From the NCBI GenBank assembly GCA_947258495.1, contig CAMYIN010000014.1, positions 1 to 58,536 of the forward strand: 58,536 bases of DNA, read 5' to 3'. The notes below the pieces were generated by a model. That model had not been told where the DNA came from. It saw only the letters and a program-made list of their open reading frames with translations, and ran no database searches. The translations under genes were made by a program, and so were the position numbers. Below, one piece after another: positions 1 through 58,536 of the stretch (its first letter is position 1; each line of letters begins with the position of its first letter). This DNA is from an uncultured Gammaproteobacteria bacterium (GTDB lineage: Bacteria > Pseudomonadota > Gammaproteobacteria > Arenicellales > JAANXG01).

Positions 1-1
1 A

Positions 2-2620
2 GTGGACGTCGAAATTTCCAAACCCATGGATGCCCCCGGCTGGCGAGGACGAGCGACCCTGGAACCCTTCGAGTTGACGATAATGAACGCAGCCTGGCCG
101 CCGTGGCGCTTGGGGGGAACACTGGAGGGTGAAGGAGATCTCGGCCGGGCTAAAGTCTCCGGTTCCATCGACGGCAAGCATCCGGAGTGGGGCGCATTGT
201 CTTCCCGCATCGGACTGCAGTGGGCGGGGCGGGTGCTGCGCATCGACGGGGTCGAAATAACGCGCGTGGGTGCCGCCGCCGTGCTCAATGCGTCCGGAGA
301 GTTCGCGTTCCCGGCGGGTGCACCGATATCGTTCGAAGCACGAGGGAGCTGGCGAGACATTGCATATCCGTGGCAGGGACCGATCGAATGGGCGACGCCG
401 GAAGGCCGATTTGGCGTAAACGGCGACGTGGACTCGTTCACGTTGCACCTAGAAGGCGCAGTGGCGAATGTCGACGCAGCATCCGGTGAGCTGCGCCGTA
501 TCGCGGAGAACATCTCCATCGACGCGTCGGTCCAGGAGTTCCGCGGAAAACCGAGGTTGCGTGCTAAGGCTCGGATTCCCAATATGCGATTCATGGCCTA
601 TGCGGTGGACAAACTGCACGCCGATATAGACGTCGACGTTTCGGACACGCGCGCCTCGCAAGTCGACGTTTCCGCCGCGGGACTCCATATCGGCGAACAG
701 ACGATCCGCGAGTTGCGTATTCGAGGCGAAGGTCGCACCAGCGAACACTCCCTGGAGATAATCGGCCGCTATTCCGAATCCGACACGCACGTCGCCGTGA
801 CCGGCGGAATGCGGGGGACCGCCTGGGCCGGGTTTATCAACCGATTCGATGTGGGGAACCTGTTGGCGACGGATTGGGCGCTGGCATCCGGCGACGTCGG
901 ACTCGACATAGCGGCCGACCAGGTACGAACGGAGAATATTTGCTGGCTTGGATCCGGAGCTCGTGTGTGCGCAGCCGCATTCTGGAGCGCCGCGCATGGC
1001 TGGAAAGCCGATCTTGCGCTCCACGACCTCTCGGCGACCCACTTCGGCGAGCTTATAAGACCGGATATCGACTGGGGCGGTACCCTTAGCGGTGATGCAG
1101 CCATCGGCGCGAAGCCGAACGCGAATATATCGGCGTCGGCGAAATTCGGCTCGGGTCCGGGATCGTTATCGATCAGCGGCGTAGACGGTGCAATCACGAC
1201 TAAATACAACGACGTGTCCGTAACGGTGAATGTCGAGGAAAACCAACTGCGCGCGGATCTTCAGGGTGTGTTCGATGGTCAGGGAAGCCTGGCCGCTAAG
1301 GTCTCGATACAGAAAGTTCTCGACGGTGACGGACCGCGACCGATCCAGGCCGAGGCCAACGCGCAGCTTGCGTCTCTCGATCCGGTGCGGGCGTTGCTGC
1401 CGGATCTCGACATCGAGGGTGGGGAGCTGGATGTCCGCCTGATAATCGGCGGCGACACAACTCGACCAACCCTGCAGGCGCGGGCGCGCGTCACGGACGT
1501 CGCGTTCGCGATACCGCAAACCGGCGCCCGTCTCGAAGCGATCGATGTCAGCTTCGAAAGCGAGGACGAATCGAGGGTGAAGTTCACCGGCACCGCCCGC
1601 GCCGGTGCGGGAACGCTGAACGTTGCCGGCGGCTTGCAGTTCGTGGACACGCGCACATGGAGCACGGAGATTCGCATCGCCGGGGCGGATGCGCGGTTGG
1701 TAAATCTCCCGGAAGCGCGCGTCGCGGTCAGTCCGGATCTGAACCTGCGTGTACAGCCCGGGCGGTTGGATCTGACGGGTAGCATTGTATTGAACGAAGC
1801 TTTTTTGGCCCCGGATCTGGCCTCCGGCTCCCAGATCACGTTGTCGCCCGACGTCGTCATCGTGGAGCCGGATAGCGAGCCGACGACCTCGGTTTTGGCG
1901 ACTCATGCCAGGATACGGCTGGATCTGGGGGAACGAGCGAGTTTCGAGGGATTCGGAATGTCCGGCAAGCTGCACGGAAGTCTGGAGATCGTCCAGGAGC
2001 CATCCAGGATTACGCGGGTGATCGGCGAGGTCGAGATACGCGAGGGTGTGTACGCGCTTTACGGTCGAAGGCTGGAAGTCGATACCGGTCGTCTGAAGTT
2101 TGCCGGCGGCAGCATCGACAACCCGGGCATAGAAGCTCGCATGATAAGGAAGTCCGGTGACGTCGTCGTCACGGCATCCGTCAAGGGAACTCTGCAGCAA
2201 CCGGAGCTGGTGCTGGCATCGGAACCGGAGATGTCGGATGGCGACAAGCTTTCCTATTTGTTGTTGGGTCGAGCATCGAATCAGATCGGGAAGGGGGACG
2301 CCACCCTACTCTTGAATGCAGCCAGCACGCTCTTGCCGAAAGGCGGCGCGGCAGGCGTCACCGAGCGATTGAAGTCGGCATTCGGCCTGGAGACCTTGAC
2401 CGTCGAATCCGACCAGAATTCCAACGGTGATGCCGCTGAGACCTCGCTGGTTCTGGGCAAATACCTGACGCCGAAGCTGTACGTGTCCTATGCGGCCGGG
2501 CTGGCGAACAGCTTAAACGTTTTCCGAATGCGTTACGAGCTGTCCAAGCGATGGTTGCTGCAAACCGAATCGTCGACCCGGGACAGTGGTGGAGATATTC
2601 TGTTCAGCATCGAGCGCTGA
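2..2620 (+). CDS. tamB: Translocation/assembly module protein TamB, C-terminal part (5' truncated by window edge)
   Basis: Long beta-rich repetitive protein ending in a TamB/DUF490-type C-terminus (GEVEIREGVYALYGRRLEVDTGRLKFAGGSIDNPGIEARMIR... LGKYLTPKLYVSYAAGLANSLNVFRMRYELSKRWLLQTESS). Confidence 0.9.
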   Translation: MDVEISKPMDAPGWRGRATLEPFELTIMNAAWPPWRLGGTLEGEGDLGRAKVSGSIDGKHPEWGALSSRIGLQWAGRVLRIDGVEITRVGAAAVLNASGEFAFPAGAPISFEARGSWRDIAYPWQGPIEWATPEGRFGVNGDVDSFTLHLEGAVANVDAASGELRRIAENISIDASVQEFRGKPRLRAKARIPNMRFMAYAVDKLHADIDVDVSDTRASQVDVSAAGLHIGEQTIRELRIRGEGRTSEHSLEIIGRYSESDTHVAVTGGMRGTAWAGFINRFDVGNLLATDWALASGDVGLDIAADQVRTENICWLGSGARVCAAAFWSAAHGWKADLALHDLSATHFGELIRPDIDWGGTLSGDAAIGAKPNANISASAKFGSGPGSLSISGVDGAITTKYNDVSVTVNVEENQLRADLQGVFDGQGSLAAKVSIQKVLDGDGPRPIQAEANAQLASLDPVRALLPDLDIEGGELDVRLIIGGDTTRPTLQARARVTDVAFAIPQTGARLEAIDVSFESEDESRVKFTGTARAGAGTLNVAGGLQFVDTRTWSTEIRIAGADARLVNLPEARVAVSPDLNLRVQPGRLDLTGSIVLNEAFLAPDLASGSQITLSPDVVIVEPDSEPTTSVLATHARIRLDLGERASFEGFGMSGKLHGSLEIVQEPSRITRVIGEVEIREGVYALYGRRLEVDTGRLKFAGGSIDNPGIEARMIRKSGDVVVTASVKGTLQQPELVLASEPEMSDGDKLSYLLLGRASNQIGKGDATLLLNAASTLLPKGGAAGVTERLKSAFGLETLTVESDQNSNGDAAETSLVLGKYLTPKLYVSYAAGLANSLNVFRMRYELSKRWLLQTESSTRDSGGDILFSIER

Positions 2621-2667
2621 TCGCGGGCTATGTTTGCCAACAGAGTAGCGGCCGATATTCGGGTTGC

Positions 2668-3090
2668 TCACGTCAATCTGTCACGAACGAATTTCATGTA
2701 TGTGATCCCCGGCGAAAGTACGAGTCGCCAGGCGAGCTCCACTTGATCGTCGAACAACGGATCAAACTCCCGCAACGCCTCCATCAACGATTCAACCCAA
2801 TCGTCGTACATCTCGTCGTCGATGGCGTGTTGCGGGCGGCTGTGAACGCGGGCTATGGATTCCATGTGGGGTCCCGTCTTGGCGGACTCGAAAAACTCCA
2901 GCATATAATGCAATGAATCGTGCAGCATCGTTTTTTGCGCGCTCATATTGGTGTTGGAAAACAGGTTGGCGATGGCATCAGACTTGGAAAGAAAGATTTC
3001 GTAGAATCGGCATATGAAATCGCAGTTATAACTGTCGTTTTTCAACGCTCTTGCGAAACTCGCGTTGAAGATATCAACATAATCCTGCAT
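2668..3090 (-). CDS. Globin-like single-domain protein
   Basis: 140 aa, all-alpha globin-like pattern with candidate proximal His region (ARVHSRPQHAIDDEMYDDWVESLMEAL). Confidence 0.7.
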   Translation of the reverse strand: MQDYVDIFNASFARALKNDSYNCDFICRFYEIFLSKSDAIANLFSNTNMSAQKTMLHDSLHYMLEFFESAKTGPHMESIARVHSRPQHAIDDEMYDDWVESLMEALREFDPLFDDQVELAWRLVLSPGITYMKFVRDRLT

Positions 3091-3201
3091 CTGGAGGCCT
3101 TTGCAATGAGCGTGACAAACTCACCAAACTTGATTTCGCGCGAGTACATAAAGTAATGGTTTTAGCGACAATATTAAATAGCCGCACTGGAGATTTCGAC
3201 T

Positions 3202-3372
3202 ATGCATCGTAAACCACGGAGAATTCTCGCTCTATTCCTGATCATTTTCGGCGGATTTCTCATGTGGCTCGCGCCGGACGCGTCCGCGTTCGGACTAGCG
3301 CTGATGGTGCTCGGTATCGTCATCGAAGTCGTCGGCATCTACCTCGAACACAAGGAAGACGCCGATCCCTGA
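3202..3372 (+). CDS. Small membrane protein (56 aa), hypothetical
   Basis: Read directly: MHRKPRRILALFLIIFGGFLMWLAPDASAFGLALMVLGIVIEVVGIYLEHKEDADP; two hydrophobic segments; below the supplied ORF length cutoff. Confidence 0.6.
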   Translation: MHRKPRRILALFLIIFGGFLMWLAPDASAFGLALMVLGIVIEVVGIYLEHKEDADP

Positions 3373-3462
3373 GCTCGGCGCTGTGGGATTTCCCCGGTGT
3401 TTTCCGGGTCCACGACGCCATATCCGGGCTCTACCGCGTGTCGCTACCTGCTGCGGGTCGGA

Positions 3463-4281
3463 TTACCCCTTTTCCTCCTTCGAGGGCGGCGCTTGTTCGC
3501 CGGCGTCGGTGGCAAGCAATTCATCGAGTATCTTCTGAAAAATGGCGTAGGGTTGCGCCCCCCGAACTATTTTTTTCGCCTTCACCGAGCCATCGGTGGC
3601 GGTGAGGCCGATCGCGAAACTGGGGGTTCCGCGGATGCCCAACTTGCCGCCTTCCGCCTTGCTCGCGTCGATGCGCTCTGCGTATTTACCGCTGCTCAGG
3701 CAATCTTCGAACGCCGCCAGATCTTGCAGACCGGCGGTCTTCGCGTGGCCGGGCAGGCGTTCCAGATGCAACGCTTTCTGATTGGCGAACAGCTGCGCAT
3801 GCATCTGCCAGTATTTTCCCTGTTCACCGGCGCAGTGCGCCGCTTCGTGTGCCTTGGCCGCCTGTTTGTGAAAGTCCAGGGGGAAATCCCGCAGCACATA
3901 GCGCAATTTGCCGGAATCGACGTAATTTTTTTCCAACTGCGGCAACACGGATCTGGTGTGCCGTGCGCAGAAAGGGCATTGATAATCGGAAAACTCGATC
4001 AATGTCAGCTTGGCATCCGCCAGACCCTTGTAGGGATCCGCTCCCACTTGCAGTGTGGTGTTGACGTCTCGAACCGGACTGCGTCGTCGCTGCTGCGATT
4101 GCAGGAGATTCTTGATGCTCTCCACGTCCTTGCGGATGGCGCGCTGCCCGGCCTTCAAGGACTCGACGTCATTTCGCAGGGTCTCCAACTCGTCCGCGGG
4201 CTCCGCCGCTTGAATCGGAGATAAACAGGTATAGGCAATCGTCAACAGGCACGATATCACGCCTCTTCCGGCTAGTTTCAT
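3463..4281 (-). CDS. DsbA-family thioredoxin-fold protein, secreted
   Basis: Signal peptide, coiled segment, then FSDYQCPFCARHTRSVLPQLEKNYVDSGKLRYVLRDFPL (CPFC active site) and GTPSF cis-Pro loop. Confidence 0.88.
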   Translation of the reverse strand: MKLAGRGVISCLLTIAYTCLSPIQAAEPADELETLRNDVESLKAGQRAIRKDVESIKNLLQSQQRRRSPVRDVNTTLQVGADPYKGLADAKLTLIEFSDYQCPFCARHTRSVLPQLEKNYVDSGKLRYVLRDFPLDFHKQAAKAHEAAHCAGEQGKYWQMHAQLFANQKALHLERLPGHAKTAGLQDLAAFEDCLSSGKYAERIDASKAEGGKLGIRGTPSFAIGLTATDGSVKAKKIVRGAQPYAIFQKILDELLATDAGEQAPPSKEEKG

Positions 4282-4457
4282 GATCGTTTTCCTCTATATC
4301 GTTTCGCATGCACCGGAATACCGGTGATATTGAACGCCATTATTCCACAAATACCGGATAAAAACTGTAGGGAATGACGACCGAAGTCGAGGACTCAATA
4401 TTTGTCAAAAGGATTCGCGCCGCGTGAATCGGACCGTCGCCAGCGACGGCACCGGCG

Positions 4458-4880
4458 CTAGCGGCACTTGGGCGGGAGGTAACGGCTCTGGACGTCGGCG
4501 CTCGAACACGTCCAATAAATACCTCCCGGGCCGCTCGTCGGCACGAGGCTCAGGGACTTGTTGTGGATCGCCGGCTCTTCGGAGGAAAACGCCACCGTTA
4601 TCGTACCCCCGTTTCCTACAGATACGCTGCGCACGTAGTCTCCGGCAATCGTTTCGGCGGGAGCGGCGCCGGCCTCGGTGTTGTTGTTCGGCAGATCGCC
4701 GGTCGTGTTCCAGGTCTCCACCACCGCAAGCTTCGTCGAGGTAAGAAGAGTCAGGCCTTCTGAGACCTTGGCGCGCACCGCGTAGTCTTTGTAGACGGGG
4801 ACCGCAACCGACGTGAGGATGCCGATTACGCCGACAACGACCATTAATTCGATCAGTGTGAAACCCCGCTGTTGCACCAT
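4458..4880 (-). CDS. pilA: Type IV pilin (PilA-like)
   Basis: Class III leader MVQQRG^[38 protein letters not shown]-terminal Cys pair. Confidence 0.92.
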
Positions 4881-5014
4881 AATTTACCCCCGGTCGTACG
4901 ATTCGTCCCCACGGTGCCCGACAGATTCTAATGCGCCTTTTTCGGGCAGCGGGTGGACGAAACCCCCTATTTACCTAGCATAGGCGGTATCGACACCTAC
5001 GCAAGCCTTTATCA

Positions 5015-5030
5015 AGCAGTAACCGTGCCA
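5015..5030 (-). promoter_or_regulatory. Candidate sigma-54 (-24/-12) promoter for the pilin gene
   Basis: Minus strand reads TGGCACGGTTACTGCT; GG and GC elements separated by 10 bp as in TGGCAC-N5-TTGCT, one mismatch in the -12 box; about 135 bp upstream of the pilin start. Confidence 0.6.
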
Positions 5031-5268
5031 GCTTCGATGGCCGACGACGCGGCTTGAGAAGATTCTCCTACAGTTCAGACCCTTAGAGCGAAAAGCCGCG
5101 GGCGACGCAAGCGGCGCCGTGCTGTGGGAATCGCCTTTCGCTGACAAGTATTGTCACCCGGCCTGACGCTCCCGCTAGCGCGCTCCGGTCTTGCGCGGGG
5201 CTCCGCCGCGACGCGGCCGGCGCGAGTGCGGCGCACGGCGTGGACGTCGGGGCTTCGGGCGCACGCCG

Positions 5269-7089
5269 TCACCCACCTTTGCGATACTGCACGGTTACGA
5301 AAAGGTTGCGGTCCGCCGAGTTGAACGTGTCCGCGGTCTGATATTGTTTATCGAACAGATTGCCGAGTCGGGCGCGTATCGACAAACGGCGGCCAAGGCT
5401 GTACTCGGCGGTAAGATCGAAGATCCCGTAGCCCGCCAGGCGGATGCTGTTCTCCGCGTCTTCGTAGCGGTCACCCTGGGCCAACAGGCGGCCGCCGACC
5501 GTCCAGCGCCCGATGTCCCTGTAGCCTTCGATATTGAGGCTCTTCTCGACCCTTCGGCGCAGGCGCTTGCCCGTGAGCCGGTTCTCCGGGTCGAGGAACG
5601 ATGCCGCCGCAGCCAACTGCCAACCTACGATTTCCGTGGAAAGCTCAAACTCCAGGCCTTTGACGCGCGCCCGCTCGACGTTGTCGGGAAAGAAGCTGCC
5701 GGAATCGGGGTCGAACACGGTGGCGATGAGGTCATCGATGTTGGTGTGATAGATATGCGCGCCCCATTCACCCCATTTCTGTACACCTTCCATGCCGATC
5801 TCGTAGGACTCGGACGTCTCCGGGTCGAGCCTGGGGTTGCCGAAGTCGGGGAAGTACAATTCGTTGAACGAAGGCGCCTTGAACGCGGTTCCGTAGGAGG
5901 CGTAAAAGCGTATTCCGCTCATACCCTGAAAGCTCCAGCCGAGACCGCCCGTGGTCTCGGATGCGAACGTCTGGTTGTCGTCGTAACGAATAGAAGCCAA
6001 CACCCGGTGAGCGCCGAGCGCAGAGAGATATTGGGCAAACATGCCCAGGTTTTCACGGGAAGTCTCGGCGAAAACCGCGTCACTGGTTACTTGCTCGTCG
6101 CGAAAGTCCGCACCCAGAGTGAACAAACCGTTGCGCCCGACCTTGAGATCGTTCTGCGTCGTAAGTTCCTGCCGCTTTGTGTCGAAACGCGAGGCGAGGG
6201 TGCCGTTGGGCGCGAAATTCTCCGATTCATCCCGGCTTTCTCCCGCACGCAGATGAAGCTTCCATGCCGGAGTCAGCGTGAAGCCGATCGCCGCACCGAC
6301 GACCTGCTGGGTGAAATCGGTCTCATCCTGGAAGTTTCCGTCGAACTCGGTGGTGCCGCTCGCCCGCCAAAGGAACGCATCCGCGGCGACTCCGGTTGCC
6401 AAGCGGTGGCCGATACGGGCATGAACGGATGCGTTTTTATAACCGTCGTCGTCCGGTTGATCGACGCCGAACGGACCCGCCACCGGTTGGCGCGCATCGA
6501 ACCCCGCGGTGGTGAAATACGAGGCGTCGAGGTGGTAGTCGGTGCGATGCGCAACTCCGCCGGTTCCGCCGCCTACGGAATAGGTCTCGAAGGTGCCGCC
6601 GCCGGCGCCCGCATAGGCCCGCGAACCGGTCGATCCTCTTCGGGTAAATATCTGTATGACTCCGCCGATGGCCTCCGAGCCCCACTGGCTTGCCCTGGGC
6701 CCGCGGATGACCTCGATGCGCTCGATCTGCTCCATGGGCAACAGTTCGAAGGACGTCAGGCCCGCGGAGGCGGAGCCGATGCGTATCCCGTTCACCAACA
6801 CCAGCACGTGATCCGATTCCGTACCGCGGAGAAAAACACCGGTGGATTTTCCGGGACCGCCGCTCTCGGTGAGATCGACGCCGTTGAGGGTCTTGAGGGC
6901 TTCCGGAAGATGTTTTATCTGCAGGCGCTCTATGTCCTCGCGCGTCAGGACGGCGGACGCTGCGGGGATCTCGCTGACCGACAGGGGGGTCCGGGTTGCG
7001 GTGACGACTATCTCCGGAAGCTCCATCGCGGCGACCGAAAAAGCGGGCAAAGCGAGCAGCGCCGCAAACGGGTTACAACGTGGTGTCAT
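5269..7089 (-). CDS. btuB: TonB-dependent vitamin B12 receptor BtuB
   Basis: TonB box/plug (LPEIVVTATRTPLSVSEIPAASAVLTREDIERLQIKHLPEALKTLNGVDL), beta-barrel C-terminus; preceded by a cobalamin riboswitch. Confidence 0.93.
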   Translation of the reverse strand: MTPRCNPFAALLALPAFSVAAMELPEIVVTATRTPLSVSEIPAASAVLTREDIERLQIKHLPEALKTLNGVDLTESGGPGKSTGVFLRGTESDHVLVLVNGIRIGSASAGLTSFELLPMEQIERIEVIRGPRASQWGSEAIGGVIQIFTRRGSTGSRAYAGAGGGTFETYSVGGGTGGVAHRTDYHLDASYFTTAGFDARQPVAGPFGVDQPDDDGYKNASVHARIGHRLATGVAADAFLWRASGTTEFDGNFQDETDFTQQVVGAAIGFTLTPAWKLHLRAGESRDESENFAPNGTLASRFDTKRQELTTQNDLKVGRNGLFTLGADFRDEQVTSDAVFAETSRENLGMFAQYLSALGAHRVLASIRYDDNQTFASETTGGLGWSFQGMSGIRFYASYGTAFKAPSFNELYFPDFGNPRLDPETSESYEIGMEGVQKWGEWGAHIYHTNIDDLIATVFDPDSGSFFPDNVERARVKGLEFELSTEIVGWQLAAAASFLDPENRLTGKRLRRRVEKSLNIEGYRDIGRWTVGGRLLAQGDRYEDAENSIRLAGYGIFDLTAEYSLGRRLSIRARLGNLFDKQYQTADTFNSADRNLFVTVQYRKGG

Positions 7090-7179
7090 GCATCATCTCC
7101 TCAATCTCTGTGCGCGCCCGCACCGAAGCGTGATTGCCGAGGAGATCCTGGTGAGGTAAACCCAGCGCCATGAGAACAC

Positions 7180-7385
7180 CCCAGGCCGGTCTCCGGGCTC
7201 GTGACGCATTGACTTATCGGGCGGTCGCCTTCCCATCCCGATCCCGAGTCGAGAACGGCATTCGAGATCGCTGGGACAGTGGCGTGAAAGACCGCCGCTT
7301 GTCGTCACCTACCGTTGCGGGGGCAGCGTCGGATTCTGACCGACTTCCCGTTTCACCCTGTGTGCTGCACAAGAGCACCTGAAGT
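7180..7385 (-). ncRNA. Cobalamin riboswitch upstream of btuB
   Basis: Minus strand contains GGTG...GTGAAACGGGAAGTCGGTCAGAATCCGACGCTGCCCCCGCAACGGTAGGTGA...GCCACTG...GGGAAGGCGACC...GAGCCCGGAGACCGGCCTGG, the full conserved landmark series. Confidence 0.95.
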
Positions 7386-7539
7386 GGGACTCGAACCTAA
7401 AGCGTAACGCGCCCACTGTCAACTGCGATGCAGCGGTCGATACGGAACTTCTGCGCGCTTGTGGGCGCGAAAAAGGGACACCGGAAGCACCCGCGGCGAC
7501 CGAGTACACGCGCTGCGCGGGATCGGTTCACGGATTCGA

Positions 7540-8553
7540 TCAGGTCGCCGGCCGGTCCCGTAACGCCTGCAGTTCGTCGTATAGACCCTGCGGGATGGTG
7601 ATGGACGCGGCGTTTGCGCGGGCGTGCAGACGCCCGCTGCCCGGTAACCGCGTCCCGGGCTGCTGGAGTATTGCATCGATCAGCACCTGCAACCGGACGA
7701 GGGCGGTGCCGGAGGACAACAGATCGCCGTGCAGGGCAAACAACAGCTGTCCAACTCCGGGGGGCGGGCCTTCCGCATCGAAGAACGACGACGCCTCGAA
7801 GCCGAAATTGGCGCCGGTCAAGGCGGCGGCCAGAACTTCCACCATCATCACCAGGGCGGCGCCCTTTGCATCGCCCATCGGCAACATGGTACCCGAGAGG
7901 GCGGCTTGCGGGTCCGTCGTCGGCCGACCCTCCGCGTCCAGGGCCCAGTCGGGCTCTATGGCCTGGCCGCGCTTGGCGGCGACCATGATCTTGCCCCGTG
8001 CCACCTTGCTCAGACTCAAATCGATGACCAAGGGCTCTGCATGGCGGCGCGGTGCTGCGAAGGCGATGGGGTTGGTGCCGAACAAGCCGGCGTGTCCACC
8101 CCAGGGCGCAATGGCCTTGGGACTGTTTCCGAAAATCAAGCCCACGCGGCCGCGCTTCGCGAGCTGTTCGACGTGGTAGCCGGCCTGGCCGAAGTGGTGC
8201 GAGCGATACACCGCCGCGACCGCGACGCCGGTGTCGTCGAGACGCGCATCCAGTTCGGCGACGGCGCGGGCCAGGGCGGGAAAAGCGAAGCCGTGTGCCG
8301 CGTCTACGCGCACCGCTGCGGCGGCGACGGATTCAACCACCGGGACCGCGTAACCGTCGACCTTGCCCGAAGCGGCCTGCGCGGCGTAGCTGGGCAGGCG
8401 CGACAGGCCGTGTCCCGATTGGCTGTCGATCTCGGCGGCGACCAGGGCATCGCTCACGCATTCCGCGTTCTCCAGGCTGGTGCCATGGCGTTGCAGGATC
8501 TCGACGCCCAGCGCCCTGCACGCGCTCGGGGTCAGTTCCACGCCGTCGCTCAT
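7540..8553 (-). CDS. comC: Malate/lactate dehydrogenase (Ldh2) family, (R)-sulfolactate dehydrogenase ComC-like
   Basis: MSDGVELTPSACRALGVEILQRHGTSLENAECVSDALVAAEIDSQSGHGLSRLPSYAAQAASGKVDG...; ATGA overlap with the upstream dehydrogenase; substrate inferred from neighbours suyAB. Confidence 0.8.
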   Translation of the reverse strand: MSDGVELTPSACRALGVEILQRHGTSLENAECVSDALVAAEIDSQSGHGLSRLPSYAAQAASGKVDGYAVPVVESVAAAAVRVDAAHGFAFPALARAVAELDARLDDTGVAVAAVYRSHHFGQAGYHVEQLAKRGRVGLIFGNSPKAIAPWGGHAGLFGTNPIAFAAPRRHAEPLVIDLSLSKVARGKIMVAAKRGQAIEPDWALDAEGRPTTDPQAALSGTMLPMGDAKGAALVMMVEVLAAALTGANFGFEASSFFDAEGPPPGVGQLLFALHGDLLSSGTALVRLQVLIDAILQQPGTRLPGSGRLHARANAASITIPQGLYDELQALRDRPAT

Positions 8554-9479
8554 GCCGATTCCAGCACCCTGCGCACGTTGGCGGCGGTGACCGCGCTCAC
8601 GCGCAGATTGGATTCCACCGTCACCCCGGCGACATGCGGCGTCAACAGCAGATTCGGCGCATCGCGGAAGCGGTTGCCGCACTCGGAGGAGAGCGGTTCG
8701 CTCTGGTAGACGTCCAGCGCCGCGCCGCCCAGGCGTCCGGCGCGCAGGGCCTCGACCAGCGCGTGCTCGTCCACGATCCCGCCGCGCGCCGTGTTGATCA
8801 ATACGGCGCCGGCTCTCATGGCCGAGAGCAAGCGGGCGTCGATGAGCCCGCGTGTGCCGTCGTCGAGCGGAACGTGCACGCTGACGACGTCGGAATCCGT
8901 GAACAGGGCCTGCAGTTCCCTGTACTGGACCTGATTCCAGGCCGGATCGTGGCGCTCCACGTAGGGGTCGTGGGCGAGAACGCGCATGCCCAGGGCGAGC
9001 GCGCGTTTCGCGGTTTCGCGGGCGATGCCGCCCAGGCCCACCAGCCCCAGCCGTTTGCCCTGCAGTTCGTGGCCGATGCAGTGCTGCCGCGGCCAGCGTC
9101 CCTCCATGACCGCGGAGCTGGCTGTGTAGCAGCCGCGAAGCAGAATCAGCGCCGCGGCGATGACGTATTCGGCGACGGCGTCGTCGTTGGCGCCGGAGGC
9201 GGGACATACCGCGATCCCTCGCCGCCGACAGGCGGCGACGTCTATGTTGTCCAGGCCGACGCCAAGGCGGCCGACGACACGCAGCCGCTCCGCTCGTTGC
9301 ACCAACGCGTCGTCCACCTGCGTTCGATTGCGCACGATCAAGCCGTCGGCGGCCGTGACGCGTTGCTGCAACTCCGCGGACTTGTCGGCGAGTTCCGGGC
9401 CGTAGTGCACGTCGAAATCCCGGCGCAGATCGGCAATCGCGCCTTCGTCCATGAACTCCGTAATCACAATGTGTTTCAT
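8550..9479 (-). CDS. slcC: D-2-hydroxyacid dehydrogenase family, (S)-sulfolactate dehydrogenase SlcC-like
   Basis: NAD-binding LVGLGGIARETAKRALALGMRVLAHDP, VINTARGGIVDEHALVEAL, catalytic LTPHVAG; context with comC/suyAB. Confidence 0.8.
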   Translation of the reverse strand: MKHIVITEFMDEGAIADLRRDFDVHYGPELADKSAELQQRVTAADGLIVRNRTQVDDALVQRAERLRVVGRLGVGLDNIDVAACRRRGIAVCPASGANDDAVAEYVIAAALILLRGCYTASSAVMEGRWPRQHCIGHELQGKRLGLVGLGGIARETAKRALALGMRVLAHDPYVERHDPAWNQVQYRELQALFTDSDVVSVHVPLDDGTRGLIDARLLSAMRAGAVLINTARGGIVDEHALVEALRAGRLGGAALDVYQSEPLSSECGNRFRDAPNLLLTPHVAGVTVESNLRVSAVTAANVRRVLESA

Positions 9480-9535
9480 TTTCGCGCAGATTCCGGCGTT
9501 CTTTAGTTCCTCGGAGTAATGACATAAAGGATGAA

Positions 9536-9629
9536 GGGAGTGAGTGTCTGCGGGACCGTCGCCAGCATGGATGCTGGCGCCGCGCCTACAGGGGTGTATT
9601 CACGGCGTGTCCCGGAGATGCTCACTCTC
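9536..9629. repeat. Palindromic intergenic element (REP/MITE-like, about 94 bp)
   Basis: Ends GAGTGAGTGTCTGCGGGAC / GTCCCGGAGATGCTCACTC are imperfect inverted repeats; internal perfect hairpin CGCCAGCATGGATGCTGGCG. Confidence 0.65.
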
Positions 9630-9668
9630 TTTTTTTTGGCCTGGATAACGGATGAAGCGCCCCGCATC

Positions 9669-10838
9669 TCATAGTCCGGTCAGGCGGCGCAACTCGGTGT
9701 GCAGCATGCTCATCAGTTCGATGCCGATCCCCGGGGTGTCGTGGCCGCGGGTGTGGCCGTCGACGATGGCGATGTCGTCGGCGAAGCCGCCGAAGGGTTG
9801 AAACACGCCGGGGTAGGATTCCGATCCGCCGGTCTGCAGGCCGAGGGCGATATTCAGCGCCAGCTGGTGCCCCCCGTGGGGGATGAGGCGTCGCCGCGAC
9901 CAGCCGTGGGACTCGGTGAGCCGGATGACCCGCAGGTATTCCGTGAGTCCGTAACTCAAGGCCGGATCCAGTTGGATCCAGTCGCGGTCGGGGCGCAGGC
10001 CGGCGTAGCGAAGCAGGTTCGCAAGGTCCTGATGCGAGAACAGGTTCTCGCCGGTGGCAATGGGGCCGGCATAGTGCTGCGCCAGGGTGGCGTGCAGCAG
10101 GTAGTCCAGCGGGTCCCCCGGCTCCTCGAACCAGAACAGGTCGAAGCCACGCATGGCGTCGCCATAGGCCAGGGCCGTGCGCAGGTCGAAGCGGCCATTG
10201 GCGTCGACCGCCAGGCTCTGCCCGCTGCCGACCACCTCGAGCACGGCCTCGATGCGCCGCAGGTCGGTATCCAGATCGGCGCCCCCGATTTTCATCTTCA
10301 CGACGCGATACCCCTGGTCACGATAACGCCGGATCTCTTCTCGAAGCTGAGGCAGTTCCTTGCCGGGGTAGTAATACCCGCCGCCGGGGTAGACCAGTAC
10401 CTGCTCGTCGTGATGGCCGTCGTTGTAACGTTGTGAAAGCAGCCGCCACAGGGGTTGCCCGGCGATTTTCGCCACCGCGTCCCACACCGCCATGTCCAGG
10501 GCGCCCGCCGCCACCGCACGGTCGCCGTGGCCGCCGGGTTTTTCGTTTCGCATAAAAACGTCCCAGATCTTCGCCGGATCGAGGTTGTCTCCGCTGTCTT
10601 CGATCAGCTCCGCGGGATCGGCTTCCATGAGGCGGGGGATGAAACGCTCGCGCAGGATCCCGCCCTGGGCGTAGCGACCGTTGGAACAGAAGCCGTAGCC
10701 GACGACGGTGGCGCCGTCGCGGACGACGTCCGACACCACGGCAACGACGCTGACCGTCATGCGGCTGAAATCGATATAGGCGTTGCGGATGGACGAGCTG
10801 ATGGGTGCGGTGCGTTCGCGTATTTCGACAATGCGCAC
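9669..10838 (-). CDS. Mandelate racemase/muconate lactonizing enzyme family (enolase superfamily), possibly D-tartrate dehydratase-like; GTG start proposed
   Basis: VVKMKIGG (KxK), AVDANGRFD, FWFEEPGD, ATGENLFS, LIPHGGHQLALNIALGLQTGG metal/catalytic motifs. The supplied ORF runs upstream through tctB in another frame; GTG at 10838 lies just after the tctB stop. Confidence 0.82.
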   Translation of the reverse strand: MRIVEIRERTAPISSSIRNAYIDFSRMTVSVVAVVSDVVRDGATVVGYGFCSNGRYAQGGILRERFIPRLMEADPAELIEDSGDNLDPAKIWDVFMRNEKPGGHGDRAVAAGALDMAVWDAVAKIAGQPLWRLLSQRYNDGHHDEQVLVYPGGGYYYPGKELPQLREEIRRYRDQGYRVVKMKIGGADLDTDLRRIEAVLEVVGSGQSLAVDANGRFDLRTALAYGDAMRGFDLFWFEEPGDPLDYLLHATLAQHYAGPIATGENLFSHQDLANLLRYAGLRPDRDWIQLDPALSYGLTEYLRVIRLTESHGWSRRRLIPHGGHQLALNIALGLQTGGSESYPGVFQPFGGFADDIAIVDGHTRGHDTPGIGIELMSMLHTELRRLTGL

Positions 10839-10843
10839 AGTCG

Positions 10844-11314
10844 TTACCCGGTGAACAGGCGGCCGGCCGGCAGGGGCACCAGTAGAACCTTGTTGAACAG
10901 GAAATAAAACCCCAGCACGATTGCCGTTCCAACCAAGGGGTAAACGAAAACTCGGGCCCGGGTCCACGGGTCGTACATCGCCAGCAGCATGATCGCCATG
11001 AACGCCGCCAAGCCGGAGAGCAGGAAACCCAAATAGGGCATCGACAGCGCGGCGACCAGCAGTACGATCACCAGCCCGACTCGGCGCATCGTCGATTCGG
11101 GTCCGCGTTGGACGCGGTCCGGCGGACGCGCGAGGTTCCAGACAATGGAAGCGATGCAAAACACGATCAGCGAGCCGGCGACGGTGCGGGGAAACACGTA
11201 AGAATCGGCGTCCGCGTAATCCAGCGTGTCCCACAATGCCAGCACGCCAACGAGGACGAATACAGCGGCCACGACCATTCCGCCGATGTCGCGCGACGCG
11301 GGATCAGCGCGCAT
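10844..11314 (-). CDS. Tripartite tricarboxylate transporter, small membrane subunit TctB family
   Basis: 156 aa, four hydrophobic helices, located between TctA and the enolase-family gene. Confidence 0.8.
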   Translation of the reverse strand: MRADPASRDIGGMVVAAVFVLVGVLALWDTLDYADADSYVFPRTVAGSLIVFCIASIVWNLARPPDRVQRGPESTMRRVGLVIVLLVAALSMPYLGFLLSGLAAFMAIMLLAMYDPWTRARVFVYPLVGTAIVLGFYFLFNKVLLVPLPAGRLFTG

Positions 11315-11493
11315 GGGTTACGGCATCTCCGAATTTTCTTATCGCGGTCGGCCCGGGGGAGCGTCCGACGCACGGCGAGGAAGAGGACAGGCCCACGCGC
11401 GAACGCAGGACGCGTTGACGATAGCGACCCGGAAGGTCTCTGGTGCAGGAAGAGATCCCGTCACCGTTCGAGGCGTGATGGCTGATGCGGGAG

Positions 11494-13002
11494 TCAGTCG
11501 GCACGGGCGAACTCCCGTTTGACGCGAAGGCGGTTCAACAGCAACGGTGAGAACAAAGACAGCAGAATGAAGGCGAAAATGCCCAGCGAAATGGGCCGGC
11601 CGAAGAACTGGCCCCACAGGTTGTCCGCCGCCGCACCGATGATCCAACCCTGGACGAATCCCTGTTCCGCAATCGATCCCAGTATCAGACCCAGGACGAT
11701 GGGCGATGCGCTGAATCCGAAGCGGCCCAATACCCACCCCAAGACGCCGAGGATCGTCATGATTACGACGTCGGAGACGCTGTTGCGTATGGAGTAGGTC
11801 CCGATCAGAGTCATGAACGCCACCGTAGGTACCAGCATCGCCTTGGGCACGGTGACGATGGAGCGGTAGGCGTACCGTCCGATGAGCAAGCCGGTCGGCA
11901 GCATCAGCACGGTGGCGAGCAACAGCCCCCAAATGAAGACGTAGACGATGGAACCGTGCTCGGTGAACAGGTTGGGACCGGTGCGCACGCCCTGGATAAG
12001 CAAAGCGCCGAGGATCACGGCGTCGGGCGGTGTGCCGGGTATGCCCAGCACCAGAGTGGGAATAAAGCCGCCGCCGACCGTCGCGTTGTTGGCCGATTCC
12101 GTGGCCTGCACGCCCTCGGGCGCACCGCCCCCGAATCTTTCCTGTTGCTTCGACGATCGTCGCGCCTCGGAATAAGCCACCAGGCCGGCGATGGAGCCGC
12201 CGGCGCCGGGGAGGATACCCACCAGGGTGCCGATGACGGAGCTGCGTGCCAGGTTGAATTTGCTCCGCCAGGAAATGTTCAAGGCTTCCCGCAGTCGAAA
12301 TCCCCGCGACGCTTCTTCGACCTTCAAATGGCGGTCCGGGGTCGCCACCAGATCGATCAGCACCGGAACGCAGTACAGGCCGATGAGCGCCGAAACCACC
12401 TCGATCCCACCGAGCAGGGTCTGGCTGCCGAAGGTCAAGCGGACATCGGCGCTGATTTCGGCCACGCCGATGCACGACAACAACAACCCGAAACACGCGC
12501 CGATGAGTCCTTTGAGCAGATTCCCCTGGGACAGCGCCGATATCAGGGTAAGCCCCAATATCGCCAGCCAGAAGTACTCGACCGGTCCGAAGGCAAGCGC
12601 GACGTTGGCAAGCGGCGGCGCCAGCGACAGCAGAAACACGGCGCCCACCAGCCCGCCGCATACCGAGGCGATACAGGCGAGGGTAATGGCCAGGTCGCCG
12701 TCGCCCCGTTTGGCCATGGGAAAGCCGTCGAAGGTGGTAGCTATGGCCGAGGGTGTGCCCGGCGTATTCAACAGGATGGCTGCGTAGGCACCGCCGTAGA
12801 TTGCGCCGGTATATATGGCGCCCATCAGGATCAGCGCAGACGCGGGCTCCATGGAAAAGGTGACCGGGATCAGTACCGCCACCGCCATGGTCGCGGTCAG
12901 CCCCGGCAGTGAGCCGACGACGGTCCCGGCGACGACGCCCCCCAGCGCGAGTGCAACATGGTAGGGGGTGAGCGCCGCTAGCAGGTAACCCAGACTGTTC
13001 AT
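11494..13002 (-). CDS. Tripartite tricarboxylate transporter, large permease subunit TctA family
   Basis: GVVAGTVVGSLPGLTATMAVAVLIPVTFSMEP...IPGTPPDAVILGALLIQGVRTGP. Confidence 0.93.
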   Translation of the reverse strand: MNSLGYLLAALTPYHVALALGGVVAGTVVGSLPGLTATMAVAVLIPVTFSMEPASALILMGAIYTGAIYGGAYAAILLNTPGTPSAIATTFDGFPMAKRGDGDLAITLACIASVCGGLVGAVFLLSLAPPLANVALAFGPVEYFWLAILGLTLISALSQGNLLKGLIGACFGLLLSCIGVAEISADVRLTFGSQTLLGGIEVVSALIGLYCVPVLIDLVATPDRHLKVEEASRGFRLREALNISWRSKFNLARSSVIGTLVGILPGAGGSIAGLVAYSEARRSSKQQERFGGGAPEGVQATESANNATVGGGFIPTLVLGIPGTPPDAVILGALLIQGVRTGPNLFTEHGSIVYVFIWGLLLATVLMLPTGLLIGRYAYRSIVTVPKAMLVPTVAFMTLIGTYSIRNSVSDVVIMTILGVLGWVLGRFGFSASPIVLGLILGSIAEQGFVQGWIIGAAADNLWGQFFGRPISLGIFAFILLSLFSPLLLNRLRVKREFARAD

Positions 13003-13046
13003 GGAGCCGGTCGCCGCTTGTAGTACCGAGGCAAACCAGCCGGGGA

Positions 13047-14006
13047 TTACTTAATGACGCCGGCTTCCTTCGCTGCGGCGACGTAGGCCTGCCGCTTCTC
13101 GTCCATGAATGCCTTCATGCCTTTGTAATCCACGTCCACCAGCGCAAATCCGTCGTTCTCCATTTTCTGTTTGAATGCGGGATCCGCATTTATCTGCCCG
13201 ATCATGGAGGACAATTTTTCGCGCACGTTTTCCGGCGTGGAGTTGGGCACCGCGATGCCGCGGTACGCGCCGGAGACGATGTCGAAACCCAGTTCCTTGA
13301 AGGTCGGAACATCGGGGAAGCGCGGGTGCCGCTGCTCCATCGCCACCGCCAGCAAGCGCACTTTGTCGGCGTGTTTTGCCCCCACGGAGGTGTATCCCCA
13401 CTGCCCGGTCACCTGGTTGCCCAGCAGCGCGGTCACCGAGGCGCCGGTTCCTTTGAACGCCACGTAGGTGGTCTTGACGCCCGCCAGCTTGTCAAATGTC
13501 ACCTGAGCGAGGTGGTTGGCGGTGCCTTTTCCGGATCCCGAGAAGGTGATCTTGCCCGGATTGCTCTTGGCGTGGTCGATCACGTCCTGAAGGGTCTTGA
13601 ACGGGCTGTCGTCCGACACCACCACGGCGTCGGGGGTGTAGTGGAACATGTAGATCAACGCCAGTTCGTCGGTCTTGAAACCCACGTCCTTCTGCAGGGG
13701 CTTGACGATGATGTGAGGCAGGTTTATCCCCATGATGTTGTAGCCGTCTCCGGGCATGTCGTTCAGCTGCGACCAACCTACTGCGCCACCCCCGCCGGGT
13801 TTGTAGGATATCACCAGGTCCTGTCCGAATTTCTTCTTGAAGAACGCTTGCTGGTGGCGAGCGGTGATATCGGATTCTCCGCCCGGCCCGAAGGGGATCA
13901 CGTAACTGATGGGTTTTTCGGGGTATTCCGCGGACGCTACGGACGCGGTTAATGCCAGCGCCGCGGCCAGAGCCGTAAATATGCCTCGCTTCTTACTCGT
14001 GAACAT
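13047..14006 (-). CDS. Tripartite tricarboxylate transporter substrate-binding protein TctC family
   Basis: Signal peptide then YPEKPISYVIPFGPGGESDITARHQQAFFKKKFGQDLVISYKPGGGGAVGW; typical Bug/TctC fold. Confidence 0.93.
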   Translation of the reverse strand: MFTSKKRGIFTALAAALALTASVASAEYPEKPISYVIPFGPGGESDITARHQQAFFKKKFGQDLVISYKPGGGGAVGWSQLNDMPGDGYNIMGINLPHIIVKPLQKDVGFKTDELALIYMFHYTPDAVVVSDDSPFKTLQDVIDHAKSNPGKITFSGSGKGTANHLAQVTFDKLAGVKTTYVAFKGTGASVTALLGNQVTGQWGYTSVGAKHADKVRLLAVAMEQRHPRFPDVPTFKELGFDIVSGAYRGIAVPNSTPENVREKLSSMIGQINADPAFKQKMENDGFALVDVDYKGMKAFMDEKRQAYVAAAKEAGVIK

Positions 14007-14039
14007 TTTGCCTCCTCTTTCGTGGTTAGCCCGAAACGG

Positions 14040-15209
14040 TTATGCGCTTCGATACAGTTTCGTCAACACGAACTCTCTATGACCCAACGCCTCGGCCGCG
14101 GTCAACCTCCCGTTACAGGTCCGGAGTGTCATATCGATGAGACGATCTCCCGCCTCGTCCAGGGTCATCTCGCGCCGCAACAGACCGGAAACGTCTACGT
14201 CGATGTGTTCTTTCATGGTACGCACGGTGCGCGGGTTGCCGCTGAGCTTGATCACCGGTTCGATGGGATTGCCGATAATGTTGCCTTGACCGGTCGGAAA
14301 AAGATGTACGACGAAACCCGCAGCCGCCTGAAGCGTAACACACTCCGCAGCGGCGGATGAGGTATCCATGAAGTACAGACCCGCCCCCCTGCCGGGCGTC
14401 TCAGCTGGCGCCAGAACGTCGATGAACTGAGTCTTCTTCCCTATTTTTTCCAGGTTGCCGAAGGCCTTTTCTTCGATCGTAGTCAGTCCGCCTTCGATGT
14501 TTCCCTTGGTAGGCTGACTTTCCGAGAGATCGTTGGTTTTATAGGGTTCGATGACTTCATCCATATAGGCCTGCCAGGTGTCCATGAACTTCTGTGCCAC
14601 TTCCGGCGTTTTCGCCCGCGAGGCGCATACGCGCTCGGCCCCGGTAATCTCGGAGGTCTCGCCGAAACACGTCGTCGCCCCCAATGGATTGAGTTTGTCG
14701 ATCAAGTTGCCCACCGTTGGGTTCGCAGATAAGCCCGATGTGGTGTCCGATTCGCCGCATTTCACGGATACCCAGAGATCGGAGAGACCGCATTCCTCGC
14801 GCTGCAGCTCGGAGGCCCATTGCAGATAATCCTTGGCCTTGCGGCTGGCGGCGGCGATGGTGTCTATGTCGCCGATCTGTTCGATGGCGAAACCTTCGAC
14901 CGGTTTGCCGGTATCGGCGATCCCCTCCACCACGCGGTTGGTCCAACCGGGCTCGATGCCGATGACGACGACCGCGGCGACGTTGGGATTCGATCCGGTG
15001 CCTATCAGGGTTCGAAAGAACAGCTCGAGATCTGCACCGAACTGCAATCGACCATAGGCGTGGGGAATGGCCAACGCGCCCTTGATGTTGTTGGCGACGG
15101 CTTCCGCGGCCGCATTGGAGAGATCGTCCAACGGTAGAATCACGACGTGATTCCGCACGCCGACCCTGCTGTTTTCACGGCGATATCCCCAAAATCTATC
15201 GGTTAGCAT
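14040..15209 (-). CDS. suyB: Sulfolactate sulfo-lyase large subunit SuyB (UxaA family)
   Basis: [92 protein letters not shown]...[13 protein letters not shown] at 15209 preferred to the GTG at 15218. Confidence 0.9.
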
Positions 15210-15211
15210 AG

Positions 15212-15493
15212 CTACCACCTTTTGGTTTTCAGGTTGTGGACATGGACGTGGCCACCTTTGGGTATATCGGCGATTGCTCGGCCAATATCGTGGCCATATT
15301 TCAGGACGGTGTCGCCGCTCGCTATATCTTGAAGAGCGAGCTTGTGCCCGATCGGTACGTCGTCGAGCACCTGAATGTCGAGAGATGCGTCTCCGTTCAT
15401 CACCCAGCCGGTCAGGGTCTGATTGGCTTTGACGTCTTCGGTGACGATCACCCCGACGCTGTCTTCGGAGTCGTGTACGAGAAAATGGATCAT
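15212..15493 (-). CDS. suyA: Sulfolactate sulfo-lyase small subunit SuyA (SAF domain)
   Basis: [93 protein letters not shown]. Confidence 0.9.
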
Positions 15494-15554
15494 GCGGAGA
15501 TCCTCAAATGATGGGTGCGTTCGCAGCCGGATTCTAAAACAGAGCCTTTTTAAA

Positions 15555-15580
15555 ATTCAACTATATGAATTATATGAATC
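15555..15580 (-). promoter_or_regulatory. Candidate operator/promoter upstream of suyA
   Basis: Two abutting direct repeats TATATGAAT (15562-15570, 15571-15579), ATTCA/TGAAT dyad, and a minus-strand TATAAT at 15569-15574. Confidence 0.4.
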
Positions 15581-15710
15581 GGCGTACGGTCCGTTGGGCT
15601 CGATGCGCCGCAGGAATCGTGGATCGCGACCGCGGGCGGCGGGTCAGACTGCGGACGGTCTTGAGACGGGGGTTCGCCGAACCCGGCCGGCGTGGTGATC
15701 CAGTAGCGCG

Positions 15711-15756
15711 AAGGCGTATCGGGGCTTTAATACAAGGCGTATCGGGGCTTTAATAC
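15711..15756. repeat. Perfect 2x tandem repeat of a 23-bp unit
   Basis: AAGGCGTATCGGGGCTTTAATAC repeated head-to-tail twice. Confidence 0.9.
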
Positions 15757-15801
15757 AATGAATCGTCGGCGCACGCGTAAGCGAGTGCTGACGACTAGCG
15801 A

Positions 15802-16212
15802 TTAACTCGAACCGCTGGTGGTGGCGAGGAAAAACTCGTCCACGAAGGCCTCGGAGTCCGAAGTCGTTGTGCGCATGGTGTTTTCGGACAACAGACCGTG
15901 CTGCTGCAGCGCTTCGACGAAATCGACCCCTTCGACCGCCGTGCACAGCCCGTATTTGAATCCCTTGCCGGGTGATCCACTCGGGATCATCCACGCAACG
16001 CTGACGTCCACAACCAACTCACTGATTACCATCGTCACCTCAGGCTCGTCGGGTAATCGTTTGCCGGTCGTGACACACATTCCAGATTTGGAAACGTTCA
16101 AGATCTTAAACGGTATGTTGTCGTCGTTGGAACCAAGATCGAAAATCCCCTCTATTTCACCTTTGACCTGATACCGGACTTCACGCCGCATCTCCGCGCC
16201 ATGCTCGTTCAT
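15802..16212 (-). CDS. PilZ domain protein
   Basis: RREVRYQVKGEIEGIF...FKILNVSKSGMCVTTGKRLPDEPEVTMVI. Confidence 0.75.
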   Translation of the reverse strand: MNEHGAEMRREVRYQVKGEIEGIFDLGSNDDNIPFKILNVSKSGMCVTTGKRLPDEPEVTMVISELVVDVSVAWMIPSGSPGKGFKYGLCTAVEGVDFVEALQQHGLLSENTMRTTTSDSEAFVDEFFLATTSGSS

Positions 16213-16702
16213 GGCAGCAACCCCTTCGATCCTGATTTAGCCATGCCTTTGTACAAGAATACCCCCATCTATGGTATCTCCAGTTTTTTTAAGTTTAGTC
16301 CGAAGGCCGGCGCTTCTCCACGTCAATGCAAAATTGCAATCGGCGCGTGTTTCTCATATTAATCAGAAAGTTAGTAAGCGTACGTAAGCCGATTCAAGCG
16401 ATGCGGTGTCCGCGATTGGCCGCGACCGTGTCGGCAGCCGCATGTGTCGGTGACCGCCCTCATGCAAGGGTCACCGTCGCTGCTAATTATCGTCATAGCA
16501 GCGGAAATCTTTACCAATGCCGGAAGCGTCCTGGGGATCGGCTGCAAACCACCGGGGTGAACGCGGTTGCTTGTCGCAGCGCCCGGTGCTGCACACAGGG
16601 CGACTCCAGGTAGTGCGTTCTGAAGATGCGCGGCGTGGGATATCTCGCCGATGCCGTCTCGATTCCGACGTGAATCGGGCGGTTCAGGGAAAATCCCGTC
16701 CG

Positions 16703-16882
16703 TCAGGCCAGAAAGCCGGCCCAGGCCAGGCCGGCCAATATAATGGCTGTGACTACGGAAACGGATACCAGACTCACGCCGACTCCGGGTCCCTGGGAGG
16801 CCTGGTGTTCATGAAATATGAACATCTCTTCATAGCGGCGTTTGCTTAACTGGTATTCTCGCGCACAGTTAAACTTGTTCAT
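16703..16882 (-). CDS. Small single-helix membrane protein (59 aa), hypothetical
   Basis: MNKFNCAREYQLSKRRYEEMFIFHEHQASQGPGVGVSLVSVSVVTAIILAGLAWAGFLA, in-frame start inside the longer ORF. Confidence 0.45.
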   Translation of the reverse strand: MNKFNCAREYQLSKRRYEEMFIFHEHQASQGPGVGVSLVSVSVVTAIILAGLAWAGFLA

Positions 16883-17217
16883 GATTCTCCAGGCGGTTTT
16901 CCGCGCTGTAAACTGCTTGTTCTCTAGCATAGAGCATAGTCCAGGGCGGTGAATTGACAATCCGCCCCTGCCATTTTTCGTCGTCAATCGGGAATGCCCG
17001 ATCGCAACGGGCCGTGTAGTTCGTACCATTGCCGCGGCGGTGCGAGGCGGATATAGCGGAAACCTTGTGGCGCGGATTTGTCCCGGAACACAACCCCGTG
17101 CCTGAGCCACGAGAACGGGCGACGGACGAGGTCGGAAGCGGCTCTGCCGACAGACGACCGGGTCCAGAACATCCCGGCCACATCGGGACGATTCTCCGCG
17201 CATAAGCGCGGGGAGAT

Positions 17218-18033
17218 TCAAGCGATCTTGATGTGCCAGGGTTCGTATCGGAGCCCGAGAAGATTGTCTGCGGGGTAGCGTAATCGTGCATACCCCAGAT
17301 CGACCAATTTCTTGAACACCTCCGTCTGCGCGAAATCGCTGGTGAAATTTCGAACCCCCCAGCCGCGCTGGCCAACGTCGAAATCTCCCGCCGCGTGGAA
17401 CGAATAACCCGGGGGCGCCAGAGATCGGGACGCGCGGGACAGGTTGCCTTTCGTTCTAAGCGCTTTGGCCAGGAAAAGATACATTTGCTTGGCCATGCCG
17501 CGGACGCCGGAAGTCAAAATAACGTCTCCGCCGATCTTCTTACTCAGGGCATTGTAAGTGTGCAAGGGATCGCCCTTGAACAGGTACTGCCCGGTGCGGC
17601 GAATGGCGGTGCTGTCTTTCTTTCGAACTTGATCAGTGAGCCCATTCAGTACCTTTTCGCCGAGAAAGCCGTAACACGCGGCGTCCCGGTAAAAAATATC
17701 CTCGAGAAAATCCAATTCTTTCTTCGGGAATTTGCCGACCTTTCGGTAGTTGCGCGCCACGGCCAGCATTTCATCGAATCCTACCAGGGCGAACCTTCCA
17801 TGGCCGACGATGCCGCGAACGCGGCGTAGCCTTGCGACGACGGATTTAAGGATCGCCATCTGTTCCGCAGATAAAAAAATGTCGCCGGTGTGATTCGCCT
17901 CAAAATTTCGAATCTTACTGCGGTACGGATCATCGGGTCGGCAGAGTGAAGCGTACGCCGGTATGGATAAGCCACCCGCCGACACGGTCAGGAATAACCC
18001 CCCGGCCGTCTGCAGAAATCGTCGTTTATCCAT
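17218..18033 (-). CDS. VanY/LAS-family (M15) D-Ala-D-Ala carboxypeptidase-like secreted protein
   Basis: Signal peptide; SGVRGMAKQMYLF, GYSFHAAGDFDVGQRGWG and YEPWHIKIA match His/Asp/EPWH metal-site motifs of the family. Confidence 0.78.
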   Translation of the reverse strand: MDKRRFLQTAGGLFLTVSAGGLSIPAYASLCRPDDPYRSKIRNFEANHTGDIFLSAEQMAILKSVVARLRRVRGIVGHGRFALVGFDEMLAVARNYRKVGKFPKKELDFLEDIFYRDAACYGFLGEKVLNGLTDQVRKKDSTAIRRTGQYLFKGDPLHTYNALSKKIGGDVILTSGVRGMAKQMYLFLAKALRTKGNLSRASRSLAPPGYSFHAAGDFDVGQRGWGVRNFTSDFAQTEVFKKLVDLGYARLRYPADNLLGLRYEPWHIKIA

Positions 18034-18194
18034 CGCGTCGTCGTTATATCCCGTGGCAGGCCTGGGCCTATTGTTATTGGATCGATCTAAGAAAAATTTT
18101 AGCAGAGGTACAAGATAATTGAACAGTTTATCGGCAGGCAGACGGACGGATCCCCGGCTCCGACGTCGCTAAGCCTCGGCGAAGGTTACGCCGG

Positions 18195-21100
18195 TCAAAG
18201 CAGCACCCGCTCAATGCCGCCCGAGTTCGCTTCGCGCACGAATTCTTGCATCCAGCGCTCGCCGCGTAATTGCCTCACCAGCTCAACCACCACATAGTCG
18301 GTATCCAGTGCGGTTTCCTCGACGTATCGCCCGAGGCCTTGCTGGCACGACGGGCAGGTAGTCAGTAATTTCACATTTCCATCGACCGCGCGGTCTTCTC
18401 CGGTCAGCTCGCGGATTCCTCCGCTCAGTTCTTGAAGCTTGCGCAGCCTTACTTGAGTCGCGACGTCCGGACGCGAGACAGCAAAGGTTCCCGCTTCGCC
18501 GCAGCAACGGTCCGACAATGTAACCGGTCGCCCGGTCAGGGTGGATGCCACGACAAGCGGGCTATGGGTCTTCATCGGACTGTGACACGGATCGTGAAAC
18601 AGATATCGCACCTCTGAGTTGCCGTCGACGGCGACGCCCTTTTCCATCAAATATTCGTGAATATCGAGCAGGCGGCAACCGGGGAATATCTGCTCAAATT
18701 CGTATTGCAGCAGTTGATCCATACACGTCCCGCACGAGACCAGCACGGTCTTGATGTCGAGGTAGTTGAGAGAATTGGCGATGCGATGGAATAACACCCG
18801 GTTCTCGGTGGTGATGCGGTGGCCCTTGCCGATGTCGCCGCCGGAGGTCTGCGGGTAACCGCAGCACAGGTAGGCCGGGGGCAGCACCGTCTGCGCGCCC
18901 TCGTCGTAGAGCATTGCCAGTGCGGCGAGACCGATCTGGCTGAACAGCTTTTCTGAGCCGCAGCCGGGAAAATAGAACACCGCATCGGAATCATGGTTTA
19001 CCTTGAGGGGATTACGCAGGATCGGAACCGTGTCCCTGCTGCCGAAGTCGAGTAGCGACCGCATCGGCTTGGGCGGCAGCTTGCGCGACAACGGGCGGCT
19101 GATGAAATGTATGACTTGGTCCGTGATCGCCGGCCTGTTACTTGTCGCCGGTGGGCGATGCCTGAGCCTGCGAAGCCGCGGTATATCTCGGCACGCGCGG
19201 TACATCGCGCGTTGTGCTTTGAACCCAAGTTCTATCAACAATTTGCGCAGGATACTGATCGCTGTGGGATGCTTCAAGTTCAAAAAGGCCATGGTCAACA
19301 TCGTGCCTATACTGGATCGCCGTTTTCCGCGCTCCTTGAGTATCTTCCGCATGTGAACGGTAACATCCCCGAAATCGATGTCGACCGGACAGGGGTTGAG
19401 ACACTTGTGGCAAACAGTGCAGTGATCCGAGACGTCGTTCATTTCATCGAAATGTCTGCGCGAAAGGCCACGACGGGTCTGCTCTTCGTAGAGGAAGGCC
19501 TCGATGATGAGGCCCGTCGCGAGAATCTTGTTGCGCGGTGAATACTGAAGGTTTGCTCTCGGAGCGTGGGTGTTGCACCAGGGCTTGCATTTTCCACAGC
19601 GCAAACAGTTCTTGATCAAGTCGTTGAGTTTGCCCAATTCACTTTCTTCCAGAATGAGCGCCTCTTGTTGAACCAGTCGAAGCGAGGGTGTGTATGCGTT
19701 CTGCAATCCCGATCCCGTCAGAAGTTTTCCCCGATTGAAATGTCCCCATGGATCTACCCTCCGTTTGTAGTCGGCAAAGGCCTGCAACACATCGGAATCC
19801 AGGTAACGCAGCTTGGTCAAACCGATGCCATGTTCACCGGAAACGACGCCGCCGAGCGAACGTGCCAGATCCATGATCCTGTCGACGATTCTTTCCGCTT
19901 CGTGGAGCATTTCATAGTCGTTCGAATTAACAGGGATGTTGGTATGCACGTTTCCATCGCCTGCATGCATATGCAATGCGACGAACAGTCGACTGGTGCG
20001 AATATCGGCATGTATGGCGTCCAGGCGGTCTCTCACGACCAGCATGTCCCCACCGCCGAATAGTTCTTTGAGGGGTTTCTCCACTTCTTCGCGATAAGAA
20101 ATACGCAGCTGACGGCGCAGTAGAAGTTCCAGAAAACTGCTTTTGCGAATGAGGTCGGAGCCATGAGTTTCGATCATATCCGGAATCAAACGAGCAGCCG
20201 GCTCGTCAAGATGCTCGAGCACCGTACGCCAGCGCTTCTCCACGGTACGCAGCACGTTCAACGCGGTGCAGCGTTTTTCGTCAACAATTGCTTTGGTCTC
20301 GTCACTGAGTTCCAGGCGATGACCCGCCGACAGGAGTCCCAGGTCCCCCTCCAGGTAGACGCACACCGCCTCGATGATGCGCAGTTTGTTCAGTATCGAT
20401 TTCTCGATATTGATTCGCTCTACGCCCTCGTTGTAATCCGCGAGTCGTTCCAGGGGGATGACTACGTCTTCATTGATTTTGAACGCGTTGGTATGCGCCG
20501 CTATCGCCGCGGTGCGGGAACGATCCAGCCAGAATTGCTGACGGGCGATTTCGCTGACGGCAATGAATCCTTCCGCACCGCGCAAGTTGGCGAGCCGAAC
20601 GACTTGAGAGGCGGCCTGGGCGACTGCATCTTCCTCGTCCCCGCACACGTCCGCCAGGAGGATCATCTTGGGCAGTTCGCCGCGGGACGCTTTCGGCGAA
20701 TAATCGACGGCTTTCAAATAGCGCTCATCCATGTGCTCCAGCCCGGACAGTTCTGCCTGGCCCAGGCCCTCGATGAGGTCCTTTATCTCCACGATCGTGC
20801 GCACGGCGGGTCGAAGATCGTCGCCATAAAACTCGAGACATACGGTGCGGAAGAAATTGGGCGCGTCGTGAAGTACGAAAACCCCGGATGTGATGATGCC
20901 GTCGCAGCCTTCTTTCTGAATGCCGGGTAAGCCGCCCAGGAACTTGTCGGTGACGTCCTTGCCGAGTCCCTGCTTGCGTAGCGAATGGCCGGGGAAGCTC
21001 AGTATCTCGGGCTCTCCCACCGGCTCTGCTCCGAGTTCTGGAAAGCGGGTGACCTCGAATTGGACGACTTTCTGTTCATGGATCTTACCCAGATTGTGTT

Positions 21101-22052
21101 CATGACGACGCACCTCCAGCCAGTCTCCGTTCGGGGTCACCATGCGCCAAGACAGCAGGTTGTCCAGTGTGGTACCCCACATCACGGCTTTCTTACCGCC
21201 GGCATTCATGGCAATGTTGCCGCCGATGGTGGAGGCGTCCTGGGACGTCGGGTCCACCGCGAATACCTTGTTCCGTCGTGCCGCCAGATCCGCTACGCAG
21301 CGAGTCACGACGCCGGCCTCCGCGCGTACCGTGGCGACGGGCTTTTCGCACCCTGGAATCGTGACCGTCGTGACGGTGTCCAGCTTTTCCAGTTTCTCTG
21401 TATTGATTACCGCCGTATCTTCGCTGAGAGGTACGGCACCGCCGGTGTAACCGGTGCCGCCACCTCGCGGAACGATTGTCAATCCGAGTTCGATACAGGC
21501 TCGGACTATTGGAGAAGTCTCCTCCTCGTAATCCGGATAGATCACTACCAGTGGAAATTCGACGCGCCAATCGGTGGCATCGGTGACGTGGGCGACGCGG
21601 GCGAACCCCCCGAAATCGATGTTATCCGCGTGCGTACAACGGTGCAGCCTTTTTCGCACCCTTCGGCGTTGCGTGGCAATATATCCGAACCAGTCGGTGA
21701 AGCGCACCAGCGCTGCCCGGGCGGAATCGGCCAGCGCCAGGGCCTCGATGTTTCCTTGTGCCCGATCGACGATCTGATCGAGTCTTTGGTGCATCGCTTG
21801 TACCAGGGTATCCCGTCGTTTTTCGTTCGCAAGCAGATCGTCTTGAAGAAACGGATTCCGCCTGACCACCCACATGTCGCCCAGCACTTCGAACAACATG
21901 CGCGCAGAGCGACCGGTTTGTCTCGAACTTCGCAAGCGGTCCAAAATCTCCCAATTGTCTTCGCCGAGATACCGAATCACGATTTCTCGGTCCGAGAACG
22001 AAGTGTAGTTGTAGGGGATCTCGCGTATGCGACCGCCGGAATCCGGAATCAT
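18195..22052 (-). CDS. Large FAD/FMN-binding oxidoreductase fused to Fe-S (GlpC/CCG-like) domains, about 1285 aa
   Basis: FAD_binding_4 motif [29 protein letters not shown], two 4Fe-4S motifs ([23 protein letters not shown]), CCG motifs ([29 protein letters not shown]); start taken at 22052 ([15 protein letters not shown]). Confidence 0.88.
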
Positions 22053-22290
22053 GGTAGCTGCAGAATGAGACGCTGAAATGAGGCTGCGAATTGTAGTGCA
22101 TAGAGCCGCGGCACAACAGCCGAGCGGCCGTATTACTTGGCGACGACATACCGGCCGCAATGACGACAAATTGTACTTCTACTTTGCCGGTGCGGCTCTT
22201 TAGATTACGTGGTGTCAGGATCACGCGGCCCCGGACGCACAACGATGGTGGTGCGCGTGCTATATTTGTTTCTATGTTCTTGACGTATTC

Positions 22291-23361
22291 ATGGTGGACG
22301 CCTTGATACGAATCACTGCGATTCTACTCGCTGCGCTGCTTTTAGTCGTTACTGTTCTCGAGCTCAAAGACCGCTACGGGGGCGGTGCGATGGTGTTGAC
22401 GTCCGATCCGATGGATGTTGCTGAAGAGCTGGCACGGGCACAGCGATGGATCGAAGCCAAGTGGCTCGCCGATTTCGTGATGGATCGGCCGGATCTCGGT
22501 GACGCCGAGCGGGCGGCGGCGTTGGCGGCAACCGCGGAGCAGACGTTGAATGGAATGGGCCGTTACGCCGTCCGCTTCGCCGAAGGCGCGATCACCGGTG
22601 AACCGCAGGACTTTCCCGGTCTATTGGGAAGTCTGTCGCTCGATCTTTTCGTCGTCGGAGACATCCGTGATGTGGCGGTACAAGGCTGGAAACAGTTGCA
22701 TTACGGAACCGGAGATGAAGTCGTGCTGGCATTGTCGTCGGTCGGTCTGGCCACCACGCTGGTCCCCGAGATCGATTGGGCGCCGGCCTTTCTGAAATGG
22801 CTGGCTAAAGAAAGGGCCTTCACTCCTCGATTGTTTGCCACGATCCGGGAACTCAGTCGGCGGGCGTTGCGATCCGGTGATTTCCAACGCTTGACGCCTC
22901 TTGCGGAAAATATCGGCACGGCCGCGTTACGCCTGGGGCCCGGTCCACTTCGCGGCGCCCTGGCATCGGTGGAGACGGTGGACGATCTCGCGGCACTCAC
23001 CGCTGCCGCCAAGGTCAACGCCCGGGACGCTTATGTGCTGGCCGCGCTGTTCGGCAATAAGGGTATCCGCCGCGTACAGGCGCAAGGAGGAAACGTTGCC
23101 GCGGTCGCGCGCCGCGTCAAACACGGTTCGCGCGCCGTCAAGATTGCGAAGAAGACTCTCGGAGCAGTGCCTGTTGGCGGATTGCTGTGCTTAATTGCGC
23201 TGTCGGTGGCGATGCTGTGGTGGGGCCTGCGCCGGCGATGTAGGCGCAAGTCGCGGAACAGGCGGCGAATAGAACCGTCGTTGAACACCATTGCGGGACA
23301 CTGGTCCAAGGACGCGCTCGGTTGTCCGGGAGAACCGCAATTGCGTCTGAGGCACGAATGA
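22291..23361 (+). CDS. Hypothetical membrane protein with N- and C-terminal hydrophobic helices
   Basis: 356-aa ORF with coding-like composition, no recognised family. Confidence 0.65.
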   Translation: MVDALIRITAILLAALLLVVTVLELKDRYGGGAMVLTSDPMDVAEELARAQRWIEAKWLADFVMDRPDLGDAERAAALAATAEQTLNGMGRYAVRFAEGAITGEPQDFPGLLGSLSLDLFVVGDIRDVAVQGWKQLHYGTGDEVVLALSSVGLATTLVPEIDWAPAFLKWLAKERAFTPRLFATIRELSRRALRSGDFQRLTPLAENIGTAALRLGPGPLRGALASVETVDDLAALTAAAKVNARDAYVLAALFGNKGIRRVQAQGGNVAAVARRVKHGSRAVKIAKKTLGAVPVGGLLCLIALSVAMLWWGLRRRCRRKSRNRRRIEPSLNTIAGHWSKDALGCPGEPQLRLRHE

Positions 23362-23560
23362 TTCAACAAAGCTGAGCAGCTTCCCGTTCCGAAGTCTCAT
23401 GTATTTGACCGGGTGGTGCATCGCGCGGTGCACCCCAAATAGCGGTCGCCAATCGATCGGCATACGCACTGCTTCGCCTTTTGGCGGTACGACGAAGTGC
23501 TCTTGACAAAGGGTGTGATTGGGTGGATGCTGACTCGCATCGAAAGGGTGGGCTCCGACC

Positions 23561-24232
23561 ATGGCCGAGATCGCGTTTACCGAACTGCGCCGCATGATGT
23601 TGAAGGTCATTAATGCCCATGCGCAGATGTCCGGCGAAATGACAGGCCGTTCGATGCTGAATCCCAGGGTTATGGAGGCGATGGGCGACGTCCCTCGCCA
23701 CGAATTCGTCCCGGAGGAGTTTCAGGCCTACGCCTACGAGGACGGTCCACTTCCGATAGGCCACGATAAGACCATCTCACAACCTTTCATCGTCGCGCTC
23801 ATGGTGGATCTTCTGGACTTGAGCGAAGACGATCGCGTTTTAGAGATCGGGACCGGTTTGGGTTATCAGGCGGCGGTGTTGAGTCGCCTGGTTTCCGAAG
23901 TATACACGGTCGACGTCGTCGAAGATCTGGCCCGGGACGCGATGGAACGTTTGACACGAATCCCTGAAATCGAAAATATCAAGGTCCGCTTCGGAAACGG
24001 TTACTACGGCTGGAGTGAAAATGCACCGTTTAACAAGATCGTTGTCGCCGCCGCTCCGGAGCACGTCCCCACTCCCCTGTTGGAGCAGCTCAAGTCCGGC
24101 GGGAAAATGGTGTTACCGCTGGGTCCTCCGGATAGTCAAAAGCTCGTCGTTCTCGAAAAAGACGAAACCGGGCAAACGCAAGCGGAAGAAATCCTCGCGG
24201 TGCGGTTCGCGCAGTTGGTGGTAGCCCACTGA
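23561..24232 (+). CDS. pcm: Protein-L-isoaspartate O-methyltransferase
   Basis: VPRHEFVPEEFQAYAYEDGPLPIGHDKTISQPFIVALM...VLEIGTGLGYQAAVLSRL. Confidence 0.95.
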   Translation: MAEIAFTELRRMMLKVINAHAQMSGEMTGRSMLNPRVMEAMGDVPRHEFVPEEFQAYAYEDGPLPIGHDKTISQPFIVALMVDLLDLSEDDRVLEIGTGLGYQAAVLSRLVSEVYTVDVVEDLARDAMERLTRIPEIENIKVRFGNGYYGWSENAPFNKIVVAAAPEHVPTPLLEQLKSGGKMVLPLGPPDSQKLVVLEKDETGQTQAEEILAVRFAQLVVAH

Positions 24233-24241
24233 ATTCGCGGG

Positions 24242-25549
24242 CTAATCCAGGTAGATGGGAGGCATTTCCCGCTGGCGTTCGAAATCTCTTATGAAAAAAA
24301 CGATCGGCACGCGCAGTTCCAATTCGTGTCCGGCGATCTCGTAAGGTATGGCGGGGAACGGATCCGCTCGCCGCACCATTTGTATCGCCTCCCTGTCCAG
24401 AAGTTTGTGGCCTGAGCTGCGTTCCAGGCTGGATGCCATTACCTTGCCGTCGCGATCGATGCTGAACCGCAGCACGGTGGTGCCTTGAACTCCGGCCAGC
24501 CAGGCTTCGCGCGGATAGCGCATGTGGCGCTGCAGCCAACCCTTCAGTAGACCCGCGTAGCGCGCGGTCACACCAAGCACCGGTCGTTGCGGTTCAGAGA
24601 CGACGGTCGCTGGCGCCGCGTGCGCGACCACGCCTTCCGACGGCGCCAGCGACACGGCTTGCGCCGGGGTCCTCGACCGCGATGTTTCCAGGCCTTCGGC
24701 GGCGCTGTTCTCGATCGCATCGATGTCTTTCTCCACCGGCTGCTGCGGCGGCGACATCGCTTCAATGGGCAGTAAGTCTCGGTCTACGGTATCGCCGGCA
24801 TGTACCGGCTCCAATTGCATGGTTGCGACGGTGTGTTTCGGTTCATCGATCGTCGCGACGACTTCACCGGTCTGGGCGTGTTCGTAAACGGTCCGTGGCG
24901 GTTCCTTGACGGTCTCATGGGTTTCGGTGCCGACGGGGGACTCGTAGTAGGGTGTTTCTGCGCCGGTGAGGCTCCTGATCTGCGGCTCGCCCGCTGCGGT
25001 CGGTGGTATGGCTAAGCCGGAGACGGGTTGTTTGATTCGGTCTCCACGAATCACCGGCGTTTGTCCGGATATCGTCTCGGGACGAAACTCGGTAGCGACA
25101 ATGGAAGGTTGAGGTATTTCCGACGGCGACACGGTGGCGATCTCGTGCGCCCACGAAGGTGTGGCAATCGCCGGCGTTGCTTCCACCGCGGGCTCGTCGG
25201 CTGAATCCGGGGACAGGCGCATGGAGGGTTCGGGCGGAGTCGTCTCGGGTTGAGTCAACGCTGGCTCGTCCGTATTCGTCGGCGCCGGTTGTTGCATAAC
25301 AGGGGTCGGGCCGCGCTCCGATATCAGCGTCGGGGCTTCGAGGTCGTGCGCCGAATCCGACGGTGGATGCAACGGCGAAGGAGTATCGCGCGATAGTGAT
25401 TGACTGTCCTCCAAGGCGATGACTATACCGGTCGTTACCTTGGGCGGATCAACCCGGGCGGTCGGCTGGCTCAACCAGATCAAAGCCGCAACGTGCGCGA
25501 CGCTGGCGACGGACAACGCCGAAACCCAATGACCTGCGTGGATTACCAT
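24242..25549 (-). CDS. tonB: TonB-family energy transducer
   Basis: N-terminal TM helix, long Pro/Glu-rich linker, C-terminal LKGWLQRHMRYPREAWLAGVQGTTVLRFSIDRDGKVMASSLERSSGHKLLDREAIQMVRRADPFPAIP. Confidence 0.88.
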   Translation of the reverse strand: MVIHAGHWVSALSVASVAHVAALIWLSQPTARVDPPKVTTGIVIALEDSQSLSRDTPSPLHPPSDSAHDLEAPTLISERGPTPVMQQPAPTNTDEPALTQPETTPPEPSMRLSPDSADEPAVEATPAIATPSWAHEIATVSPSEIPQPSIVATEFRPETISGQTPVIRGDRIKQPVSGLAIPPTAAGEPQIRSLTGAETPYYESPVGTETHETVKEPPRTVYEHAQTGEVVATIDEPKHTVATMQLEPVHAGDTVDRDLLPIEAMSPPQQPVEKDIDAIENSAAEGLETSRSRTPAQAVSLAPSEGVVAHAAPATVVSEPQRPVLGVTARYAGLLKGWLQRHMRYPREAWLAGVQGTTVLRFSIDRDGKVMASSLERSSGHKLLDREAIQMVRRADPFPAIPYEIAGHELELRVPIVFFIRDFERQREMPPIYLD

Positions 25550-25959
25550 TGGTCTTGTGGACGCTCAATCAACAACAACAGGGTTTTGACACCCGTTTCC
25601 TTGAGCAATTCCATTAGTCGAATCAAAGTCACCGCATCCAGGCTCGAATCGGCCTTGATTCTGATTCGCATAGACCGATCTTCCTCCAACAGTTTCGATA
25701 TCGCACTCAACAACAGATCCTGTTCCATCTCCGTGTCCTCGAGCGCCAGCCGTCCGTCGGCTGAAACGAGTATCAGGATGTCTCGCTGATTTTCTATTTG
25801 GCCACCGCTGGTGGAAAAGGGTGGAATCACATCGAGCGCTTCCGGCGCGGTTATCCGGCCCAGCAGCATGAAAAAAATCAGCAGCAGAAACACGATGTTC
25901 ACCAATGGAACTATCGCCGGTTCCTTGTAATCCTGGTCACCGCTTCTGCGAAGTTTCAT
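25543..25959 (-). CDS. exbD: ExbD/TolR-family biopolymer transport protein (second copy)
   Basis: PLVNIVFLLLIFFMLLGRI plus ExbD C-domain; operon with exbB/tonB. Confidence 0.85.
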   Translation of the reverse strand: MKLRRSGDQDYKEPAIVPLVNIVFLLLIFFMLLGRITAPEALDVIPPFSTSGGQIENQRDILILVSADGRLALEDTEMEQDLLLSAISKLLEEDRSMRIRIKADSSLDAVTLIRLMELLKETGVKTLLLLIERPQDQW

Positions 25960-25969
25960 ACTGAAATGT

Positions 25970-26395
25970 CTATTTTTTTATGAGTGAGATCTCCTGAATC
26001 CCAGTGGCATAGAGTGCGTCCAGTACCGCGACAACCCGCTGTAACGCCACTCCCTTGTCCGGTTGCACCAGGAACTGGCGTTCGCCGACCGTCTGTATGA
26101 AACCGGCCGCCCGCGCCTGAAGCTGGTTCATGGTGATGGGTTCGCCGTTGAGATCCAAGCTGCCGTTGCGCTTCAGTCGGACCAGCACGGTTTTCGAGTT
26201 GCCCGCGGTTTCGCCCGCTGCGGGCGTCATCAGCGCCACTGCACGTTGATCTGAAAAGCTGGAAGCAAGCATGAAGAATATGAGCAGTATAAAAACCACG
26301 TCGACGAGCGGCGTGAGACTGACCAGTGGCCGTCTTCGTCGGATGGCGCTATTCGACGCCCTGACGAGTAGTTGCGTGTAGGTTGGGGATTCCAT
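25970..26395 (-). CDS. exbD: ExbD/TolR-family biopolymer transport protein (first copy)
   Basis: RRRPLVSLTPLVDVVFILLIFFMLASSF. Confidence 0.88.
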   Translation of the reverse strand: MESPTYTQLLVRASNSAIRRRRPLVSLTPLVDVVFILLIFFMLASSFSDQRAVALMTPAAGETAGNSKTVLVRLKRNGSLDLNGEPITMNQLQARAAGFIQTVGERQFLVQPDKGVALQRVVAVLDALYATGIQEISLIKK

Positions 26396-27041
26396 GGGTC
26401 CAGGGCTGCCGCTGTATCGCCGCCGTGAATACCTGGGTCGCCGAACTCTCCATTATGTGCGCCGTCCGTTGTACTACGCGTTCGAGCCAATTCAGCACCG
26501 CCAGTACCGGAATTGCTATGGCCAGTCCGGCAGCGGTCGTCAACAGGGCCTCCCATATGCCTCCCGAAAGGATGGAGGGGTTGATCCGGTTCCCCGCCTG
26601 TTCGAGTTGCTGAAAGGCTTCAATCATGCCGAGAACGGTGCCCAGCAGGCCCAGCAACGGACTCAAGGTGGCGATCACCTCCAGTCCGCGAAGATAAGAC
26701 CGGAGTTGCTCGAGGTTCTCCGTTGCCACGCGATCCACCTCTTCGCGTATGACATGTTCGCTCAGATCTCTGCGTTGTTGACCCTGAATCGCTACTTCCA
26801 GCACTCTGGCCACGGGGCTTCGGCGTTTTCCCAAGACCTGCAGAGCGTCTTGAATTCTTCCTGATTGATAATGATTCAGCACCAGTGTGACAAACCCTTG
26901 ATCTCTGACACGAAGGATCGTGAACTGCAGTAGCTTTATGATGACGATGGCCAGGGCAACGGTCGACAGAATAAACAGAATCACCAGCACCGGGCCACCC
27001 AGTCGCAGCGCCTCTGTTACTCTCGTTACCAGATCCTCCAT
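26349..27041 (-). CDS. exbB: ExbB/TolQ/MotA-family proton channel protein
   Basis: Hydrophobic helices and LEVIATLSPLLGLLGTVLGMIEAFQQL...GGIWEALLTTAAGLAIAIPVLAVLNWLERVV. Confidence 0.92.
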   Translation of the reverse strand: MEDLVTRVTEALRLGGPVLVILFILSTVALAIVIIKLLQFTILRVRDQGFVTLVLNHYQSGRIQDALQVLGKRRSPVARVLEVAIQGQQRRDLSEHVIREEVDRVATENLEQLRSYLRGLEVIATLSPLLGLLGTVLGMIEAFQQLEQAGNRINPSILSGGIWEALLTTAAGLAIAIPVLAVLNWLERVVQRTAHIMESSATQVFTAAIQRQPWTHGIPNLHATTRQGVE

Positions 27042-27099
27042 ACCCTACGTCTCTTGACTCCAACGCGAATACCGCATCATCTTTCCATCACTAGAGCAT

Positions 27100-27579
27100 T
27101 CACTTGAAGAAATCCACTTCGTTCTTTGAACTCGTCGCAATTGCGCCGACGCAGTCGTCTATATCTCCGTTGACATCCTGGCAGTCGATAACGTCATTGA
27201 GTAATACACGGGCGATGCTGTCACAGCTCAAGCCGGAGATCTCAAACAGCTTTACACTGGTTTTCCCTTTGGCAAGCGGACCGCCTTCAACTGCAAGCCG
27301 CTTGGTGATCACGCCGTCCTGTCCGAACATGACCAGGTCCAGCTTCAACGATCGAAAGGCGTTCTCCGTTCCGTTTTCGAACAACAAGTAAGCACGGCAG
27401 GCTTCGTCCACCTGCTCGAGTTTGTTCAACTCGATCCGCAGTCCGGCATCCGCGGCGGCGGTAAGCGGCAATACGGTGAATAGAGCGGCAACTACGTAAC
27501 CAAATGATTTAAAAGTATAATTATTCCGGTCGAGCGGGTTCGGCGACGGCCGGCGTTGAACATTCATTTTCAGTGACAT
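27100..27579 (-). CDS. Secreted hypothetical protein at head of exbB-exbD-exbD-tonB operon
   Basis: Signal peptide (FGYVVAALFTVLPLTAAADA) then LRIELNKLEQVDEACRAYLLFENGTENAFRSLKLDLVMFGQDGVI; ATG at 27579 chosen. Confidence 0.65.
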   Translation of the reverse strand: MSLKMNVQRRPSPNPLDRNNYTFKSFGYVVAALFTVLPLTAAADAGLRIELNKLEQVDEACRAYLLFENGTENAFRSLKLDLVMFGQDGVITKRLAVEGGPLAKGKTSVKLFEISGLSCDSIARVLLNDVIDCQDVNGDIDDCVGAIATSSKNEVDFFK

Positions 27580-28076
27580 TCCGAATTCTGCCCTATGATG
27601 GCCCTGAAGGCCCGATATTATAACCGCCATTTCTCAATACACTCCCGCACGCGCACGCATTTTATGATCCTTTGTTCCGTCGTCACCGCACTTCGTATGC
27701 GCAGATTGACCGCACCAGGGGGACAACAGGGTGTGACGCAGCGACCGCCGCATGCGCACGCCCTGGGATAGCCCCGAGGGGGGAAGACGTGATCGGCTCC
27801 TACCGGGGCCGGGCGCCAGCGCCACGTGCTGGACGATAGAGGAGCGCAAATTCGAACAGCAGCTTGTCTCCGTTTCGTCAGTGATCGGCGGCAGCCTTGC
27901 TCTTCTTCGTCATGGTCTCGTTTCGGCGCTTCATAGCGTAGCGGTCGACGGCGTACGTCATGGACTTCCTTATCTAAGAGGGGTGGGAGGCGAATAACGG
28001 GGTCTAACGCAACCTGCGCCTGGCGAAGCGCAATTGCATGGGCGCTTGGAATAATTTGGATGTGGTCCTGCGTTTC

Positions 28077-28565
28077 TTAAATACCTTCGTCCGTCGCCAG
28101 AAGAATCAATCCCTGACGATCGGTCTTATTCGGCAAACCGACTGCCAAAGTACCTTCCGGGTATATGGCCAAGATCTGGAGAAACTCGCGCGTCACGTCG
28201 CCGTTGCTGTACCCCTGCAGCTCGATGGCGCAGGTACCGTCGCGTTCCCGGTTGCTGACCCACGCCAGCAGATAGGCGAGTTGCTCGGGATGGTTGTTCG
28301 TGGTCACAGTGAAAAAGTCGGGCGAGCCCTCTATGCGGGCGAAAGATATCTCCGTGGTCTTCGAGGTAAAGAATTTTGATATGTGAATTTCCTCGCTGTC
28401 AGGGATGTCTTGAAAGATCCGGGTCTTGAACAGATAGGCCCTGTCTATTTGCAACGACTTTGTCCCCTCCAGGGGTATGTCCAGGCACGTAAACAGCAGA
28501 GCGTTTCCACGCGGTGTGATCGCGACACCGAAAATCAGCAGAAAAACAGAAAAGGGTCTACGCAT
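28077..28565 (-). CDS. Secreted hypothetical protein
   Basis: Signal-peptide-like MRRPFSVFLLIFGVAITPRGNALLF; in-frame start inside the longer ORF. Confidence 0.5.
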   Translation of the reverse strand: MRRPFSVFLLIFGVAITPRGNALLFTCLDIPLEGTKSLQIDRAYLFKTRIFQDIPDSEEIHISKFFTSKTTEISFARIEGSPDFFTVTTNNHPEQLAYLLAWVSNRERDGTCAIELQGYSNGDVTREFLQILAIYPEGTLAVGLPNKTDRQGLILLATDEGI

Positions 28566-28798
28566 TGCACCGACCTTTGCAGGAACATTCTTATGAATTG
28601 TAGCCGAATTCTTCGATTGTCTTGCCTCATCTAACATCGAAATAGACCCCGTATCTCCTGAAATGTTTCCGGCGACATTGGGACGAAACACGGTAAACAC
28701 GAACGCGATCTCTCGATTATTGCGCGACGAACCGCGGTGTGAACAAGAGCAATCCCAAACAGCCGCAGGATCGAGCGTCGGCGCGTCGGCCGTCAATC

Positions 28799-28984
28799 TC
28801 AGTGGTCAGGCCAAGGCGCAGATCCGGGTGTTGGGAACCGCGCCGGGCAATCCCGCGCACCCGGTCCGAAGCAAACGCTCATGTCGCGCATGCATGAGTT
28901 TTCGTTGTGCAACCGGAGTGTCAACCGCTGGATCGCCGCCTCGAGCTGCGCGCTGGTCGCTGGTGGTAGCTGCGTGTTACGCAT
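28799..28984 (-). CDS. Small hypothetical protein (61 aa), overlaps the DUF364-like stop
   Basis: MRNTQLPPATSAQLEAAIQRLTLRLHNENSCMRDMSVCFGPGARDCPARFPTPGSAPWPDH; 8-bp overlap suggests translational coupling. Confidence 0.4.
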   Translation of the reverse strand: MRNTQLPPATSAQLEAAIQRLTLRLHNENSCMRDMSVCFGPGARDCPARFPTPGSAPWPDH

Positions 28985-29813
28985 TCGTAGAGCGTCGAAG
29001 CGCCCGTTGCAGCAAGCTCTTGAATCCCGGATACCGGCCGCGCAACAGGGTATATTTTGTTATGCTGTCCCGCCATTTTGCACCTGCCTGCATGCGTTCC
29101 AGCAGAGTCTCCGGTTGCGTGATTCTGGTTGCACCTACCGCCTGTACACCCCGCGTAAACAGCGGGTCCGGCGGGCAACCGGCCGATGGCCCGATGACCG
29201 AAACCCACTCGGCCTTGCGGCAATTTTCGAGGATCTCGTCTATGGAGCCGTTGAGCAGGGTGGCGGCGGTGCACAGTATCCTATTGCAGCCGTTCAGCCG
29301 AGCGGGATCCAGCGTGATTTCGAAATTCTTGTCGGTCTGCACCAGGTCCGCACGCTTCTCGATTACGGTCAAGCGGATACCCTGGGCGCGAAACCGGTCG
29401 ACCATGGTGGGGAACAGCCCCACCATGCCTACATGATCTCCCGGCACAGGATCTACGCCCTTCGCGTCACTAAGCTCATAGCCGGCGCGATCGAACAGAT
29501 GCTGGGTGATGGCGCTCGCGGCGCCAAACGCCAGCGCCCTGCGTGCGAGATCGGAGGAGGTCAGCTCGCGCGCCAGATGCCAGGCGCTCAAACCAATCAG
29601 GGATTCGGCTTCCCCCCGGTCCAGTGGCGTCACCGGCCTTTGTTCCGGTATGTAGAACAGCCCTGCGCTGCGGTCATCCAGGAGCACCAGGCCGAAGTCG
29701 GCGTGCCGCTTGTCTATCCGCACCGGCGGCAGGTAGACTCGGTCAACACGCGGCAGAGAAAATTTCTCGTCCAGGTCTCGTATCAAGTCCAGAATTTCAG
29801 CTACCACGCCCAT
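28977..29813 (-). CDS. DUF364-like (putative heavy-metal chelation/Rossmann-like) protein
   Basis: GVDPVPGDHVGMVGLFPTMVDRFRAQGIRLTVIEK...NGCNRILCTAATLLNGSIDEILENCRKAEWVSVIGPSAGCPPDPLFTRGV. Confidence 0.72.
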   Translation of the reverse strand: MGVVAEILDLIRDLDEKFSLPRVDRVYLPPVRIDKRHADFGLVLLDDRSAGLFYIPEQRPVTPLDRGEAESLIGLSAWHLARELTSSDLARRALAFGAASAITQHLFDRAGYELSDAKGVDPVPGDHVGMVGLFPTMVDRFRAQGIRLTVIEKRADLVQTDKNFEITLDPARLNGCNRILCTAATLLNGSIDEILENCRKAEWVSVIGPSAGCPPDPLFTRGVQAVGATRITQPETLLERMQAGAKWRDSITKYTLLRGRYPGFKSLLQRALRRSTNA

Positions 29814-29884
29814 ACGAGTACGACGGTCTCCATGTTACATCCACCCGCTTTCGGGATGCGGCCGAATCCCGGGGAGTTGCCATA

Positions 29885-30289
29885 TTGAGCGTTCCTTCCG
29901 TGGTCGATAGAGTGATTCGCGGGTGCACCCCCGACGAAGAACGTATCTACGAAGCGAATATCGTCATACAGTTGGACTCCGGCAGTGCGCTCTATTGTGA
30001 CCGCCTTGAGCGGCTTTATTTTTTTGACGCGGCGGACAAGCAGATCGGCGCGGCCATCACCGCGGTGCTGCGGGGCGCCGGGCATGAAGCGGCAATTCAA
30101 CCTGTGGAGCTGGACCAACACCGCTACATGGCCGTGGGGCACAAGGTGCAATTGAGCGACGCGGTCCGGGACGCGGTGTTCTCGGCGCTGGCGCTGATGG
30201 AGGTCACCGTGGGCCGTTTGAACTCCGGAGGATCGAGCCGTGCTGCGGGTACGTCCCGGACGCTTTCCACGCCGGGGATCTCAGGATGA
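29885..30289 (+). CDS. Hypothetical protein (about 134 aa), TTG start proposed
   Basis: Coding-like composition (DRVIRGCTPDEERIYEANIVIQLDSGSALYCDRLERLYFFDAADKQIGAAITAVLRGAGHEAAIQPVELDQHRYMAVGHKVQLSDAV); start uncertain. Confidence 0.45.
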   Translation: MSVPSVVDRVIRGCTPDEERIYEANIVIQLDSGSALYCDRLERLYFFDAADKQIGAAITAVLRGAGHEAAIQPVELDQHRYMAVGHKVQLSDAVRDAVFSALALMEVTVGRLNSGGSSRAAGTSRTLSTPGISG

Positions 30290-31255
30290 GGGAGCCGCAA
30301 AGCCCAACACCGTCGCCAGTATTACGCCGTGGGCCAAAGCGGCGGCGATGGTGAGCTTTATCGGCGCCGCCAGCCGCGCCGGTTGACGGGCGTCGCGGAC
30401 CAACATCCGCGCCGCCTGCGCTGCGATCGCGAGCGGAAGCAACGACAGCAGGGTTGCTGTCGGAACCACGTCGAACGCGCCGGCGGCAACGAGAATGCTC
30501 CCGGCCACCACTATGTTCGCGGCGTAGATCCATCTTCCCCGCTCCGGACCCAGGCGTACGACCCAGTGGTGTTTTCCCGCTGTGGAATCCGCCGCTCGAT
30601 CGGGAAACTGGTTGATGTAGAGAATATTGGTCACCAGCAGCCCGTAGGGCAGAAAAACCAGCAGCGACGTCCAGTGCCACGCCTGCCGCTGGACGAATTC
30701 CGCGCCCATGGGGATGAGGATGCCGAACCCCAATGCTACGCATAGCTCACCCCAACCTCTGCTGTTCAGTTTGAAGGGCGGTGCCGAATAAGCCCAACCC
30801 ACGAACACACCGATCAAACCGAAGGCGATCAAGCGCGTGTCCGTGACGAAGGTCAGCGCCACACCTATGCCGACGCCGGTTGCAAGCAGCAGCAAGCCGT
30901 AATTCAAGGTTTGCGGTTCGGTGAACACCTCGTTTTGGATGAATCGGCTTCCTCCGGTAAAAGGATATACGCGCTCTTCGTTGATCCGATCGGTTCCGTT
31001 CACGGCGTCGTAATAATCGTTCAATACATTGATTGCGGCGTGAATGAGCATGGCCCCGATCAGCGTGACTAGGGCGAGAAGCCAATGTATCGGTACCCCC
31101 CCGTATCTCGCGTAGGCGATGCCGTTGAGCACACCCGCCACGGTAACCGTGAGAAAAGGGGGTCGTGTCGCAAGCCAGTACCGGCGGACAGGATTTTTCA
31201 ACAACGCCGGCGTCGGCTCGATGGTCGCTGGTTGCATGAATGCTCCCTTGGTCAT
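30281..31255 (-). CDS. UbiA-family prenyltransferase (MenA-like)
   Basis: NVLNDYYDAVNGTDR (NDxxDxxxD type) and second Asp motif INQFPDRAADSTAGKHHWVVRLG; multiple TM helices. Confidence 0.88.
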   Translation of the reverse strand: MTKGAFMQPATIEPTPALLKNPVRRYWLATRPPFLTVTVAGVLNGIAYARYGGVPIHWLLALVTLIGAMLIHAAINVLNDYYDAVNGTDRINEERVYPFTGGSRFIQNEVFTEPQTLNYGLLLLATGVGIGVALTFVTDTRLIAFGLIGVFVGWAYSAPPFKLNSRGWGELCVALGFGILIPMGAEFVQRQAWHWTSLLVFLPYGLLVTNILYINQFPDRAADSTAGKHHWVVRLGPERGRWIYAANIVVAGSILVAAGAFDVVPTATLLSLLPLAIAAQAARMLVRDARQPARLAAPIKLTIAAALAHGVILATVLGFAAPSS

Positions 31256-31350
31256 TCCGCTTGTTCGTTTGCCGGGCGCCTCGAGACGAGCGGCTCGGCC
31301 AGGCACCTCCGGCATACTATCCATCGTCGGCGCAATGTCAAAGGCGGAGT

Positions 31351-32907
31351 TCAGGACGCCGGCAAAGAAAACCGGCGCGCGTCGAGATCTACAGCGGTGA
31401 CGAGGCCCGCCCAGTCGATGCGCCTGGAGGTGTCCACGCTCGTGGCCAGGGCGGGTTCCTCCGCGGACAGCGGTTCCTGCGCCTTCATTTGCGCCTCCAT
31501 GACCGCCTCGGTGGCCTCGGAAGCGTCGGTATTCGCCTCGGCTCTCGTTCGGATGCGTTTCCGCAGCGTCGCTCGACCGGCATCGCAATGCAGGATGTGA
31601 AACGGAACGCCGAGGCGTATCGCCAGATGGCGGAACAGCCGGCGCTGTTCGGCGCGAAGAAACGTGGCGTCCACGACGACCGCGTAACCGCGTTCCAGGA
31701 TCCGTTGCGCGAGCTCGAGCAGGCGACTATAAACGCGGGAGACGTTGGACGCGCTGTAGCGTTCACCGGCTGGTAGACGCAAGCGCAGCCGTTCGATATC
31801 GGAACGGATATGAGCGAGACCGGTGCGCTCGACGAGTCCTTCGCTCAGCCAGGTCTTTCCGGAGCCCGACACACCGTGGGTGATGATCAAGGGCGTGCGA
31901 GCGCTTTCCAGCGTGAAGTATTCCGCCAGTGCGAGGTGGCGGTCTACCTCGGCGCCCAGCGACGGGTTTATCGCTGCCGCCTGCCGGTTCTGAATGCACG
32001 CGACCTTGGCGCGGACCAACGCCCGATACACGAGGTAATAACGCCGTACCGACAGAGCGTCGTAGTCCCCCGTGCGCTCGAGGTAACGTTGCCAAAGCAG
32101 ATGTGCGAAGTCTTCGCGCTGCTGATACACCAGATCCATCACGGCAAACGCGACGTCGCTGGCGACGTCGATCCAGCGCAGCTGCGGGTTGAACTCCAGG
32201 CAATCGAACAAGCGCACGCCGCCGTCGAACAGCACCATATTAGCCAGATGCATGTCGCCGTGGCATTCCCTCACGCGTCCCTCTCCGAGTCGGGCGGCAA
32301 ACGTATCGGCCAGGCCCGTGGCCGCGGTTCGCGTCCAATTCTGCAGTCGATCGAGCCGCGCGTCCGCCGCGCCCGCGACACACGACCGAATATGTGGAAA
32401 GTTGTCCATCGCCCGTGTAGAAACCGCATCGGCAGTCGAGTAGCCGGCAGCGGGCGCGGCCACCGCCGCCTGTCGATGGAATTCCGCCACGTGCGCAGCA
32501 AGCTCCTCGATGTGCTTTGCCGTGACGCAGTCGGCGCGGAGCATGTGATCCAGGCGGTCGCTTTCGCGAAACTGGCGCATCTGCACCGCGTATTCGATGA
32601 CATTATCGCTGCCGCCGATATGCGGATGCTCCGGGGTGCCGGTGATCGGCACCACACCGAGATACAGCTCGGGCGTCATGCGTCTATTTAGCCGCAGTTC
32701 TTCTTCGCAAAAGAATCTGCGCTTTGCGAGAGTCGTGAAATCGACGAACCCCAGGTTTACGGGCTTCTTGATCTTGTAGACGTACTCACCTGTGAGAAGC
32801 AGGAAAGAAATGTGCGTTTCCATAACCTGGAACGCGGTCACCGGGTGGTCGAACAATTCAGGTCGCTGCAGGTGTTTGATCAACACCCCCGTTTCGTCGG
32901 CAGTCAC
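31351..32907 (-). CDS. Fusion of aminoglycoside-phosphotransferase-like domain and P-loop kinase
   Basis: CHGDMHLANMVLFDGGVRLFDCLEFNPQLRWIDVASDVAF (APH) and ITHGVSGSGKTWLSEGL (Walker A). Confidence 0.85.
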   Translation of the reverse strand: MTADETGVLIKHLQRPELFDHPVTAFQVMETHISFLLLTGEYVYKIKKPVNLGFVDFTTLAKRRFFCEEELRLNRRMTPELYLGVVPITGTPEHPHIGGSDNVIEYAVQMRQFRESDRLDHMLRADCVTAKHIEELAAHVAEFHRQAAVAAPAAGYSTADAVSTRAMDNFPHIRSCVAGAADARLDRLQNWTRTAATGLADTFAARLGEGRVRECHGDMHLANMVLFDGGVRLFDCLEFNPQLRWIDVASDVAFAVMDLVYQQREDFAHLLWQRYLERTGDYDALSVRRYYLVYRALVRAKVACIQNRQAAAINPSLGAEVDRHLALAEYFTLESARTPLIITHGVSGSGKTWLSEGLVERTGLAHIRSDIERLRLRLPAGERYSASNVSRVYSRLLELAQRILERGYAVVVDATFLRAEQRRLFRHLAIRLGVPFHILHCDAGRATLRKRIRTRAEANTDASEATEAVMEAQMKAQEPLSAEEPALATSVDTSRRIDWAGLVTAVDLDARRFSLPAS

Positions 32908-32936
32908 GGCTCGAGGAGGCCTTGTTCGCCCGTCAC

Positions 32937-33404
32937 CTATTCTTTAACGGAAAAATCGGCGATCTTGGGTTGCACCAGCCTTTCGAAATCGTCATAGGCT
33001 AGACGCACCACTTGCGTATGTGTGCCCGCGTTAAAAGTAATGTCGTCATCTTCTTTGAGCATGCCGTCGACGTAGGTGTCCATGCCGTACAGATTGCCGA
33101 AAGGCGGCATCGCGCCGACTTCACAATCCGGAAACAGTTCCTCGAACTCCTCCTCCGTCGCAAGCATGACTTTATCGACGCCGGCGGCGGCCGCCAGTCT
33201 TTTCAAGTCCACGTGGCGAGACGCGGGCAGCACCGCCATGGCGACGTCTTTGTTGATTTTTACCATGACCGCTTTCGCGAACTCCCGTCTTGGAACCAGG
33301 GTCGAGGCCGCGACTTCGCGGGCGGTATAGACGGGTGAATGATCAATGGTGATGTATTTGATGTGGTGACTGTCCAGGAACTCCTTCAATTTTTTGACCG
33401 GCAT
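32937..33404 (-). CDS. YbaK/EbsC-type aminoacyl-tRNA deacylase
   Basis: YITIDHSPVYTAREVAASTLVPRREFAKAVMVKINKDVAMAVLPASRHVDLKRL. Confidence 0.85.
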   Translation of the reverse strand: MPVKKLKEFLDSHHIKYITIDHSPVYTAREVAASTLVPRREFAKAVMVKINKDVAMAVLPASRHVDLKRLAAAAGVDKVMLATEEEFEELFPDCEVGAMPPFGNLYGMDTYVDGMLKEDDDITFNAGTHTQVVRLAYDDFERLVQPKIADFSVKE

Positions 33405-33521
33405 ATCGTCTCTCGTTTGATCAAGGATACAGATCGCAATTCAACATTTGCAACGTTGATCCGCCATGATCTCAGTCAAGGGTCCGATGTTGCTGACGTT
33501 TCCGCGTCGTCCCGGAAGTTG

Positions 33522-34952
33522 CTAACCTTTGACGCAGATCACCGGCGTGAGGCGCGCGACCTTGCGCGCCAGGCCGGCCCGGTCCGAAGCGTCCGCCACC
33601 GTATCGACGTCCTTATACGCGCCCGGAGCTTCTTCGGCAACGCCGCGCATGGATGGGCTGCGTATGAATATCCCGCGGGTAGCAAGATCGTCCACCACGT
33701 TGCGTCCGCGCCAGGTCTTCGTGGCGCGCCGACGGCTCATGCTGCGGCCGGCACCATGGCAGGCCGATTCGAAAGACAGGCTGTCGTTGCCCGCGTTCCC
33801 GGCGAGGATATAAGACGCCGTCCCCATGGTCCCGCCGATCAGCACCGGCTGACCGATTTCTCTGAATCGTGCCGGCAGCTCCGCATGTCCAGGACCGAAG
33901 GCGCGTGTAGCGCCCTTGCGATGCACATAGAGTTGGCGCACCTCGCCGTCGACCTTATGTTGTTCCAGCTTGCAGGTGTTGTGTGACACGTCGTACATCA
34001 GCTCAAGTCTGGCGTCGGGAAGTATGTTTGCAAAAACCTGTCGCGTGAGGTGGGTGATGATCTCGCGATTCGCCAGGGCGCAGTTGATTGCCGCGCGCAT
34101 CGCACCCAGATAGCGTTCACCCTCGGCCGAGCGAATGGGCGCGCAGGCGAGTTCGCGATCCGGCAAGTCGATGCCATGCCGTCCTGCGGCTTCCGCCATC
34201 TCCTTCAGGAACTCGGTTCCGATCTGGTGTCCCAGTCCCCGCGAACCGCAGTGTATGGTGACCAGCAGATCCCCCGAGTGTATGCCGAACGTCTCCGCGG
34301 CAACGGCGTCGAATACGGTCCCGACCTCTTGAATCTCGAGATAGTGGTTACCCGACCCCAAGGTGCCCATCTCGTCTCTTTGCCGTTTTTTCGCGCGCGC
34401 CGACACCTGGTCGGGCCTGGCGCCGAGCATGCATCCGCTTTCCTCGATGCGCTCGAGATCCGCCGCGTCCCCCCAGCCCCGATCGACGGCCCATTGCGCG
34501 CCTCCGGCCAACATGGCGTTCATCTCGGTATCGTCGAGGCGGATGTTCCCCGTGCTCCCCACGCCGACGGGAATGCCTTCGTAGAGGGCGTCGGCAAGCC
34601 GCGCTTTCACGGGTTTGATGTCGGCCAGTTTCAATCCGGAATGCAGTGTGCGCACGCCGCAGGAGATATCGAAACCGACACCGCCCGCCGAGACCACCCC
34701 ACCGCGGTCGGCGTCGAATGCGGCCACGCCGCCAATGGGAAAGCCGTATCCCCAGTGGGCGTCCGGCATGGCGTAGCTGGCGGTGACGATCCCGGGTAAC
34801 GTAGCGACGTTTATGGCCTGGGTGAATACTTTATCGTCCATGCCATCGATCAGGTCGCGATCGCCGTAAATCACGACCGGCACGTGCATGCGTCCCTGCG
34901 GCTCCAGCCGCCAAGCGTACTCGGATGTCCGCATCGGGATATTCCGGTTCAC
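33522..34952 (-). CDS. rtcB: RNA-splicing ligase RtcB
   Basis: MPDAHWGYGFPIGGVAAFDADRGGVVSAGGVGFDISCGVRTL, GTLGSGNHYLEIQEV, HCGSRGLGHQIG, MGTASYILAG, SACHGAGRSMSR. Confidence 0.97.
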   Translation of the reverse strand: MNRNIPMRTSEYAWRLEPQGRMHVPVVIYGDRDLIDGMDDKVFTQAINVATLPGIVTASYAMPDAHWGYGFPIGGVAAFDADRGGVVSAGGVGFDISCGVRTLHSGLKLADIKPVKARLADALYEGIPVGVGSTGNIRLDDTEMNAMLAGGAQWAVDRGWGDAADLERIEESGCMLGARPDQVSARAKKRQRDEMGTLGSGNHYLEIQEVGTVFDAVAAETFGIHSGDLLVTIHCGSRGLGHQIGTEFLKEMAEAAGRHGIDLPDRELACAPIRSAEGERYLGAMRAAINCALANREIITHLTRQVFANILPDARLELMYDVSHNTCKLEQHKVDGEVRQLYVHRKGATRAFGPGHAELPARFREIGQPVLIGGTMGTASYILAGNAGNDSLSFESACHGAGRSMSRRRATKTWRGRNVVDDLATRGIFIRSPSMRGVAEEAPGAYKDVDTVADASDRAGLARKVARLTPVICVKG

Positions 34953-34964
34953 GTCAATGTCCCG

Positions 34965-35417
34965 CTATACGTCGATCACACATTGCGCGATCCAGTTTTC
35001 GCCTTTCCGCGCCACCCGCAGCTCCGTATACGTCGCTCCTTTGACTTCAATTGCGGGTTGGTGCCGCGCCCGGTCCACCGCCTCTCCCCAGGCGAGCGCC
35101 TGTAGGTGGAAGTCGTGGATTCGGACTTGGAATCTACAAAACAACATCTTTTCCACCGCCATTTCATAGACCAGCGCGTTCAACCAGTCGAACAACAGCA
35201 CTTCGAGATCAGCGGCCTCGCACTCTAATTGCACGCATCGCTCATCTCGAACCCCGGACGGGTCGGTGATCGCAGCAGTGAGTGCGATTGCGGCCTGCTC
35301 GAAAGCGACTTCCGGGCTGGCTCCCGTACCCCGAACGCCGACGTCCGCCATGTGGGAAAAATGCTCCCAATGGCCGGGGTCGCTTGCACCGCCTCGTGCC
35401 ATAGTGTCGTTAAGCAT
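34965..35417 (-). CDS. Archease
   Basis: WEHFSHMADVGVRGTGASPEVAFEQAAIALTA; Asp-rich metal site; directly upstream of rtcB. Confidence 0.93.
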   Translation of the reverse strand: MLNDTMARGGASDPGHWEHFSHMADVGVRGTGASPEVAFEQAAIALTAAITDPSGVRDERCVQLECEAADLEVLLFDWLNALVYEMAVEKMLFCRFQVRIHDFHLQALAWGEAVDRARHQPAIEVKGATYTELRVARKGENWIAQCVIDV

Positions 35418-35599
35418 ACCCTACCGAATTAATGTGTTGTTGATTCTAGTCAAATTGTTGACGGGTGCCGAAGGTGCCGGCTACGCGGAAACGGGCGTTA
35501 TTTTCCCCGCAGGCGCATCCTCCGCCCCATCTCCGCCGAGACCCGGCGATGTTTGCAGTGGACAGAGGCCGCAGGTTTCGGCAATGTCTGCCGTTGCCG

Positions 35600-37345
35600 A
35601 TGAAGACTTCCGTGAGCGTAAGCAACGACGACGTAGCCAAGGTCTTCGACGAGATCGCGGATCTGCTCGAAATCGACGACGCGAATCCGTTCCGCGTGCG
35701 CGCATATCGCAATGCCGCGCGTACCATCCAGAGTCTGGGTAGGAGCCTGCAGGTGTTCGTCGACGAAGGCCGCGACCTGAAATCATTCCCGGGCATTGGC
35801 CAGGATCTCGCAGTCAAGATCGAAGAGATGCTGCGCACGGGGCGCGTGCAGGCACTCGATGCGCTGCATCGGAAACTGCCCGCGAGCCTGGAGGAGTTGC
35901 TGCGGATCCCGGGTATGGGACCCAAGCGCGTACAGGCCATGTACCATCAACTCGGTATCAAGAACCTGTCCCAGCTGGAGCGCGCGGCGCGTTCGGGTCG
36001 CCTGCGCGAACTTCCCGGTTTCGGCCCCAAGTTGCAGCAACAGATCCTCGGCAGCATCACGGCGGGCAAATCCAAGGAAGCCCGTTGGTCGCGCACCGAG
36101 TCCATCGGCAGTGCCGGTAAAATCGTTGAATTCCTGCGAGCGGTGCCGGGCGTCGCTGAAGTGGTCCCGGCCGGAAGTTACCGGCGGGGCAAGGAATCCA
36201 TCGGCGACCTCGACGTGCTGGTGACGGCCACGGATACGGCGTTGGTAATGCGTCGATTCGCAGACTACGAGGACGTACAGCGGGTCGTCTCTTCGGGATC
36301 GACCCGGTCGACCGTGATCTTGAGAAGCGGCCTGCAGGTCGATGTCCGCGCCGTGGATCGAGAAAGTTTCGGCGCAGCGCTGCACTATTTCACGGGCAGC
36401 AAGTCGCACAACATCCAGGTGCGGAGACTGGGGCAGAAGCGGGGCCTGAAGATCAACGAATACGGCGTATTCAAGGGCAAACGACGCATCGCTGGCAAGA
36501 CCGAGAAACAGGTGTTTGCGGCAGTGGGCCTTCCATGGGTTGCGCCCGAACTCCGCGAGGGCGGTGGGGAAATCGAGGCGGCGCGTCGCCGGGACCTGCC
36601 GCATCTGATTGAGCGTAAGGATCTGAGGGGAGACCTGCATACCCACTCGCGCGCCAGCGACGGCAAGGCGACGATCAAAGCCATGGCGTTGGCCGCTAGG
36701 GATCTTGGATTGCAGTACATCGCCGTTACGGATCACTCCAAACATCTTGCCGTAGCGCGTGGTCTCGATGAGAAACGCCTCATGCGCCAGCTCGAGGAGA
36801 TCGATCGCGTCAACGAAGCCGTCAGCGGAATCACCGTCTTCAAGGGAATAGAGGTGGACATTCTCGAAGACGGCTCCCTGGACTTATCGGACACCGTACT
36901 CGCCCGGCTCGATCTGGTAATAGGCGCGGTGCACAGCCATTTCCAATTGCCGCGCAGGAAACAGACCGAACGCATACTGCGGGCCATGGATCATGGCTGT
37001 TTTTCCATTCTGGCGCATCCCGGCGGCCGGCTGATCGGACGCAGAGAGGGTTACGACGTCGATATGGAGCGCGTGATTCGCCAGGCAGCCGACCGCGGGT
37101 GTTTTCTGGAATTGAACGGCCAGCCAAAACGGTTGGACTTGACCGATGTGTTCTGCCGAATGGCCCGGGACGCGGGCGTCTTGGTCTGCGTCAACAGCGA
37201 TGCGCACAGCACCCATGAGCTGGGCAATCTCGATCATGGAGTCGTACAGGCAAGACGGGGGTGGCTGGAGAAAAACGATGTATTGAATTCGCGCACGACG
37301 GGCGGCGTAAAGCGGCTGTTGAAAACCACCATGCACTGCGCTTAG
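35600..37345 (+). CDS. polX: PolX-type DNA polymerase/3'-5' exonuclease (POL X + PHP)
   Basis: HhH motifs, GSYRRGKESIGDLDVLV nucleotidyltransferase signature, PHP motifs DLHTHSRASDGKAT, SDAHST; start ATG 35600. Confidence 0.93.
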   Translation: MKTSVSVSNDDVAKVFDEIADLLEIDDANPFRVRAYRNAARTIQSLGRSLQVFVDEGRDLKSFPGIGQDLAVKIEEMLRTGRVQALDALHRKLPASLEELLRIPGMGPKRVQAMYHQLGIKNLSQLERAARSGRLRELPGFGPKLQQQILGSITAGKSKEARWSRTESIGSAGKIVEFLRAVPGVAEVVPAGSYRRGKESIGDLDVLVTATDTALVMRRFADYEDVQRVVSSGSTRSTVILRSGLQVDVRAVDRESFGAALHYFTGSKSHNIQVRRLGQKRGLKINEYGVFKGKRRIAGKTEKQVFAAVGLPWVAPELREGGGEIEAARRRDLPHLIERKDLRGDLHTHSRASDGKATIKAMALAARDLGLQYIAVTDHSKHLAVARGLDEKRLMRQLEEIDRVNEAVSGITVFKGIEVDILEDGSLDLSDTVLARLDLVIGAVHSHFQLPRRKQTERILRAMDHGCFSILAHPGGRLIGRREGYDVDMERVIRQAADRGCFLELNGQPKRLDLTDVFCRMARDAGVLVCVNSDAHSTHELGNLDHGVVQARRGWLEKNDVLNSRTTGGVKRLLKTTMHCA

Positions 37346-37556
37346 GCTACGAAAGGAAGCTCCGGGCACCGGCCTGCAGGGGCAGCGATAGGCGATGGAA
37401 GTCGGGTGAAACTGCCTTTGGCGGCCGTCAGAATTCGACCGCCTGATTTGTGCGCGAGGCTTCTGCGATTGATTATTCAGGGACGGCAATTTGACTTTCG
37501 TCATGGTGCAGAGGGAGCAGAGGTAACAAACTGAATCAGCACTCACAACGCGGAAT

Positions 37557-39977
37557 TTGATCATGTCTGGAAACGACCCTTTGCCGGTTGAAGCCCTCTA
37601 CCGTGCGTGCGATGAAGCTCATATGCCGTTCGCGACAACGGAGGAACTGGGCCAGTTCAGCGACGTAATCGGTCAACCCCGAGCCCTGGAAGCGGTAAGT
37701 TTCGGCACCGGTATCGATCGCGACGGATTCAACATCTACGCTATGGGTTCGTCGGGTACGGGACGGTTCACCATCGTCAAGAGCATACTCGAAAGGCAGG
37801 CGGGCACACGCGAGACGCCGTCGGATTGGTGTTACGTCTACAATTTCGAGCAACCGCACAAACCCAGTGCTTTGCGCCTGCCCGCGGGACGCGGATCAAA
37901 GCTCCGGGACGATATGGAACAACTGATCGACGATCTGGGATCGGCAATACCGGCGGCCTTCGAAACCGAGGAATACCATTCCCGCGTAGAAAAACTCGAA
38001 CAGGAGTTGGGCGAACGCCGTGACAAGGCGCTCACCGAGTTGGCGGCTGAAGCCGGAGAACGCAACGTGCGTTTTCTGCATACGCCGGCTGGATTCGCCT
38101 TTGCACCGTTGGACAATAAAGGGGAGGTGATCCAGCCTGCCGCGTTTGAAAAGATGCCGCAGGAGGAGAAGCAGGAGCTTGAGAACACTGTTGGCGATCT
38201 GCAGAAGAAGCTGCAAAGAATAATTCGACAGATACCGATATGGCAGAAAGAAACGCGGGAAGAGCTGAAAGAACTCGACCGCGAGATAGGCCGATACGCG
38301 GTGGACCATCTGATCGGTCTGATCAGGGAGAGTCATCAAGATCTGCCGGAGGTGGTGACGTATCTGAAAGATGTGGAACACGACATAGTGGAGCACGTGC
38401 GGGAGTTTCGTTCCGATTCGGAGCCGCAAGCCGCCTTGCTTGGTGTTACCGCAAAACCGGATGCGCTGCACCGTTATCACGTAAATGTTCTCGTGGATCA
38501 CGACGGGGAAAAGGCCGCGCCGGTGATCTACCAGGATTTACCGACCTACCCAAACCTCGTCGGTCGAGTGGAGTACCGCGCCCAGATGGGCACGCTGTTG
38601 ACCGATTTCATGTTGGTCAAGGCGGGGGACCTGCATCGGGCTAACGGCGGTTATCTGATGCTCGACGCGAATCGTGTGTTGTTGCAGCCTTTCGCCTGGG
38701 ACGGCCTGAAGCGCGCGCTGCGTTCGCGGGAGATTCGTATCGAGCCGCTGGAGAAGGCGCTCGGATTCATCAGCACCGTGTCCCTGGAGCCGGAACCGAT
38801 CCCACTCGAAGTCAAGGTGGTCCTCATCGGCGAGCGCCTGTTGTATTACCTGCTGTGTCGGTACGATCCCGAGTTTTCCGATCTGTTCAAGGTGGCGGCG
38901 GATTTCGATGAGCTCATGGATCGCAACGCCGATTCGACAATGCAGTTTGCGCGCCTGCTGGCGGGGATCACGGCGCAGGAGTCGCTGTTGCCCCTGGATC
39001 GGAGCGCCGTCGCCCGCGTCATCGAACAGAGTTCGCGCCTCGCGGAGGATCAGGAAAAGCTGTCCATCCACATGCGTGAGATCGTCAATATCATGGAGGA
39101 GGCGGATTTCCAGGCGCGCCAGGACGATCACCAGAAGGTCATCGCCCGGCGGCACGTGCAGCGCGCCATCGACGCCAAGATCTATCGGCTGGACCGCATT
39201 CGTGAGCACATCTACGAGGCGATACGGCGCGGAACGCTGCAGATCGACACGCGCGGTTCCAAAGTCGGTCAGATCAACGGGCTGTCGGTCATCGATCTCG
39301 GCGGATTCTCATTCGGGCAGCCTTCCAGGATCACCGCCACCGCGAGGCTGGGATCAGGAAAATTCGTGGACATTCAGCGCGAGACGGAACTTGGCGGCAA
39401 GATCCACTCCAAGGGCGTGCTCATACTCTCGAACTATCTCGCCTCCAACTACGCGAAAACCCATCCGTTGTCGGTAGCCGCGAGCCTGGTATTCGAGCAG
39501 TCCTACGGTATGGTGGACGGAGACAGCGCATCGTTGGCGGAACTTTGTGCCTTGCTCTCCGCCTTGTCCGGCCTGGAGATCGGACAGACCTTCGCGGTCA
39601 CGGGTTCGATCAATCAGCTCGGCGAAGTGCAGGCGATAGGAGGTGTGAACCAGAAGATCGAGGGGTTCTTCGACGTCTGTCGAGAGACCGAATTCACCGG
39701 AGAGCAGGCGGTATTGATCCCGCAATCCAACGTACGCCACCTCATGCTCCGTGAGGACGTTATTGCCGCGACCGAGGAAGGCAAGTTCCGCGTATACCCG
39801 GTAGCGCATGTCAACGACGCCTTGGAAATCCTTACCGGCGTATCCGCCGGAGAGCGGGATGAGCATGGCAGGTATCCCAGCGGCTCGGTGAACGACCGTG
39901 TGGAGAGGGCGTTGATTACGTTGGCCAGGCGGCGCGCCGAGTTTTCCCGGGAAAACAAAGACGTCGACAAGCCATGA
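37557..39977 (+). CDS. Lon-family (LonB/AAA_32-like) ATP-dependent protease
   Basis: AAA region plus Lon C domain with catalytic Ser context VDGDSASLAELCALLSALSGLEIGQTFAVTGSINQLGEVQAIGGVNQKIEGFFDVC. Confidence 0.9.
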   Translation: MIMSGNDPLPVEALYRACDEAHMPFATTEELGQFSDVIGQPRALEAVSFGTGIDRDGFNIYAMGSSGTGRFTIVKSILERQAGTRETPSDWCYVYNFEQPHKPSALRLPAGRGSKLRDDMEQLIDDLGSAIPAAFETEEYHSRVEKLEQELGERRDKALTELAAEAGERNVRFLHTPAGFAFAPLDNKGEVIQPAAFEKMPQEEKQELENTVGDLQKKLQRIIRQIPIWQKETREELKELDREIGRYAVDHLIGLIRESHQDLPEVVTYLKDVEHDIVEHVREFRSDSEPQAALLGVTAKPDALHRYHVNVLVDHDGEKAAPVIYQDLPTYPNLVGRVEYRAQMGTLLTDFMLVKAGDLHRANGGYLMLDANRVLLQPFAWDGLKRALRSREIRIEPLEKALGFISTVSLEPEPIPLEVKVVLIGERLLYYLLCRYDPEFSDLFKVAADFDELMDRNADSTMQFARLLAGITAQESLLPLDRSAVARVIEQSSRLAEDQEKLSIHMREIVNIMEEADFQARQDDHQKVIARRHVQRAIDAKIYRLDRIREHIYEAIRRGTLQIDTRGSKVGQINGLSVIDLGGFSFGQPSRITATARLGSGKFVDIQRETELGGKIHSKGVLILSNYLASNYAKTHPLSVAASLVFEQSYGMVDGDSASLAELCALLSALSGLEIGQTFAVTGSINQLGEVQAIGGVNQKIEGFFDVCRETEFTGEQAVLIPQSNVRHLMLREDVIAATEEGKFRVYPVAHVNDALEILTGVSAGERDEHGRYPSGSVNDRVERALITLARRRAEFSRENKDVDKP

Positions 39978-40774
39978 CCGATGAAAAGACCAAGTCGGTG
40001 AGAAGGATTACCGTCGCCATCGATGCATCGCGACGGAGTGCAGACGCCTTGACAACCGCTGCGGACATCGCCGCGCGCATACGCGCCGAATTGACCGCCC
40101 TTTTGGTCGAGGACGTGAATCTCTGGTCTCTGGCTGAGCTCCCGTTCGCGATCGAACTGGACCGTACCAGCGGCGCTCCACGCCGCCTGGATGCGAACGC
40201 CGTGGCGCGCACACTGCAAGCGGACGCCGATCGCGTTCGTCGCATGCTGCAACTCGAGTCGGAGCGTTGCCGGATCGCGACTTCGATGAAGGTCGTGCGG
40301 GGTCACTACGTAGCCACGGCCATGGAGGCCGCCGACGAAACCGATCTGGTGGTGTTGGGCACCGTATCCGAACTCGGCCTCTCCATCGGTCGGGTGACGC
40401 GGAGGGGTGCACGACCCCCGACTCGGATAAAACGCGTAAAACCGGTCTGGATCCTGTACGACGGATCCGAAGCGGCGCAACGGGGTCTGGCCCTGGCCCG
40501 GGATTTCACTACGGAACGGAACACCGAGCTGGTGGTACTGATCACCGATGACGGCGATCACGATGAATTGCTGCGCCGGGCCCGGGAGCAACTCCAGAAT
40601 ACGTCCGCCCGATACCAAGGAATCGGGAATCGGGACGCGGTGCAGCTGTTCAACGCCATCGTGGCGGAAGGGGCCATGCTCTGCATTCTGCCGCGCGCCG
40701 CGTCGACGCTGATCGAAAGGCTGCCTGCGACGCTGCTTGACAGGCTTGGGTGTCCTCTGGTCGTAGTTTCCTGA
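39974..40774 (+). CDS. Universal-stress-protein-like (UspA superfamily)
   Basis: RRITVAIDASRRSADALTTAADIAARIRAELTALLVED...DLVVLGTVSE; ATGA overlap with Lon-like gene. Confidence 0.7.
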   Translation: MTDEKTKSVRRITVAIDASRRSADALTTAADIAARIRAELTALLVEDVNLWSLAELPFAIELDRTSGAPRRLDANAVARTLQADADRVRRMLQLESERCRIATSMKVVRGHYVATAMEAADETDLVVLGTVSELGLSIGRVTRRGARPPTRIKRVKPVWILYDGSEAAQRGLALARDFTTERNTELVVLITDDGDHDELLRRAREQLQNTSARYQGIGNRDAVQLFNAIVAEGAMLCILPRAASTLIERLPATLLDRLGCPLVVVS

Positions 40775-40799
40775 GGTTTTCGCGCGGCATGACCGCACC

Positions 40800-42617
40800 A
40801 TGAGCGCGTCTTCCTTCACATGCCCCGTTTCCGAAAGGATATGGCAGGCGAAATACCGATTCCGCGGCGACGGCGATTCGCAGGAAGCCGGCGTGAACGG
40901 CACCTGGCGGCGCGTCGCGAACGCGGTCGCGGCGGTGGAAGACGACCCGGCCGCCTGGGCATCCCGCTTCTATGGAGTTCTCAACGGATTCCGCTTTCTT
41001 CCCGGTGGCAGAATATTGGCCGGTGCGGGCACCGGTCGTCAGGTAACCCTATTCAATTGTTTCGTCATGAATACCATCGAAGATTCCGTCGACGGTATCT
41101 TCGAAGCGTTGAAACAAGGGGCGCTCACGATGCAACAGGGCGGGGGTGTCGGTTACGATTTTTCAACATTGCGCCCGGCGGGCACATACGCCCCGACGGT
41201 GGGCAATGTGGCGTCGGGACCGGTGTCTTTCATGCGCATCTGGGACAGCATGTGCGCCACCATATTGTCTACGGGTGCACGACGCGGCGCCATGATGGCC
41301 ACTTTGCGGTGTGATCATCCCGATATCGAGAAGTTTATCGACGCCAAGAAAGACGCTCGCGAGCTGCGTCGCTTCAACCTCTCCGTGCTTGTCAGTGACG
41401 CCTTCATGCGCGCCGTCAGCAGGAACGAGTCGTGGCCGCTGGTGTTTCCCCTGGAGGAATCCGGTCGAGAGGCCGCCGGTGCTGAAATCCTGGAGTTGCC
41501 GTGGTCGGGTTCGGACCGATCGGTGCGTTGTCGGGTATTGAAACGTATCGCGGCGCAATCCCTCTGGCGGCGGCTGATGCGCGCCAACTACGATTACGCC
41601 GAGCCCGGGGTGCTGTTCATAGATAGAATCAACCGGGAGAATCCGCTGTCCTACCGGGAACGCATCTCCGCCACCAATCCCTGTGGCGAAGTGCCGTTAC
41701 CGCCTTACGGCGCCTGTAACCTCGGGTCCATCAATCTGGCTCGATTCGTCGTGCAACCGTTTACGGAAAATGCACATCTGGACCTGGACGCGATCGAGCA
41801 GACCACGAAGATCGCAGTGCGATTCCTGGACAACGTCATTGATGTCTCCCGCTATCCGCTCGAGGCGCAAAAAGCACAGGCAGCGGGCACGCGGCGTATC
41901 GGCCTCGGCATTACCGCGCTCGCTGATGCCTTGGCCATGTTGGGACTGCGCTACGACTCGGAGGCCGGCCGCGAGCACGCGACAAATTGTATGCGTGCGG
42001 TCTGCCACGCGGCGTACCGTGCCTCCGTCGTATTGGCGCGCGAGAAAGGGACCTTCCCGTTCCTCGACCGCGACGCCCATCTGCGGGGTGCCTTTGTTCG
42101 CGCCCTGCCTGCCGATATCGTCGACGGCATCGCTGGTTTCGGACTGCGCAACAGCCATTTGCTGGCGATTGCGCCCACGGGCTCCATCAGCCTGTTGGCC
42201 AACAATGTCTCCAGCGGCGTCGAGCCGATCTTCGATCTCAACTTCTCGCGCCGGGTTCTGGCCCCGGACGGCACCTATTCCGAACATGCAATCGATGACT
42301 ATGCATGGTGGATGTGGACGGCGTCGCGCGGCGAGGCGGAAACACCGGAGTTCTTTGGCACGGCAAAGCAGATAGCGCCGGGCGACCATCTCGCAATGCA
42401 GGCGGCGCTGCAGCCTTATGTGGATCAGGCGATATCCAAGACCGTGAACGTACACGAGGACATTGCCTTCGCCGATTTCGAAAGGCTCTATTTGCGGGCC
42501 TTCGAGCTGGGATTGAAAGGTTGCACCACGTATCGCCCCAATCCGATTACTGGTGAATTGCTCTCTCCCGCAGGAGATGAAATACATTGCTGCGTTATGG
42601 AGCGTGAAGGCGATTGA
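40800..42617 (+). CDS. nrdJ: Adenosylcobalamin-dependent (class II) ribonucleoside-diphosphate reductase
   Basis: GRILAGAGTGRQVTLFNCFVMNTIEDSVDGIFEAL, NPCGEVPLPPYGACNLGSINL, GCTTYRPNP; C-terminal CC. Confidence 0.93.
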   Translation: MSASSFTCPVSERIWQAKYRFRGDGDSQEAGVNGTWRRVANAVAAVEDDPAAWASRFYGVLNGFRFLPGGRILAGAGTGRQVTLFNCFVMNTIEDSVDGIFEALKQGALTMQQGGGVGYDFSTLRPAGTYAPTVGNVASGPVSFMRIWDSMCATILSTGARRGAMMATLRCDHPDIEKFIDAKKDARELRRFNLSVLVSDAFMRAVSRNESWPLVFPLEESGREAAGAEILELPWSGSDRSVRCRVLKRIAAQSLWRRLMRANYDYAEPGVLFIDRINRENPLSYRERISATNPCGEVPLPPYGACNLGSINLARFVVQPFTENAHLDLDAIEQTTKIAVRFLDNVIDVSRYPLEAQKAQAAGTRRIGLGITALADALAMLGLRYDSEAGREHATNCMRAVCHAAYRASVVLAREKGTFPFLDRDAHLRGAFVRALPADIVDGIAGFGLRNSHLLAIAPTGSISLLANNVSSGVEPIFDLNFSRRVLAPDGTYSEHAIDDYAWWMWTASRGEAETPEFFGTAKQIAPGDHLAMQAALQPYVDQAISKTVNVHEDIAFADFERLYLRAFELGLKGCTTYRPNPITGELLSPAGDEIHCCVMEREGD

Positions 42618-42858
42618 GTACACCCTACAGGTCCGCCCCCCGCCGTTGCCTGCTGCGGCCGCGAGGGGGATGTCCACTCCCGGTTGCTGTGGCTGCGGCG
42701 GGCCCACGAGGCGGTTGTTGTGAACCTGCCTTTCCAGGCACGTAAAGTCCGAAATCCGGTGACAGTTTCGACTGTGCCGGCAACCCCTGAATGCGTCCGC
42801 CTTCCTGCGTGTAAAATAGGGCCTTCAAAAATCGATTCCGACGAAGGGAGGATGATAG

Positions 42859-43329
42859 ATGGCGATCGAAGAAGGTAAATCGGCACCGGCATTCACACTC
42901 AAGGACGCCAGCGGCAAGATAGTCGCGTTGCGGGATCTGCGTGGGAAGAACGTGGTGGTGTATTTCTATCCCAGGGACGACACTCCAGGCTGCACCAAGG
43001 AAGCGTGTGGTTTCCGCGACCTTTGGAAAAAGATCCAGAAGCATGACACCGTAGTGCTGGGCGTTTCGCCCGACGGTGAAGAGTCGCACAGCAAGTTCGC
43101 GGCCAAATACAGGTTGCCGTTTGTGCTCTTGTCGGATCCGGACAAAAAAGTCATGCAAAGATACGGTGCTTACGGTGAAAAGATGATGTATGGAAAGAAA
43201 ACCGAGGGGGTCATCCGCTCAACGGTTTGGATAGACCCCAAAGGTAAAGTGAAAAAGCATTGGAAGAGGGTCGCGAAAGCGGCGGATCATCCCGCTAAAG
43301 TGCTGGAAGCGCTTCAGCAGGGTGTCTGA
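42859..43329 (+). CDS. bcp: Peroxiredoxin, BCP/PrxQ type
   Basis: FYPRDDTPGCTKEACGFRDLW. Confidence 0.95.
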   Translation: MAIEEGKSAPAFTLKDASGKIVALRDLRGKNVVVYFYPRDDTPGCTKEACGFRDLWKKIQKHDTVVLGVSPDGEESHSKFAAKYRLPFVLLSDPDKKVMQRYGAYGEKMMYGKKTEGVIRSTVWIDPKGKVKKHWKRVAKAADHPAKVLEALQQGV

Positions 43330-43525
43330 GTCGAAGCGGGTGAAAATCGGTTCAATTATCGAGCCAATGGCCGAGGCGGAACGCGCAGCATCGACCGAAA
43401 CCTGCGTCCTTTATCCGGTTCGCCCGTTCATTTTCGAACGGTCGAACGCGGGGCAAACGGCGCGCCAAGAAAGAGCTTGTCGTGCGGTCGGCTCCCGGGC
43501 CCGCGCCCGGAAAACGCTGTCTCGA

Positions 43526-44377
43526 CTATTCGGCCGCCCCGCGCTGCGGACAATCTACCGGTTTGATCTCCAAGCCGTCGCCGGAATCGTGGACCTTGCA
43601 GTGACAACCGTTGTCGTAAAAAGGGCAGAGGTACAGAGGGATGCCTCGATGGGTCGTTTTGATGAATTTATGGATGTGTCCGTTGAAGATCGCCTGAATA
43701 CGCGGCGCGTGGCGATCGATGATGGGGTAAATGCGGTCCCTCGGGTCTACCGTCAGGTGCAGTCCGCCGGGCCAGTTGCCGAAACGGAACGTCAAATCGG
43801 TTCGCAGGGGCACGTGGAACAACAGAATTGCGTTCTCGGCCGTCGCCAGTTCCCGATCCAGCCACGCGTACTCCGCGTCGGACAGACCGTTGCGAAAGTT
43901 CCGGCCATCGAGCCGAAATGCCGCGGTTCGCATTGTCAGCCAGATGAGTTTTCTGCCCCGCCACACTACGGAGCCGTTGCGGGCGCCGAAGGCCTTTTCC
44001 GCCTCCTCGAGCGTCACCGGTGCAATGTAATCGTGACCCGGACCCAGGCTCTGCAGGAACCGAGTGCCCGGTAATGTCGACTGTGCACGTTTATAAATCT
44101 GGACTTCGCGCGCCCAGAAGGCTTTGTCTCCCGCGCGCGGGCCGCCGTCCGGCGTAGAGCGCACGTTATCGACCACGTCGCCGACGATGAACAGGAGCTC
44201 GGGGGGGTTTGCCGTCAACTCGGTGAGGAAATCCTGGAAGCGACGCACGGTTTGCGGCCAGCGGCCGTCGGGATTTGACAGATGGGTGTCGCTGGTGACG
44301 ATCAGGTAGGGATCCGGTTCGGCCGCGCACGCAGCCAGGACGAATATCCAAGGCAGTAGCAGAGTCCGTGTTCGCAT
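43526..44377 (-). CDS. Metallophosphoesterase, predicted secreted/lipoprotein
   Basis: MRTRTLLLPWIFVLAAC lipobox-like; TSDTHLSN, IVGDVVDN, FNGHIHKF calcineurin-type motifs. Confidence 0.82.
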   Translation of the reverse strand: MRTRTLLLPWIFVLAACAAEPDPYLIVTSDTHLSNPDGRWPQTVRRFQDFLTELTANPPELLFIVGDVVDNVRSTPDGGPRAGDKAFWAREVQIYKRAQSTLPGTRFLQSLGPGHDYIAPVTLEEAEKAFGARNGSVVWRGRKLIWLTMRTAAFRLDGRNFRNGLSDAEYAWLDRELATAENAILLFHVPLRTDLTFRFGNWPGGLHLTVDPRDRIYPIIDRHAPRIQAIFNGHIHKFIKTTHRGIPLYLCPFYDNGCHCKVHDSGDGLEIKPVDCPQRGAAE

Positions 44378-44680
44378 TGCTCGACGATCTTTTTCGGGCT
44401 TGTCGCACATCGTTGTGTTCGCGAATGGAAATTGCTTTTGACGTACGGTGATCCCATTCCAAAGCCCGCGGGCGTTCCCATAACGCAGCGAGCCAAGATC
44501 TTACCCGCGACCGGTCCAGTCAATACTTCGCGCAGTGACCGGCTAATGCGGGGCGCAATGGCAAGCGATTCTGAGCGGCTGCCCCTGGTGTGGACGGCAA
44601 GCGAGCAGCATGAGGCACCCCGATCCCAAGAATCGTATGTCGCGCTGCGGGAGCGCTTCCAAGGCATTTGGGACCTTTCT

Positions 44681-44703
44681 GAAATGTTATACTAACGCCA
44701 TCT
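44681..44703 (+). promoter_or_regulatory. Candidate Zur-like half-site overlapping an extended -10 (TGTTATACT) upstream of the metal ABC operon
   Basis: GAAATGTTATACTAACGCCATCT; first half equals the gammaproteobacterial Zur half-site, second half degenerate. Confidence 0.4.
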
Positions 44704-44730
44704 TTTCGTCGACATTGCAGACAAAGATCG

Positions 44731-45633
44731 GTGTGCTTTCGTGCCGAGACAAGACAGGCCGTACTGGGCGCAGTGCTCGTCTCGTGGGCACTGCCATCGC
44801 TCGCCGATAAATTGTCGGTGTTCGTCAGTGTTCCCCCTCAGCGTTTTTTTCTGGAGCGCATCGGCGGCGATGAAATCGAAGTGTCGGTGCTGGTCAAGGC
44901 CGGCCACAGCCCGGAGACCTACGAACCGACGCCGCAACAGATGGCGGCATTGTCCAGGGCGCACCTCTATGTAAGGATCGGGGTGCCGTTCGAGGAGGCG
45001 TGGATGGCGCGCATCGCGTCTATCAACCCCCAGCTACAGATTGTCGACGCACGAAACGGTCTTGTGTTCGGAGATGTCGCTGCAAGCCGGGTGGGAAATC
45101 CTGACGAGACTGAGGAACCGCTTCCCGCAGATCGGATCGGCACCGATCCGCACGTCTGGTTGAGTCCGCCGCTGGCCGAAAAAATGGCCGCACATCTGCG
45201 CAACACGCTGTCCGCATTGCGTCCACAGCACAGCGCGCGATTCGAGATAAATTATCGTAATCTGGCGGCCGATCTGCGCAGGCTGGATCACGATATTCGA
45301 ACCCAGTTGGCCGACCTCGAAACCCAGGTTTTCATGGTCTATCACCCGGCCTGGGGCTATTTCGCCGACACCTACGGCCTGCAACAGATCGCGATCGAAA
45401 TCGAAGGCAAGGAGCCCGGCCCAAGAACCCTCAGTCGGTTGATCGACACCGCCAAGCAGCTGGGAATCAAGGTGGTATTCGCAGAGGCCGGCAGCAGCCG
45501 CCGACACGCGAAAACCATTGCCGACGCCATAGGCGCGCGGGTCATTGTCGTTGACCCAGTGTCGGAGGATTACCCGAACAATCTGCTACGCTTTGCCCGC
45601 GTACTGGCGACGGAGAATCAAACCAAGAAATGA
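44731..45633 (+). CDS. znuA: Metal ABC transporter substrate-binding protein (ZnuA-like), GTG start
   Basis: VLVKAGHSPETYEPTPQQMAALSRAHLYVRIGVPFEEAW...TDPHVWLSPP...VYHPAWGYFADTYGLQQIAIE. Confidence 0.85.
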   Translation: MCFRAETRQAVLGAVLVSWALPSLADKLSVFVSVPPQRFFLERIGGDEIEVSVLVKAGHSPETYEPTPQQMAALSRAHLYVRIGVPFEEAWMARIASINPQLQIVDARNGLVFGDVAASRVGNPDETEEPLPADRIGTDPHVWLSPPLAEKMAAHLRNTLSALRPQHSARFEINYRNLAADLRRLDHDIRTQLADLETQVFMVYHPAWGYFADTYGLQQIAIEIEGKEPGPRTLSRLIDTAKQLGIKVVFAEAGSSRRHAKTIADAIGARVIVVDPVSEDYPNNLLRFARVLATENQTKK

Positions 45634-46358
45634 CACCGATAGTTCGCGTTGAGAACGTCTCGTTCTCCTACGGGGGTCCGACGGTTCTCTCGGACGTTGT
45701 GCTCGACATCGCGCCGGGAGAATTCATTGGCGTAGTGGGGCCCAACGCCGGGGGCAAGACCACGCTGCTGAAACTCATGCTCGGCTTGCTGGAGCCGACC
45801 ATGGGTAAAATCCAGATCGACGGCAGGCCACCGCACGAAGGCAGGCGCAAGATCGGTTACGTCCCCCAATACCCTCCCTTTGAACGTGATTTTCCCATTA
45901 CCGTCGAACAGACCGTGATGCTGGGCAGATTGGGAACGGCGCGCCTGCTGGGTACGTACTCGAAAAAAGACCGCATCGTCACTCAACGCGTAATGGAGGA
46001 AATAGAAATATCGGACATCCGCAGCCGTCGCCTGAATACACTGTCTGGAGGTCAGCTGCAACGCGTATTACTGGCCCGCGCATTGGTCAGCGAACCGGCG
46101 ATACTGATGCTGGACGAACCGACGGCGAACATCGACGAACGTATGGAAACCGACATCTTTGACCTGCTACGAGCGCTCAATCAAAGGACCACGGTGGTAG
46201 TCGTTTCGCACGATATCGGCTTCATATCACAGTATGTGAGCCGTGTTGCATGTGTTAATCGCACGTTGATGTGTCATTCCACGCTAGCCATCGACGGCAA
46301 GATGATCCAGGAACTGTACGACGAAGATGTGCATATGGTGGAGCACTCCCGTGTTTGA
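45630..46358 (+). CDS. znuC: Metal ABC transporter ATPase (ZnuC-like)
   Basis: GPNAGGKTTLLKLMLGLL, LSGGQLQRVLLARALVSEPAILMLDEPTANID. Confidence 0.9.
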   Translation: MTPIVRVENVSFSYGGPTVLSDVVLDIAPGEFIGVVGPNAGGKTTLLKLMLGLLEPTMGKIQIDGRPPHEGRRKIGYVPQYPPFERDFPITVEQTVMLGRLGTARLLGTYSKKDRIVTQRVMEEIEISDIRSRRLNTLSGGQLQRVLLARALVSEPAILMLDEPTANIDERMETDIFDLLRALNQRTTVVVVSHDIGFISQYVSRVACVNRTLMCHSTLAIDGKMIQELYDEDVHMVEHSRV

Positions 46359-46367
46359 GGTTCTGTA

Positions 46368-47210
46368 ATGGAATTCGTCTCGTCTCTAATGCAGCACAAG
46401 TTCCTGCAGTACGCCCTGATGGGCGGCATAATGGCCAGCATCGGATGCGGCGTCGTGGGTAGCTACGTTGTCGTGAAGAGAATCGGTTTTCTCGCCGGAG
46501 GAATTGCACATGCGGTACTCGGCGGTATGGGCGCGGCTTTTTTCTTCGGGGTCGAACCCATCCACGGCGCTTTGCTGGCGGCGATCGTAGTGGCTTTGTT
46601 GATAGGTTGGATCACGCTTAACTGGAGGCAGCAGGAAGAAACCTCGATCGGAGCGATGTGGGCGGTTGGGATGGCCATCGGTATTTTGTTCATCTCTCAA
46701 ACTCCCGGCTACCAAAGCGATCTAATGACATATCTGTTCGGCAACATCCTGCTGATAACAGCGCGGGATCTCTGGTTGATGGCGGTAATGGACGTCGTTC
46801 TGCTGGTCACGGTGACGCTCTTTTACCGGCAGTTTCTGATCGTAGCCTTTGACGAGGAATTCGCGCGGCTCCGTGGCATTCCGGTGGTATTCTTCCATTT
46901 GCTTTTGCTCTGTCTGGTGGCTATTTCCGTGGTGCTGTTGATTCGCGTCGTAGGTCTGATACTGGTCATCGCACTCCTCACCTTGCCCGCCGCAATCGCC
47001 ATGCAGTACGTGCATACCGTCGGTCGCATGATGGCGCTCGCCACCGCACTCGGAGTTCTTTTCTGCACCACGGGACTTGCTGTTTCCTATCAGCCCGATG
47101 TACCCGCCGGCGCCACGATCATACTGGTAGCGGGAGCGGCCTATCTGCTTTCCATGCTGTTTCATAACTATCGACAGCGGATAAAAGCGAGGGCCGCCAT
47201 CTCTCGATAA
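46368..47210 (+). CDS. znuB: Metal ABC transporter permease (ZnuB-like)
   Basis: ABC-3 family: GSYVVVKRIGFLAGGIAHAVLGGMGAAFFFG...VVGLILVIALLTLPAAIA. Confidence 0.9.
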   Translation: MEFVSSLMQHKFLQYALMGGIMASIGCGVVGSYVVVKRIGFLAGGIAHAVLGGMGAAFFFGVEPIHGALLAAIVVALLIGWITLNWRQQEETSIGAMWAVGMAIGILFISQTPGYQSDLMTYLFGNILLITARDLWLMAVMDVVLLVTVTLFYRQFLIVAFDEEFARLRGIPVVFFHLLLLCLVAISVVLLIRVVGLILVIALLTLPAAIAMQYVHTVGRMMALATALGVLFCTTGLAVSYQPDVPAGATIILVAGAAYLLSMLFHNYRQRIKARAAISR

Positions 47211-47326
47211 TTGAGCACTAGATTGATCAAGGTCTCGATTGGTTCACATCGAGGCTATATCCGAATCGATCGCTCAGGTACACTCAATCGGTACGAGTGT
47301 TGAAATAGAGGTCCGCGTTTTTAATT

Positions 47327-47785
47327 GTGACTTTGTTACCAAACTCGTTGAGAGAGCGACGTTGCGGTGGCGATCGACGTCAATCGCACCTTCGTGCATT
47401 CTTGTATCAATTTTCCAACCAGCGACGCCGTAGAGAAAGACGCGCCCGGTCGAGCGAAAGCTATGTGGACGTCCACGAACCCCGTTTGCTGTTGATTACA
47501 CTATCCGCGTTGTTGTTATGCATCGTCGACAGCTACAATACTTTATTGTTGCTAGATCTGGGCGGTACCGAACTCAACCCCGTGATGCGCGAATTGCTCG
47601 AGCACGACGCGTCTTTGTTCTTCTGGGTGAAGTACATCTTGACTGCGCTGTGTCTCATAATCTTGGTAGTGCATAAACGTTTCATACTGTTGCGATTCGT
47701 ATCCGGGCATACCGTCATTGTCGCGGTGCTGTGCGGATACGCGGCGCTGATCGCCTATCAATACCGACTTCTTGACTCCATTTAA
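47327..47785 (+). CDS. DUF5658-like small membrane protein
   Basis: Arg-rich N-terminus then LDLGGTELNPVMRELLEHDASLFFWVKYILTALCLIILVVHKRF. Confidence 0.65.
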   Translation: MTLLPNSLRERRCGGDRRQSHLRAFLYQFSNQRRRRERRARSSESYVDVHEPRLLLITLSALLLCIVDSYNTLLLLDLGGTELNPVMRELLEHDASLFFWVKYILTALCLIILVVHKRFILLRFVSGHTVIVAVLCGYAALIAYQYRLLDSI

Positions 47786-47807
47786 CCGCGCCTCAGCGGC
47801 GAATCAA

Positions 47808-47835
47808 TAAAAAAAGGGGGCCCCTGGGGCCCCCT
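47808..47835 (-). terminator. Rho-independent terminator downstream of soxB
   Basis: Minus strand GAGGGGGCCCCAGGGGCCCCCTTTTTTT, GC-only stem plus T-tract. Confidence 0.85.
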
Positions 47836-47861
47836 CGTACACTCGATTCTTCGGTTCTTCG

Positions 47862-49616
47862 CTAACCGGTCACCAGCCCCGGATTCCCCTCCATGCCCTT
47901 TACCACGGGCACATTAGCGTTCACTTCCGTGATCGTCTTCCTGCTGCGCAGATACTCGGCGACGACGTCCCAGACTTCGGGAAGCTCGTCGGGCTGCGGA
48001 TTGACGCTGGCCCAGCCCGCGACTCGATACGTCTTGTTAGCATCCAGCGGTCTTCCGTTCAGCTCCAGATTCGACAGGCGCTGCCCGATCTTCTTGGTCG
48101 GATCGATGGTGTAGCGGAGGCCGCCGATTCGGACCATGTCTCCCCCCATCTGGTAATACGGATCCGGATTGAACAGGTTGTCGGCGATGTCTTCCAGGAT
48201 GGTTTTGATGAATTCACCGCTCATGTCATTGAGGGTAGATTTCGCGTAGGTGATTCCGGTCTGATCCATCAAACGTTCCATGGTGATGTCGTCCCCGGGC
48301 AATAGGGATGTGCCCCAACGAAAACCCGGCGAGAATGCGATATCTGCACCGCGCACTTCCATCAAGGCGTCAACGATGACCTGATCGAAGGTGCCGTTGA
48401 AATTACCCCGTCTGAACAATGTGGTCTCCGTTTTCGCCAGCTTTTCCTCTAGTTTGTCTTTGAAAGGAGCGCGCACTTTTTCGATGTACGCGGCCATTTG
48501 CGTGTCGGCAGGCAGCAAGTTGGCAAACACCGGCAGCATGTTGAAGCGAAAATCCTGCACCTTGCCGTCTTTGACCTGCAGATCGAGCACGGACAGAAAC
48601 TTGGCGTTGGATCCCGAATTCACGACCAAAGTCTTACCGCCGGCGTTGCTCACGATAGTGGGTTTCGGCATACCGTCGTGAGTGTGTCCGCCCAGGATCA
48701 CGTCCGCTCCCGAAATGCGGCTCGCCATTTTGAGGTCGACGTCCATGCCGTTGTGGGAAAGGATGACAACGACCTGGGCGCCTTTCGCTCGCACTTCGTC
48801 GATGTATTTCTGCGCCAGCTCGTCGCGGATGCCGAAGCTCCAGTCCTCGACCATGTAGCGCGGGTTTGCAAGCGTCGTGTAGGGAAACGCCTGACCGATG
48901 ATTCCGATCTTGATGCCGTTGACATCGCGCATTGTGTATGGCTTGAAGACCTGGCCGCTGTCGACGTCGTAGGCGGGCTTTTCCGCGAACTGTGCGTCTT
49001 CGGTCAGCAGCACGTTTTGGGCCACGAATTCGATGCTGTCCTTGAGTTGGTTATTCACGATTTCGTGGACGCGATCAATGCCGTAGGTGAATTCCCAGTG
49101 CCCGGTCATGACGTCCACTCCAAGTAACTTGCAGGCGTCGACCATGTCCTGGCCCTGCGTCCACAGCGCCGTGGCGGAACCCTGCCAGGTGTCTCCGCTG
49201 TCCATCAACAGATTTCTGTTGGGACGTTGCGCGCGGATACGGTCGATCAGCGACTTCAGGTGCGCGAATCCACCGACTTTACCGAAGGTGCGGGACGCCT
49301 TTTCGAAATCCAGGAAGGTGTAGGCGTGGGCGTGCAGCGTTCCCGGAGAGACATTGAAGTGTTGTAGAAATGCGTCACCGACGAGATGCGGTGCTTTACC
49401 CTTGGCGTCGCCTATGCCGATGTTGTAGCTCGGCTCGCGGAAGAACACCGGCAGCAGCTGGGCGTGGCAATCGGTAAAGTGCATCAGCGTCAGATTCCCG
49501 AAGTCCGCTATCTCATAAGGATCGCTGGACCGGGTTTCCGCGCTGGCGGTGAGATCGAAGCCGGCGGCCGTGGATGCCGCCAGGATCTGAAGGAATTCGC
49601 GTCGCGTCAGACTCAT
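47862..49616 (-). CDS. soxB: Thiosulfohydrolase SoxB
   Basis: LMHFTDCHAQLLPVFFREPSYNIGIGDAKGKAPHLVGDAFL...DSGDTWQGSATALWTQGQDMVDACKLLGVDVMTGHWEFTYG. Confidence 0.96.
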   Translation of the reverse strand: MSLTRREFLQILAASTAAGFDLTASAETRSSDPYEIADFGNLTLMHFTDCHAQLLPVFFREPSYNIGIGDAKGKAPHLVGDAFLQHFNVSPGTLHAHAYTFLDFEKASRTFGKVGGFAHLKSLIDRIRAQRPNRNLLMDSGDTWQGSATALWTQGQDMVDACKLLGVDVMTGHWEFTYGIDRVHEIVNNQLKDSIEFVAQNVLLTEDAQFAEKPAYDVDSGQVFKPYTMRDVNGIKIGIIGQAFPYTTLANPRYMVEDWSFGIRDELAQKYIDEVRAKGAQVVVILSHNGMDVDLKMASRISGADVILGGHTHDGMPKPTIVSNAGGKTLVVNSGSNAKFLSVLDLQVKDGKVQDFRFNMLPVFANLLPADTQMAAYIEKVRAPFKDKLEEKLAKTETTLFRRGNFNGTFDQVIVDALMEVRGADIAFSPGFRWGTSLLPGDDITMERLMDQTGITYAKSTLNDMSGEFIKTILEDIADNLFNPDPYYQMGGDMVRIGGLRYTIDPTKKIGQRLSNLELNGRPLDANKTYRVAGWASVNPQPDELPEVWDVVAEYLRSRKTITEVNANVPVVKGMEGNPGLVTG

Positions 49617-49676
49617 GGGTCTCCTCCCGTTACGACTTTGATTTTTGGATCGTCGTTGCGCTCGACGACAAGCGGG

Positions 49677-49707
49677 AAAAAAAGGCCTGACCTAAACCGG
49701 CCAGGCC
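49677..49707 (-). terminator. Rho-independent terminator/attenuator between soxA and soxB
   Basis: Minus strand GGCCTGGCC-GGTTTA-GGTCAGGCC-TTTTTTT; 9-bp stem (one G.U on the minus strand). Confidence 0.75.
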
Positions 49708-49739
49708 TTTTACGTATGCATTCGAAGGCCGACGGAATG

Positions 49740-50594
49740 TTACTGGCGCTGGCTCGGTACCTTGAGCGGCACGCCGGTGCTGATCGCGGCTTCGTAGAAC
49801 TCGAGGGCGCGATATTCGGGGCTTTGTGCCTTGAAGGGTTTGGCGCGCACCTGCCTGTTGCAACCGCCGTAGCGGCGATGCACCGTGCCCCAGGGCTTGC
49901 CTGCCAGCGACCACTTGGTGCGGTACACCGGGAACCCCGTGGTGTGACCGATGCCGGCGCTCAACACGTCCCCGCGCAGCTTGTTGCCGGCGCTGTGCAC
50001 GTGGCAGTTGGCGCAGGAGAAGTTCAACTGACCGCGCTTGGTCCAGTAGAACTTCTTGCCCGCCTCGTAGGCGGCGATTGCCCCCGGGGTATCGATGTCT
50101 ATGTCCCACGGCTGGCCGTTGTACTGCTCGCGGAAGGCCGCGATCAGCAGCGCCATTTTACCGTGTTTCACGTTCTTGATCGGTTCCTCGCCGTGTTTCT
50201 TCAGACACTCGTTGATGTCCAGCTCGACGGTTCGAATCTCTTTGCGCTGTTCGTCGTAGTAGGGATACTTGGTGGCCGGCCGCGTCAGGCAGCTGCCCAG
50301 GGTTTTTCCGCTCTTCAAAGGCTTTTTCCACATTTCCCGCGCTTTGTCCATATCTGCGTCGTAAGGCGGGAACTCCATCAGCATTTCCCAGTTCGCGCGC
50401 CGCTCGGCGTATTGGGGCAGCGCGTTCACACCGTCGCTGTAGTCGTCTTTGGCGACAGTGGGAAACCGCTTTTTGAAGTAATCCTGATATTCGGCGATCT
50501 CTTTTTTAACCTTGGGGTCTTGTGATGCCGTGACCCACGCCGAGGTTCCGCTCAGCAGGGTCAGGGTCGCAAGGGTCACAACGATTTTTCGCAT
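49740..50594 (-). CDS. soxA: Sulfur-oxidation c-type cytochrome SoxA
   Basis: FSCANCHVHSAGNKLRGDVLSAGIGHTTGFPVYRTKW...RRYGGCNRQVRAKPF; start ATG 50594. Confidence 0.95.
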   Translation of the reverse strand: MRKIVVTLATLTLLSGTSAWVTASQDPKVKKEIAEYQDYFKKRFPTVAKDDYSDGVNALPQYAERRANWEMLMEFPPYDADMDKAREMWKKPLKSGKTLGSCLTRPATKYPYYDEQRKEIRTVELDINECLKKHGEEPIKNVKHGKMALLIAAFREQYNGQPWDIDIDTPGAIAAYEAGKKFYWTKRGQLNFSCANCHVHSAGNKLRGDVLSAGIGHTTGFPVYRTKWSLAGKPWGTVHRRYGGCNRQVRAKPFKAQSPEYRALEFYEAAISTGVPLKVPSQRQ

Positions 50595-50660
50595 TACATC
50601 TCCTCCTCTGGAGACGCTGGTCAACGAGTGACCAGCGTCCAGGCACTATGAATACGGATT

Positions 50661-50975
50661 TTAACTCACCGCGGCGTCGGTACCGCCGCTTTCACCATTG
50701 TTGTCGGTCCAGCTCACTTCTACTTTGTCACCCGCTTTGGCGCCGACGATCTCGATACCGATCAACGGATTTTTCGATACGCCACTGGCCAGATTCGCCT
50801 CTGCGACGACGTTGCCGTTGTGTTTGAATTCCATTTTCTGAATGAAATGAGCGGGAATCAGTTCACCGGTTTTGGAATCCTTTCGGCGACCGGTTTCCAT
50901 GGGATGATTGACCAGCACCAGCGCCTGGTGTTTGTCGCCAATCTTCTTCAATTTCATCTTGGTCAAACGAGCCAT
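50661..50975 (-). CDS. soxZ: Thiosulfate oxidation carrier complex protein SoxZ
   Basis: HPMETGRRKDSKTGELIPAHFIQKMEFKHNGNVV; start ATG 50975. Confidence 0.95.
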   Translation of the reverse strand: MARLTKMKLKKIGDKHQALVLVNHPMETGRRKDSKTGELIPAHFIQKMEFKHNGNVVAEANLASGVSKNPLIGIEIVGAKAGDKVEVSWTDNNGESGGTDAAVS

Positions 50976-51008
50976 AATTCGTTCCTCATTCAAAAATTGT
51001 CTTTGCGA

Positions 51009-51476
51009 CTAGCCGCCGCAGCCGCCAACGGTGACTTTGATCTGTTGCGTAGCCTTGAGCAGTTTTCCGCCGGACTTTACGACCGCATGCACATCGGATG
51101 TCTGCCCCATCTTGATACGGGCGCTGTAGAAACCGCCTGCGCCGGTCAGGTTGACGAATGTGGTCAGCGGCGCCGGATTCTTGACCGCGACGATGGCGAT
51201 GGCTTCGGCGGGGAGGGAGGTTTCCACTTTGATCGGCACGACCGCGCCGTTTTCCGCCTGCAGCGGCGCCTTGATGTTTATGTCTCCGCTGTCGGCCATA
51301 TCACCGGACACGCCGAGCGCCGTGTTCAGCGCCTCTTCCGGAGAAATTTCGGTTTTGAAAGCGGCTTCGGGATATGCCGCGGCCAGGACTTTGCCGGGCT
51401 TTAACAGACCGGCGCTGGCGGCAACCACCAACACGCCACTGGTCAAAGAGCCCTTGAGGAATGTTCTGCGTTTCAT
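51009..51476 (-). CDS. soxY: Thiosulfate oxidation carrier protein SoxY
   Basis: Tat-like leader KRRTFLKGS; C-terminal VTVGGCGG carrier motif. Confidence 0.96.
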   Translation of the reverse strand: MKRRTFLKGSLTSGVLVVAASAGLLKPGKVLAAAYPEAAFKTEISPEEALNTALGVSGDMADSGDINIKAPLQAENGAVVPIKVETSLPAEAIAIVAVKNPAPLTTFVNLTGAGGFYSARIKMGQTSDVHAVVKSGGKLLKATQQIKVTVGGCGG

Positions 51477-51589
51477 GATTTAGAGACCCTCTCTTCTCTT
51501 GGGTTACTATGAAATACCGGGGTTGAGCAACTTCGCGCACCCGGGTCGGGAGTCCCGGCCGAGCGCAACGGAAGTTTTCGATTCAGGGG

Positions 51590-52015
51590 CTAAATAGAGT
51601 ACAACCACTCGACGATCAGGTCGATTTCTTTGTCCGACAACAGATTGTGCTTGCCAAACGGGGGCATGACACTCTGGGGGTTGATGTTGGTTGCATCGTA
51701 TACCTGGGCCCGAAGTTTCGCTTTGTCGGGGAAACGTTGTTTCATTGCAACCAGCGGCGGGCCTATGTTTCCGCCCGGTGCTAACTTATCCGGCCAGGGG
51801 GACTTGGTGTTGACACCGTGGCACGCGAGGCAATTGCCTTTGCGCCGGGTAATCGCAACACACCAGCCCTTCATGACGGCGTCGTCCGACTTGAGTTTGC
51901 TGCACTGTTGTTCGTCAGGCAGGCTTTCGGCTGCCGCACTCGTAGGCAACGCTGCGGTGCCGGAGAGCAACGCCGCGGCCCCGAATGCGACCATCGTGGT
52001 TTTGTACGTCCGCAT
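51590..52015 (-). CDS. soxX: Sulfur-oxidation c-type cytochrome SoxX
   Basis: GNCLACHGVNTKSPWPDKLAPGGNIGPPLVAMKQRFPDKAKLRAQVYDATNINPQSVMPPFG. Confidence 0.95.
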   Translation of the reverse strand: MRTYKTTMVAFGAAALLSGTAALPTSAAAESLPDEQQCSKLKSDDAVMKGWCVAITRRKGNCLACHGVNTKSPWPDKLAPGGNIGPPLVAMKQRFPDKAKLRAQVYDATNINPQSVMPPFGKHNLLSDKEIDLIVEWLYSI

Positions 52016-52261
52016 CTATCCTCCTCGTTGGATAAATCAATACGGTGCTTCTGGGAGTAAAACTCGCCGCGCAGCGGTTCGCCGCGCCAATTCCACCGCA
52101 TGATTATGGTTTATTGCAACTAGACTGCTGGTCGCTACGACTAAATCACAATCCATCTGTTAATACAAGTAATCGACGAGAAGGTTCCCGCGCGGCGAAA
52201 TCAAAATCTGTTGAGCAGGCATAAGCATTATTAATCGCCTGCAGCCCGGATACCCCATCGT

Positions 52262-53803
52262 CTAAGGACTTCGAGGTGGCACTTTCTCGCCTAGTGCGCG
52301 TAATCGCTGCTCGATTTCCTCTATGCGGGCATCGATGCTTGCGCTGGCGTAAAAACTGTCGCCGGCGTAGTTGCGGGCCAGGTGCAGCTGGCGCAATGCC
52401 TCCCGCGAGTTTCCCACCTGAAAATGGTACTCCGCCAACGCTTGATGCGCCCCCAGCGAATTTCCGAGATCCCCCTCGGCCCGAGCCAGAACCTGGTAGA
52501 GGCGGGGTTCCGTCCGATTCGTCAACAACACGCGCCGGATCGTGTCCTTTGCTTCTTGCGGATGGCCCGTCTTCAACAGTGCGGAGGCGAGGTAATAATC
52601 GAGGAACACACGATCGGGGTGTTGTTGTTTTGCCTCTCGATAGCGCCGCAACGCGGCGTCGTAATTTCCCGCTTTCAGTTCGATTTCCGCCTCCGCGATC
52701 TGATACTGGGGCTCGTGCGGCCGAAGCTTTACAAGTTCCCGGATTTCGGCGCGAGCGCGATCGTACTGCGAGGATGCCATCAAGGCGAGGGCGTATCCGT
52801 AACGCTCCACGTGGGGCGCCGGATTCCGCGCATCTCTCAGCGCCGATTCGAAAAACTGCACCGCATGTTCGGCTTTGTCGTTGTAGAGCGCCCGAATCTT
52901 GGCGCGCATGTGCAGAAACATATTCTCGTCCTGCAGTTCAACGCGCGGGTATCGCTCGGCCCGGGACAATGACTCGGCGATCCGGTTGGTGGTCAACGGA
53001 TGGGTGCGGAGAAATTCCGGTGCATCGGATTCTTGAATCCGCGCCCATTGTTGCATGCGCTCAAAGAAAACGGGCATGGACCGAGGATCAAATCCGGTTC
53101 GCGCCAGGGCGCGTATTCCGATCGCGTCGGCTTCTGCTTCGAATTCCCGGCTGTAGGTCAGCTGTCGTTCCAGTGCGGCGGCATTGGTCGCGGCTAATGC
53201 GGCCTGACCCGCCTGCCCGCCCAGCAGGATGGCGGCGATGATTGCCGCCGTCATCGGTATGGTCTGTTTCTTCATCGCGGCAATCATTCGCGGCAGGTGG
53301 CGCTGCGTGAGATGTGCGATCTCGTGGGCCAGGACAGAAGCGAGTTCGGATTCGTGTTGCGTCGCCAGCACCAGCCCGGTGTGCATCGCAATGTGCCCGC
53401 CGGGCACGGCAAAGGCGTTCAGCGTCGAATCCTTGATGAGGTAGAAGCTGAACTCCATGCCGGGATCGTCGCTGTTGGCTGCCAGCTTACGGCCGAGACG
53501 GTTTAGGTAATCGTCTATTTCCGGGTCGTCGAGGAAGACGAGTCTGCGGCGGGCGTCGCGCATGAACTCACGACCGAGCGCCTCCTCCTCCGACGCCGAC
53601 ACCACGGTAGCGGAGTAGTCGCCGAGGTCGGGTAGTTGGTTCGTGCCCTGTGCCGACGTTACTGTGAACGTCACGGCCGCCGCTACGATGCACTGGATCC
53701 AAGACCGTCCGCTTACGCAGTCCGCAACACGCCGTGGCGGCCGAAGTCTCGCTCTACCTGAGTGTGTCCGGGGGGTGTACGGGGGCAAAATGCGATACTT
53801 CAT
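52262..53803 (-). CDS. bepA: M48 metalloprotease with TPR repeats (BepA/YfgC-like)
   Basis: LAHEIAHLTQRHLPRM (HExxH) and C-terminal TPR-like repeats; N-terminal start uncertain. Confidence 0.88.
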   Translation of the reverse strand: MKYRILPPYTPRTHSGRARLRPPRRVADCVSGRSWIQCIVAAAVTFTVTSAQGTNQLPDLGDYSATVVSASEEEALGREFMRDARRRLVFLDDPEIDDYLNRLGRKLAANSDDPGMEFSFYLIKDSTLNAFAVPGGHIAMHTGLVLATQHESELASVLAHEIAHLTQRHLPRMIAAMKKQTIPMTAAIIAAILLGGQAGQAALAATNAAALERQLTYSREFEAEADAIGIRALARTGFDPRSMPVFFERMQQWARIQESDAPEFLRTHPLTTNRIAESLSRAERYPRVELQDENMFLHMRAKIRALYNDKAEHAVQFFESALRDARNPAPHVERYGYALALMASSQYDRARAEIRELVKLRPHEPQYQIAEAEIELKAGNYDAALRRYREAKQQHPDRVFLDYYLASALLKTGHPQEAKDTIRRVLLTNRTEPRLYQVLARAEGDLGNSLGAHQALAEYHFQVGNSREALRQLHLARNYAGDSFYASASIDARIEEIEQRLRALGEKVPPRSP

Positions 53804-54140
53804 CGTCGAGTTCCGAGGCGCGGCCCACTACTGGGGTTCCGATTCGATGCCACAGCGCGTCGCCACAGTTACCCAGCTTAGGTTGGACCGGTGCCGTCGT
53901 TGCCAACGGGCCGTCCACGGCGGAGGTCGACGCTGATGCGGAGTTGCTGGCGGACATGTTACACCACAGGCGGAAAGAAAGTAGGATAATAGCGCCGTTG
54001 GGCGACGGTGTTCGCCGAGCCACCGGCTTTACGCAACGCACGCGGTGTTCCGCGCGGACCGTGGGTTTCGACCGGCGCGTATCGGATGCGCGGAATTTGC
54101 TGTGTCCGCGGGCGATTTCGAAAAATTTTAATATTTTCGC

Positions 54141-54168
54141 ATTTTCTAATACAATACTATTAGAAAAT
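54141..54168. promoter_or_regulatory. Perfect 11-bp inverted repeat (candidate repressor operator) upstream of tusA
   Basis: ATTTTCTAATA-CAATAC-TATTAGAAAAT; second imperfect dyad CGAAAAATTTTAATATTTTCG immediately upstream (54119-54139). Confidence 0.6.
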
Positions 54169-54274
54169 AATGGTATTTGATTTTGATATCCACGTCGACC
54201 GCTCGCCACCGAGGCGGTGAAGGCGTGTTCAATTGTCATTTTTCCAACAATTCGTTGATTGAGGAGTCCTAGCC

Positions 54275-54508
54275 ATGTCTGAATACGACCAAGAACTCGA
54301 CGCGAGGGGGTTGAACTGTCCGCTTCCCATCCTGCGCGCGAAAAAAGCCTTGAACGATCTCAGCGCAGGGCAGGTATTGCGCATTCTTGCCACGGATCCC
54401 GGTTCCGTGAAGGATTTCGAGGCCTTTGCACAACAAACGGGCAATGAACTCCTGGAGTCCGGCGAAAACGAGGGAGAGTTTCATTTCCTGCTGCGCAAGA
54501 GCGGGTAA
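54275..54508 (+). CDS. tusA: TusA-family sulfurtransferase
   Basis: ELDARGLNCPLPILRAKKALNDLSAGQVLRILATDPGS (CPxP). Confidence 0.93.
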   Translation: MSEYDQELDARGLNCPLPILRAKKALNDLSAGQVLRILATDPGSVKDFEAFAQQTGNELLESGENEGEFHFLLRKSG

Positions 54509-54576
54509 TGCGCTGGAACCATTGCCGCTGAGTGCGGCTGTATTCATCTCGAACACGACACAGTAGAGGGCTTGTT

Positions 54577-55056
54577 ATGGCTGATAAGAAACTGGCGATT
54601 ATCGCCACGAAGGGCACATTGGATTGGGCCTACCCACCTTTCATTCTGGCCTCCACGGCCTCGGCGTTGGGTTACCAGACCTGCATCTTTTTTACCTTTT
54701 ACGGATTGCAGCTCATAAAGAAACAATTGGATCTGAAGGTCAGTCCGCTTGGTAATCCCGGGATGCCGATGCCGATGGGTATGAACAAATGGTTTCCCGT
54801 TCTGGGGACGACGATACCCGGAATGGAAAGCATGATGACCACGATGATGAAGCAGAAAATCAAAGCGAAGGGCGTGGCCACCATAGAGGAATTGCGCGAT
54901 CTCTGCATCGAAGCCGACGTCAGGCTCGTTGGATGTCAGATGACGATCGACCTGTTCGATATGAATCGGGACGATTTGATCGATAACATTGAGCTCGGTG
55001 GCGCGGCCACGTTTTTCGAGTTCGCCGGCGACGCGGACGTGACGCTGTTCATATGA
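54577..55056 (+). CDS. dsrE2: DsrE2-like (DsrE/DsrF/DrsH family) sulfur-carrier protein
   Basis: LAIIATKGTLDWAYPPFILASTASALGYQTCIFFTFYGLQLIKK...LVGCQMTIDLFDM; adjacent to tusA. Confidence 0.85.
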   Translation: MADKKLAIIATKGTLDWAYPPFILASTASALGYQTCIFFTFYGLQLIKKQLDLKVSPLGNPGMPMPMGMNKWFPVLGTTIPGMESMMTTMMKQKIKAKGVATIEELRDLCIEADVRLVGCQMTIDLFDMNRDDLIDNIELGGAATFFEFAGDADVTLFI

Positions 55057-55086
55057 TAACCCGGTTCAAACACTAAAATTCGGAAG

Positions 55087-55109
55087 GGCACCGCAAGGTG
55101 CCTTTTTTT
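55087..55109 (+). terminator. Rho-independent terminator after dsrE2
   Basis: GGCACC-GCAA-GGTGCC-TTTTTTT. Confidence 0.88.
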
Positions 55110-55244
55110 CAACCTGGGCCGTCGTCGCGCAGGCTGCGCACATGGCAGCACGGATCGCCACGCCGATCCTGAACGGCCGAAGCGTCGTCCGGGCGACTCA
55201 TCCTGTCCGAGCCGCTTTCCCGCCGTGGTTCCGACCTGGGCTCC

Positions 55245-55512
55245 AGCCTGCATTTCTCGCCTGGCGCCCAGCTATTATTCACGGCACGCCGTTGAGACAC
55301 CCGCAATTCCGGTTCAATGAAAATTCTACTCAGACCAATGGCACAGCTTGTTGGGTATAGTAGCTGGGCTATCCCGGTCCCGGCGGGTCGAGGTACGCCG
55401 GGACTTGGGCTTCACTCGATCCATAGCTAAGCCTATGGATCTCGTTCCAACCCGGCGTTCAGCCGCACCTGTCCTGCGCCATCCTCCGGGATCTTGGTGA
55501 GAAATGCAGGCT
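55245..55512. repeat. 268-bp structured element bounded by 17-bp terminal inverted repeats (MITE-like candidate)
   Basis: AGCCTGCATTTCTCGCC (55245-55261) vs reverse complement of GGTGAGAAATGCAGGCT (55496-55512), 16/17; inside, nested hairpin CGCCGGG...GATCCATAG-CTAAGC-CTATGGATC...CCCGGCG (55396-55457). Confidence 0.5.
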
Positions 55513-55801
55513 ATTCGTCTTTGCGCTGAATCTGGCTGATCGGGATTACCACGGTGTCCCGTGAGCGAGACTCGTCGCTGAAGCGGGGGCGCTCGTCGCT
55601 GGATCTTCCGGCGGCTCGGGCAAGTTCCTGTTCGCGACTGGCAATCAATACCAGGCAGTCACGCATGTCTTGAATACACGCCTCGGAAAGCGGATGCTTC
55701 AGGCCCGGCGGCGTTGCGGTTTCTCTGATGACGCGCGTCAACACTTTTTTCACCGCGTAGAGAATGCGTTCTTCTTTGGTGGAGGCTGGGTGTTTACTCA
55801 T
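55511..55801 (-). CDS. Small hypothetical protein
   Basis: MSKHPASTKEERILYAVKKVLTRVIRETATPPGLKHPLSEACIQDMRDCLVLIASREQELARAAG...; coding-like. Confidence 0.6.
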   Translation of the reverse strand: MSKHPASTKEERILYAVKKVLTRVIRETATPPGLKHPLSEACIQDMRDCLVLIASREQELARAAGRSSDERPRFSDESRSRDTVVIPISQIQRKDE

Positions 55802-55912
55802 GACAAAACTCGGGCATTTGCGCCATTATACCCTGAAAAAAAGTTGGAATTCAGACGCCGAGCTATTACATTCGGTTCCTTGTACGAGTGCGTAACTGCG
55901 AATCGCCTTGCT

Positions 55913-56131
55913 ATGCCGTATTTTATCTATCGAATATCGCCGCAGCGGAATCTGAACTACGTGGACGACTTCGCCGAATACAATTTCGCGCGCGACGCCG
56001 CCAGACGCATGCGGCAACAGCAGAACGAGGAAGATATCGACACCGTGAAGATCGTATTCGCCAAGGATCGAAACGAAGCGGAAGACCTGTTGAGAATCCG
56101 CCGCGAGCGCCAGCCTTCCGAAGACGACTGA
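55913..56131 (+). CDS. Small hypothetical protein (72 aa)
   Basis: MPYFIYRISPQRNLNYVDDFAEYNFARDAARRMRQQQNEEDIDTVKIVFAKDRNEAEDLLRIRRERQPSEDD. Confidence 0.6.
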   Translation: MPYFIYRISPQRNLNYVDDFAEYNFARDAARRMRQQQNEEDIDTVKIVFAKDRNEAEDLLRIRRERQPSEDD

Positions 56132-56138
56132 ATACGGC

Positions 56139-56621
56139 ATGGTCGACGAAGAGGAATATAGGCGGACGTTCAATCAGGTCGTCACCTCGCCCTGCCCGTT
56201 CGAGAAGGCCATATTCCGCCGTGTATGCTCCTGCCGACGGGCGGAGAAGACGAATATCGCGGAGCGGGAAGTGGTGAATTGCCGCTCCGCCGATGCGCAG
56301 CGAAATTGCGTCGAGTTCCTGCACCATCTGCGACGCCGCGCCAATTTCGCCCTGGGGATGACGCGCACTCCCGGCGCACTGCCGCACGCCAAGGCGATCA
56401 AGATCCAATGCGGTGGGTTGTTGGGGTTGCAGCAAACGCTGGATCCGTTCGTGGAAGAACCGCGTGTGTCGGATGTCCACGCGCTGGTGGGGCGGGCATT
56501 GAAGCGCTTCGAAAACATATCCGACGTCCCGTATGACAAGATCGTGCGTTTTGTTCACCAGTATCAGGTGCGAGTTCGTGCCCGCTCCCGCCGAACGTCC
56601 AACGAGCGCTCCGACGTATGA
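56139..56621 (+). CDS. Cys-containing hypothetical protein, possible metal/Fe-S binding
   Basis: CPFEKAIFRRVCSCRRAEKTNIAEREVVNCRSADAQRNCVEFLHHLRRRANFALGMTR...IKIQCGGLLGLQ; 8 bp after the previous gene. Confidence 0.65.
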   Translation: MVDEEEYRRTFNQVVTSPCPFEKAIFRRVCSCRRAEKTNIAEREVVNCRSADAQRNCVEFLHHLRRRANFALGMTRTPGALPHAKAIKIQCGGLLGLQQTLDPFVEEPRVSDVHALVGRALKRFENISDVPYDKIVRFVHQYQVRVRARSRRTSNERSDV

Positions 56622-56867
56622 GCACAAGGCGTCGGCGTCGATCACCGCGGCCGCCGTGTTCAAGGGCTTCAAGTTTCCGTTCTTGACGCCTCGGCGTCAT
56701 GCCCTGGGGCCCGGCTGGGCCATGATTCAAGCGATCGAAATTCGGCGGTAAGTTGTATGTCACACGCAGGTGGGGTAGGGTTGAGCCGTCACCTACGACC
56801 ATGGATGAAGACCCGCTGAGGACCTGAAAGAATTGAGTTCGGACAAGCGCTCACAGAATCGACATTC

Positions 56868-57095
56868 GTGAAAGACGAAGACAAATCCAGCGAAGAACAG
56901 CCCGACGAGCAGACAGGGTTGCGAGAACAGGTCGACAAAATCGTATCGCGGCAGAACGACGATATTACGAACCTTTATTGTTCCTTTTGCGGAAAGGAAA
57001 AATCCAAGGTGCGGCATCTGATAGCGGGGCCGGCGGTCAATATCTGCGACCGATGCGTTGCGAAATGCAACCAGATCTTGAGCGGTTACGAGTAG
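56868..57095 (+). CDS. Stand-alone ClpX-type C4 zinc-finger protein, GTG start
   Basis: [36 protein letters not shown]; no ATPase domain follows. Confidence 0.75.
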
Positions 57096-57228
57096 CGGAA
57101 GCTCCAAGCCCCAGGTCCGAGCATCGTAGACGTCGTTATGATCTGACGGCGGCGCCACAAGTGTCTGGGGCACGGTTTCGCCAGGCCGCGCACCCGCAAG
57201 CGTTTAACCCGCTTCCCTGGAACGGCGT

Positions 57229-57855
57229 CTAGCCGGCCGAATCGTGCGCAAAGCAGACCCAGGTCGTGGCGATGTACTTCACACCGCGGCGCAAGGTGAC
57301 GCCTCGGTGCACGTGCATCCAGAAAGGAGGGAACAGCAGCAACTTGCCCGCCTGCGGCCTTATCACCGCATCCTGGAAATGAAATTCCGTTTCACCGCCC
57401 GAACCGCCATCGACGTCGTTGAGATACCAGATTGCGACCAGTTGACGGTGACTGAATGGTCCCGGTCCGCTGTCTACGTGCCAGTGGTAGTATTCGTCGG
57501 GCAGAGTCCGTTGCATGTTGTATCCCAGATCTTGGAACGCGCTGTTTGCGAAAAACGGATGTAGCGTGGAAAGCTCACGCAGCGCGGTCGACAGAGACAA
57601 GAAAAGTCCCCGATCGACGTGTTGCCAATCCTTTCTTCCGCTGATTCGTAAATCCGTCGAGCGCTTTATCGACGACTCCTGGGTTTCATCCTGGCCGATG
57701 CGTCCCGGATACTGCTGCTCAGGGTTGGATTCGAAACGATCAATCATGTCCCGGCAGACCCCATCGGTGAGGGCGTGCCTGATTTCGTAGATCATGGTAT
57801 CGGGCTTGACCTCGCGCAGCGCATAGTCGAGTTTGGCTTCCGCGTGCATGTTCAC
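57229..57855 (-). CDS. 2-oxoglutarate/Fe(II)-dependent oxygenase (prolyl 4-hydroxylase-like)
   Basis: YYHWHVDSGPGPFSHRQLVAIWYLNDVDGGSGGETEFHFQDAVIRPQAGKLLLFPPFWMHVHRGV (HxD...H, Arg). Confidence 0.85.
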   Translation of the reverse strand: MNMHAEAKLDYALREVKPDTMIYEIRHALTDGVCRDMIDRFESNPEQQYPGRIGQDETQESSIKRSTDLRISGRKDWQHVDRGLFLSLSTALRELSTLHPFFANSAFQDLGYNMQRTLPDEYYHWHVDSGPGPFSHRQLVAIWYLNDVDGGSGGETEFHFQDAVIRPQAGKLLLFPPFWMHVHRGVTLRRGVKYIATTWVCFAHDSAG

Positions 57856-57858
57856 GCG

Positions 57859-58188
57859 TTACGTCCGGTCATAGTAGAAACGGGTTTCCTGCATGTTGCC
57901 AGAGGTGTCGATGTCAACGCGCGTTATTCCCGGTAATCGTTTTACGATATAACCGGCCATCAGCAGCATGGTATGTCTGTTCTCATGATGGATCGAAGTG
58001 AGCAGTCGATCCGCCGCGATCCGGCAACGTTGTTCAACGTTCGGATTGGCGACGTATTCGCGATTCATCTGCCAGCCGTTGTCCATATCCTTGTCCATCC
58101 TCTGATAAAATGCATCACCGTCTTCGAGCACGTCGTGCGGTATGTCGATGGGGTAAGTCCGGTGTTCGATCGTTACGTCTAAAATCAC
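57859..58188 (-). CDS. Hypothetical protein downstream-coupled with the oxygenase
   Basis: MILDVTIEHRTYPIDIPHDVLEDGDAFYQRMDKDMDNGWQMNREYVANPNVEQRCRIAADRLLTSIHHENRHTMLL; 3 bp from the oxygenase start. Confidence 0.65.
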   Translation of the reverse strand: MILDVTIEHRTYPIDIPHDVLEDGDAFYQRMDKDMDNGWQMNREYVANPNVEQRCRIAADRLLTSIHHENRHTMLLMAGYIVKRLPGITRVDIDTSGNMQETRFYYDRT

Positions 58189-58294
58189 CCGTATCTCCGA
58201 AGGCTGGCATGTCGATGACCGTCAGGATACTTGAACGCGGGTCGGACTTGTAGGTGAAATGCGGGCCGGATATCGGCTCGGGAGCTTGTCGGCA

Positions 58295-58536
58295 ATGAAG
58301 AAAATTCTGGTCGAACATAGTCCTTCGCCGATGAAACTCGACGTCATGCAGGTTGATGATTGGGATATCTGGGAGCGAGGGATTTCCAGTTTCGTGTGGC
58401 AGTACGACGATACCGAGACGTGCTATCTGCTGGAAGGCGAGGCCCTAGTCACGGACGACGACGGTGAAAACGTCGTCATCCGCGAAGGTGACCTGGTTAC
58501 GTTTCTATCCGGGCTCACGGCAACCTGGGACATCCG
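58295..58536 (+). CDS. Cupin-domain protein (3' truncated by window edge)
   Basis: Read directly: MKKILVEHSPSPMKLDVMQVDDWDIWERGISSFVWQYDDTETCYLLEGEALVTDDDGENVVIREGDLVTFLSGLTATWDI. Confidence 0.8.
   Translation, partial: MKKILVEHSPSPMKLDVMQVDDWDIWERGISSFVWQYDDTETCYLLEGEALVTDDDGENVVIREGDLVTFLSGLTATWDI

Follow-up and report, generated by a model that had tools for sequence, protein, structure and literature searches.

The window analyzed here, a stretch of 58,536 nucleotides from an uncultured gammaproteobacterium (contig CAMYIN010000014.1), carries on its minus strand an operon with the order suyA, suyB, tctC, tctA, tctB, a gene encoding a protein similar to D-tartrate dehydratase (TarD), slcC, and comC (Table 1). 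The sixth of these, hereafter the TarD-like gene, is a complete open reading frame with its GTG start at 10838 and its stop codon at 9669–9671, and 5 nt lie between it and the end of tctB. On its other side, a gap of 190 nt to slcC contains a palindrome-bearing stretch, present as a single copy in the window, that may represent a REP-like element or else a terminator or regulatory site internal to the operon. For suyB, the ATG at 15209 is the likely start, and the longest open reading frame begins at a GTG at 15218. Upstream of the operon, an open reading frame of 1324 aa resembling a fusion of an FAD-linked oxidase and an iron-sulfur protein was observed (18195–22169, minus strand); it is also found upstream of the cluster in one relative of the window genome (L099).

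Table 1. Coordinates of the operon genes and of the non-coding feature in the window.
Feature	Position	Strand	Remarks
suyA, sulfolactate sulfo-lyase small subunit	15212..15493	-	93 aa, SAF domain
suyB, sulfolactate sulfo-lyase large subunit	14040..15209	-	intact
tctC / slcH-type solute-binding protein	13047..14006	-	Pfam TctC
tctA / slcG-type large permease	11494..13002	-	Pfam TctA, 468 bits
tctB / slcF-type small permease	10844..11314	-	Pfam TctB
TarD-like enolase-superfamily gene	9669..10838	-	389 aa, GTG start; candidate sulfolactate-acting enzyme
Palindrome-bearing non-coding stretch	9550..9605	-	18-nt near-perfect palindrome at 9561-9578
slcC, candidate (S)-sulfolactate dehydrogenase	8550..9479	-	2-hydroxyacid dehydrogenase family
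comC, candidate (R)-sulfolactate dehydrogenase	7540..8553	-	Ldh_2 family

The window SuyB retains all 132 columns that are invariant among 43 other SuyB proteins and is 69–75% identical to proteins encoded beside hpsN/hpsO in Cupriavidus pinatubonensis and to the sulfolactate-cluster protein of Paracoccus seriniphilus, whose cluster has the order suyA-suyB-tctC-tctA-slcC-comC-exporter. On account of these matches and the conserved columns, the operon is a sulfolactate operon, in agreement with the original prediction. Identities of 47–66% were obtained between the window suyA and suyA genes beside suyB in other genomes, and of 65–94% between the window tctA and those of other sulfolactate clusters. 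The roles of slcC and comC are assigned by homology and synteny: slcC is 49–68% identical to the gene in the same position of other suy clusters, and the best NCBIfam match of comC is L-sulfolactate dehydrogenase, with a score of 178 bits that lies under the cut-off of 500.

In 2010, Denger and Cook reportedly described a set of eight genes for sulfolactate degradation, encoding SuyR, SlcHFG, SlcC, ComC, and SuyAB, in which no enolase-superfamily enzyme occurs. The transporter part of such an eight-gene cluster is documented for Chromohalobacter salexigens (PMC5812351). Common to this cluster and the window are suyAB, slcC, comC, and a tripartite tricarboxylate transporter (TTT) in which tctB follows tctA; in contrast, the window has the TarD-like gene as a ninth catabolic gene between tctB and slcC, and no match to two GntR proteins from sulfolactate clusters (the SuyR type of regulator) was found within it.

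The TarD-like protein belongs to the enolase superfamily and, within it, to the mandelate racemase subgroup. Both Pfam domains, MR_MLE_C (137 bits) and MR_MLE_N (29 bits), score above the cut-off. All motifs on which the original prediction relied (KMK, DANG, EEPG, GENL, and PHGGHQ) were found, with the gene placed as described there between the transporter (tctC-tctA-tctB) and the two dehydrogenases (slcC-comC). The resemblance to tartrate dehydratases, which had been suspected from the C-terminal motif, proved stronger than anticipated. Identity to D-tartrate dehydratase (TarD; 2DW6/2DW7) amounts to 63%, and phmmer returned E values of 8e-174 to 4KEM and 4e-166 to 2DW7. By structural alignment, the nearest solved structures are 4KEM (66% identity) and Bradyrhizobium TarD (62–63%), all others being below 30%. 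An AlphaFold model (pLDDT 92) superimposes on TarD structures with TM-scores of 0.93–0.97 and on 4KEM with 0.97. The catalytic set of the window protein, K181, K183, D212, E238, E264, and the D291-H321 pair, corresponds to K182, K184, D213, E239, E265, and D292-H322 of TarD. No variation at the K-x-K motif (barrel strand 2), the metal ligands (strands 3–5), or the Asp-His dyad was seen among 27 clade members and 35 proteins from the TarD side. By full-length sequence and fold, the protein is thus a member of the TarD family, sharing with TarD of Bradyrhizobium (2DW6, 2DW7, 1TZZ) and with Azospirillum 4KEM the fold, the K-x-K motif, the three metal ligands, and the dyad; identity alone would label it a TarD.

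What sets the window protein apart from TarD and 4KEM is its separate clade, its diverged positions, and its setting in sulfolactate clusters. Relatives were collected from a genome scan (80 loci), from the window's own relatives, and from Hyphomicrobiaceae, their neighborhoods were read for as much as about 10 kb in either direction, and a maximum-likelihood tree was built from 68 proteins. The window protein falls into a clade of 29 members (support 100/100) that is sister to the clade of TarD proper, not inside it; the opposite side of the tree holds TarD and 4KEM together with almost every unlinked protein. Within 7 kb, suyB, slcC, or comC accompanies 26 of the 29 clade members versus 2 of 89 loci outside the clade (Fisher p about 1e-20, uncorrected for shared ancestry). 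Mapped onto the tree, the linkage label requires 5 changes, versus 21.5 in label shuffles. The extra gene therefore recurs in sulfolactate clusters, as had been proposed. Two findings together had been named in advance as telling against a sulfonate-related role, namely high identity to a characterized dehydratase and lack of linkage to suyAB; the former was obtained with TarD, but the latter was not, since the linkage is strongly conserved. It persists across different gene orders (tctB-tarD-slcC, suyB-tarD, and suyB-GNAT-like-tarD-comC) and alongside different transporters (TTT, TRAP, or a lone binding protein). The two linked genes outside the clade (L037 and L199) both retain TarD-type pocket residues and appear to encode TarD-type enzymes that were recruited later and independently.

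The window gene accordingly represents a subfamily of its own within the TarD family, one associated with sulfolactate clusters, in which fold, metal ligands, and acid/base residues are complete. It is not a general component of such clusters: a TarD-family neighbor was found at 1 of 45 suyB loci in class-wide samples, and most suyB clusters lack the gene. As most of the genomes are draft metagenome bins, a missing gene carries less weight than one that is present. For two clade members (L004 and L013), sulfolactate genes are absent from the neighborhood and a true SuyB from the genome. These alphaproteobacterial genes (L004:1770-2930 and L013:10001-11167) share another conserved neighborhood, in which genes resembling, by eye, a gamma-glutamyltransferase, a HAD-type hydrolase, a CoA-transferase, and a thiolase were seen; this neighborhood suggests a further role for the window protein's clade.

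The clade is set apart from TarD proper by 19 positions, the catalytic residues being unchanged. From TarD to the window protein, they include N53 to C, A152 to P, A153 to G, F291 to L, C293 to P, S328 to A, and N340 to S, and each of these TarD residues is constant in 35 of 35 TarD-side proteins. Diverged sites occur in the 50s loop (N53), at the end of barrel strand 1 (A152, A153), and at the end of strand 8 (N340), and F291 and C293 are both neighbors of the catalytic D292 (TarD numbering). Several of the 19 positions would thus line the pocket, their placement being taken qualitatively from the strand ends. Along the sequence, 3 of the 19 fall within 4 residues of a catalytic residue, with about 2.6 expected from a rough hand count, i.e., without enrichment.

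In Filomicrobium and relatives (L151, L152, L154, L155, and L156), the complete order GntR-suyAB-tctCAB-tarD-slcC-comC is found, including the GntR regulator known from the C. salexigens cluster. Because suyAB, slcC, comC, and tarD are held together in these clusters, the TarD-like enzyme is not a simple replacement for SuyAB. In other Hyphomicrobiaceae, the transporters differ, and tarD lies directly after suyAB or one gene off; direct suyAB-tarD neighbors occur at five loci (L159, L209, L210, L213, and L214). Nine Hyphomicrobiaceae genomes with suyAB and tarD (G075, G090, G092, G093, G094, G095, G097, G098, and G167) have no slcC, either locally or genome-wide, the best matches reaching at most 44% identity and the top ones being mostly of SerA size. 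In these genomes, comC lies near tarD in six and elsewhere in the genome in three.

The opposite pattern was found in the window's own family. In five relatives, four congeners and one sister-genus genome, tctCAB-tarD-slcC-comC is intact and the neighboring suyAB carries disruptions that differ from genome to genome. The lesions upstream of tctC (L097, L098, L099, L100, and L101) comprise frameshifts, internal deletions, and near-complete loss; they were read from draft assemblies, in which assembly error is a possible source. In these suyAB-decayed relatives, dN/dS is 0.05–0.12 for tarD versus 0.12–0.27 for slcC and comC; tarD is under strong purifying selection and is the steadiest enzyme of the cluster in the lineages compared. 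The loss of suyAB has other explanations, since a second SuyAB is encoded elsewhere in four of the five genomes (G002, G004, G005, and G006), sharing a contig with hpsN/hpsO in G005 and G006, and Xsc is present in the remaining one, G001. In that genome (97% complete), a true SuyB was found nowhere. Xsc is likewise present in G002, G004, G005, and G007, and G007, which lost suyB, has no tarD. Simple replacement of SuyAB, an idea that arose from the decayed copies in the window's relatives, was set aside, as it is weakened by the intact suyAB of Hyphomicrobiaceae, the SuyAB copies elsewhere, Xsc, and the decay of suyB in G007 in the absence of tarD.

Several further loci were noted alongside these comparisons. 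On the L037 contig, a TarD-type gene with a putative SuyZ/YeiH-type sulfite exporter next to it occurs together with tctABC, slcC, and comC, and no true SuyB was found in the genome. In a member of the same family as the window that lacks the TarD-like gene (L112:7682-9839), a suyB remnant of about 61 residues directly precedes an intact slcC-comC pair, and Xsc is encoded elsewhere. Inspection by eye showed a sulfatase-like gene after comC in congeners of the window genome (L002:13134-14768, minus strand) and, in the sister genus, a long gene resembling one for a secreted protein, inserted after tctB and before tarD (L101:7243-9180, minus strand).

To our knowledge, only SuyAB removes the sulfonate of sulfolactate directly, and racemization of sulfolactate is credited to the SlcC/ComC pair. 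From the linkage and the active site, the TarD-like enzyme probably acts on sulfolactate in some way. More specifically, we give a probability of roughly 0.55 to the reading that a Mg-dependent enolase-superfamily enzyme derived from D-tartrate dehydratase either breaks the C–S bond of sulfolactate or racemizes it, and can stand in for SuyAB or SlcC. Sulfolactate is an analog of malate and tartrate in which a sulfonate replaces the distal carboxylate. In TarD, Yew et al. in 2006 are said to have assigned a mechanism in which the lysine takes the C2 proton to give a Mg-stabilized enediolate, and the C3 hydroxyl is then expelled with the help of the histidine. By analogy, the carboxylate and 2-hydroxyl of sulfolactate would bind Mg2+, and K183 or H321 would take the C2 proton to form a Mg-stabilized enediolate. 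This shared first step could have two ends. Either the C3 group leaves, which would be sulfite here instead of the hydroxide of TarD, giving enolpyruvate and then pyruvate, or the proton is returned on the other face.

The former outcome, Mg-dependent elimination of sulfite by a SuyAB-independent sulfo-lyase, is put forward tentatively as the leading candidate. The reaction would be the same as that of SuyAB, the (R)-sulfolactate sulfo-lyase of the UxaA/GarD family, i.e., sulfolactate to pyruvate and sulfite. Fold and cofactor would nevertheless be unrelated, and the enzyme, encoded separately from SuyAB in the same operon, would work beside it or in its place. Either activity would act on sulfolactate itself and would make slcC dispensable, provided that the S enantiomer is accepted. 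The CIP descriptor flips between (2S)-tartrate and sulfolactate; if the face of proton removal in TarD has been kept, (R)-sulfolactate would be preferred, and the loss of slcC would then not be explained.

Racemization, the second outcome, would proceed by 1,1-proton transfer between K183 and H321 as in mandelate racemase, converting (S)- to (R)-sulfolactate, the enantiomer for which SuyAB is specific, in a single step and either alongside the SlcC/ComC redox pair or instead of it. It is mechanistically possible because the window protein shares subgroup and acid/base pair with mandelate racemase, although the two are only about 20% identical in structural alignment. The two acid/base residues are the same throughout the clade, suyAB and tarD are direct neighbors at several loci, SuyAB could receive the product in trans in G002, G004, G005, and G006, and racemization by two dehydrogenases cannot run in the nine slcC-less Hyphomicrobiaceae genomes. 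On its own, however, a racemase is doubtful: it would be redundant wherever slcC and comC both occur, it would leave the intact cluster of G001 without SuyB unexplained unless sulfolactate goes via sulfopyruvate and Xsc, and an enediolate bearing a beta-sulfonate should tend toward sulfite loss, given that sulfite leaves such an enediolate more readily than hydroxide does. The sulfo-lyase is slightly favored because it also fits the decay of suyAB, the SuyB-less G001 and L037 genomes, and this leaving-group character. A further alternative, unlikely in our estimate, is that the enzyme dehydrates D-tartrate or a similar small dihydroxy acid, having come with the dicarboxylate transporter, whose second substrate it serves. 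TarD dehydrates D-tartrate to oxaloacetate, a turnover reportedly described by Yew et al. in 2006 (cited in PMC10079672). Its kcat/Km on this substrate is 8.5e4 per M per s. The identity of 63%, TM-scores of 0.95–0.97, the retention of all catalytic residues, and the near-typical TarD proteins of L037 and L199 in similar clusters agree with such a role. Against it, the window protein belongs to a clade apart from TarD proper, with altered residues in the pocket, the linkage follows suyAB, slcC, and comC whatever the transporter, and it is not evident why D-tartrate should matter to sulfolactate clusters in several families.

The degradation of both plant sulfolipid sugars and marine DHPS passes through sulfolactate as a major intermediate. 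If the enzyme does act as a sulfo-lyase or racemase, a central step of organosulfonate breakdown would have a second solution, unrelated in structure, a new C–S lyase or racemase would have arisen from a dehydratase through pocket-confined changes, and genome-based prediction of sulfolactate use would change, as clusters without suyAB or slcC may still function. In a literature search, mostly outside subscription journals, no link of TarD or mandelate racemase homologs to sulfolactate was found, tartrate dehydratase and sulfolactate co-occurred only as separate mentions, and no description of a role for a TarD-like enzyme in sulfolactate clusters was encountered.

The original prediction had listed an upstream dehydration first and a direct sulfolactate racemase or epimerase second, but not the elimination of sulfite. 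Dehydration was considered in two forms. In the form of a tartrate-like hydroxysulfonate dehydrated to a 2-oxo-sulfonate (sulfopyruvate), this was rejected by chemical reasoning, as the step is awkward: the substrate would be an unstable alpha-hydroxysulfonate. A sulfosugar acid as the polyhydroxy sulfonate dehydrated upstream of sulfolactate has a precedent in sulfofucose degradation, in which SfcF, the sulfogalactonate dehydratase of Paracoccus wurundjeri, is an enolase-superfamily enzyme clustered with SlcC, ComC, and SuyAB (PMC12421959), the one published case of this kind that the literature search yielded. SfcF likewise contains PF13378/PF02746, and in L213 and L210 a gluconolactonase-like gene, identified by eye, adjoins suyAB-tarD. 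This explanation is nevertheless improbable. SfcF belongs to a sugar-oxidizing pathway, but no sugar dehydrogenase, lactonase, or aldolase was found within the window operon or the Filomicrobium clusters, and the TarD pocket takes a C4 acid. Identity with SfcF itself was rejected: the window protein lies on a different branch and is only about 26% identical to the likely Sinorhizobium mexicanum counterpart, used as a stand-in for the original SfcF sequence. Separately, one suyAB cluster was seen to encode another enolase-superfamily protein (L167:9131-10255, plus strand), flanked by a TauE-type exporter on one side and slcC-comC on the other. With 29% identity to the window enzyme and 26–27% to the SfcF-like protein of L228, it is possibly a third enolase-superfamily branch recruited to sulfolactate clusters.
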